From NCBI GenBank assembly GCA_003553185.1, contig PUPC01000132.1:1-37329 (forward strand): a stretch of DNA of 37,329 nt. The letters are read 5' to 3'. Under the pieces are notes generated by a model. The model was not told where the DNA came from and searched no databases. It worked only from the letters and a program-made list of their open reading frames with translations. This DNA is from Planctomycetota bacterium. Its GTDB lineage: Bacteria; Planctomycetota; PUPC01. Of the stretch, positions 1 through 37,329 are shown piece after piece; positions within the stretch are counted from its first letter, which is position 1, and the number at the start of each line of letters is the position of its first letter. Both the position numbers and the translations under genes were made by a program.

Positions 1-30
1 CAAGGTTCGGATTGATATGGCCGCCGGCTC

Positions 31-399
31 TCAGTCGGGCGGTTCGGGCAGGTCCTGCTCTCCGGGCAGGTGGGTCTCGGCGTGACCGATGGTTCCGGAC
101 AGGGCCGTGCTGGTGCCGGATCCGAACAGGACGAGCGATGCCCCGACCTTGATGATGTCCCCGAAAACCAGGTTGTAGTCCGTGATCTTTCTTCCGTTGA
201 CCGACGTGCCCGGAGAGCTCTCGAGATCACGGACCCGGTAGCCCTGTTCGAACGGTTCGATGACGGCGTGGATGTGTGAGACGTGCTCGTCGGTCATTTG
301 CAGACCGCAGTCGGTCGACCGACCGATGGTCACCGGTTGGTCGTCAACCAGTACGGTCTTGCCCTGATCAGCACCGACAATCACCCGGAGCAGCGGCAT
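31..399 (-). CDS. Small FHA-domain protein (122 aa)
   Basis: The protein is essentially one forkhead-associated (FHA) domain, the fold that binds phosphothreonine peptides. The hallmark residues are visible: G26-R27-S28 at the start of the phosphopeptide loop, S41 and H44 in the SxxH motif, and the N68-G69 pair after GTS. After about residue 95 there is only a short acidic, proline-rich tail. There is no membrane segment and no fused kinase, so it is probably a cytosolic adaptor in Ser/Thr phosphorylation signalling; its partner is not in the window. ATG is chosen because a GAGG lies five bases upstream. The gene follows secA on the same strand after 108 bases but has a strong promoter of its own in that gap (444-472), so it is probably expressed independently. 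The family call is sure; the role is inference. Confidence 0.9.
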   Translation of the reverse strand: MPLLRVIVGADQGKTVLVDDQPVTIGRSTDCGLQMTDEHVSHIHAVIEPFEQGYRVRDLESSPGTSVNGRKITDYNLVFGDIIKVGASLVLFGSGTSTALSGTIGHAETHLPGEQDLPEPPD

Positions 400-443
400 G
401 CCAACCTCGCAAGCTCCTGTCAGAAATGTAAGAACGACAGGCC

Positions 444-472
444 ATTGTAGAACCGGACATGTGGTGTGTCAA
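444..472 (-). promoter_or_regulatory. Promoter of the FHA gene
   Basis: Reading the minus strand, a perfect TTGACA (472-467) is followed after 17 bases by TACAAT (449-444), five of six matches to the -10 consensus. Transcription would start near 437, about 38 bases before the ATG at 399. The leader would begin with a six-base inverted repeat, CCTGTC/GACAGG (441-436 with 421-416). Confidence 0.7.
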
Positions 473-507
473 CAACCGAGATGCAGTGGAACTGAGTGGT
501 GGGACTC

Positions 508-3500
508 TCATCCCTTTTTCATGCAACAGCTTTTGTATTTCTTGCCACTGCCACAAGGGCAGGGATCATTCCGTCCGGGCTCGTCGGCAGCCCGCACCGG
601 TCGCCTCACGCCGCGCGATTTGCCCCCCGCTCCGGCGGCCTGTTTCTCGGCTTCCGCCTGTTCGTAGGCGCTCACCGAACTGTGGACGAGGTTGAGGTCT
701 TCTTCCTCCTCTTCGACTTCGGTGCCCAGTTCGACCCGCACCTTGAGCAGCATGTCGCTGACCTCCTCATGGATGCTGTCGACCATCGCCTCGAACGCCT
801 CGTAGCCCTCCTTCTTGTAGGCGATCTTGGGGTCGATCTGGGCGTAGCCGCGCATCCCGATCCCGCTCTTGAGATGGTCCATCAACTCCAGGTGGTCCTT
901 CCAGCGGGAGTCGATCGCCTGGAGGATCAGGACGCGAGCCGCCCAATGGAGCTGCCTTCTCCCCATCTCGCGGGTTCGCTTTTCGAGGGCGACGAACGCC
1001 CGTTCTTCGATCAGGTCGCGGACTTGCGTCGCTGGCAGCTTGCTCAGCTCGAACGGGTCCACGCCGAGTCCGAACTTGCGGTTGATCTTATCGCCGAGCC
1101 CGGCGAAGTTACGGCCCTCGTCGTTCAGGTCGGAATGCAGGAAGATCCCGCCGACGTGCCGGGCCGCGTCCACAGCCACCGCCTGCGGGGAGCGTTCCTT
1201 GTATCCGGCCATGGCCGCCTCAACAAATACATCGAGGATGTCGGCGTTCACCGATTCCAGGAGTTCGTAGACATCGAGGTATCCGTCGAGGTCCGAATGC
1301 TTGAGCCAATCTTGGAAGGCCTCGGCGTACCACGTGTCGGGCAGGGTCTGCGGTGGGAGGAAGCAGTCGATGGCGGCGGCAATCACGTCTGTGACGATTC
1401 TCGACGGCTGCTTGCGGGCCAGCGATTTCTGTGCCCGCTCGCACACCAGATGAGTAAGTGTTCGCTCGTCGATATCCATCGTCTCCTGCATTTGTGCGGC
1501 GGGCACCGAGATATGCAGTTTCGAGTTGACCCACCGTGCGAGCGGTTCGAGAGCGATCTCCTCGGTCCCTACGGAGGTGGCAAAGTAGGCGGCCATCGCA
1601 TCGGCGATCAGCCGATCGATCACTTCGGGCTGGTCCCATCCTTCCGCCTCGACCTCCTTGGTCAAGTGCTCGATGAGAGTCTCCTTCGCCTCGCTTCGTT
1701 TGCTATCCACCTTCTTGGAGAGGGCACTGTCGAGCTTGATGGGCGAGGAAGCAAAGCTGAACCGGCCGCGCGACCACGCCGCAAGATGTTCGTAAGAGGG
1801 GTCCTCCGCAAACGCTTCGCTTGTGAGGAACTCTTCCACCGAAGACCGAACACAGCGCCTGGCGAAGCCCAGGGCGTCTTCCTCGGGCAACTCGAGCACC
1901 TGGCTGCCGAAAAGCACAGGGAGTTCCTGCCGGGTGAGAGCGAGCCACTGCTCTTTGGTGATGTGCAGACCGAGCCGTTCCGCCCAGTTGACCAGCGGCT
2001 CGAAGTTGCGTTCCTCCGGGGCGTCCTCGGCAGTGAGATAGAGGCCGACCGAGCTGTCGATCACCTCGTGCAGCATTCGGGCGATGATTTCGTCCAGGCC
2101 GCTGCAATAGATGTTCGGAGCTTTGCTCTCATCGATCGCGTGGGCAACCTTCTCGATCATGTCTTCGCCGGGGAGTTTGCTCAACTCGAACCCGTCGATC
2201 CGTATTCCGAAGTCATCTCGGAGGCGGCGTGCCAGGCCGTCGAAATCTCTGCCATTCGGCTTAAGCGTCTCGGTAACCGCGTTGAAGATGGCGGGATAGT
2301 GCCAGTAGAGGGCGACTCCTTCCGGCTCGTCCAGTTGCTCTGCTTTGCTTGCCGCGAGTTCATCAGCCACCTGGTTGGCGGCCTCATCGGCGATCTCCTC
2401 GAATTCGGTCGGTGAAATCCGAACGCCGAACCGACACTCGACCCATAACGAAAGGCGCATCGCCGACGGGCGGCGACGAAAGAACTCGGAATCGACGTAA
2501 AGCCGGACGGTACGGGTAACCAGTGTGTCGATGACCTGACCGGCCGGCATCTCGCCGAGCCCTTCGGTCAGTCGCTCGGCCACCAGGGGTTCGATCTTCT
2601 CCGGTCGCCCCAACAGCCCGGGCCATTCGGCGCCGTCCACCCGGCAGGGCAGGTCACCAATCCATTCCTTGAAGGTGTCGTAGTCCCACGAGTCAGCCCT
2701 CAGGACCGGCAGATCTGCATGAAGGCCGCGACGGGCCCAGTCACGTACCAAGTCCTTCGTTTCGGCCGGTTCGACCGCTTCTGAGAGCTTTGCGATCAGC
2801 AGTTGGGCGAACAGGTCGTCCCAGTCAACCCGGCTGTCGAAACCGAGCCGCTTGAACCCTGTTCGTTGTTCTTCGCGGGTGCCGCGGCGGGCATTTTTCA
2901 GGGGACCGACGACCTCGGTTACGGCCTGTTTTGCCCGTGCCTCGATCTCCTCCGGTTTAGGTCGTCCGTTTGCTGCGGCTTGTTCGGCGGCGTTTTCGCT
3001 GAATATTCGCAGTGTCCCGGCCCGCCATACATCGGGCTCGACAGCGACGCCTGCCGCTGCCCGGACGGCCGACGCCGCCGGCTGGAACGAGCGCTCGAGT
3101 TCTATTTCCTCGCCCCGCAGCCACTCGGGGTCGATGAAATCGTTAATGACCTCGCGGGCAATCTCGTCGGCTGGCCGTTCACGGAACGCCTCAAGTACTG
3201 CCTGCCGCTCGCTGTACACCAATTTCCGCTGCTCGTTCATCACTTCGTCATATTCGAGGACCTGCTTTCTGTAATTGAAGTTCTGCTCCTCGACTTTCTT
3301 CTGGGCCCGCTCGATTGCCCGGCTGACCATACCCGACTCGATCTCCTGGCCGTCGCTCAGCCCGGTTTTCTGCATAAACCCGCGGACCCAGTCGCCCATA
3401 AAGATCCGCATCAGGTCGTCTTCAAGGGAGAGGAAGAAGCGGGATGAGCCGGGATCGCCCTGTCGGCCCGCCCGACCGCGAAGCTGGTTGTCGATCCGGC

Positions 3501-5466
3501 GGGACTCATGGCGCTCTGTCCCGACGATGTGCAGCCCGCCGAGTTCGACGATGTTCTTATGATCGGCCTCGGCCTGGTCTTCCAGTTCGCTCAGACGTGC
3601 GAGCAGCTTGGCCCCGAGTTCCGGTTCGAGATCGATGCCCAATTGGCCGGCGATGCGGTGTATGTTTTCACCCGGCTGCAGATTCGGGTCCCACACCGCC
3701 CGTTCGCCCGGAGGAAGGCCCGGCAAGACGATCTGGGCGGGTTCGTCCGGCGGCGATTCTGTGAACCGTTTGGCATATCGGAAGACGTTTATCAGGTCGC
3801 GCGATTCGGTTTCCGTGCGATGATGCCGGACCTCGAGTTCCCCCTGAAGAGCGAGGGTCGGATTGCCGCCGAGCACGATGTCGGTACCTCGCCCGGCCAT
3901 GTTGGTGGCGATGGTGACGGCACCGGGTTCGCCCGCCTGGGCGACGACCAGCGACTCTTTCTTGTGGTATTTTGCGTTGAGGACATCGTGCTTGATGCCC
4001 CGACGCTTGAGCCGTTCGGACAGCATCTCGGAGCGCTCGACGGAGATGGTTCCGACCAGCACCGGTCGGCCAAGCTGATGAATCCGAGCGATCTCCTCGA
4101 TGATCGCCTCGACCTTCTCCTTGTCGGTCGCGTAGATGATGTCGGGGTGGTTCTGTCGGCGCAGTGGCCTGTTGGGCGGGATCGGGATGACCTCAAGGTC
4201 GTAGATCTTGTTGAACTCGCCCGCCTCGGTCATCGCCGTCCCGGTCATGCCGGAGAGCTTGTTGTAGAGCCGGAAGAAGTTCTGGAAGGTAATCGTGGCC
4301 AGTGTCTGGTTTTCTTCCTGAACCTGCAGGTTTTCCTTGGCCTCCACCGCCTGGTGCAGCCCGTCACTCCACCGGCGTCCCGGCATCAGCCGGCCGGTGA
4401 ACTGATCGACGATGATGACCTGCCCCTCGCGAACCACATACTCCTTGTCCCGTTGATAGAGTTCCTTGGCCTTCAGGGCGTTGTCCATGAAATGCGGCCA
4501 CTCGATGTTCTTGCCGGTATAGAAGTCGGTAACACCGCACAGCTTCTGTGCGGTCAAAATTCCTTCCTCGGTGAGGACCACGGAGCGCTCTTTTTCCTTG
4601 ACCTCGTAGTGGTCGCCCTTGCGAAGCCGTTGTGCGGCCCGGTTGGCCACGTAGTATTTGTCCGTCGCCCCTTCGCCGGCTCCCGATATGATTAGCGGTG
4701 TGCGTGCTTCGTCGATGAGAACGCTGTCCACCTCGTCGATAATCGCGTAGTGCAACTCGCGCTGGGCTTGGTCCTCCGCCCTCAGTTTCATGTTGTCCCG
4801 AAGGTAATCGAAGCCGAACTCGTTGTTGGTGCCGTACACGATGTCGCACGCATAGACCGGGCCGCGTTCACGCGGGTCCATATCGGACTGGATGGCTCCG
4901 ACCGACAGGCCGAGGAACTCGTAGACCGGGCTCATCCAGGCCGCATCGCGCCGGGCGAGATAGTCGTTGACCGTAACCACGTGCACGCTCTTTCCGGTGA
5001 GTGCGTTCAGGTATGCGGGAAGCGTGGCGACCAGCGTCTTGCCTTCGCCGGTGATCATCTCGGCGATCATACCGCGGTGGAGAACAATGCCGCCGAGGAG
5101 CTGGACATCATAGTGGCGCTTCGGATAGGGGTGGCCCTCGACCCGTCGTGCGGCTTCGCGGACCACGGCGAACGCCTCGACCAGAAGGTCATCGAGTGTC
5201 TCGCCGTCGGCATACCGATTGCGAAACTCGCCCGTCTTGGACGCCAACTGCTCGTCCGACAGCTCCATTAACTCCGGTTCGAGGGCATTGATGGCGTCGA
5301 TGGTTGGCTGCATCTTGGCGAGGGTTCGTTCGACGGCGGTGCCGCCGAGGACGAGTCGGAACACCGAGTCGAGAAAACGGCCGAAGTAGTTCGGCACCGT
5401 CTCCGCCAGGGAACGAAGCTTCTCTAATAAGGAACTGTGCGGTATTCCTGTCGGCATCTCACTCAT
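508..5466 (-). CDS. secA: SecA preprotein translocase ATPase with expanded wing/scaffold region (1652 aa)
   Basis: SecA is the motor ATPase that drives preproteins through SecYEG. Expected parts are present in order: N-terminal helicase domain with Walker A (MITGEGKT, K143) and DEVD (244-247), preprotein cross-linking domain (about 230-370), second nucleotide-binding domain (TNMAGRGTD, 521-529; [10 protein letters not shown], 664-673), the long scaffold helix (about 715-760), the conserved [21 protein letters not shown] stretch (from 1521), and a zinc-binding SEC-C tail (C1636, C1638, C1647, C1648). Bacterial SecA is usually 800-1000 residues. Most of the excess here lies between the scaffold helix and residue 1500, where one unit of about 75 residues recurs roughly eight times. 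A further insertion of about 70 residues sits in NBD2 (540-635). The reading frame and every motor motif are intact, so it is a working gene. ATG at 5466 is used; Shine-Dalgarno pairing is weak. Confidence 0.97.
976..2691 (-). repeat. Eight tandem copies of the SecA wing-domain unit, within secA
   Basis: These bases encode SecA residues about 926-1497. A degenerate unit recurs with anchors at residues 929, 1002, 1074, 1153, 1224, 1304, 1380 and 1453, giving spacings of 73, 72, 79, 71, 80, 76 and 73. Each unit reads approximately: aromatic-x-x-L-x-x-W, then FG or LG, then I/V, then an E/W-F/W-x-x-L element, then a helix rich in E, V and R, then a second helix leading to Y/F before the next anchor. 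Examples are [33 protein letters not shown] and [17 protein letters not shown]. The last copy sits directly before the conserved RWKDHL segment, where ordinary SecA has its only copy. Copies at 1074 and 1453 share FELSKLP exactly. Units at 929, 1224 and 1380 are the most diverged. Confidence 0.8.
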
Positions 5467-5891
5467 ATCGACAATAACCTCGATTCCGAAGCGGCATCCG
5501 AGAAAGCAGCCGCAGGTGTTCTTCGGTTGAAACTCGTTTCGTATTGCGCTGCGTCCCGCTTCTCGAGCCGGGAAGCCGCGTCATAACAACATTTTGCTCG
5601 GGCTGGATGATCGGTTCGACGATGATGAACCGGCAACGCCACACATAGCCCTCATATCGCCCTAAACAGGCGAATTCGTCACCAAAATTAGCATTTTATA
5701 TGATATCAGAACCCCGCAGATCGATCAAACCGAGTTAATGCATGCCGGATTGCAAGGACAGGGCGGTGCGACGGGCCGTGTCAGTTCGATTATCGGCAGG
5801 CAGGGGCCGGCGATCACGAGGCGGTCGGCGAGTTCTTTGAACCGGCTGGCAATGGGGACCCTGTTTTCGAGCGAGTGATGGATGCGGCGGT
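5467..5891. other. Intergenic region between secA and the KAS III fusion gene
   Basis: These 425 bases have no convincing gene. The part nearest secA is an AT-richer leader of about 225 bases downstream of a promoter at 5700-5728. A 61-codon open frame starting with GTG at 5644 has a plausible GAGGG upstream and overlaps the secA start by eight bases, but its composition is arginine-rich and it may be chance. The part from 5729 to 5891 follows the stop of the fusion gene; I see no clear hairpin with a T run that would act as a terminator. Confidence 0.5.
5700..5728 (-). promoter_or_regulatory. Probable secA promoter
   Basis: On the minus strand, TTGATC (5728-5723) and TATCAT (5705-5700) are separated by 17 bases; they match consensus at four and five of six positions. 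The start would be near 5692, leaving a leader of about 225 bases before the secA ATG. Confidence 0.5.
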
Positions 5892-7391
5892 TTATCCGCC
5901 CGTCCACCGCAGCACGGTCGAACCCCAGGCGAGCCCTCCGCCGAACGCGACGAGCACCACCAGGTCGCCTCGTTGGATCAGGCCCTTGCGGTTCGCTTCG
6001 TCGAGGGTGATGGCTACGGACGCCCCCGATGTGTTGCCGTAGCGGTCGAGGGTCGTGTAGGTCTTTGACATAGGAATGCCGAGGGCGTCCATCCCGAACT
6101 TGATGATGTTGATGTTCGCCTGGTGTGCGACGAGGAAGTCGATATCGTCCACGGTCAAGTTCGCCCGTTCGAGTGCGGTCCGCACCGCTCGCGGGAACGC
6201 TCGAGTGGCAAACTCCCAGACGTGTTTCGGCTTCATCTGGAAGTAGTGCAGGCCGTGCTGCACCGTTTCGATGCTGGCGGGCATCCGCGTACCCCCGGCC
6301 GGTGCGGTTATCGTCTCGTACCCGGTCCCGTCGGTCTGCACGTATGAGGTGAGGATGCCGTGTTCGCCGGCCGATGCTCGGCCGAGCACCATCGCTCCGG
6401 CCCCGTCGCCGAAATAGATGCACGAGTTGCGATCGGTAAAATCGAGCATCCGGGAATAGACCTCCGAGCCGATAACTAGGGCGGACTCGGCCGAACCGTC
6501 CTCGATGTACCGGCGGACGATATCAATGGCGTAGACCGTCCCCGTGCACATCACGGGCAGATCGAAGGCCATGGCGTTCGGGGCGCCGAGTTCCCCCTGG
6601 ACGATACACGCGGTGCCGGGAAAGATGCGGTCCGGGACCGTGGTGGCCAGGACGATCATATCGAGTTCCTCGGCGCGAACGTCCGCCACGTCGAGCGCCC
6701 GCCGGGCGGCCTGGATGGCGAGGTCCGACGTCGCCTCATCGTCGGCCGCGAACCGCCGCTCGGCCACGCCGACCCGCTTGCGAATCCACTCGTCGCTGCT
6801 GTTGATATTCGCGATCGAGATCACGTCGTTGTTGGTAAGTACCCGCGCGGGGAGATAGGACCCGGTGCCCAGGATCGTCGCGGCATATCGTTTGCCCGCC
6901 CCGGTTTCTTTCGACGGGCCGGCTGTAGGTTCGGCCGATTCGACGAATCGTCGGACATCCTCCTCACGGATCACTCCCTGCTGTTTCACCTGATCGAGTT
7001 CGACACCGAGTTCGGCTGCCAGACGGCGGGCTTTCAGTGTCGCCCGCGCCCGCGGTGGCCGGGCCTCCTCGGGCGAAGCGGTCGATTTCGGAGCTGCCAT
7101 GTCCTCTGGTTCCGGCAGGGGCGAGTCGGGCCGTTCGGTGACAAACCCGAGCGCCTGGCCAACCGCGCACTCCTGGCCCGGCTGTATCCGGTGCCGGAGG
7201 AAGCCCGCGGCTCCGGCTTCCAAATCGACGGCGGCCTTGTTGGTCTCGACAGTGCAGACGACATCGTCCGGGCCGACCTTCTCTCCGTCATCGATGGCCC
7301 ATCCCACCACGATGGCGGTATCTTCGTTCACGTTCAGGCGGGGCAGGTGTATGGCGTGAATTTGCGCGTCTGGTCGTTGTTTGTTGCTCAT
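5892..7391 (-). CDS. Lipoyl domain - E3/E1-binding domain - ketoacyl-ACP synthase III fusion (499 aa)
   Basis: The N-terminus (about 10-85) is a lipoyl domain with the lipoylated lysine in ETNKA (K52). A proline/alanine linker leads to a peripheral-subunit-binding domain (about 112-150), as in E2 subunits of 2-oxoacid dehydrogenases. The rest (about 168-499) is not the E2 acyltransferase but a complete ketoacyl-ACP synthase III fold with its Cys-His-Asn triad: C282 in MCTGT, H423 in AHQAN, N453 in YGNTSGAS. No HxxxDG acyltransferase motif is visible. Lipoyl and thiolase-fold parts are certain. Direct acyl transfer from lipoyl to C282, then condensation with a malonyl thioester to start a fatty acid or related product, is inference. 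The gene overlaps the E1 beta stop by four bases (ATGA), which fixes the start and implies translational coupling. Alternative: a KAS III that makes another acyl product or releases acyl-CoA. Confidence 0.93.
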   Translation of the reverse strand: MSNKQRPDAQIHAIHLPRLNVNEDTAIVVGWAIDDGEKVGPDDVVCTVETNKAAVDLEAGAAGFLRHRIQPGQECAVGQALGFVTERPDSPLPEPEDMAAPKSTASPEEARPPRARATLKARRLAAELGVELDQVKQQGVIREEDVRRFVESAEPTAGPSKETGAGKRYAATILGTGSYLPARVLTNNDVISIANINSSDEWIRKRVGVAERRFAADDEATSDLAIQAARRALDVADVRAEELDMIVLATTVPDRIFPGTACIVQGELGAPNAMAFDLPVMCTGTVYAIDIVRRYIEDGSAESALVIGSEVYSRMLDFTDRNSCIYFGDGAGAMVLGRASAGEHGILTSYVQTDGTGYETITAPAGGTRMPASIETVQHGLHYFQMKPKHVWEFATRAFPRAVRTALERANLTVDDIDFLVAHQANINIIKFGMDALGIPMSKTYTTLDRYGNTSGASVAITLDEANRKGLIQRGDLVVLVAFGGGLAWGSTVLRWTGG

Positions 7392-8392
7392 TGCAGCATC
7401 ACTTTCTCGACAGCTCCTCTGACGGTTTCCACGCCGGGCAGGACGTGGTCTTCGAGTGGCCGGGCGGTGGGCAGCGGCAGGTCCCGCCCGGTAACACGGA
7501 CAGGTCTGGCCACAAGCCGGTCGCCCCATCGTTCTACGACGCGTGCCACCACCTCTGCCGCCCAGCCCCAGGACCGAGGGCCTTCTTCAGCCACGATAAG
7601 CCGACCGGTCCGGGCAACGGACTCGCCGATCAGGGCGGTGTCCAGCGGGGCGATTTCCGATGGGGCTAGAATCTCGCAGGCCACCTCGTCCTCGTTGAAC
7701 GTGGCTGTCATCGCCTCCTCGACGATCGGGAGCATCGGACCGTAGGTCACCACGGTTACGTTCGGCTGCTCGCCCGCCGCGTTATTGAGGACGGCAGCCG
7801 GATATGGCGGATGAGTGTGGGCGATGTCGTAGTGCTCGCTGACCGTGGCCTGCTCCGCGGCATAGAGCAGTTTGCCCTCGATAAAAACCACCGGGTTGGG
7901 GTCGTCGATCGCCGCCCCGATCAGTGCCGCTGCATCGTGGCGAGGCGTGGGGGCGACGATACGGAGCCCGGGGGTGGAGAGCAGCATCCGCTCCAACGAC
8001 TGGCTGTGGGTGGGACCGTAGCCGCGCCGCCCGCCCATCGGCGCCCGGACGACCAGGGGGACGGAGACGGCCCCGTTGTACATCCAACTGAACTTGGCGG
8101 CGTGGTTGATGAGCTGGTCGGCGGCGAGGGCGATGAAATCGCCGAACATCATCTCGACGACGGGTCGCAGGCCGCGAAGAGCCATCCCGGTCGTCACGGC
8201 CACCGTCCCCGCCTCGCTGATCGGGACATTGATCAGGCGGCCGGGAAATTCCGAGGACAGGCCGCGGGTGATCCGAAACGCACCGCCGTACGGGTCGCAG
8301 ATGTCTTCTCCGAGGAGATACACCGTGGGATCGTCGGCCAGCTTTTTTCGGAGCCCGGCTGCAATCGCCCGCCCGACGGTCAGCTTTTCCAT
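7388..8392 (-). CDS. 2-oxoacid dehydrogenase E1 component, beta subunit (334 aa)
   Basis: This is the transketolase-like beta subunit of a thiamine-diphosphate-dependent 2-oxoacid dehydrogenase (pyruvate, acetoin or branched-chain type). Family features include the N-terminal LLGEDI (about 25), the PISEAG segment that contacts ThDP, and the C-terminal domain beginning around residue 205. Length is normal for the family. With the alpha subunit it decarboxylates a 2-oxo acid and passes the acyl group reductively to a lipoyl domain, here presumably that of the downstream fusion protein. The ATG at 8392 is preceded by GGAAGGG at a good distance. The gene starts 13 bases inside the alpha-subunit gene and ends in a four-base overlap with the fusion gene, so the three are one translational unit. 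Substrate cannot be read from the sequence. Confidence 0.94.
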   Translation of the reverse strand: MEKLTVGRAIAAGLRKKLADDPTVYLLGEDICDPYGGAFRITRGLSSEFPGRLINVPISEAGTVAVTTGMALRGLRPVVEMMFGDFIALAADQLINHAAKFSWMYNGAVSVPLVVRAPMGGRRGYGPTHSQSLERMLLSTPGLRIVAPTPRHDAAALIGAAIDDPNPVVFIEGKLLYAAEQATVSEHYDIAHTHPPYPAAVLNNAAGEQPNVTVVTYGPMLPIVEEAMTATFNEDEVACEILAPSEIAPLDTALIGESVARTGRLIVAEEGPRSWGWAAEVVARVVERWGDRLVARPVRVTGRDLPLPTARPLEDHVLPGVETVRGAVEKVMLQ

Positions 8393-9333
8393 AATCCCTT
8401 CCCGATATCGCCCAAGTCCTGGACCGGTGCCTTCCTGGCAGCGGCGATGGCCCGCTCGATCCGCGCCTGGCAACGCCCTTCGATCTCCCGCCGGTCGGCC
8501 CCGTCGAGAGCTCCGGCCAGCAGAGCGAGCGGATCGCGTTTCCGCCACTCATCTTCCTCTTCCCGGGTCCGGTAAGCCCGTTCGTCGTTGATGCTGTGGC
8601 CGCAGAATCGGTAGGTCCGCAGTTCGAGCAGATAGGGGCGGCAGTTCTCGCGCACGTACTCGACGGCTTTCTCGGACGCTTCGATGATCTCGAACACATC
8701 TTCGGACTCGACGGTCGCCGACTCGATGCCCAGGGCATCTGCCCTCGGGACGATTCCGCCGGCCAGCGTATCCCGCACGTGGGTGCTCATCGCATAGAGG
8801 TTGTTTTCTAGCGCATAGAGGATCGGGGCGTTCCACAGAGAGGCCATGTTCATCGCCTCGTGCAGGATTCCCTGGGCGAGTGCCCCGTCACCGATGAACG
8901 AACACACGATATTGCCGGACTCTTGCTGCTTCTCGGCCAGTGCCATACCGGTCCCCACCGCACCCATTCCGCCGGTGATCCCGTTTGTGTAGAAGTTCTC
9001 GGCATAGAGGTGCTGGGAGCCGCCACGCCCGGCACACACCCCGGTTGCCCGGCCCATGATCTCGGCCATCAGGCCTTTGACATCGCCTGTCCATGCGAGG
9101 AAATGCCCATGACCACGGTGGGTACTGGTCACCACGTCGGTCGGTTCCAGCGCGGTCACCACGCCGACCGCTGTGGCTTCCTGACCGATGCAGGGGTGGG
9201 TGGTCCCGAACAGTTCTCCCCGGGTAAACAGTTCGGCGATGCGTTCCTCGAAGGCGCGGATGAGGTACATCTGTTCGTAGATGTCGAGCTTAGCGCATGT
9301 GGCCACAAGCCGCTCCAGAGCCGCCGGGTGCAT
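8380..9333 (-). CDS. 2-oxoacid dehydrogenase E1 component, alpha subunit (317 aa)
   Basis: This is the ThDP-binding alpha subunit of the same E1. The ThDP/magnesium motif is present: GDG at 148-150 and the paired asparagines at 177-178 (ENN). Also typical are THPCIGQEA (45-53), with STHRGHGH after it, and GRGGSQHLY (102-110). Closest in feel to the acetoin/pyruvate E1 alpha group, but the substrate is not determinable. It is the first gene of the E1 alpha - E1 beta - lipoyl/KAS III operon. No Shine-Dalgarno is seen before the ATG; instead a good -10 box ends 16 bases upstream, so the transcript would be nearly leaderless. No E3 gene is nearby. Confidence 0.94.
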   Translation of the reverse strand: MHPAALERLVATCAKLDIYEQMYLIRAFEERIAELFTRGELFGTTHPCIGQEATAVGVVTALEPTDVVTSTHRGHGHFLAWTGDVKGLMAEIMGRATGVCAGRGGSQHLYAENFYTNGITGGMGAVGTGMALAEKQQESGNIVCSFIGDGALAQGILHEAMNMASLWNAPILYALENNLYAMSTHVRDTLAGGIVPRADALGIESATVESEDVFEIIEASEKAVEYVRENCRPYLLELRTYRFCGHSINDERAYRTREEEDEWRKRDPLALLAGALDGADRREIEGRCQARIERAIAAARKAPVQDLGDIGKGLWKS

Positions 9334-9348
9334 TCGATTCAGATTATG

Positions 9349-9377
9349 ATTCTATGCCCGCTTCGGTTCTATTGCAA
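9349..9377 (-). promoter_or_regulatory. Promoter of the E1 - KAS III operon
   Basis: On the minus strand TTGCAA (9377-9372), 17 bases, TAGAAT (9354-9349). The start would fall near 9342, only about eight bases ahead of the ATG at 9333, which agrees with the missing Shine-Dalgarno. Confidence 0.6.
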
Positions 9378-9474
9378 GCACAGCGGTTCCGAGGTCGCCG
9401 TCCGGCACGCTTCCGATAGGAAATATGACCGGAATGGCTGGGGCTGAAGTCGTTTTGCGGGTGGGGCAGGGGGG

Positions 9475-9909
9475 TCAGACAATCGTTGAGTCGTCATCGC
9501 CTGCGGACTCGCCGGGCTCCTTGCCGACGTGTTCGAGCACCTCGTCCTCGACAAAGATCGGTGCTTCGAGGCGGACGGCGAGTGCCACAGCATCGGACGG
9601 GCGGGAGTCGACCTCGACGACGCTCCCGTTCACCTGGAGGATGAGCTTTGCGTAGAAGGTGTTGTTCCGCAGGCCGCTGACGATAATGCGGTCGAGCCGG
9701 GCGCCCAGTTCGGTGATGACGTTTGAGAGGAGGTCGTGGGTCAAAGGCCTCCGGGTGGGGATGTCGCGGACCTTACGGTCGATGGCGGCGGCCTCCACGA
9801 TCCCGATCAGGATGGGGAATATCCGGGTGCCTTGTTTTTCGCGGAGCCAGATCACCTGATAGTCGCTCGTCTCGGTGATCAGGATTCTCGCCAGTTCCAT
9901 TTCGACCAT
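9475..9909 (-). CDS. Bifunctional nuclease (BFN/DUF151) family protein (144 aa)
   Basis: The sequence is a near-complete BFN domain. Family traits are the early VIWLREKQGTRIFPILIG segment, the IDRK and RPLTHDLL stretch, and the C-terminal SRPSDAVALAVRLEAPIFV signature followed by an acidic tail. Members from plants and Thermotoga have been studied as nucleases or structurally; the bacterial role is poorly defined, so catalytic activity here is not claimed. ATG at 9909 is chosen because GGGGAAA lies just upstream and the longer open frame adds an unrelated leader. It has its own promoter (9951-9978) and stands 141 bases ahead of the E1 operon on the same strand. Confidence 0.9.
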   Translation of the reverse strand: MVEMELARILITETSDYQVIWLREKQGTRIFPILIGIVEAAAIDRKVRDIPTRRPLTHDLLSNVITELGARLDRIIVSGLRNNTFYAKLILQVNGSVVEVDSRPSDAVALAVRLEAPIFVEDEVLEHVGKEPGESAGDDDSTIV

Positions 9910-9950
9910 TGGTTTTCCCCAATTGGATTGTTCGTTACCGCCTATCTGCC

Positions 9951-9978
9951 ATTCTAATTTCCGGGGCGCCAATGTCAA
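9951..9978 (-). promoter_or_regulatory. Promoter of the BFN-family gene
   Basis: Minus strand: perfect TTGACA (9978-9973), 16 bases, TAGAAT (9956-9951). The start near 9944 gives a leader of about 35 bases with a GGGGAAA ribosome-binding site. Confidence 0.7.
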
Positions 9979-10044
9979 CTTGTTCGTCTGCAGATATTCT
10001 TTGTTTGAAGGATTCCGGCGTTCCCTGGCAGTACGACGGACAAC

Positions 10045-11334
10045 TCATTTCAGTGCCGTCGTGATCGCCAGCTTGTTCGCACCGTCAACAAACAGGATCG
10101 GTTCGCCTTCGCGAGCCCAGCGCGATACCAGGCCCGTTGCGTTGGAACAGGCGATCAGCCCGGTCCCATCAAGCGTGGAAGAGGGAAGGGCGGTCGTCAC
10201 GTAAAGACCGGTAAGGCGCAACAGCATCTCGTGGAACAGGACGGCCTTGTGGCCGAACATGACATATTTCGCCCGGACGGTCCTTGCATAGGAGGCGGCA
10301 TCGCCTTTCAGCGGAGCGAAAAAGTTCTCGGCCGTCCGCTCGGACGCCGCCACGCCGTTGCGGCATTCGGCCAGCCACAACACCTCGGCCCCGTCGGCCA
10401 CACACTCCTTCGTCAACTCCAGCGAGCGCTGGGCGGTATAGAGTGTCTCGTCGTGCGGATATCCCCCGCAACTGATGACCGCCCTGCGATACGGTCGGTC
10501 CACGGCCACGGTCAAAGCGGCGTCTACCTGTCGTATCCCCTCTGCCACCACTTGCTCCAGGGGGCCGAACCGGGCCCAACGGGTGTTTCCGTCATCGCCG
10601 ACCGACGCCAGGGCAAAGACAGGTCGTTTGTCCGCCACAATCCGGGCGGCCTCCAACTGATTGCGAGCGACCGGATTGTCCCGGCGGGATGGGTCCGGGT
10701 GCAGCGGATGCCGGCAGGCGGCAGCCCCGGGCTGAAGAGTCAAAGCGTGGTCCTGCTCGACGGTTTCGTATCGGGCCAGACCGGGGAGGAGGAACTTGGC
10801 GGGGTTCGAGTATCCGGCGAAGTAATGCGGCTTCATCTCCGACACGATGCAGATGACGTCGGCCGACTCGATCCATCGATTGAGTACGACCGAAACGTCG
10901 AAGCTCGTCCGGTCCAGGTCAACCGACGGGCTCGACCGGCAGTCGTGGGCCCCGGCATCCACCAGCGGGAGCCGCTCCCGGCTGCACACATCCTCGACCA
11001 TCTTCAGGATGTGACAGTTGTCGGGGGTGTCCGCCCGGTGTGTCCCGGTGGAGATCAGGACTCTTATCGACCGGGCCGCTCGAAGCACCTGTGCCAATGC
11101 AGACAGTCCGGCCCGGTTCGGCTGATCGCGAGTGCCGTCGGCCAGGAGCACCAGCACGTCCTTCCCGGCAAAACCAGCATCGGCCTCTGCACTTGCCCGT
11201 TCAACAGCTTTTGCCAGGGACAATCGAGCGGGCTCCCCCTTGTCCAGTCGCGGCGGACGGACGACCTGTCCCACACACTCGTCTGGGACGTCAAACGCTA
11301 TCCGTCCGTCGCCATAGCCAAGCGAAATCCGCAT
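10045..11334 (-). CDS. LarA-family (nickel-pincer) racemase/epimerase (429 aa)
   Basis: LarA enzymes interconvert 2-hydroxyacid stereoisomers using a nickel pincer nucleotide bound covalently to a lysine. The key residues can be placed: R69 in ADGTR, H99 in STGTHR, H170 in KPHYFAGYS, K180 (cofactor lysine) in NPAKFLLPG, and H196. The H170-K180-H196 spacing (10 and 16) equals that of H174-K184-H200 in Lactobacillus LarA. The length is also typical. Many homologues act on substrates other than lactate, so the substrate is open. No cofactor-synthesis genes (larB, larC, larE) occur here. ATG at 11334 is used because GAGAGGCAGAGAG precedes it. The gene diverges from the lipoprotein protease across a 222-base gap. 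Confidence 0.88.
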   Translation of the reverse strand: MRISLGYGDGRIAFDVPDECVGQVVRPPRLDKGEPARLSLAKAVERASAEADAGFAGKDVLVLLADGTRDQPNRAGLSALAQVLRAARSIRVLISTGTHRADTPDNCHILKMVEDVCSRERLPLVDAGAHDCRSSPSVDLDRTSFDVSVVLNRWIESADVICIVSEMKPHYFAGYSNPAKFLLPGLARYETVEQDHALTLQPGAAACRHPLHPDPSRRDNPVARNQLEAARIVADKRPVFALASVGDDGNTRWARFGPLEQVVAEGIRQVDAALTVAVDRPYRRAVISCGGYPHDETLYTAQRSLELTKECVADGAEVLWLAECRNGVAASERTAENFFAPLKGDAASYARTVRAKYVMFGHKAVLFHEMLLRLTGLYVTTALPSSTLDGTGLIACSNATGLVSRWAREGEPILFVDGANKLAITTALK

Positions 11335-11464
11335 CTCTCTGCCTCTCGCCCCGTAATCCTGAACTTCTATTCTACGACAAACTCGCAACCTTTGCAGTCA
11401 ATCGTTGGTCGGAAGAAAACAGACCGGGGAAACCAGAAGGCGGAAGAAACTCGGTGATTCGTCC

Positions 11465-11494
11465 TTGACATCCCTTCGTGGTTGGGTCTACACT
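11465..11494 (+). promoter_or_regulatory. Promoter of the lipoprotein protease gene
   Basis: Perfect TTGACA (11465-11470), 18 bases, TACACT (11489-11494). A start near 11501 gives a leader of about 56 bases. A TAGAAT-like box for the divergent larA gene is also visible nearby on the minus strand, but without a well-placed -35. Confidence 0.6.
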
Positions 11495-11556
11495 AGCCCG
11501 AAGAAAAATATACAGCGAACCAGCATCCATTATCCACCCGTCTGGTAATCAACCAC

Positions 11557-12345
11557 GTGACTCGTTTTATTCCGGCGGCCACCTGTTGCCTGTATCTGTG
11601 TTTCTTCGTCGGCTGCGCACCGACGATGCCGTCAACCCGCTTCGACGGCGAGTTGGTAACGCTCAATGCCGATGTTCCGCCCGCCGACGGTCGCCGCCTG
11701 ACGGAGTTTGCCGACTCCTTTCTCGTGGAGGTGAGCCGAAAGCTCGACGCCGAACCACCCGCGCCCTCCGTGTACGTGTTTGGCCGACGGCGGGACCTCC
11801 GCCGGTTCCTCCGCCGTGAATCCCCCGCCTTCGCCAAGCGAACGGGTGCCTGTTTTGTGTCCGAAGACGGGGACGTCATCATCGCTCTCCGGGCATCTCG
11901 GAACGGGCAGCCAGCCCTCGACTCACTTCGGCATGAATTGACCCACGCGGTGGTCGCTGCTAATTTCGCGCGCCCGATGCCGTGGCTGGACGAAGGCCTG
12001 GCCCAGTGCCTGGAGGAGGGGATGCCGCCCGGGGAACCGGCAGAGGTGCTCGATGAGCTCGCCGCTATGGACGACATCGAGGACCGCATCCTCCGGGTCG
12101 TGTCGATTACCGAACACGCCGATCTGACCGCGACCGACTATCGAGTGGCGTGGGGCTTGACGTGGTTTCTTATCCAGGATGGCGGGTATGGATGGCAGGC
12201 GATTCGGCGCTGTCTTGAACCGCCGGAGTTCGGAGAGACGCCGGCGCAGCGATTGGCTCGGGGGCTCGGTCTCGGACCGGAACCGATCGCCCGCAGTTTC
12301 AAGATTTTCCTGGAGCGCCGCAACGAACGCTCGTTGGGCGATTAA
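11557..12345 (+). CDS. Putative lipoprotein zinc metalloprotease, HExxH type (262 aa)
   Basis: A short hydrophobic leader ends in FVGC (C20), a passable lipobox, so the protein is probably lipid-anchored outside the cytoplasm. The core has HELTH (126-130), the zinc-binding HExxH, and WLDEGLA with a third-ligand glutamate (E146), the arrangement of gluzincins such as the peptidase MA-like group. After this comes a helical domain of about 100 residues. Start is GTG at 11557; an ATG further in would remove the leader. A promoter lies at 11465-11494. Neighbours on both sides are on the opposite strand, so it is a single-gene unit. Substrate unknown; the catalytic role is inferred only from the motif. 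Confidence 0.8.
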   Translation: MTRFIPAATCCLYLCFFVGCAPTMPSTRFDGELVTLNADVPPADGRRLTEFADSFLVEVSRKLDAEPPAPSVYVFGRRRDLRRFLRRESPAFAKRTGACFVSEDGDVIIALRASRNGQPALDSLRHELTHAVVAANFARPMPWLDEGLAQCLEEGMPPGEPAEVLDELAAMDDIEDRILRVVSITEHADLTATDYRVAWGLTWFLIQDGGYGWQAIRRCLEPPEFGETPAQRLARGLGLGPEPIARSFKIFLERRNERSLGD

Positions 12346-12355
12346 CCCGCCGTCC

Positions 12356-12405
12356 CCCGGTCTTCTGTCGGCCCTTGCCCGCGATATGTCGTTGCGACGA
12401 CCGGG
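12356..12405. terminator. Possible bidirectional terminator between convergent genes
   Basis: The 76 bases between the protease stop and the glyA::gcvT stop hold an inverted repeat CCCGGTC (12356-12362) / GACCGGG (12399-12405), with a small GTCGTTGCGAC hairpin inside its loop. There is no T run and the loop is long, so the terminator reading is weak. Confidence 0.3.
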
Positions 12406-12421
12406 CCTACCAGAGTCCGCC

Positions 12422-15400
12422 TCAGTCGTACAACTCGGGCCAGGCCGCGCGTTCTTCGTCCTCGGGGAACCGAGTGAGCACATCCATCTCGACCACGGCG
12501 TTTTCGCTGGGCGGAGCTTCGTAGCGTTCGACGTTCTGGCGGACCGCGCGGAGTGCGTCACCGGGTTCAAGTGCCGACGTTGAGGGGATGACGGCGAGAG
12601 CGAAGAAGGTGAAGTCCGGGCGTGAAAAGGCAAAGCTGGTGATACGCCCGATCGGAACGCTGTCCTGGTCGATGACCGCGTGCCCCGGTCGAACGCTTCG
12701 CCGCCCCTGCCCGCGTACCCTGATAACCTTCTGGTTCGCACTGCTTACGCGGTCGATGTACGCCCGTCGTCCGATGAAAAACGGGACGTGGAACCTGGCG
12801 ATGAAACCGTAGCCCGCCTCGGTGATCGAGAGGCGGCACGGCCCCTCGAGCTCGTGCCCGAACAGCGGAAATCCCGCCTCGGTCCGTGTCGAATCGCGTG
12901 CGCCCAATCCCGCCGGGCGCACGCCGAGCGGCTCACCGGCCGCGAGCAAGGCGTCCCAGAGTTCGACGCAACGTGCCGGATGCACATAAAGCTCGAACCC
13001 GACCTCTTCGCCGGTGTAGCCGGTGGCCGCGAGCAAGCACTCGATCCCGGCCAGCCAGACCCGGATGAACCGATTCTGCTCCAGGCGCGGGATGGCGAAC
13101 CGATCTTTGGCATCCGCGGCGAGCCGACAGAGCACTGCGGCCGACTTCGGACCTTGCAGGGCGAGTCCGACGAGCCCATCCTCGCGCAGATTACGGATTT
13201 CGACGGGGGCTTCGATCTGCCTGGCGGGCAGCTCGCCGTCGATGGCCACCTCCCGCGAGTTGACCGCGTTCATCCAGTCCCAGTCCCGCTCGGCATTCGC
13301 GGCGTTTGCGACGAGCACAAAACGGTCGCGCTCCAACCGGTATATGTACAGGTCATCGATGGCGGTTCCGTCGGGATCAAGCATGTAGGTGTATTGGGCA
13401 TGACCGGGTTCAATACGCGAGACGCAGTTGGCGAGCACCGTGTCGAGGAAGCCGACGGCGTTCCGGCCGCGGATCTCGAACAGACTCATATGCGATATGT
13501 CGAACAGCCCGGCGGCGGTTCGGACCGCCGCGTGCTCGGCGAACACGCCGTCCGGATACTGCACGGGCATCTCCCACCCGGCGAACGGGGCCATCTTTGC
13601 GCCGAGGTCCTTGTGGGCCTGGTTCAGGAGTGTGCGGCGGACGGGCCTATCGGCCTCCTTGTATTCATAGGCCGGCTTCGGATCCGGTTGTGCCCGGGCG
13701 TACTCAGCGGTCTGTCCGATGAAATACGGTTTGGTCACATCCGCCGTCGGTTCCGGCAATTGATCCGGCAGGCAGTCCATGAGGCCTTCCGGCAGCGGCT
13801 CGATCACCGTCGGACCATCGACCTTGGCGTACAGGTCTTGCTCGTCGAACAACAGATATCCATCCGAGAGTGCGGCCACGTGTTCAACGACCGCACGGCC
13901 TTTGTCCTGACTGGTCAGCAATGCGAATTGTTCTTCCCGTCCGCACAGTCCCAGGTTGACGACGGCGACGTCGTCGATGACCGCCCCGTCGCTGCGCAGC
14001 ATCCTGCCTACCGCCGCTTCGCCGACCTCCAGGCACGCCGTGCGGCAGGTCAGCATTTGGCCCAACGCGAGCGAGACCTTGTCGCCGCGCAGAAGCCAGG
14101 CGGCACGGCCCAGATGGACCGGCGGCTCGCAAGAAGAAGCGGGCGTTTTCGGCTCGGGAGGGTAGGGCAGGGCGCTTACGATTTTTCGGACGCGCTCTGC
14201 GGCCGCTGGCAGGACGTCCTCCGGGACGCGCCCGCGGCAGCGCTCCTCGCCGGCGGGCACCCAAACCCGGGTGGTGTGGACGTTGCTGAGGACCGTCTTT
14301 ATGATCGACGCCAGCTCGGCGATCTGCGCACGGTTGATCCCCCGCTGTGTCGCCCAGGGCATACCCAGCCGAATCCCGCTCGCCTTGCCGCCCGTCTCGT
14401 CCCCCGGCAGGACGTTCTTGTTGCAGACGATTCCAGCGATCTCGAGCAGCCGGGATGCGATCTCGCCGTCGATCGGGACGGTGGGGTTCGGATGGTCGTC
14501 GAAACGCTTCAGGTCAATGAGCAGCAGGTGTGTGTCTGTGCCGCCGTATTCGAGCGTGAACCCCTCGGCTTCGAGTCGTTCGGCGAAGTACGCCGTGTTG
14601 TCGAGCACGGTCTGCTGCAGTTCGACGAACCGGTCGCGTTCCTGCTCGATGAGTTCGAACCGTCGGGCGATAGCGGCGATAGAATGCAGGTGCGGGCCGC
14701 CCTGCAGCCCGGGGAAAACACCCGCCTTGATCTTTTTGGCCAGCGTGGGATAGGTGGTCAAAATCACGGAGCCACGCGGGCCGAAGAGTGTCTTGTGTGT
14801 GGTGAACGTGACCGCGTGAACGTGGGGGAGGGGATTGTTGAGCAGGCCGGCCGCCACCATCCCCGCCAAGTGTGCGATGTCGGCCAGCACGAACGCCCCC
14901 ACTTCGTCGGCAACAGCTCGCAGTTCCGCCCAGTCGAAGTCCCATGGGTACGACGACGCCCCGCCGATGATCAGGCGCGGCTTATGCTCGCGAGCCAGCT
15001 CAGCGATGCGGTTATAATCGAGCCGGCGAGTCTCGGGGTCAATGCCGTAAGGGACCACGTTAAATGTTTTGCCTGAGTAGTTGAATTCGCTGCCGTGTGT
15101 CAGGTGCCCGCCGTGCGCGAGGTCCAGACTGAGTATGGTGTCCCCGTGTTCGAGGACCGCCTCATAGACGGCGGTATTCGCGGGCGAGCCGGAAAGTGCC
15201 TGGACGCAGACGTGGATGCCCTCGGGGGGCGGACTGCCCTCGAGTTTTGCGAAACACTCGGCGATGAACTTGTGCGCGAGCAGTTCGGCTCGATTCGCGT
15301 TGACGCAGCCGCGATAGTATCGTCCGTCGGCGAGCCGGGTCTGCCAACTCGCAAACCGAGCGGGGTCAGTCGCGCTGTCCCTCGGGTCGTGTAAAAGCGG

Positions 15401-15571
15401 GGGCTCCGGCTGCCCCTCGGCGTAGATGTTCGAGAAGGCCGAGGATTCGATCTCGGCGGCCCGCGGGTCGCAGATGCTTTCGGAGGGGATGAGCACCAGT
15501 TTCTGCCATTGCCGGCGGCGCTCGGCCTCGACAAGTTCGACGATCTCAGATGGCGGTTGAGGTTGGGACAT
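12422..15571 (-). CDS. glyA-gcvT: Serine hydroxymethyltransferase - aminomethyltransferase (T-protein) fusion (1049 aa)
   Basis: Residues 1 to about 465 are serine hydroxymethyltransferase, with the PLP lysine in FTTHKTLFGPRG (K260) and the DIAHLAGM aspartate (D231). Residues about 645-1049 are the glycine cleavage T-protein, with GLFDISHMS (688-696), the NAANAERD catalytic aspartate (about D763), ALQGPKS (804-810) and ARDSTRTEAGFPLFGHEL (891-908). Both halves appear complete. Between them, about 485-600 looks like a degenerate fragment of the T-protein folate fold. Both enzymes use 5,10-methylene-tetrahydrofolate, so a fusion would join glycine cleavage to serine synthesis; that coupling is inference. 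ATG at 15571 is taken because the SHMT family begins here, whereas the upstream open frame overlaps gcvPB. The gene follows gcvPB by 26 bases and is last in the operon. Confidence 0.95.
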   Translation of the reverse strand: MSQPQPPSEIVELVEAERRRQWQKLVLIPSESICDPRAAEIESSAFSNIYAEGQPEPPLLHDPRDSATDPARFASWQTRLADGRYYRGCVNANRAELLAHKFIAECFAKLEGSPPPEGIHVCVQALSGSPANTAVYEAVLEHGDTILSLDLAHGGHLTHGSEFNYSGKTFNVVPYGIDPETRRLDYNRIAELAREHKPRLIIGGASSYPWDFDWAELRAVADEVGAFVLADIAHLAGMVAAGLLNNPLPHVHAVTFTTHKTLFGPRGSVILTTYPTLAKKIKAGVFPGLQGGPHLHSIAAIARRFELIEQERDRFVELQQTVLDNTAYFAERLEAEGFTLEYGGTDTHLLLIDLKRFDDHPNPTVPIDGEIASRLLEIAGIVCNKNVLPGDETGGKASGIRLGMPWATQRGINRAQIAELASIIKTVLSNVHTTRVWVPAGEERCRGRVPEDVLPAAAERVRKIVSALPYPPEPKTPASSCEPPVHLGRAAWLLRGDKVSLALGQMLTCRTACLEVGEAAVGRMLRSDGAVIDDVAVVNLGLCGREEQFALLTSQDKGRAVVEHVAALSDGYLLFDEQDLYAKVDGPTVIEPLPEGLMDCLPDQLPEPTADVTKPYFIGQTAEYARAQPDPKPAYEYKEADRPVRRTLLNQAHKDLGAKMAPFAGWEMPVQYPDGVFAEHAAVRTAAGLFDISHMSLFEIRGRNAVGFLDTVLANCVSRIEPGHAQYTYMLDPDGTAIDDLYIYRLERDRFVLVANAANAERDWDWMNAVNSREVAIDGELPARQIEAPVEIRNLREDGLVGLALQGPKSAAVLCRLAADAKDRFAIPRLEQNRFIRVWLAGIECLLAATGYTGEEVGFELYVHPARCVELWDALLAAGEPLGVRPAGLGARDSTRTEAGFPLFGHELEGPCRLSITEAGYGFIARFHVPFFIGRRAYIDRVSSANQKVIRVRGQGRRSVRPGHAVIDQDSVPIGRITSFAFSRPDFTFFALAVIPSTSALEPGDALRAVRQNVERYEAPPSENAVVEMDVLTRFPEDEERAAWPELYD

Positions 15572-15597
15572 AGTCGGCTCCGCAGTCAGAGGGGTTT

Positions 15598-17037
15598 TTA
15601 CAGCAACGCCAGATCGAGCTCGCGTGCGGCGCCGTACTCGTCGATGCGAGTGACGGGGGCATTTACCGGTGCGCGGCGCAGGGCCTCCGGGTCGGATTCG
15701 GCCAGTCGGGCCAGTTCGATCATCGCGTCGCAGAAGGCGTCGAGCGTCTCCTTGCTCTCGGTCTCGGTCGGCTCGATCATCATCGCCTCTTTCACGATGA
15801 GCGGGAAATAAACGGTCGGCGGATGGAACCCGCGGTCTATCAGCCCCTTCGCGATATCGAGGGCGGAGACATCGTTCTTCCGAACGGCGGACAGCACGCA
15901 CTCGTGCATGCATTGTTCGCCGAAAGGGACCTCATAGTAGTCGCGGAGTCGGGCGAGCACATAGTTGGCGTTGAGCACCGCGTGCTCGGCCACCTCGATC
16001 AGCCCCTCGCGGCCGAGGGCCAGGATGTATGCATAAGCCCTGACCAGCACGGCGAAATTGCCGTAGAACGGGGCGATATAGCCAATCGTTCGCTTATTGT
16101 CATATCGGAGGCGATAGGTGTTGTCCGGCTCCTTCTCGACTGTGGAGATGGGCAGATATTCGACCAGGTGTTCCGCCACGCCGACCGGTCCGGCGCCCGG
16201 TCCGCCCCCGCCGTGTGGTGTGCCGAACGTTTTGTGGAGGTTCAGGTGTACCACGTCGAACCCGAGGTCGCCCGGCCGGCTCTTTCCCAGTATCGCATTC
16301 AGGTTTGCTCCATCGTAGTACATCAGGCCACCCGCCTCGTGGGTGAGGTCGGCGATCTCTTTCACGTGCGGGTTGAACAGGCCCAGCGTGTTCGGGCAGG
16401 TGAGCATCACGGCGGCGACCCGGTCGTCGAGCGCGTCGCGGAACGCATCGAGGCCCATGAAGCCGTTCTCGTCGGAGGGGACCGGCACCACCTTGAATCC
16501 GCCGATGGCCGCGCTCGCCGGGTTCGTACCGTGGGCGGAATCGGGCACAATGATGGTGGTCTTCTTGTCGCCGTGGGCACGGTGGAAGGCGGCGATCAGC
16601 ATGATCCCCGTCAACTCGCCGTGCGAACCGGCCAGCGGCTGCATTGTGAACCGGGCCATACCGGTGATTTCGCAGAGATGTCGTTCGAGCTCGTGGATGA
16701 CTCGCAGTGCCCCCTGGGTGAGCGTCTCGCCGCCGGGAAGCTGGGGGAGCAGGGGATGTAATTCGCGAAAGCCGTCATAGTCCCCGACCGCCTCGGCCAT
16801 CTTGGGGTTGTATTTCATCGTGCAGGACCCGAGGGGGTAGAACCCGCAATCGACTCCGAAGTTTCGGCGCGACAGCTCGGTGAAATGTCGGACGACCTCG
16901 AGCTCCGAGACCTCGGGCAGGGCGGCATCCTCGGAGCGGATCAGCGAGTTGGGAAGGTCGTGTTCCACGGGCACGTCGCATTCGGGTACGCTCGCCCCGG
17001 TACGCCCCGGTGCCCCTTTTTCGAAGATGAGTTTCAC
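15598..17037 (-). CDS. gcvPB: Glycine dehydrogenase (decarboxylating) subunit 2 (479 aa)
   Basis: This is the C-terminal half of the split P-protein. P-protein decarboxylates glycine with PLP and loads the aminomethyl group on the lipoyl arm of GcvH. The PLP lysine is K269 in NLHKTFGTPHGGGGPG. Also typical are YPLGSCTMKYNP (67-78), PLAGSHGE and SAHGTNPASA. Length is normal for the subunit. Its start overlaps the gcvPA stop by four bases (ATGA), so the two subunits should be made in equal amounts. Confidence 0.97.
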   Translation of the reverse strand: MKLIFEKGAPGRTGASVPECDVPVEHDLPNSLIRSEDAALPEVSELEVVRHFTELSRRNFGVDCGFYPLGSCTMKYNPKMAEAVGDYDGFRELHPLLPQLPGGETLTQGALRVIHELERHLCEITGMARFTMQPLAGSHGELTGIMLIAAFHRAHGDKKTTIIVPDSAHGTNPASAAIGGFKVVPVPSDENGFMGLDAFRDALDDRVAAVMLTCPNTLGLFNPHVKEIADLTHEAGGLMYYDGANLNAILGKSRPGDLGFDVVHLNLHKTFGTPHGGGGPGAGPVGVAEHLVEYLPISTVEKEPDNTYRLRYDNKRTIGYIAPFYGNFAVLVRAYAYILALGREGLIEVAEHAVLNANYVLARLRDYYEVPFGEQCMHECVLSAVRKNDVSALDIAKGLIDRGFHPPTVYFPLIVKEAMMIEPTETESKETLDAFCDAMIELARLAESDPEALRRAPVNAPVTRIDEYGAARELDLALL

Positions 17038-18395
17038 AGTGCGGCCTCCAGTTCGTCGGCCAGTTTGTCAATCTCCGCCCTGGTCCGCTTCTCGGTCACG
17101 GCGACCAGCAGGCAGTCGCGCAACGAGGGAAAATAAGCACCGAGCGGAAAGCCCGCCGCAATTCCATGCTTGAGCAGCGGGGCGACCACCTCGGCCGTGT
17201 CATCCACGGGCAGTCGCACGGCGAACTCGTTGAACGTGGGGGCATCCGACAGCAGCTCGACTCCGGGAATTCCCGTGAGGCGTCGCCGGGCATACCGGGC
17301 GGTCGCCGCACAGGTCGTCGCCACCTGTTTCAGGCCGTGTTTGCCGAGGAGCGACAGGTAGATCACGGCCCGGAGGGCGCAGAGGGCTTCGTTCGAGCAG
17401 ATGTTTGAGGTGGCCTTCTCGCGGCGAATATGCTGCTCGCGGGCCTGGAGCGTCATTACGAACCCACGGCGGCCCTCCGTATCTCGAGCCGCGCCGATGA
17501 TCCTGCCCGGCATCTTCCGCACGTGCTTCTTTTTCGCCGCCATAAAGCCGAGGTAGGGGCCTCCGAACGAAAGCGGCAGCCCCAAGCTCTGCCCTTCGCC
17601 GGTCACGATGTCGAACCCCATTTCGCCGGGCGATTTCAGCAGCCCCAGCGAGATGGGATAAACCGAGGCGACGGCCAGGGCCCCGGAATTGTGCGCCGCC
17701 TCGACCAGGTCGGAAAAGTCGTCGACCACGCCGAAGAAATTGGGGTTCTGAAAGATCACGGCGGCGGTCTGATCGTCCAGCGCGTCCAACAGCCGCACGC
17801 GGTCGGTCCTGTTGATCGCGGGTTCGATAGTCTCCAGCTCGATGTCGAGTTCGCGCACATACGACTCGATCATCTTTCGGTAGATGGGGCTTACGCACCC
17901 GTCGATCACCACTTTGCTCCGGCGGGTGACTCGGGCGGCCATCATCATCGCCTCGTACAGGCCCGTGCCGCCATCGTAGAGCGACGCGTTCGCCACTTCC
18001 AGTCCGGTCAGACGGCAGACGGCCGACTGATATTCGTACATCGCCTGGAGGAAACCCTGTGACATTTCGGCCTGGTACGGGGTGTAGGCGGTGTAAAACT
18101 CTGACCGGCCGGCGAGGGCATCGACCGCCGACGGGATGAAGTGGTCGTAGAACCCGCCGCCCAGGAACGTGACCACATCGGTCGCGTTCGCGTCGGCGAA
18201 CTCCCGGAGCCGATTCCGCACGGCCATCTCGGAGCGCCCGGGCGGAAGATCGAAAAACGGCGTGGATCCGTCGGGATCATCCACGTCGGTTCGGAGGGCG
18301 GACGGGATAACCGAGAACAGGTCAGCGATGGAGCTGGCACCGATCGTTTCGAGCATCTCCCGACGCTCGGCGTCGGTATGGGGGACATAGGACAT
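17034..18395 (-). CDS. gcvPA: Glycine dehydrogenase (decarboxylating) subunit 1 (453 aa)
   Basis: This is the N-terminal half of the split P-protein, recognised by YVPHTDAERREML at the start, GGGFYDHFIPSAVD, YTPYQAEMSQGFLQ and SLYDGGTG. It has the aminotransferase-like fold but no PLP lysine; it forms the heterotetramer with GcvPB. It starts five bases after the gcvH stop and overlaps gcvPB by four bases. The split form, rather than one protein of about 950 residues, is common in Gram-positive, thermophilic and several other bacterial lineages. Confidence 0.97.
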   Translation of the reverse strand: MSYVPHTDAERREMLETIGASSIADLFSVIPSALRTDVDDPDGSTPFFDLPPGRSEMAVRNRLREFADANATDVVTFLGGGFYDHFIPSAVDALAGRSEFYTAYTPYQAEMSQGFLQAMYEYQSAVCRLTGLEVANASLYDGGTGLYEAMMMAARVTRRSKVVIDGCVSPIYRKMIESYVRELDIELETIEPAINRTDRVRLLDALDDQTAAVIFQNPNFFGVVDDFSDLVEAAHNSGALAVASVYPISLGLLKSPGEMGFDIVTGEGQSLGLPLSFGGPYLGFMAAKKKHVRKMPGRIIGAARDTEGRRGFVMTLQAREQHIRREKATSNICSNEALCALRAVIYLSLLGKHGLKQVATTCAATARYARRRLTGIPGVELLSDAPTFNEFAVRLPVDDTAEVVAPLLKHGIAAGFPLGAYFPSLRDCLLVAVTEKRTRAEIDKLADELEAAL

Positions 18396-18400
18396 GTCGG

Positions 18401-18799
18401 TCAGGAGCTTTCCGTTTTAAGCAGCGCCCGGTATTGATCCGGCGAGAGCAGTTCAGCGAGGTCCGCATCGGGAACGTCGGCGAGCTTACACAGCCAGCCG
18501 TCGTGATAAGGGCTCTCGTTCACACGGTTCGGTTCTTCTTCGAGTAGGGCGTTGACTTCAATCACCGTACCGCTGACAGGGGCATAGATATCGCTCGCCG
18601 CCTTGAGCGATTCGACAACGGCGAACTCCTCTCCCTGCACGACATCAGCGTCCACGGCGGGCAGTTCAACGAACGTTACCTCGCCTAGGGCGTCCTGGGC
18701 GTAGTCGGTAATCCCGAGCGTTGCTGTGTTGCCATTGACACGAATCCACTCGTGCTCGGCCGTATAAAGAATTTCGTCGGGGACATCCACATCAGTCAT
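18401..18799 (-). CDS. gcvH: Glycine cleavage system H protein (132 aa)
   Basis: H protein is the lipoyl carrier that shuttles the aminomethyl group between P, T and L proteins. The lipoylated lysine is K66 in VVESLKAASDIYAP. HEWIRV and the GITDYAQDALGEVTFVELP stretch are family hallmarks. Two ATGs lie six bases apart (18805 and 18799). A strong GGAGGAGG abuts the first, so the second, at normal spacing, is preferred. It heads the operon gcvH - gcvPA - gcvPB - glyA::gcvT. The predicted promoter leaves only about 20 bases of leader, so no glycine riboswitch fits between. Confidence 0.96.
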   Translation of the reverse strand: MTDVDVPDEILYTAEHEWIRVNGNTATLGITDYAQDALGEVTFVELPAVDADVVQGEEFAVVESLKAASDIYAPVSGTVIEVNALLEEEPNRVNESPYHDGWLCKLADVPDADLAELLSPDQYRALLKTESS

Positions 18800-18827
18800 T
18801 TTCATCCTCCTCCAAAGGGTTATGCCA

Positions 18828-18857
18828 AGTCTACTCGTCACAGCCGGGACATGTCAA
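18828..18857 (-). promoter_or_regulatory. Promoter of the glycine cleavage operon
   Basis: Minus strand: perfect TTGACA (18857-18852), 18 bases, TAGACT (18833-18828). Start near 18821, about 22 bases before the preferred gcvH ATG, with GGAGGAGG in the leader. Confidence 0.65.
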
Positions 18858-19070
18858 GTCACGGCCTCCGCCAACAAGTGGGTTCTCGTAGCGATATCGA
18901 TTGGAGGATCCGGCACGAATAACCGGGCTTTTTCGTTCGAATAGGGGCGGCTCTCATGCATCAAACGCGGGCGAGACGCCGGCCCGGGCAAGGTGCCCCA
19001 ATCACCGCCATTCCCAACGTCCGATAATCATTCTTATGGGAAGTTCGGCCTGGGAATGTCGCAATTCCGC

Positions 19071-19099
19071 TTGACAAGGTCCCTGGCTCATGGGATAAC
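19071..19099 (+). promoter_or_regulatory. Promoter of the Cys4 small protein
   Basis: Perfect TTGACA (19071-19076), 17 bases, GATAAC (19094-19099). The transcript would start near 19106 and carry an AGGAGG ribosome-binding site ahead of the ATG at 19150. Confidence 0.6.
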
Positions 19100-19149
19100 G
19101 GCCACCTGACGGCGGATACCGTTGCCCACATTCATTCCAGGAGGCCACA

Positions 19150-19332
19150 ATGCCTTTCTTCGATTATCCGAAATACGCATTCGATCGTATTGTGGACATG
19201 ATATATTTGGTCCGCACGTGCCCTGCTTGTCGCGGTGAAGGTTGCGAGAAATGCAATCAGGACGGGCAGGTGTTGACCGAGCTTGGCGCGAAGATCGACG
19301 CTTTCATCGAGTATCGCAAACGGAATCGATAA
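19150..19332 (+). CDS. Small Cys4 (zinc-ribbon-like) protein (60 aa)
   Basis: The 60-residue protein has CPACRGEGCEKC: cysteines at 24, 27, 32 and 35, that is CxxC-x4-CxxC, resembling half of a DnaJ-type zinc finger. The flanks are predicted helical. A strong AGGAGG seven bases before the ATG and a TTGACA promoter upstream support a real, well-expressed gene. There is no leader peptide, so it should be cytosolic. I do not recognise a named family. Zinc binding is a reasonable inference; a role in RNA or protein contact is possible but not shown. It converges on the next minus-strand gene with 45 bases between. Confidence 0.75.
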   Translation: MPFFDYPKYAFDRIVDMIYLVRTCPACRGEGCEKCNQDGQVLTELGAKIDAFIEYRKRNR

Positions 19333-19377
19333 TATATTCCGACGTGCGAATGCGGGGGCCGGCCGAAATCGTTCCGG

Positions 19378-19884
19378 TCAGGGTTGGACTTCGAGTATTT
19401 CTGCAACGCTGCTCTGGGCGCTGATGAGCGACCACACGGCCGCTCGAAACACATCGAAGTTGAGCCCCTCGCTGAAGATGCGGTGAGTGAGGTAGAGCGT
19501 CTCCTCGTCGGGGACGAAATACAAGCTCACGCCATGTGCTCCGATTGCGTTCATAATCTCGGCGGCGTGGGCGCGGAACTTGAGTTGAATCTCGGGCGAC
19601 CAGTCGCGCAGAAGGCACACGTCTACCCAGGCGTCTTTTACAAAGCACGCGAACCCGTCGAACCGCGGCGATGCCTCGTCCAGAGAAACGGCAAAATGGA
19701 CGGCCAGATCATCATTCTCGAAGGCCCCGGTCTGTTGTATCTCTGTTGTTACCAACAGGTTGAGGTAGCCGAGAACACGTTCCATGTTGCGTTCGGATTC
19801 AAACAGTTCGCCCCCGGCCCCGTCGGAATCGTCGTTGTCCGGGTCGAACGAGCTGTTTCCGAAATCGTCGGGGAGGTCGTCCAA
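19378..19884 (-). CDS. Uncharacterised protein (168 aa)
   Basis: I do not recognise this protein. It begins with about 33 acidic, probably disordered residues (rich in D, G, S), followed by a mixed alpha/beta domain of about 135 residues. There is no membrane segment or leader. The fold pattern is loosely like the YbjN / secretion-chaperone type, but this is only an impression. Start is TTG at 19884, with GGAG nine bases upstream; an ATG at 19785 (residue 34) without a ribosome-binding site would give a 135-residue product. It is the last gene of the mreB-mreC group, 24 bases after its neighbour. Confidence 0.65.
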   Translation of the reverse strand: MDDLPDDFGNSSFDPDNDDSDGAGGELFESERNMERVLGYLNLLVTTEIQQTGAFENDDLAVHFAVSLDEASPRFDGFACFVKDAWVDVCLLRDWSPEIQLKFRAHAAEIMNAIGAHGVSLYFVPDEETLYLTHRIFSEGLNFDVFRAAVWSLISAQSSVAEILEVQP

Positions 19885-19908
19885 GTTCTTGTACTCCGCC
19901 GGTTGCGG

Positions 19909-20352
19909 TCAATGAAGGAGGAGTTCGGCCATCTCTTCGATTTGCCGACCGCCGACCGTGATGTGATTGATGTTGATCTGCTTCAATATGTCGATCACCT
20001 GTTCAAGATCGAGTCCCCATTCCGACGCCCAGAGTATGACCCCCAAGTTCTCCCAGCCGACGATCAGGCGGTCGGCCACACGGCTGAGCAATACGGGGTT
20101 GTGGCCGTGGTTTTGAAGTTTTGCAAAATTATCCCGACCCATCTCGATCCATATTTTCGTTCCGAGGACATGCTCGACCCATCGGGAGCGGAACCACAAT
20201 CGCCAGAACCGCCTCCGCCAGTGTTCGCTCGATGTCTCCTCGACATCGTAGCTGAGCCGTTCCCAATCCAAGTGTTTTGCGGCGGCATAATCTGCCGCGG
20301 CATGATACATCAAACTATGTTCTACGGCCTCTTCTGTGGAAGTCGAACTCAT
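19909..20352 (-). CDS. Uncharacterised protein (147 aa)
   Basis: The family is not recognised. The protein is soluble, predicted mainly helical, and unusually rich in tryptophan and arginine (for example RRRFWRLWFRSRWVEHV, about 47-63). An isoleucine/asparagine-rich part follows near the C-terminus. ATG at 20352 is chosen because AGGGAAA lies just upstream and because the longer open frame lies antisense-like inside mreC. It starts 20 bases after the mreC stop, where mreD often lies, but it has no membrane segments and is not MreD. Confidence 0.65.
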   Translation of the reverse strand: MSSTSTEEAVEHSLMYHAAADYAAAKHLDWERLSYDVEETSSEHWRRRFWRLWFRSRWVEHVLGTKIWIEMGRDNFAKLQNHGHNPVLLSRVADRLIVGWENLGVILWASEWGLDLEQVIDILKQININHITVGGRQIEEMAELLLH

Positions 20353-20372
20353 TGTGTGTTTTCCCTGGTCGA

Positions 20373-21233
20373 TTACTCCAGTTCCGGGAACTCTTCGCGC
20401 GTCGTTGTCGGCGTCGCTACGATCACGGTAACGAGCCGGTCGAGGTCTCGCACCGGTGAGACGGTCACGTCGTAAACCAGCTGGCCCGGCTCTCGCCGCA
20501 CCTGCGCGACACGTCCGATGAGCAGGTGTTTCGGGACGGTCCCGTCTCGCCCATCGGTGACGACCTGATCGCCGACCTCCGGCCTTCGCCGGGTGATGTA
20601 CTTCATCTTCATTGTACCATCCCCCTGCCCCACCACAATCCCCGGTTCGGGTTCTGCGTCGGGTGCTCCGGCTGGGATCAGCAGTCCTGCGAACCGCGAG
20701 CCGATGCTGGTGGGCAGCAGGGCGGCACTTACGGTCGGGCCGGTAGCATAGACGGTACCAACGACCGACTGTCCGGCCAGTATGACCATGCGGTCGCGAA
20801 CGCCGTGCCGCCCTCCCCTGTCGATGAAGACCACGTCGCCGTCGGGTCCCGCACCGCGGGCGATGACCTCGGCCTCGGCGACCGGTGCGGGTTGACACGC
20901 ATCCAGGGAATCCCGGTGGCGTACGAAGGCGCCTAGCATCTCGAGCCGGCGCTCGTACTCGTGGCGGTAGGCCCGTTCACGGGCGAGATGTTCGATCAGT
21001 TCGGCGGCCGGGGGCAGGCCGTTCTGTTCTCCGTTGTTCCGCGCCGGCAGAACCCTTCCGAGGCCCGACGCAACAGTCCTGCTCGCCCGGGCGAGGGTCC
21101 GCTGCACAGGGGAAACAGCCGACAGGTATCCCATAGTGGCTGTTGTGCGCCGGCTCGGTGGAAGAAGAAAGCTGCCGATTACGACCGCGGTTCCGAGGAG
21201 ATAGAGTGTGTATCGGCGGGTTCTAGAAGTCAT
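20373..21233 (-). CDS. mreC: Rod shape-determining protein MreC (286 aa)
   Basis: MreC is a membrane-anchored extracytoplasmic protein that links MreB to the peptidoglycan elongation machinery. The layout is standard: one N-terminal membrane segment (about 10-27), a helical linker (about 70-110), then the beta-barrel domain with VVFIDRGGRHGVRDRM, GQSVVGTVY and a C-terminal DLDRLVTVIV strand. Length is normal. ATG at 21233 is inside the mreB gene by 11 bases and has GAGGG upstream. mreD, usually next, is absent. Confidence 0.9.
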   Translation of the reverse strand: MTSRTRRYTLYLLGTAVVIGSFLLPPSRRTTATMGYLSAVSPVQRTLARASRTVASGLGRVLPARNNGEQNGLPPAAELIEHLARERAYRHEYERRLEMLGAFVRHRDSLDACQPAPVAEAEVIARGAGPDGDVVFIDRGGRHGVRDRMVILAGQSVVGTVYATGPTVSAALLPTSIGSRFAGLLIPAGAPDAEPEPGIVVGQGDGTMKMKYITRRRPEVGDQVVTDGRDGTVPKHLLIGRVAQVRREPGQLVYDVTVSPVRDLDRLVTVIVATPTTTREEFPELE

Positions 21234-22275
21234 CGTCGCCGCCCTCGAGCACAGAGGCCATCTTGTCGAGATGGAGCAGGACCTCGCGTGTGCCGCGGGC
21301 AACGGAGCCGAGCGGGTCATCGGCGACGGTAACCGACAGGTTGGTGCGTTCCTCGATGACCTTGTCGAGCGAGCGCAGCAGCGACCCGCCGCCGGTCAAG
21401 GTGATTCCCAGGTCGACCAAGTCGGCGGCCAGTTCGGGCGGCGTCTTGTCCAGCGTCTGGAGGATGGCCTCGCACATCACTTCGATTGGTTCTTCGAGCG
21501 CTTCCCGAATGTCCTCCGATCCCAGTTCCTGTGCACGTGGCAGGCCCGTCCCCAGGTCCCTTCCCTTGACGATTGTTCGGAGTTCGGATTCGAGGGGATA
21601 TGCGGACCCGACTTCGATTTTGACACGTTCGGCGCTTCGGAATCCGATGTCGAGGTTGAATCGTCGTTTGCAATACTCGATGATGCCGAGGTCCATTTCA
21701 TCCCCAGCCACACGGATGCTGCTGGAGTTGACAATGCCGCCGAGGGACATGACGGCGACCTCTGTGGTCCCGCCGCCGACATCGACAATCATACTGCCCA
21801 TCGGTTCGGTGATGGGCAGGCCGGCTCCGATCCCGGCCGCCTTGGGTTCTTCGATCAGATAGACTTTGCGGGCGCCCGCCCTTTGGGCGGAGTTGAACAC
21901 CGCCCGCTTTTCGACTGGCGTGATTCCGGATGGGATGGCGATGACCACACGGGGCTGGAACAGCCGGTGTCGGTTGTGGACCTTGCGAATGAAATAGCGG
22001 AGCATCGCCTCGGTGATGTCGAAGTCTGCGATAACTCCGTCTCTGAGCGGTCGGATGACCTGAATAGACGGTGGGGCTTTATCGGCCATCTCCTTGGCCC
22101 GATTTCCCACCGCTTCCCCGTTCATCAGGACGCGATTTGTTCCGCGCGTGACGGCAACCACCGAGGGTTCGGCGAGGATCTCATCTCGACCGGTCACACA
22201 CACCAACGTGTTGGCGGTGCCGAGGTCTATCCCCATGTCTTTGGAAAACAGCCCGACTATCCAGTCGAGAACCAC
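21223..22275 (-). CDS. mreB: Rod shape-determining protein MreB (350 aa)
   Basis: MreB is the bacterial actin that organises lateral wall synthesis. The actin-fold ATP sites are clear: MGIDLGTANTLV (phosphate 1), SMIVDVGGGTTEVAV (phosphate 2), TLTGGGSLL (adenosine), and the EEPKAAGIGAGLPI connecting region. The N-terminal hydrophobic patch (VLDWIVGLF) could serve as a membrane-binding helix. Start is GTG at 22275 with AGGAG five bases upstream. It overlaps mreC by 11 bases. A stable hairpin lies in the gap before it (22313-22330). Confidence 0.97.
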   Translation of the reverse strand: MVLDWIVGLFSKDMGIDLGTANTLVCVTGRDEILAEPSVVAVTRGTNRVLMNGEAVGNRAKEMADKAPPSIQVIRPLRDGVIADFDITEAMLRYFIRKVHNRHRLFQPRVVIAIPSGITPVEKRAVFNSAQRAGARKVYLIEEPKAAGIGAGLPITEPMGSMIVDVGGGTTEVAVMSLGGIVNSSSIRVAGDEMDLGIIEYCKRRFNLDIGFRSAERVKIEVGSAYPLESELRTIVKGRDLGTGLPRAQELGSEDIREALEEPIEVMCEAILQTLDKTPPELAADLVDLGITLTGGGSLLRSLDKVIEERTNLSVTVADDPLGSVARGTREVLLHLDKMASVLEGGDDDF

Positions 22276-22312
22276 AGCAGCTCCTGGGATGTATGCGGTT
22301 CTGTTTGCCCGG

Positions 22313-22330
22313 GCCGGATCGGAATCCGGC
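22313..22330. other. Seven-base-pair hairpin upstream of mreB
   Basis: GCCGGAT (22313-22319) and ATCCGGC (22324-22330) form a perfect stem with a four-base loop, in the 65-base gap between the small membrane protein and mreB. No T run follows on either strand, so it is probably not a simple terminator; RNA processing or attenuation is possible but unproven. Confidence 0.4.
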
Positions 22331-22340
22331 GCGTCTTCAT

Positions 22341-22565
22341 TCAGTCCCGACCTTCAACAGGCCCTTCATTTTCGTCGATCACCCCCAAGTCGCCCTCGAT
22401 GAGCGTCGGCTCTTCGGCTCGCACCCGGCGGATTGCGGTCGGGGGTTGAGCTTCGGAGTACGCGTGCCATTGATAGGCGCCGAGGGCGATGCCGGCGATG
22501 ATGAAACAGAAGGTAGCTATGCTGAGAAGTGAGAAGCCGTTGCCCGTCGTTTGCTGGTCTGCCAC
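22341..22565 (-). CDS. Small single-pass membrane protein (74 aa)
   Basis: One membrane helix (about 12-33, FSLLSIATFCFIIAGIALGA) follows a short polar N-terminus. A charged tail of about 40 residues, rich in E and R, comes after it. No family is recognised. Start is GTG at 22565 with CAGGGG upstream; there is no good alternative. It lies between the coiled-coil protein and mreB on the same strand with gaps of 78 and 65 bases, so it is likely part of the same transcript and could be an envelope accessory factor, which is inference from position. Confidence 0.65.
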   Translation of the reverse strand: MADQQTTGNGFSLLSIATFCFIIAGIALGAYQWHAYSEAQPPTAIRRVRAEEPTLIEGDLGVIDENEGPVEGRD

Positions 22566-22643
22566 CTTGTGTGCCCCTGATTAAAGAACTGGGATGTCCC
22601 TTGCCCCGATACCGATAAAATCTTGTCGCCGTTCATCTGCCGT

Positions 22644-23522
22644 TCAGAACGTGAAGATGGCAGAGTCGCCGATCTCGATGGGCTCCTCTGTGGTCGGTTC
22701 CATTATTTCGGCGGCCGACATCCGGTCGTATACTGCCGTCACTTTCACCTTGGCGAGAAATGCGCCGTCCCGATGCACGAGGAACGTATATCCTTCTCGA
22801 ACCGCCGGATCGCTTTCCGAGCCGACGGTGAGGACGACAAGGCGATTCTCCATGTCGACGTCGCCGACGGTGGCCCGGATTCTGGCAGGCACTTCAACAT
22901 CTGCGACTGTGCCCAGTGCGGCCCGATGGGCCTCCGGGAAATGCATCCCGACGAACTCACGGTAGCGTTCAAAGTGCCTGGCATCCTCGGTGAGGTTGGC
23001 GATCTGGTTCTGGAGGTCGCGCTGGGTCAATTGCAGTTGTCCAATACGCACCTCGAGTCGGAGTTTTGCCCTGTCCCGTTCGCGTACCTTTTGCTCCTGT
23101 TCGGCGATGTTTCGCTCACGCTGGGCAATCTGCTCCCGGACGTTCTCTAACTGTTCTCGGACGCTCGCCAGGTCCCGTCTCGACTCGGCGATCTGTTCGT
23201 TGGCGCGCTCTTTATCGATCTGGAGCTGCTGCTTGTCGCTTCTCAGTTCCTCGATCATCGCTTGCGCCTGGTCCCGCTCGACCTCGAGTGTGTCCGAGCG
23301 ACCCTTTGCCTCCGCCAACGAGGTTTGCACCGACTGGAGTTGGTTGTCAAGGAGCTCCCGCTCCGACTGCAGATCGCTGATGTTGCCTTCCAGCTCTGCC
23401 CTCGTGTCGACATAACGCTGTCGCCAATGAGTTCGCTGCGCCAACACGGTTCCCGCCACCGCAACAAAAGCCACACTCAAAATAAGATTGACGACAACAA
23501 ATGCTTTGGTCAGCGTGTTCAT
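22644..23522 (-). CDS. Membrane-anchored coiled-coil protein with MreC-like layout (292 aa)
   Basis: An N-terminal membrane helix (about 6-28) is followed by a long coiled coil (about 30-190), rich in E, Q and R with heptad leucines and isoleucines. A C-terminal beta-rich domain of about 80 residues (ENRLVVLTVGSES, VREGYTFLVHRDG, LAKVKVTAVY) then ends the protein. This order (membrane helix, coiled coil, beta domain with a 'property - strand - turn' pattern) resembles MreC, although the sequence does not match MreC closely. Start: two adjacent ATGs at 23525 and 23522; AGGAGG sits two bases from the first and five from the second, so the second is preferred. Two promoters lie upstream. Function unknown; envelope scaffold is inferred. 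Confidence 0.8.
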   Translation of the reverse strand: MNTLTKAFVVVNLILSVAFVAVAGTVLAQRTHWRQRYVDTRAELEGNISDLQSERELLDNQLQSVQTSLAEAKGRSDTLEVERDQAQAMIEELRSDKQQLQIDKERANEQIAESRRDLASVREQLENVREQIAQRERNIAEQEQKVRERDRAKLRLEVRIGQLQLTQRDLQNQIANLTEDARHFERYREFVGMHFPEAHRAALGTVADVEVPARIRATVGDVDMENRLVVLTVGSESDPAVREGYTFLVHRDGAFLAKVKVTAVYDRMSAAEIMEPTTEEPIEIGDSAIFTF

Positions 23523-23592
23523 CATTTCCTCCTGCCGGCAATTACCAAGTTCTTTGTCCCGGACAAGTACGACCATTATAGACGATGCAGCA

Positions 23593-23621
23593 ATAATATG
23601 CTTGCGCGTTCCCGTTGTCAA
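23593..23621 (-). promoter_or_regulatory. Proximal promoter of the coiled-coil/mre group
   Basis: Minus strand: perfect TTGACA (23621-23616), 17 bases, TATTAT (23598-23593), the best promoter in the window. Start near 23586, about 64 bases before the gene. A second TATAAT (23581-23576) lies just downstream, without its own -35. Confidence 0.75.
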
Positions 23622-23676
23622 GCATAAAAACTGACCGACAGCACCCGGCCGTTACCCAGTAGAGTTCTAACATCAT

Positions 23677-23705
23677 ATTATAGACGACCGTATCCTGCTC
23701 CACAA
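23677..23705 (-). promoter_or_regulatory. Distal promoter of the coiled-coil/mre group
   Basis: Minus strand: TTGTGG (23705-23700), 17 bases, perfect TATAAT (23682-23677), starting just after the lnt stop codon. The -35 is weak (three of six). It shares CGTCTATAAT with the sequence at 23585-23576. Confidence 0.45.
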
Positions 23706-23711
23706 GCGCAA

Positions 23712-25418
23712 TCACGAGGCATTCATAGCGGGGTTCTTTGCCGTTCGCCGGGCGCCTTTTGCTATGGAAGAATAGAATACGCCGATCAGACACAGGAACC
23801 ACGCTGCGGTACAGATCGCCCCGAACCATTCTCCCACGGTCAGGTAAGGTGATACTTGCTCGGTTTTTGTGGCCACGCCGTGCAGCACACCGGCCACTTC
23901 TCTGTCCCGCCCATCGACAACCAGCCGCTTACGAATACGTCCGGTCGGATCGATGAAGGCCGAGATGCCGGTGTTAGCCGCGCGGATCAGGCCCGCCCGG
24001 CACTCGATGGCCCGGAAGACGGCGATGGCCAGATGCTGGTCCATCTCGGTGCTATCCTTGAACCATGCCTCGTTGGTCAGGTTGGCGATGAAATCCATCT
24101 CCCCGTGTTCGCGTGCAAAATTGGCGACGACCCGGGGGAACGCATCTTCGTAGCAGATCGTCGGGGCGAATGTCCAGCCGTCGATCTCGAAAAGCTTGGG
24201 CGAATCCCCCGGCGTCATATCGTAATGATAGGGGACGATGAAATCGACCGCCCAACCGAACAGCCAGCGCAGTGGCACATACTCGCCGAACGGGACCAGG
24301 TGCAGCTTGTCGTAGCGGACTGCGTCCTCGACATCATGGTTCTGCGGAAGCAGGAAGGCGCTGTTGTAGGTAATTGTGGGGTCCTCGGGATACGGGTGAC
24401 TGTTTGCGCTGATAACCAGCGTGGCCTTGCTCGTCAGGGGGCGGACCCTCTCGATCTGGCGGGCGTATCTTCTGACACGACCGCGAATTCTCAGCCATTG
24501 CTCTGTGTGTCGCAGCTCGGGGTTGTCATTGAGCCACTGCCTCAGAAATTCCTGGCGTCGGAAGTCGAAAAAGCCCGGCGGGGCCATGGTCTCTGGCCAG
24601 AGGATGAGGTCGGGCGGCGGATCGTGGGCCAAGGCCTCGTCTGTCAGTTCCAGGTAGGTCTCGAACATCTTCTCGACGCTTTCGGTGGTCCATTGTTCCT
24701 TCAAACTCTGTGGGATGTTCCCCTGAATCACCGCGACGCGCGGCCCCTCGATTACCTCGACAGTGGCAAGCCGAAAGAAACCGTAAGAGACGGAGCCGGC
24801 GAATACCAAGACCACCGCAATCCCGGTCGCCAATGCAGGCCGCCGACGGCTGGGCGCCCTGCCCTTGCCGAAATGAAGGATGGCGTCGGCAACAAGCCCG
24901 TTCACCGCTACCAGCAGGAAAGTCACGCCCGGTGCTCCGAAGAAGTCGGCGATCTGTATCACCGGCAACACCCGGTACTGGGTGTGGGCGAACAGCAGCC
25001 AGGGAAGCCCGGTGAAAAGAACGCTCCGGAGCCCCTCGAGCCCAGTCCACGTGAGAGGAGCCGAAAGAGCAAATGGGATGCCTCCGCCGTATCCGAGCCG
25101 GCGGACCGCCGCGCAAAAGAGGATGAAATAGAGCGAGAGATATATCCCGAGAAGCGCCGGCAAGAACCACATGACATGCCGCAACCAGATGAAGCCGACC
25201 GTGCCGTGCACGAATCCGGCGAACCACAGGATGAGCCAGCCCAGCTTTCCGGGCTTTAAGCGGAGCGCGACCAGCAGGGGCACAAGGGCTACCCAGGCAA
25301 ACACGCTGGCTTCTGTGGGAGGCAGCGCCAGGAGAAGCAGACCGACGGTGGCGGCGGAGGCGATGGCAAGAAAAAGAATATTGCGATTCGACTTATTCGT
25401 TTTGTTCTCGGACAACAT
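23712..25418 (-). CDS. lnt: Apolipoprotein N-acyltransferase (568 aa)
   Basis: Lnt adds the third acyl chain to the N-terminal cysteine of lipoproteins at the inner membrane. The N-terminal half has about six membrane helices; the nitrilase-like domain (about 225-525) carries the catalytic glutamate E276 (WPET), lysine K371 (YDKLHLVPFGEY) and cysteine C422 (ICYED). A last membrane helix lies near 540. The length of 568 exceeds the usual 500-540, mostly from an insertion between the Glu and Lys motifs (about 285-335). ATG at 25418 has AGGAA upstream and lies 26 bases inside the RDD gene. It fits with the several lipoproteins encoded here. Confidence 0.96.
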   Translation of the reverse strand: MLSENKTNKSNRNILFLAIASAATVGLLLLALPPTEASVFAWVALVPLLVALRLKPGKLGWLILWFAGFVHGTVGFIWLRHVMWFLPALLGIYLSLYFILFCAAVRRLGYGGGIPFALSAPLTWTGLEGLRSVLFTGLPWLLFAHTQYRVLPVIQIADFFGAPGVTFLLVAVNGLVADAILHFGKGRAPSRRRPALATGIAVVLVFAGSVSYGFFRLATVEVIEGPRVAVIQGNIPQSLKEQWTTESVEKMFETYLELTDEALAHDPPPDLILWPETMAPPGFFDFRRQEFLRQWLNDNPELRHTEQWLRIRGRVRRYARQIERVRPLTSKATLVISANSHPYPEDPTITYNSAFLLPQNHDVEDAVRYDKLHLVPFGEYVPLRWLFGWAVDFIVPYHYDMTPGDSPKLFEIDGWTFAPTICYEDAFPRVVANFAREHGEMDFIANLTNEAWFKDSTEMDQHLAIAVFRAIECRAGLIRAANTGISAFIDPTGRIRKRLVVDGRDREVAGVLHGVATKTEQVSPYLTVGEWFGAICTAAWFLCLIGVFYSSIAKGARRTAKNPAMNAS

Positions 25419-26922
25419 ACGTTCCTGCTAAAACATCTCCTAGTCGTTGGGAACCACGCGTATTCAACAGCACAAACGAACCGCCAAGCCAGCTCAGCGG
25501 GATGGCCAGTGTGTCCGCAGCGGCACGGATCGCGTTGCGTAGCAGGGCTTCCGAGGCGCTGGGGTAACCGCCGTTGCGACTGACGACAATTATGCCCATC
25601 GCCTGCTTGCCGAAGGTATGCCCGGTCCGCGCCTCGAATATGGAAAAATACAAAAGCTCAAGGGCCGAGAAGCCGATGAGCAGTTCGACCCAGCTCGAAA
25701 TCCCCGCAAAATTACTCAGCACCGCCAGCACCAAAACGATCAGAATCAGGTCGATCAGGTACGCAGCCACTCGCCGGGGCCACGAGGCGAGGGTGTACTC
25801 CAGCCCAGCGATCTCAACCCGCCGGGGCAATGAACGATTCCGAACCAGCGACACAATCAGAACGATCACGCTGATGACCGCAATCGCGACCAGCCACACC
25901 AGGTGGTCGACCATCCCCTGCCAGACCGGGTCCGCCATAATGGGCCTTGGTACCGACCAGTCCGCGCCGTCGAACTGTGAGACGAGAATCCTGTGCTCCG
26001 TACTTAGAAACAGGTGGGCGGAATCCTCCCACGTGACGGCGACCATCTCAACCGTCTGCTCCACCGGCTCGTTGGTGATCGACTCGATGGTGTGAAAAGG
26101 CGGCCATTTCTCGTCTTTTCGGACACGGTAGGCAAGGAGTCTTTTCTCGCGCAGCCGGGCAGGAAGCGAGGTAAAAACGACCATCGGCCGGCCATCGTGT
26201 TCGGCGACGGCGAAGCCCAGGGCGTCCCTGGCGGTCGCAATGGTGTCCGGCTCACCAAGGCCGTCCGCTGTTAGTTCGGCGACGTTTAACGCTTTGCTTT
26301 CCTGATGGCGGTCGAGAACCCAGAATACCCAGCGAGATTCTGCGGTGAGCAGCGTCCGAACGTCGATGCAGCGGGGCGCGCCCGGGCCGGGCTGATAGAG
26401 AGGCCGGCGCTGCCAGTCCGCCCTCAGGAACCTGCTTGAACGAGATGCCGCCCCCTCATCGGCGACCGCGAGCGGAGCAGACGCAAGATGAAGTCCACCG
26501 TCTGGACCGGCCCCGAACGCCATGAGCGTCCCGTCTATTACCATTGCCGCCTGCGGCCGCCAGTTGAACCACCAGTCGGCGTGGCCCACGTTCCGAAACG
26601 ACTGGTCATCCAGCCGCACCACCGACGTTTTGAGAAACATATAAAAATGGCCGTCGTGCCAGATGATCGTACTGTAATCGCCGCGGAGTTCTGCAACACG
26701 GCTCCAGGAGCCGTGCTCGTCGCGGCGCCAGGCAGCGACCGTCTGCTCCTCCCCTTTCAACCTCTGGACAAAAAGGTGAAGTGCCTCGTCTGTGGTCACG
26801 GCGACCGGCCGGCGGAACCGCTCGAACGGTCCCTGTGCCAGACCGGGCGTGCCGATTGCGAGGAACACAACCGCCGCCAGCACCAAGCGGGAGGTGCGAT
26901 TTGTGCTGTGATGCTTCAACAT
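25393..26922 (-). CDS. RDD-family membrane protein with large extracytoplasmic domain (509 aa)
   Basis: A signal peptide (about 1-30, ending near GLAQG) is followed by about 300 residues rich in beta strands and W/F/D spacing suggestive of a beta-propeller-like domain. One membrane helix comes next (about 335-357). The C-terminal part (about 380-505) is an RDD domain: RRVAAYLIDLILI with R and D, a second helix, and the GHTFGKQAMGIIVV signature, then the R/D motif in QRLGDVLAGTYVV. RDD proteins are multi-pass membrane proteins, some linked to transport, but without one shared function. The soluble N-terminal addition is unusual. It overlaps acpS by seven bases and lnt by 26. The RDD call is firm; the propeller call is an impression. 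Confidence 0.8.
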   Translation of the reverse strand: MLKHHSTNRTSRLVLAAVVFLAIGTPGLAQGPFERFRRPVAVTTDEALHLFVQRLKGEEQTVAAWRRDEHGSWSRVAELRGDYSTIIWHDGHFYMFLKTSVVRLDDQSFRNVGHADWWFNWRPQAAMVIDGTLMAFGAGPDGGLHLASAPLAVADEGAASRSSRFLRADWQRRPLYQPGPGAPRCIDVRTLLTAESRWVFWVLDRHQESKALNVAELTADGLGEPDTIATARDALGFAVAEHDGRPMVVFTSLPARLREKRLLAYRVRKDEKWPPFHTIESITNEPVEQTVEMVAVTWEDSAHLFLSTEHRILVSQFDGADWSVPRPIMADPVWQGMVDHLVWLVAIAVISVIVLIVSLVRNRSLPRRVEIAGLEYTLASWPRRVAAYLIDLILIVLVLAVLSNFAGISSWVELLIGFSALELLYFSIFEARTGHTFGKQAMGIIVVSRNGGYPSASEALLRNAIRAAADTLAIPLSWLGGSFVLLNTRGSQRLGDVLAGTYVVREQNE

Positions 26923-27302
26923 TTGCCCTCTGCGATCGCGTGTGCGGCCGCGTAGTTTCCTGTGTGCGAAATCGATATGTGCATACGGCCGATGCCGCGT
27001 TCTTCTGCACGCTGCCGGGCACCGCCCGAGAGCCGGACCACCGGTTCGCCCGTGGGACGGAGCTGAACTTCTACATCTCGCCAGCGGACCTGTCCGGTCC
27101 AGCCGGTCCCCAGCGCCTTGAACACCGCTTCTTTGACAGCAAACCGGCCGGCTAGATGCTCGATCATCGACTCGGTCGATTCGGCATATTCGATCTCGCC
27201 CTCCGTGAACACTCGGCGGAGGAACCGGTCTCCGTGCCGATCGAGCACCTCCTCGATCCGCCTCATCTCAACTATATCGATGCCCGTTCCCACGATTCCC
27301 AA
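26916..27302 (-). CDS. acpS: Holo-[acyl-carrier-protein] synthase (128 aa)
   Basis: AcpS transfers phosphopantetheine from CoA to apo-ACP. The magnesium ligands are D9 (GTGIDIV) and E58 (RFAVKEAVFKALG), and the C-terminal HISISHTGNYAAA is typical. Start: TTG at 27302 is preferred, because AGGA lies eight bases upstream and the product then has family length; the longer open frame adds an unrelated leader. The promoter is at 27328-27356. It overlaps the RDD gene by seven bases. It is the head of an acpS - RDD - lnt group, all read leftwards. Confidence 0.93.
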   Translation of the reverse strand: MGIVGTGIDIVEMRRIEEVLDRHGDRFLRRVFTEGEIEYAESTESMIEHLAGRFAVKEAVFKALGTGWTGQVRWRDVEVQLRPTGEPVVRLSGGARQRAEERGIGRMHISISHTGNYAAAHAIAEGKC

Positions 27303-27327
27303 GGTATCATTCCTGCCCGGTCCGACT

Positions 27328-27356
27328 ATTATAGATTGTCCCCCAATCGATTTCCA
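27328..27356 (-). promoter_or_regulatory. Promoter of the acpS group
   Basis: Minus strand: TGGAAA (27356-27351), 17 bases, perfect TATAAT (27333-27328). Start near 27320, about 18 bases before the TTG start codon. Confidence 0.6.
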
Positions 27357-27403
27357 GCACAGGGCCGGCCTATGAAGCCCGGGCAAAGTGCGGGGAGAGG
27401 GAG

Positions 27404-27432
27404 TTGACGTGGCTCATGGCCGTTGCTATCGT
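27404..27432 (+). promoter_or_regulatory. Candidate promoter of the plus-strand envelope operon
   Basis: TTGACG (27404-27409), 17 bases, TATCGT (27427-27432). A better -10, TATACT (27434-27439), lies seven bases on but is too far from this -35. Either would give a start 40-50 bases before the GTG at 27484. Confidence 0.45.
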
Positions 27433-27483
27433 CTATACTGCTTGATCCTGGACCCAGTTGCCAAAAGTCTTCGGAGTTCGAGT

Positions 27484-28599
27484 GTGCTGATTTCATTTGC
27501 GATCGCCCTGTTCGCGTCTGCCGTGATCTGTTCGGCGGTCCTGTCGATTGCCGTCCGCCGGCTGGCGGTGAAAGTCGGGCTGATCGACAGGCCGGCCCAC
27601 CGCAAGATGCATTCCGAACCGACCCCATTGGGCGGCGGGATCGCCATCTTCGCCACGACTGCGGGGATTATTTGTGCCGCACTCCTTTTTTCCATTGTCC
27701 AGAACGCGCTGGGGATCAGCCCCTGGCTGCCTAATCTGCTGCACAGCCAGATACCGCTCGTGGTGGCCCGTGCCCCGGTGGCTTTCTATGTGCTCGCCGG
27801 GGGAGCCGTCATTTTTGTGCTCGGCCTGGTCGACGACATTCGCGGGTTGCGGCCCTGGCAGCGGCTTGCGGTCCAGGCGGGGGTGGCCGCGGCTCTTTAT
27901 TTCGCGTCAGAGGACCTTCGGCTGACCGCGTTCGCCGAGTGGCCAGTGCTCCCATTCTGCTACACGGTCTTGTGGATTGTCGGGCTGACCAACGCATTCA
28001 ACCTTCTTGACAACATGGACGGGTTGAGTGCCGGGGTCGCGATGATTGTCTCGCTGGTTCTTATCGTCATCGCGATTATGACCGAGCAGTACTTCATGGC
28101 GGCGACACTGCTGGTCTTTTGCGGGGCGCTGCTCGGATTCCTGGGTTTGAACTTCCCGCCCGCCTCGTTGTTTATGGGTGACGCCGGCAGCATGTTCATC
28201 GGATACATGCTGGGAGTTTCGACCATCCTATTCACCTATTTTGTTCCCGGCGAGGGCATCAGCCCGGTATCCGCCCTGCTCACGCCGGTCGTCGTGATGG
28301 CAGTCCCTCTCTACGACACCATCTCGGTGGTGCTCATACGTCTGGGCGAGCGGCGGCCGATCATGGTCGCGGACAAAAGCCATTTCTCTCACCGGCTGGT
28401 CGACCTGGGCATGACCCCGCGTTCCGCCGTCCTGACGATCTATCTGTTCACCCTCGCGACCGGTCTGCTCGCCCCGCTGCTGCTCAAGGTCAGCCCCGCC
28501 TTATCGTGGCTGGTGCTGGCCGACGTCGCTCTGCTGCTGTTTCTCGTATGGCTGCTCGAGCATGCCGGCCGCATTGGTCAGACACAGGAGGGCGAATAG
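27484..28599 (+). CDS. WecA/MraY-type undecaprenyl-phosphate sugar-1-phosphate transferase (371 aa)
   Basis: This multi-pass enzyme loads a nucleotide-activated sugar phosphate (for WecA, GlcNAc-1-phosphate) onto undecaprenyl phosphate, the first step of surface glycan synthesis. Family motifs: RKMHSEPTPLGGG (40-52), the LVDD aspartates D117-D118, FNLLDNMDGLSAG (172-184) and FMGDAGSMFIGYMLG (D233). About ten membrane helices. WecA/TagO type is favoured over MraY because of the DNMDG motif and neighbours, but the exact sugar is not known. Start: GTG at 27484 with GGAG seven bases upstream; an earlier in-frame GTG at 27388 lies within the promoter and is rejected. It ends in a one-base overlap with the next gene. 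Confidence 0.9.
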   Translation: MLISFAIALFASAVICSAVLSIAVRRLAVKVGLIDRPAHRKMHSEPTPLGGGIAIFATTAGIICAALLFSIVQNALGISPWLPNLLHSQIPLVVARAPVAFYVLAGGAVIFVLGLVDDIRGLRPWQRLAVQAGVAAALYFASEDLRLTAFAEWPVLPFCYTVLWIVGLTNAFNLLDNMDGLSAGVAMIVSLVLIVIAIMTEQYFMAATLLVFCGALLGFLGLNFPPASLFMGDAGSMFIGYMLGVSTILFTYFVPGEGISPVSALLTPVVVMAVPLYDTISVVLIRLGERRPIMVADKSHFSHRLVDLGMTPRSAVLTIYLFTLATGLLAPLLLKVSPALSWLVLADVALLLFLVWLLEHAGRIGQTQEGE

Positions 28600-30947
28600 T
28601 GACGAGCGACAGGCGCGACGGGAGCACACCCGACCGTTCCGCCGTTTTCTTCTCGCGGGCGCTTCTCTCGACAGGCCTTTTCCTGTTGGTGCTGACACCG
28701 ATCGCCGTTGTCACTATGGCCGGGACGGGGACGGACGCCGTGCATCTCCTGACTCTGTCTCTGGCGTTCGCCGGGGCGTTCTTTCTTTTCCTACAAATGA
28801 TTTTCGACTGGCAGCTTCGGGTGCCCTGGGGCTGGCCCGTATTGCTGGCACTGGGCATGCTGGTCATCGGGGTCGCTTCCGGGCTGTTTTCGAGCTGTCC
28901 CCAGGCCGCAATCATGACGCTGCTCACTTGGGTCGGCTATCTCGCCGTATTTCTGCTCGGAACACTTATGGGCCGCGGCGACGCCGGCTGGAAGGTCACG
29001 CGAGCCATCTGTGCCCTCGCCCTGCCCCTGGCTGTGTACGCGGTGCTGCAATATGGGGTCTTGCTCGATGAACTCGCCGAGATCATCCGCGAGGATAAAA
29101 GGGCGGTCCTGACCCAGATGGGATTGGCTGAGCGCGATTACGAGGCGCTGCTGCGGCGTGCCGAGAGTAGGCGTGTGTTTGGCACGTTCGCCCTGCCGAC
29201 GAGTCTGGCAGCGTTTTTCCTGCTCACGATTCCACCGTCAGTTGCTATGGCCTCGGCTGCTCGAACAAAAAAGGCGCGCTGCCTGTCAGCCGCTGTTGTT
29301 GCCTTGGCTGCAATCGGCCTGTTTCTCACGTTTTCCAAGGGCGGCTGGTTGGTCGCGTTGATGGTGCTGCTCCTCTTCTTCGTCGTGCAGGGCCGCGGTT
29401 GGTTACGTCGACAATGGAAGGTGTGCGGAATTTTGGTGTTCGCGGCGGCCCTAACATTTGGAGTGTTCTATTCCGTCTCGCCCGGCCTGCGAGGGCGTCT
29501 GGGGGCGATGCGACACGAGTTCCGAGCTTCTGCCAGGGTGCGTGTCCAGTATTGGACGGCCGGCCTTTCCATGTGGCGGACCCGGCCGGTTCTTGGCATC
29601 GGACCGGGCAACTTCCGGCACCACTATCTTAGCCACAAGCCGGTCGCCGCCGAAGAGGTGCGATACGCTCATAACGATTACGTCCAACTGCTCGCGGAAG
29701 GCGGACCGACTGCGGCGGCGGTCTACGGCCTGTTCTGGCTGGCGGTGCTGGCCATTGCGTGGCGGGCGGTAAAAATACGGGCGGGGGAAGCCGCCCCGAT
29801 TAAAGCGGGCGGGCCCGACCACGGTGAAGATACGAAGCCGTTCCCTGCCCGGTGGCTGGTGCCCGCTGCCGCGCTGTGCGGCATTCTGATGGCCGAAATG
29901 CTCGCCCGCCCGATGTCTGTCTCCGCGAGCGATTGGGTGAACCGGTTGGCGTTTCTGGCGTTTGCCGGTCTGTGGGCCGCCGGCTACGCCATCTCCGGCC
30001 TGGTATCCGTCGAAAGGCAATCCCGTCGTGCCCTGCAAATCGGCCTTGTGGCGGGACTGCTCGCCTTCGCTCTGCACTCTTTTCTCGATCCGAATCTATA
30101 CGTCGAGGGCGTTGCGACCGTGGCGTTCGCCCTCGCCGGGGTTGTCGTCGCCCCCAGCTTGCGGCATCGCACGGTACAGCTCCGGGCAACGCAGCGGCTG
30201 GTTGTGTTGATCGCCGGAGCGGTAATTTGTCTGGGTATTCTGTTTGTCGTATCGCGGGTGTCGCTCGCTCGTACTACGGTTCAACAGGGCGAGGCCGTCC
30301 TTGGTCAACTCCACGCGGCCGACCGGCCTGAAGAAGTGCGCCGGCTGGCAGCACAGGGAGAAGCCATCTTCTCGGAGGCGGTCCGCGGTAATCCGTTTGA
30401 TTTCCGAGCGCATCTTGGTCGGGCCGAATGTCTCGAGATAAAACTCGCGTTACATCCGACCCGCGAGCACTTCTCCAATGCCGTGGCGGCGTGGCGCAGC
30501 ACGATCCGGCGCAATCCGTCGGGTGCCGAGTTTCACTGGCGGCTGGGCCAGTTGTTCGCAGAGTATGCCGACCATGACCTGATCCGGATCCTGATATCGG
30601 ACCGATATGCCCCCGAGTACGCCGATGCCATGCCCCCCCTGCCCTCCCCTGTTCGGAAAGTCTATCGGCCGGCCGTGGCGCACATGGCGCGGGCAACGGA
30701 ACTTGCTCCCACCAGCCCCCGGGTGCGTCTGCGATACGGCCGCGTGCTCAAGCAGGCCGGCCAGGCCGAGGCGGCAACCGAGCAGCTTCATATCGCGCTG
30801 GAGTTGAACCGGCGGATGATCGCCGGGGACGCGCCCAAACGCCAGTTGCTTGACACTGCTGAACTGGACGAGATAAAGCGGGAGCTCAAGTTGATTGAGA
30901 GGGGCGGGGGTGGTATAATTCCTTTTGAAAGGCCCGGGCATCGATGA
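28599..30947 (+). CDS. O-antigen ligase/polymerase-like membrane protein with TPR tail (782 aa)
   Basis: About ten membrane helices span residues 20-560. The Wzy_C / O-antigen ligase signature is present in the central periplasmic part: MWRTRPVLGIGPGNF, then H, then YAHNDYVQLLAEGG. Residues about 575-770 form a helical tail of two or three TPR-like repeats after the last membrane helix. Such proteins join or polymerise lipid-linked glycans at the periplasmic face. Ligase or polymerase cannot be decided. The start is GTG at 28599, sharing a base with the previous stop (TAGTG) and having AGGAGG seven bases upstream. The stop overlaps bamD by four bases. A promoter for the downstream genes lies in its 3' end. 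Confidence 0.88.
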   Translation: MTSDRRDGSTPDRSAVFFSRALLSTGLFLLVLTPIAVVTMAGTGTDAVHLLTLSLAFAGAFFLFLQMIFDWQLRVPWGWPVLLALGMLVIGVASGLFSSCPQAAIMTLLTWVGYLAVFLLGTLMGRGDAGWKVTRAICALALPLAVYAVLQYGVLLDELAEIIREDKRAVLTQMGLAERDYEALLRRAESRRVFGTFALPTSLAAFFLLTIPPSVAMASAARTKKARCLSAAVVALAAIGLFLTFSKGGWLVALMVLLLFFVVQGRGWLRRQWKVCGILVFAAALTFGVFYSVSPGLRGRLGAMRHEFRASARVRVQYWTAGLSMWRTRPVLGIGPGNFRHHYLSHKPVAAEEVRYAHNDYVQLLAEGGPTAAAVYGLFWLAVLAIAWRAVKIRAGEAAPIKAGGPDHGEDTKPFPARWLVPAAALCGILMAEMLARPMSVSASDWVNRLAFLAFAGLWAAGYAISGLVSVERQSRRALQIGLVAGLLAFALHSFLDPNLYVEGVATVAFALAGVVVAPSLRHRTVQLRATQRLVVLIAGAVICLGILFVVSRVSLARTTVQQGEAVLGQLHAADRPEEVRRLAAQGEAIFSEAVRGNPFDFRAHLGRAECLEIKLALHPTREHFSNAVAAWRSTIRRNPSGAEFHWRLGQLFAEYADHDLIRILISDRYAPEYADAMPPLPSPVRKVYRPAVAHMARATELAPTSPRVRLRYGRVLKQAGQAEAATEQLHIALELNRRMIAGDAPKRQLLDTAELDEIKRELKLIERGGGGIIPFERPGHR
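30891..30919 (+). promoter_or_regulatory. Internal promoter before bamD
   Basis: TTGATT (30891-30896), 17 bases, perfect TATAAT (30914-30919), inside the end of the O-antigen ligase-like gene. The start near 30926 is 18 bases before the bamD ATG. It could express bamD - lptE - ftsH independently of the glycan genes. Confidence 0.55.
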
Positions 30948-31825
30948 TTTCACCGCGACAATATTTTCTGCTAATGCTGCTGCTCATCCCGGTAGGGTGC
31001 GGGCGCCCCGGCGCCGCGTATGTCCGGCCCGATGCGTTGTACGAACAGGCAACCGAGCTGGCTGATGACGGCCGCCACCTTGCGGCCGCCCGATCACTGG
31101 AGCAGTTCGCACGGGATTTTCCGCACGACGAGAGGGCGCACGTAGCACAGTATAACAGCGGGATAGAATATCGTGCCGCAGGCGAGCCGGCTCGGGCCTT
31201 CCGCGCGTTCAGGATATTGCGGCGTCGGTTCGAGTATTCCTGGCTCATACCGGATGCGAACGAACATGTCCTGGAGATCGGCCGGGAGCTTCTGGAGGCC
31301 GGTGATCGGCTGGGCCTGGATGCGTTAGAGTTTGTGATAACGTCCGCCCGGCGGAGCGCGGCGGCGGTCGAGGCACATCTGGCCCTGGGCGAGTATTACT
31401 ATGAACGGGGCCGGTTCGCCGATGCCCGTCACGAGTTTGCGACGGTCGGCGCCGAGTACCCGAATCACGAGAAAGCTCTGTACGCGGAGTTCCGGGCCGC
31501 ACTGTGCGCATATCGGCAGATCGGCCGGCCGGTGCGCAACATGCAGCACCTGCGGGAAGCCCGCGTCCGATTTCAGGAGCTGGTCGAATCCGACCTCGAG
31601 CCGCGGCAGCGGGAACTGGCGGAACGCTATCTCAAGGCCACGGCCGAACTCGGGGCCGACCGCCATTTGGACATGGCACGGTTCCACCTGAAACAGGGCC
31701 GGCTACCGCGCGCCCGGGCCCACCTGGAGGAAGTGATCCGCAGGTATCCGGAGGCCGGAGAACGAGTCGCTGCTGCACAAGAAGTTCTGGAACTGATCCA
31801 AAACCGGTATAATAAAGAGGAATGA
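30944..31825 (+). CDS. BamD-like outer-membrane assembly lipoprotein with TPRs (293 aa)
   Basis: The leader ends in LIPVGC, a lipobox with C19. The mature protein is helical with TPR-type repeats (RPDALYEQATELADDGRHLAAARSLEQF; VEAHLALGEYYYERGRFADARHEF; and a C-terminal repeat HLKQGRLPRARAHLEEVIRRYPE). This matches BamD/YfiO, the lipoprotein partner of BamA in outer-membrane beta-barrel insertion. Divergence is high, so a general TPR lipoprotein remains possible. The ATG overlaps the previous stop (ATGA). It is followed by lptE with the same type of overlap. A promoter lies immediately upstream. Confidence 0.75.
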   Translation: MISPRQYFLLMLLLIPVGCGRPGAAYVRPDALYEQATELADDGRHLAAARSLEQFARDFPHDERAHVAQYNSGIEYRAAGEPARAFRAFRILRRRFEYSWLIPDANEHVLEIGRELLEAGDRLGLDALEFVITSARRSAAAVEAHLALGEYYYERGRFADARHEFATVGAEYPNHEKALYAEFRAALCAYRQIGRPVRNMQHLREARVRFQELVESDLEPRQRELAERYLKATAELGADRHLDMARFHLKQGRLPRARAHLEEVIRRYPEAGERVAAAQEVLELIQNRYNKEE

Positions 31826-32343
31826 AGACATTGAATCGAAAAGCGATATGGCTCCTGCCCGTGGCGATTGCCCTCACGAGTTGTGCCGGATATACCCATG
31901 GGTTCCGCTTGCCGGAAGGGGCTGAAGATGTCGAGACCATCGCCGTGGACATGTTTCGGAACAGAACATTATATATGAACCTTGATAGCGAATTCACGCT
32001 GGCTCTGCAGCGCGAGATCGAGGCGAAAACGCCGCTGCGCATCGCCAGCCGTGACGAGGCGGACACCCTGATCACCGGCTCGATCGAAGATTATGAGCGA
32101 GTCGTCTTGAGAGGGACAGATACCGACGAGGTGTCCAGATATCGGATAATTATGACCGTTAACTACACCTTCGAGCGATTGCCATCGGACGGCGCCGAGC
32201 GCCGTGAGATTCGCAGAGCGGTCAACTTGAAGCGATCGGCCGAGTACGAAGTCCGCTCGGCGGTGACCGAATCCCAGGCCCGAGCGCGCGCGGTTCGGCG
32301 TACGGCGCGCGGGCTGGTCAGCCACTTGTTTGAAACCTGGTAA
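31822..32343 (+). CDS. lptE: LptE-family LPS-assembly lipoprotein (173 aa)
   Basis: LptE plugs LptD and helps place lipopolysaccharide in the outer leaflet. The leader ends with LTSC (C21) and is followed at once by GY, as usual in LptE (CAGY). The mature part has the LptE pattern: VETIAVDMFRNRT, a helix with FTLALQREIEAKTPLRI, TLITGSIEDYERVVL and strands. Size is typical. The ATG overlaps the bamD stop by four bases, with AGAGG upstream. A TATAAT (31808-31813) lies just before but has no convincing -35. Confidence 0.85.
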   Translation: MKTLNRKAIWLLPVAIALTSCAGYTHGFRLPEGAEDVETIAVDMFRNRTLYMNLDSEFTLALQREIEAKTPLRIASRDEADTLITGSIEDYERVVLRGTDTDEVSRYRIIMTVNYTFERLPSDGAERREIRRAVNLKRSAEYEVRSAVTESQARARAVRRTARGLVSHLFETW

Positions 32344-32358
32344 AAAGGAGTATATCAC

Positions 32359-34488
32359 TTGCCGGACATGCAGAAACCACCTGGAAAGAAAGGGCCCGGA
32401 CCGCCCGACCAGCGCCCGCCCTCACGATTCGGCCGGGGCTGGATATTCTGGCTCTTGATCATCGGCCTCATCGCCGTATTCTGGCACCTGAGCGCGGACA
32501 CAATGACCGATGCCAAATCGGTCGGCCTGACCACGTTCCGGAAGCACATATTGGCAGGCCACGTAGAACAAATCACCGTCAAGAGCGACTACTGGGAGGC
32601 CCGATTAAGAGAACCGGAAGAAGGCGAACCGTACCCTACAAAAGAAGGCGCCAAGGTCCAGGTCATTCGATATGAAACCCCTTACGAAGACGGTTCCTCG
32701 ATCGAGGCCCAAAAGATATATGATACGATCGAACGGTTCAACGAAAAGGTCGAGCGGGCACGGGCCGAGGAGGTTGAAGAGCCCGAACTGGCCAAGTACG
32801 CCCGATATGAGCCGCTCGATCCGATCAACGAGACCGCGGCAGGTCGGCTCTGGACTCTCTTCATTACGGTGCTCCCCTTCGTCTTGATCTTTGGGCTGAT
32901 GTACTTTCTCTTCTTCCGACACATGCGAGCGCCCGGCGGCCAGGGCATCCTGTCGTTCGGCAAGAGCCGAGCTCGCCTCTCCGAGAAGGAGAAGGTGAAC
33001 GTCACGTTTGACGACGTAGCCGGAATCGAAGAGGCCAAGGAGGAAGTCCAGGAGATCGTCCAATTCTTGAAAAACCCCGACCGCTTCCGCAAGTTGGGCG
33101 GCCGTCTTCCCCACGGTGTCCTTCTCGTCGGGCCGCCCGGCTCGGGCAAGACGCTGCTGGCCAAAGCGATCGCAGGCGAGGCGGACACGCCTTTCTACTC
33201 CATCAGCGGCTCCGACTTTGTCGAGATGTTCGTCGGTGTCGGTGCCTCGCGTGTGCGGGACCTGTTCCAGCAAGCGAAGGCAAATTCCCCCTGCATCATT
33301 TTTCTCGATGAGATCGATGCGGTCGGACGCCAGCGCGGGACCGGGCTCGGCGGCGGGCACGACGAACGCGAGCAGACACTGAACGCGATTCTGGTCGAGA
33401 TGGACGGGTTCGAAACCGATCAAGCAGTCATGGTCATTGCCGCGACCAATCGACCGGACGTGCTCGACCCCGCCCTGCGCCGACCGGGCCGGTTCGACCG
33501 TCAGATCATCGTCGATCTTCCCGACATCAAAGGCCGGGAAGGCATCCTCAAAGTCCATTCAAGCAAGATCAAGCTGGATAACGAAGACGACCTGAAAACG
33601 ATTGCCCGCAGCACCCCCAGCTTCTCCGGGGCGGACCTCGAAAACCTGATTAATGAAGCGGCCATACTGGCTACCATGCGGAACCACGACGCCGTCCTGC
33701 TGCGAGACCTGGAGGACGCCCGCGATCGCGTCCTGTGGGGACGAGAGCGGCGAAGCAAGGTGATTGACGATGCGGAACGACGGATCATCGCCATACACGA
33801 GGCGGGCCATGCCATCGTCGCCCATCTCGACCCCGACCACGAGCCGCTCCACAAAGTGGGGATCATTCCCCGCGGCATGGCACTGGGGGCTACCATGCAT
33901 CTGCCAGAGAAAGACCAGTACATGCTGGGCAAGCGCAAAGCCATGGCGAGCATTGCTACCCTGATGGCCGGTCGAGCGGCCGAGCAGCTATTCTGCGATG
34001 ATATCCACACCGGGGCCGCAGACGACATCCGGCGGGCGACCGACATCGCACGCCGAATGGTGACGCAATGGGGAATGAGCGACGACCTCGGCCCCATCGT
34101 ATATGGTGACGTGGAAGAACACCTGTTCCTGGGCAGAGAAGTCTCCCGCCACGAACAGGTCAGCGGCGAGATCGTCAGGAAGATCGACAAAGAAATTCGC
34201 CGTATCATCGACGAAGCCACGGAAACGGCCAGTAAATACCTGACCGAAAACGCAGAAGCAGTGGAGGCGGTCGTTACCGAATTACTCAAACGCGAGGTTC
34301 TCACGGCAGATCAGGTCGACCGACTCATCCGCGGCGAGGAACTGCCCGAACCGGAGCCGATTGCGACTCAGACACGCACTGAAGAAACTCCGCCGGAAGC
34401 AGATACCGCCGAGGACGCGGACCCGGAAACCGCCGAGCATCAGACCGATACCCCCGACCAGAAACCCGGTTACTCGCCCGTCCAGTGA
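32359..34488 (+). CDS. ftsH: ATP-dependent zinc metalloprotease FtsH (709 aa)
   Basis: FtsH is the hexameric inner-membrane protease for quality control and regulated turnover. Membrane helices are at about 28-45 and 163-186, with about 115 residues between them facing the periplasm, longer than in E. coli. The AAA domain has Walker A GPPGSGKT (258-265), Walker B IIFLDEID (313-320) and the second region of homology around 361-380. The protease has HEAGH (480-484), with the third zinc ligand likely D556. The last 50 residues are acidic and low-complexity. Start is TTG at 32359 with AAGGAG eight bases upstream; the ATG nine bases later is too far. It follows lptE by 15 bases. Confidence 0.98.
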
Positions 34489-34528
34489 CGAAGCACACCT
34501 GACCCTATCGAGGTTCGCAAAGATACTG

Positions 34529-35593
34529 ATGAAAGACGATTGGGTGATTGCCCGCTCGGCACTCGAACTGAACCCGCGAGTCGTCGGGTGGGACGATGCC
34601 GGCGCCCCCAAACGAGTTGAAATGGACGACGGCAGCGTCATCGAGGGGAACGGGATGCCCGTGCGAGACCGAGCCCGCCAACTGGACGGTCCGGCCCAGG
34701 TGGTCCTGTCGACGCTCGACGCATTCGAGGCCCGCCCGCGGTCCTTTGAATGCCGCGGCCGGAGGTTGGAGATCGATGGCCGGACGGCGGTGATGGGAAT
34801 CATCAACACGACGCCGGACTCCTTCTCGGATGGCGGCAGGTTCCTAGACGCCGACCGGGCGATCGAGCACGGCCTGGCGCTGGTAGAAAACGGGGCCGAT
34901 ATACTCGATATCGGCGGCGAGTCCACCCGCCCGGGAGCCGAGCCCTGCTCCGCTGAGGAAGAACGCCACCGAACAGAACCGGTCGTCGCGGCCCTGGCGG
35001 AGAAAACTGATGTGCCCATCTCCATCGATACCAGCAAGCCGGAGGTCGCCCGCGCCGCACTGGAGGCAGGTGCCGGCCTGGTAAACGACGTGACCGGGCT
35101 GCGCGATCCAGAGATGGCACCGCTTGTTGCCGAGTACGATGCCGGGCTGATACTGATGCACATGCAGGGCGAACCGCGCACGATGCAGGAAGCCCCCCAT
35201 TACGAAGACGTCCTGGCCGAGGTCACCCTTTACCTGCGCCGGGCCATGGCCCGGGCGGCCGAAGGGGGCGTGCAACTCGGCCGGATCATTGTCGATCCGG
35301 GGATCGGTTTCGGCAAGACCCTCGCCCACAACACCGAGATCATCCGGCGGCTACCGGTGCTCGCTTCGCTGGGCTGTCCGATACTGATCGGCTGCTCGCA
35401 AAAATCGATGATCGCGCATGCACTGGGCCTGCCGGTCGAGCGCCGGCTGTTCCCGTCGCTGGCCCTCAACGTATTGAGCATCGCCGGCAGGGCTTCTATA
35501 ATCAGGGTTCATGATGTTGAGGCGGCCTGTCACGCTGCTGCGATGGCGGACGCTGTTCTGTACGGCACGAAACGGGACCTTGGGGGGGGATAG
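34529..35593 (+). CDS. folP: Dihydropteroate synthase with N-terminal extension (354 aa)
   Basis: FolP condenses p-aminobenzoate with dihydropterin pyrophosphate in folate synthesis. DHPS motifs: MGIINTTPDSFSDGG (89-103), ADILDIGGESTRPGA, PISIDTSKPEVA, GAGLVNDVTGL, DPGIGFGKT and the C-terminal IIRVHDV. These cover about residues 80-354, the normal DHPS length. The first 75 residues precede the pterin loop and have no match I recognise. ATG at 34529 is the first good start after ftsH (41-base gap), though no clear ribosome-binding site is seen; starting later, for example at residue 32 or 43, would trim the extension. Folate supplied here also serves the glycine cleavage T-protein. Confidence 0.95.
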   Translation: MKDDWVIARSALELNPRVVGWDDAGAPKRVEMDDGSVIEGNGMPVRDRARQLDGPAQVVLSTLDAFEARPRSFECRGRRLEIDGRTAVMGIINTTPDSFSDGGRFLDADRAIEHGLALVENGADILDIGGESTRPGAEPCSAEEERHRTEPVVAALAEKTDVPISIDTSKPEVARAALEAGAGLVNDVTGLRDPEMAPLVAEYDAGLILMHMQGEPRTMQEAPHYEDVLAEVTLYLRRAMARAAEGGVQLGRIIVDPGIGFGKTLAHNTEIIRRLPVLASLGCPILIGCSQKSMIAHALGLPVERRLFPSLALNVLSIAGRASIIRVHDVEAACHAAAMADAVLYGTKRDLGGG

Positions 35594-35598
35594 ATACG

Positions 35599-36402
35599 AT
35601 GCCACTCATACACTGGCTGACCAACAACTGGCAGATCGCGCTTGAGGTCCTTCTCCTCGCCTGCCTGTTCTATTTCGTCCTGTCGTTTTTGAAGGGAAGC
35701 CGCGGGGCGGGTGTATTGCGCGGTCTGGCCATTGTGTTTTTGATCGTAGTGGTCATCTTCCTCACACTCGCCGCCACTCTGGATATGTACGTGCTGAGTT
35801 GGCTTATCAACCGCGGTGCCACATTCGTGGCGTTCCTGCTCATCGTGATCTTTCAGCCGGAGCTCCGGGGGGCATTGCTCCGTGTCGGCCAGAATCCGCT
35901 TTTCACCCCTTTCTTCCGCGAGAGCTGGGACGCGTCGCAACAGATCACGGAAGCGGTGATGGCCATGGCACGAGAGCGGATCGGAGCATTGATCGCAGTA
36001 CAGAGATCGGTCGGGCTGAAAACGTTTACCGAGGGCGGAAAACGGTTGGACGCCGAGGTCACGGCCGAATTGCTGGTAAGTATTTTCCGCCCGGGAAGCC
36101 CGTTGCACGACGGGGCCGTGGTCATCAAGGGAGACCGCTTGATCGCCGCCGCATGCCTGTTCCCACTTTCGGAGAACCCGAACATCGATACCAGCTTGGG
36201 TACGCGACACAGGGCGGGGATGGGCGTGACCGAAGAATCCGACGCCATTGCAATTATCGTGTCGGAAGAGACGGGGCAGGTGTCGGTCGCTCAGAACGGA
36301 CGCCTGACGCGGAATGTTGAAGAGAAGACTCTGCGGCAGTTGCTCCACGCCGTTTCCTCTGAAGAGGGCTTCCAGGCCGTCCCCGCGAAGGAGGCAGGTT
36401 GA
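35599..36402 (+). CDS. cdaA: Diadenylate cyclase CdaA (267 aa)
   Basis: CdaA makes cyclic di-AMP from two ATP at the membrane. Three N-terminal membrane helices (about 12-30, 38-58, 67-86) are followed by a DAC domain (about 87-245) with both signature motifs: HDGA (170-173) and GTRHRAG (201-207). Size and order are those of CdaA, not DisA. It starts five bases after folP and its stop overlaps the ybbR start, the conserved cdaA-cdaR pair. Cyclic di-AMP usually controls potassium and osmolyte uptake and wall homeostasis. Confidence 0.96.
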   Translation: MPLIHWLTNNWQIALEVLLLACLFYFVLSFLKGSRGAGVLRGLAIVFLIVVVIFLTLAATLDMYVLSWLINRGATFVAFLLIVIFQPELRGALLRVGQNPLFTPFFRESWDASQQITEAVMAMARERIGALIAVQRSVGLKTFTEGGKRLDAEVTAELLVSIFRPGSPLHDGAVVIKGDRLIAAACLFPLSENPNIDTSLGTRHRAGMGVTEESDAIAIIVSEETGQVSVAQNGRLTRNVEEKTLRQLLHAVSSEEGFQAVPAKEAG

Positions 36403-37329
36403 ACAAAACGATCTCATTTCTGCTCAAAAACAAGGTGCTTAAGCTCATCTCTCTGGCCCTGGCCATTGCGACCTGGGTCTATGTCAGCGAGCAGCGAGAC
36501 AAACAAAGCGAGCTTCAGGTCCCGTTGACCCTGCGAGTGCCCGAAGGCAAGTTCCTGCTTGAGCCGCGCACTCCCCCCATGCTGGGCCTGGTTCTGCGCG
36601 GGCCGGCCAGGGCCGTCACCCAGTTTCGAGAGGAAGCCCTTTACGCCGACATCGCCATCACCGACAAGGTATCGCGCCTGCCTGACACCTCGGAGTCCCC
36701 CCAGCCGATCACCATCCAGATCGGCCCGGAAGACATTCAGAATGTCCCTGACAATATGACCGTGCGATCTGTCGAGCCCCAGCGCATCTCGATACTGATC
36801 GATGAGCTGACAAGAAAGCGCCTGGACGTGGAGGTCGATCCCCGGCAAGACCTGAAAGGCGAATTGCAAGAGGGTTACCGAATACATCGAATCAGCCCCG
36901 TGCCCAACAAGGTGATGGCACAGGGGCCGCGCAGTATTCTGGCGCGACGCCAGACCATCCGCCCGCTCCCGCTGGACATAACCGGGCTTGGCCCGCAACC
37001 GTGGAACCCGACTATCCAACTTGATACCGGCGACGCCGAGACAGGCCTGCGCGAATGTTTGTCGCCGGAGCCGCCCGAGGTCCAGGTCTGGTTCTTCTTC
37101 ACTCGGCCGACAATTGAAAGGACTTTCGAACAAATCCCGATCATTATCCACGCCCCGCCCGGTTTCAATTACAAGGTGCTGGACGCCCAGACACACGAAC
37201 CCCTGAAGAATATCCCCGAGGTCACCATACGAGGCCCCGAGAACCTGTTGGAAGACAACGGCGTGGTCGTTCGCGCCATCGTTAACCTGACAGAGGTGGA
37301 CCCGGCCGGGACGCCGGAAATCGAAGAGA
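36399..37329 (+). CDS. YbbR-domain protein, CdaR-like (partial, 310 codons to the window edge)
   Basis: The frame runs off the window end, so the C-terminus is unknown. It starts with TTG at 36399, overlapping the cdaA stop (TTGA), with AAGGAGG four bases upstream. An N-terminal membrane helix (LKLISLALAIATWVYVS, about 14-30) leads to a series of YbbR repeats of about 85 residues; RKRLDVEV, followed by VPNKVMAQGP, and RTFEQIPIII mark later units. In Firmicutes the same position holds CdaR, which binds and modulates CdaA, usually with glmM next. That role here is by analogy. Confidence 0.88.
   Translation, partial: MNKTISFLLKNKVLKLISLALAIATWVYVSEQRDKQSELQVPLTLRVPEGKFLLEPRTPPMLGLVLRGPARAVTQFREEALYADIAITDKVSRLPDTSESPQPITIQIGPEDIQNVPDNMTVRSVEPQRISILIDELTRKRLDVEVDPRQDLKGELQEGYRIHRISPVPNKVMAQGPRSILARRQTIRPLPLDITGLGPQPWNPTIQLDTGDAETGLRECLSPEPPEVQVWFFFTRPTIERTFEQIPIIIHAPPGFNYKVLDAQTHEPLKNIPEVTIRGPENLLEDNGVVVRAIVNLTEVDPAGTPEIEE

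Follow-up and report, generated by a model that had tools for sequence, protein, structure and literature searches.

A lipoyl-ketoacyl-ACP synthase III fusion in the E2 position of a 2-oxoacid dehydrogenase-like operon from Planctomycetota

In a 37,329-nucleotide stretch of a Planctomycetota genome (GenBank assembly GCA_003553185.1, contig PUPC01000132.1; hereafter, the window), the E2 position of an operon resembling that of pyruvate dehydrogenase is occupied by a protein that fuses a lipoyl domain to a ketoacyl-ACP synthase III (KAS III). In the established complexes, E1 reductively acylates lipoyl groups and E3 re-oxidizes the lipoyl arms; KAS III enzymes take acyl groups on a cysteine and condense them with malonyl thioesters. 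The best overall explanation, to which we assign a probability of roughly 0.5, is that acyl groups would pass from E1 to a lipoyl group on K52 of the fusion, then to C282 of its KAS III domain, and finally into condensation with a malonyl thioester. If true, 2-oxo acid decarboxylation on lipoyl arms and KAS III chain initiation would be joined in one protein, and CoA thioesters removed from between these two halves of acyl metabolism. Such an arrangement would tie carbon–carbon bond formation directly to the oxidative decarboxylation of a 2-oxo acid, and offer a compact means by which unusual starters could prime the synthesis of fatty acids or polyketides.

A real fusion, encoded with E1

The fusion gene (5892..7391, minus strand) encodes a single chain of 499 residues running from 7391 down to 5892, as a preliminary description of this DNA had proposed. 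At its N terminus, the lipoyl domain (residues 10-86; 7134..7364, minus strand) matches Pfam Biotin_lipoyl (PF00364) across residues 14-81 with 30.1 bits, above the cut-off. Given a lipoyl-rich alignment, AlphaFold2 modeled residues 11-85 as a lipoyl β-barrel with a pLDDT of about 90, a part left unresolved when the alignment held no lipoyl sequences, and Foldseek matched the N-terminal model to lipoyl domains. K52 (codon 7236..7238, minus strand), the candidate lipoylation site within an ETNKA motif, is invariant among 24 aligned lipoyl domains and sits in the modeled turn joining strands 44-49 and 54-58; it would be expected to carry lipoate.

The KAS III domain (residues 166-499; 5895..6896, minus strand) scores 367.8 bits against the NCBIfam KAS III subfamily PRK09352, for which the cut-off is 249, contains Pfam ACP_syn_III (276-355) and ACP_syn_III_C (407-496), and superposes on FabH structures with target TM values of 0.92-0.97 among the best Foldseek matches. 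By their Pfam and NCBIfam matches, the assignment of the lipoyl and KAS III domains is certain. The peripheral-subunit-binding domain (PSBD) placed between them by the preliminary description (residues 113-153; 6933..7055, minus strand) is more equivocal: it is degenerate, its match to E3_binding (PF02817) at residues 121-147 reaching 20.5 bits, slightly under the 23.7 cut-off, and its model consists of a PSBD-like pair of helices (119-128 and 143-153, pLDDT about 80). The catalytic residues lie exactly where first reported alongside K52: C282 (codon 6546..6548), the acyl-accepting cysteine, H423 (6123..6125), and N453 (6033..6035), all on the minus strand and equivalent to C112, H244, and N274 of Escherichia coli FabH.

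Upstream of the fusion lie E1beta (7388..8392, minus strand; PF02779 and PF02780; signature GRRGYGPTHSQ) and the thiamine diphosphate (ThDP)-dependent E1alpha (8380..9333, minus strand; 317 residues; PF00676, 219.9 bits, with tree and motifs in agreement), together a heterodimeric ThDP E1 by their Pfam domains. E1beta starts 13 bp inside E1alpha, and its stop overlaps the start of the fusion as ATGA; the three genes thus overlap end to end, in keeping with the coupling that had been claimed. Also borne out is the missing acyltransferase: Pfam detects no PF00198 domain in the operon, and the sole copy in the genome is on contig C12. Neither a dedicated ACP nor an E2-like acyltransferase was seen among the open reading frames of the window, and the operon contains no malonyl-donor, ACP, or tailoring gene.

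A second MAG from the same genus (Planctomycetota bacterium PWKM01000244.1) encodes the fusion at 95% amino acid and 91% nucleotide identity, within 13 kb of synteny common to both. Between the two, dN/dS for the fusion is 0.065 overall, 0.04 for the KAS III domain, and 0.14 for the lipoyl and PSBD parts. The recurrence of the fusion, the synteny and the low dN/dS rule out a mis-assembly or frameshift chimera; the fusion is real and under selection.

Its distribution is narrow among the Planctomycetota genomes and plasmid records that we surveyed. Neither a KAS III search (149 relatives) nor an N-terminal search (392 Planctomycetota) returned a fusion beyond the two genomes. No lipoyl part occurred among the best KAS III matches listed for PLSDB plasmids, and no lipoyl domain was seen in the long open frames around KAS III matches L061, L068, L070, L072, and L073. 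We therefore reject a widespread fusion: within the Planctomycetota genomes searched and the best PLSDB matches, it turned up in two genomes only. No KAS III relative in the other genomes adjoins an E1, most residing in plsX-fabH-fabD clusters.

An E1 subfamily with unconventional E2-slot partners

The partners of related E1s provide the context for this fusion. We collected the closest E1alpha homologs of the phylum, picked by similarity to the window E1, and searched their surroundings for lipoyl, E2 core, ACP, KAS III, hexapeptide, and E3 components, using profiles built for the purpose. The E1beta signature GYG[PA]THSQ occurs at 28 loci, none of which (0/28) adjoins a canonical E2 bearing DHRxxDG, and it is absent from E1betas that do adjoin canonical E2s, a rule found and tested on one and the same E1 set. 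No E2-slot partner was recognized at 12 of the 28 loci, three of these 12 sequences ending at or just after E1beta; elsewhere the slot is taken by an ACP, by a lipoyl domain with a hexapeptide acyltransferase or on its own, or by an altered E2.

For instance, four genomes of the same class, the closest same-class relatives, encode E1alpha-E1beta-ACP operons devoid of a lipoyl protein (L106:4389-6717, L107:3751-5970, L108:7017-9417, and L109:3072-5335), the ACP being Pfam-checked in three and assigned by similarity in L107. Gene order at these loci is often dxr-rseP-E1alpha-E1beta-ACP, with no lipoyl or E2 gene, and in two of them the E1-linked ACP is followed by a hydrolase resembling exosortase-A-associated hydrolase 2 (L107:5970-6782; L108:6199-6996, the latter matching TIGR03101 below the cut-off). 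The cispentacin ACP AmcB, the best NCBIfam match of the E1-linked ACPs, was set aside as a lead; its paper names no thiamine enzyme, E1, or lipoyl.

At four further loci, the gene directly after E1alpha-beta fuses a lipoyl domain to a hexapeptide-repeat (left-handed β-helix) acyltransferase (L112:4486-5907, L115:4390-5973, L131:4913-6064, and L137:5017-6630; Pfam-checked for L112, L115, and L131), with a PSBD also present in L115. These proteins may hand acyl groups from the lipoyl arm directly to sugars. L114 encodes a lipoyl protein with no acyltransferase domain at all. The altered E2 domains occur on lipoyl proteins from the renieramycin system (RenI, L104), from L129, and from two actinomycetes and Paenibacillus (together L169, L170, and L171). 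In all five, N, T, or E replaces the D of DHRxxDG, giving DHRxx[NT]G or DHLLTEG, a change that may mark CoA-independent E2s; a carrier-protein stretch lies just downstream of the L129 locus. A separate kind of Planctomycetota operon, ordered E1alpha-E1beta-lipoyl/E2-ACP, occurs at six other loci (L140, L143, L151, L153, L154, and L158); canonical DHRxxDG is present in the four checked, and the E1beta motif is AQHSH.

These neighborhoods lend weight to the central proposal of the preliminary description, that acyl groups go straight from the lipoyl arm to C282. Within the subfamily canonical E2s do not adjoin E1, ACPs or other acyltransferases stand in their place, often on a lipoyl arm, and the fusion has an intact triad; direct transfer is quite probable. 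They also suggest a rule whereby GYG[PA]THSQ E1s would serve non-CoA acceptors, with the E2-slot occupant—ACP, hexapeptide acyltransferase, altered E2, or KAS III—indicating which, a guide that would aid genome mining in Planctomycetota and beyond.

In trees of E1alpha plus E1beta (63-66 taxa, ultrafast bootstrap, built without QncN, NapB, and NapD), the window pair has as its sister group, at 100% support, a clade of RenH, Streptomyces and Paenibacillus NRPS-linked E1s, and those of L114, L129, L131, and L149, a placement that depends on midpoint rooting. The window E1 lies outside rather than inside the RenH/NRPS-linked clade, and on a long branch. All eight sister-clade E1alphas examined carry an HSKGDD loop with a deletion; the window E1alpha reads GHSINDERAYR, of the 2-oxo-acid type. 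With HSKGDD absent and the ordinary loop kept, we rate a 2-oxo acid as a somewhat likelier E1 substrate than a ketose phosphate.

An intact condensing triad without a basic ACP patch

The Claisen triad C282-H423-N453 is intact in the fusion, and the surrounding surface has diverged. In E. coli FabH, we take K214, R249, K256, and K257 to mediate ACP docking, and W32 and R151 to clamp the CoA adenine. The four docking positions are E393, N428 (codon 6108..6110, minus strand), D435, and A436 in the fusion, a net charge of -2, against a range of +1 to +4 for the FabH-type proteins compared, that of E. coli among them. Only the fusion has lost every basic docking residue; R249 is kept by every other FabH-type protein compared. 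Both CoA-clamp residues persist, as W202 (W32) and R321 (R151), and the active-site loop is PVMCTGT where other FabHs read approximately xAACxGF. The two MAGs are identical at triad, docking, clamp, and active-site-loop positions.

We read these features as a KAS III that would still be able to condense but would no longer dock ACP in the usual way. The preliminary description had C282 condense its acyl group with malonyl-ACP, and as written that claim does not hold up well: loss of the four basic positions makes malonyl-ACP condensation doubtful, and malonyl-CoA as donor, or simple acyl transfer, appears to fit better.

The domain is FabH-like, 39-50% identical to Planctomycetota FabHs. An origin from NapE-like enzymes found no support; the cattleyicolor KAS III encoded beside an E1 of this type is remote and has lost the His (CPN). 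The triad differs, too, from the C-H-D of the KS III-like acyltransferases ChlB3 and CerJ (PMC9573744).

Relation to known systems

That lipoyl groups can deliver acyl units to something other than CoA is already a known theme. An enzyme recovered from a metagenome by Craig and Brady in 2011 reportedly makes branched acyl-ACP from branched 2-oxo acids; judged by title only, it resembles the system proposed here in bringing the acyl group of a 2-oxo acid to a carrier with no free acyl-CoA on the way. Lipoyl-bound units are known or proposed to pass to carriers rather than CoA in the supply of glycolyl units for naphthyridinomycin, quinocarcin, dnacin, and scleric acid biosynthesis (PMC7570522, PMC6335953). 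There, NapB/NapD and QncN/QncL act as two-component transketolases that take a glycolaldehyde unit from a ketose phosphate. For the dnacin KAS III DinQ, a NapE homolog, the proposed role is loading of the ACP with the acyl unit (PMC7570522).

The systems NapB/NapC/NapD/NapE, DinU/DinT/DinS/DinQ, QncN/QncM/QncL, and SclQ1-4 share with the window a two-component E1, a lipoyl arm, and, as proposed here, a non-CoA acceptor; in the trees, RenH and NRPS-linked E1s of that type fall in the sister group of the window E1. In the naphthyridinomycin and dnacin systems, the companion KAS III (NapE or DinQ) is encoded by a separate gene (PMC7570522, PMC6335953), whereas in the window it is fused to the lipoyl arm, and an E2-like acyltransferase, a dedicated ACP, and an NRPS are all absent. 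The window E1alpha also differs in having no HSKGDD loop, and its KAS III in being FabH-like with a full C-H-N triad. Given that KAS III genes already accompany the sister E1 type, the fusion can be regarded as a variant of the lipoyl-to-non-CoA theme.

The pepteridine pathway of Photorhabdus offers a second parallel, in which a pyruvate dehydrogenase-like E1 is paired with an E2 that also carries the thiolation and condensation domains of an NRPS (PMC5384830). Its authors propose direct priming of the carrier, citing the branched acyl-ACP formation of Craig and Brady (PMC5384830). It resembles the window in pairing E1 with an E2-like protein joined to a biosynthetic domain; carrier priming is proposed in place of acyl-CoA, and E3 is borrowed from the host (PMC5384830). 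By contrast, the pepteridine protein retains an E2-like subunit and employs NRPS T and C domains where the window has KAS III.

The conventional relatives are easily distinguished. FabH shares the fold, triad, and CoA clamp, but has none of the lipoyl and PSBD parts, E1 operon, and PVMCTGT loop of the fusion, which in turn has no basic ACP patch. Pyruvate, branched-chain, and acetoin dehydrogenase complexes likewise place a lipoyl-PSBD protein after E1alpha-E1beta; the window differs in having no E2 catalytic domain, hence no E2 core, and in an E1beta motif of GYGPTHSQ instead of AQHSQ or AHHSK. We found no description of a lipoyl-KAS III fusion in the literature searched. The preliminary assertion that no enzyme of this kind has been characterized consequently stands for the fusion, within that search, but not for the principle, for which NapB/NapD and QncN/QncL with NapE/DinQ, and the pepteridine E2-NRPS, are precedents. 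E1, lipoyl, and KAS III are already known as partners; what is new, within the scope of our search, is that lipoyl and KAS III share a single chain whose condensing triad is intact.

A proposed route, and what else C282 might do

In the route that we favor, E1 alpha/beta with thiamine diphosphate would cleave its substrate, more probably a 2-oxo acid than a ketose phosphate, and reductively acylate the lipoyl group on K52. The tethered arm would swing to the KAS III domain, reaching C282 of its own chain or of the dimer partner, where the cysteine would take the acyl group. The C-H-N triad could then join it to a malonyl thioester that is decarboxylated in the reaction, malonyl-CoA being the likelier donor and malonyl-ACP the less likely, yielding a 3-oxoacyl thioester with no free acyl-CoA; the acyl donor would thus be tethered, and the malonyl donor may be CoA-bound. 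E3, docked via the PSBD-like domain, would re-oxidize the arm. KAS III forms dimers, and a complex built around it would therefore have dispensed with the large E2 core.

Confidence is not uniform along this route. Transfer to C282 is quite likely, and the chance that condensation follows is about even; we infer the malonyl donor and the acyl substrate alike. The most specific version falls somewhat below even odds: the lipoyl arm would deliver its acyl group to the KAS III cysteine of the same chain for condensation with malonyl-CoA, bypassing both acyl-CoA and acyl-ACP, in a subfamily whose E2 slot would have been refilled repeatedly by different acyl acceptors. Several observations temper the favored route. 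W32 and R151 are also kept in ordinary FabHs, so their retention is no proof of malonyl-CoA use; the PSBD is degenerate; the C12 canonical E2 could serve the window E1 in trans; and the known KAS III partners of NapB/D-type systems are proposed acyl loaders, not condensing enzymes.

That last precedent frames one alternative: C282 would pass its acyl group unchanged to CoA, ACP, or another thiol or amine, KAS III simply replacing the E2 acyltransferase. The same E1 clade feeds ACPs, DinQ and NapE of the sister systems are proposed to load acyl groups (PMC7570522), the cattleyicolor enzyme beside such an E1 has dispensed with its His, and a retained CoA clamp with a lost ACP patch would suit delivery to CoA. 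Yet an ordinary E2 would already accomplish transfer to CoA, and the fusion has the full C-H-N condensing triad, unlike the CPN of the cattleyicolor protein or the C-H-D of ChlB3 and CerJ. We consider acyl loading less likely than not.

Likewise less likely than not is a glycolyl variant, a proposal about the substrate that is compatible with each of the other routes. Here E1 would be a two-component transketolase that draws a glycolaldehyde unit from a ketose phosphate, with KAS III handling glycolyl. The fully supported sister relationship to RenH and NRPS-linked E1s and the common GYGPTHSQ motif speak for it; the long branch, and the GHSINDERAYR loop in place of the HSKGDD loop and deletion of all eight sister-clade members, speak against.

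Other E1, E2, E3, and FabH genes in the home genome

The draft genome that includes the window (3.19 Mb, 400 contigs, 89.5% complete) bears on the remaining alternatives. On contig C224, it encodes a plsX-linked FabH with 39% identity to the KAS III domain of the fusion. A separate E2 elsewhere, which by the preliminary description would refute its reading if it bound this E1, does exist: one canonical E2 (DHRIADG), on contig C12, adjoining no E1. But a canonical-type E1 is there to use it, an alpha-beta fusion on contig C236 whose E1beta part has the usual Gln before the active-site His (GQHSQ). The simplest pairing would join the C236 E1 with the C12 E2, leaving the window E1 for the lipoyl-KAS III protein. 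With its own plsX-linked FabH and canonical-type E1 and E2, the genome would not need the fusion for those roles.

This setting bears on the malonyl-ACP version, in which acyl-C282, derived perhaps from branched 2-oxo acids, would initiate a fatty acid or polyketide. The KAS III fold and triad would allow it, and related operons of the class have their own ACP; against this, all four basic docking positions are lost, the operon has no ACP gene, and a normal FabH stands beside plsX, making this version improbable. Least probable is an ordinary function, with E1 working with the C12 E2 and the fusion acting as an acyl-CoA-using FabH with a decorative lipoyl domain: the solitary canonical E2 and the kept CoA clamp would permit it, but the C236 E1 is available for that E2, GYGPTHSQ E1s are not found beside canonical E2s, and the lipoyl and PSBD parts are under purifying selection with the K52 motif intact.

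No E3 (Lpd) scored over the cut-off in the 89.5% complete home MAG. The sister MAG and a further genome, G002, each encode one, so the absence is probably a gap in the assembly.

Neighboring genes in the window

Two genes lie upstream of E1alpha on the same strand: one with a bifunctional-nuclease domain (9475-9978, minus strand) and a LarA-like lactate racemase (PF09861; 10045-11388, minus strand), the latter raising the possibility of a 2-hydroxy acid link to the E1 substrate. Further along, a gene at 12422-15571 (minus strand) unites serine hydroxymethyltransferase and glycine-cleavage T-protein in one chain (PF00464 and PF01571), clustered with GcvP subunits and GcvH. At 508-5466 (minus strand), the window encodes a SecA of 1652 residues, in which an insertion of approximately 740 residues separates the P-loop part (to residue 706) from the wing/scaffold stretch that begins at residue 1448.
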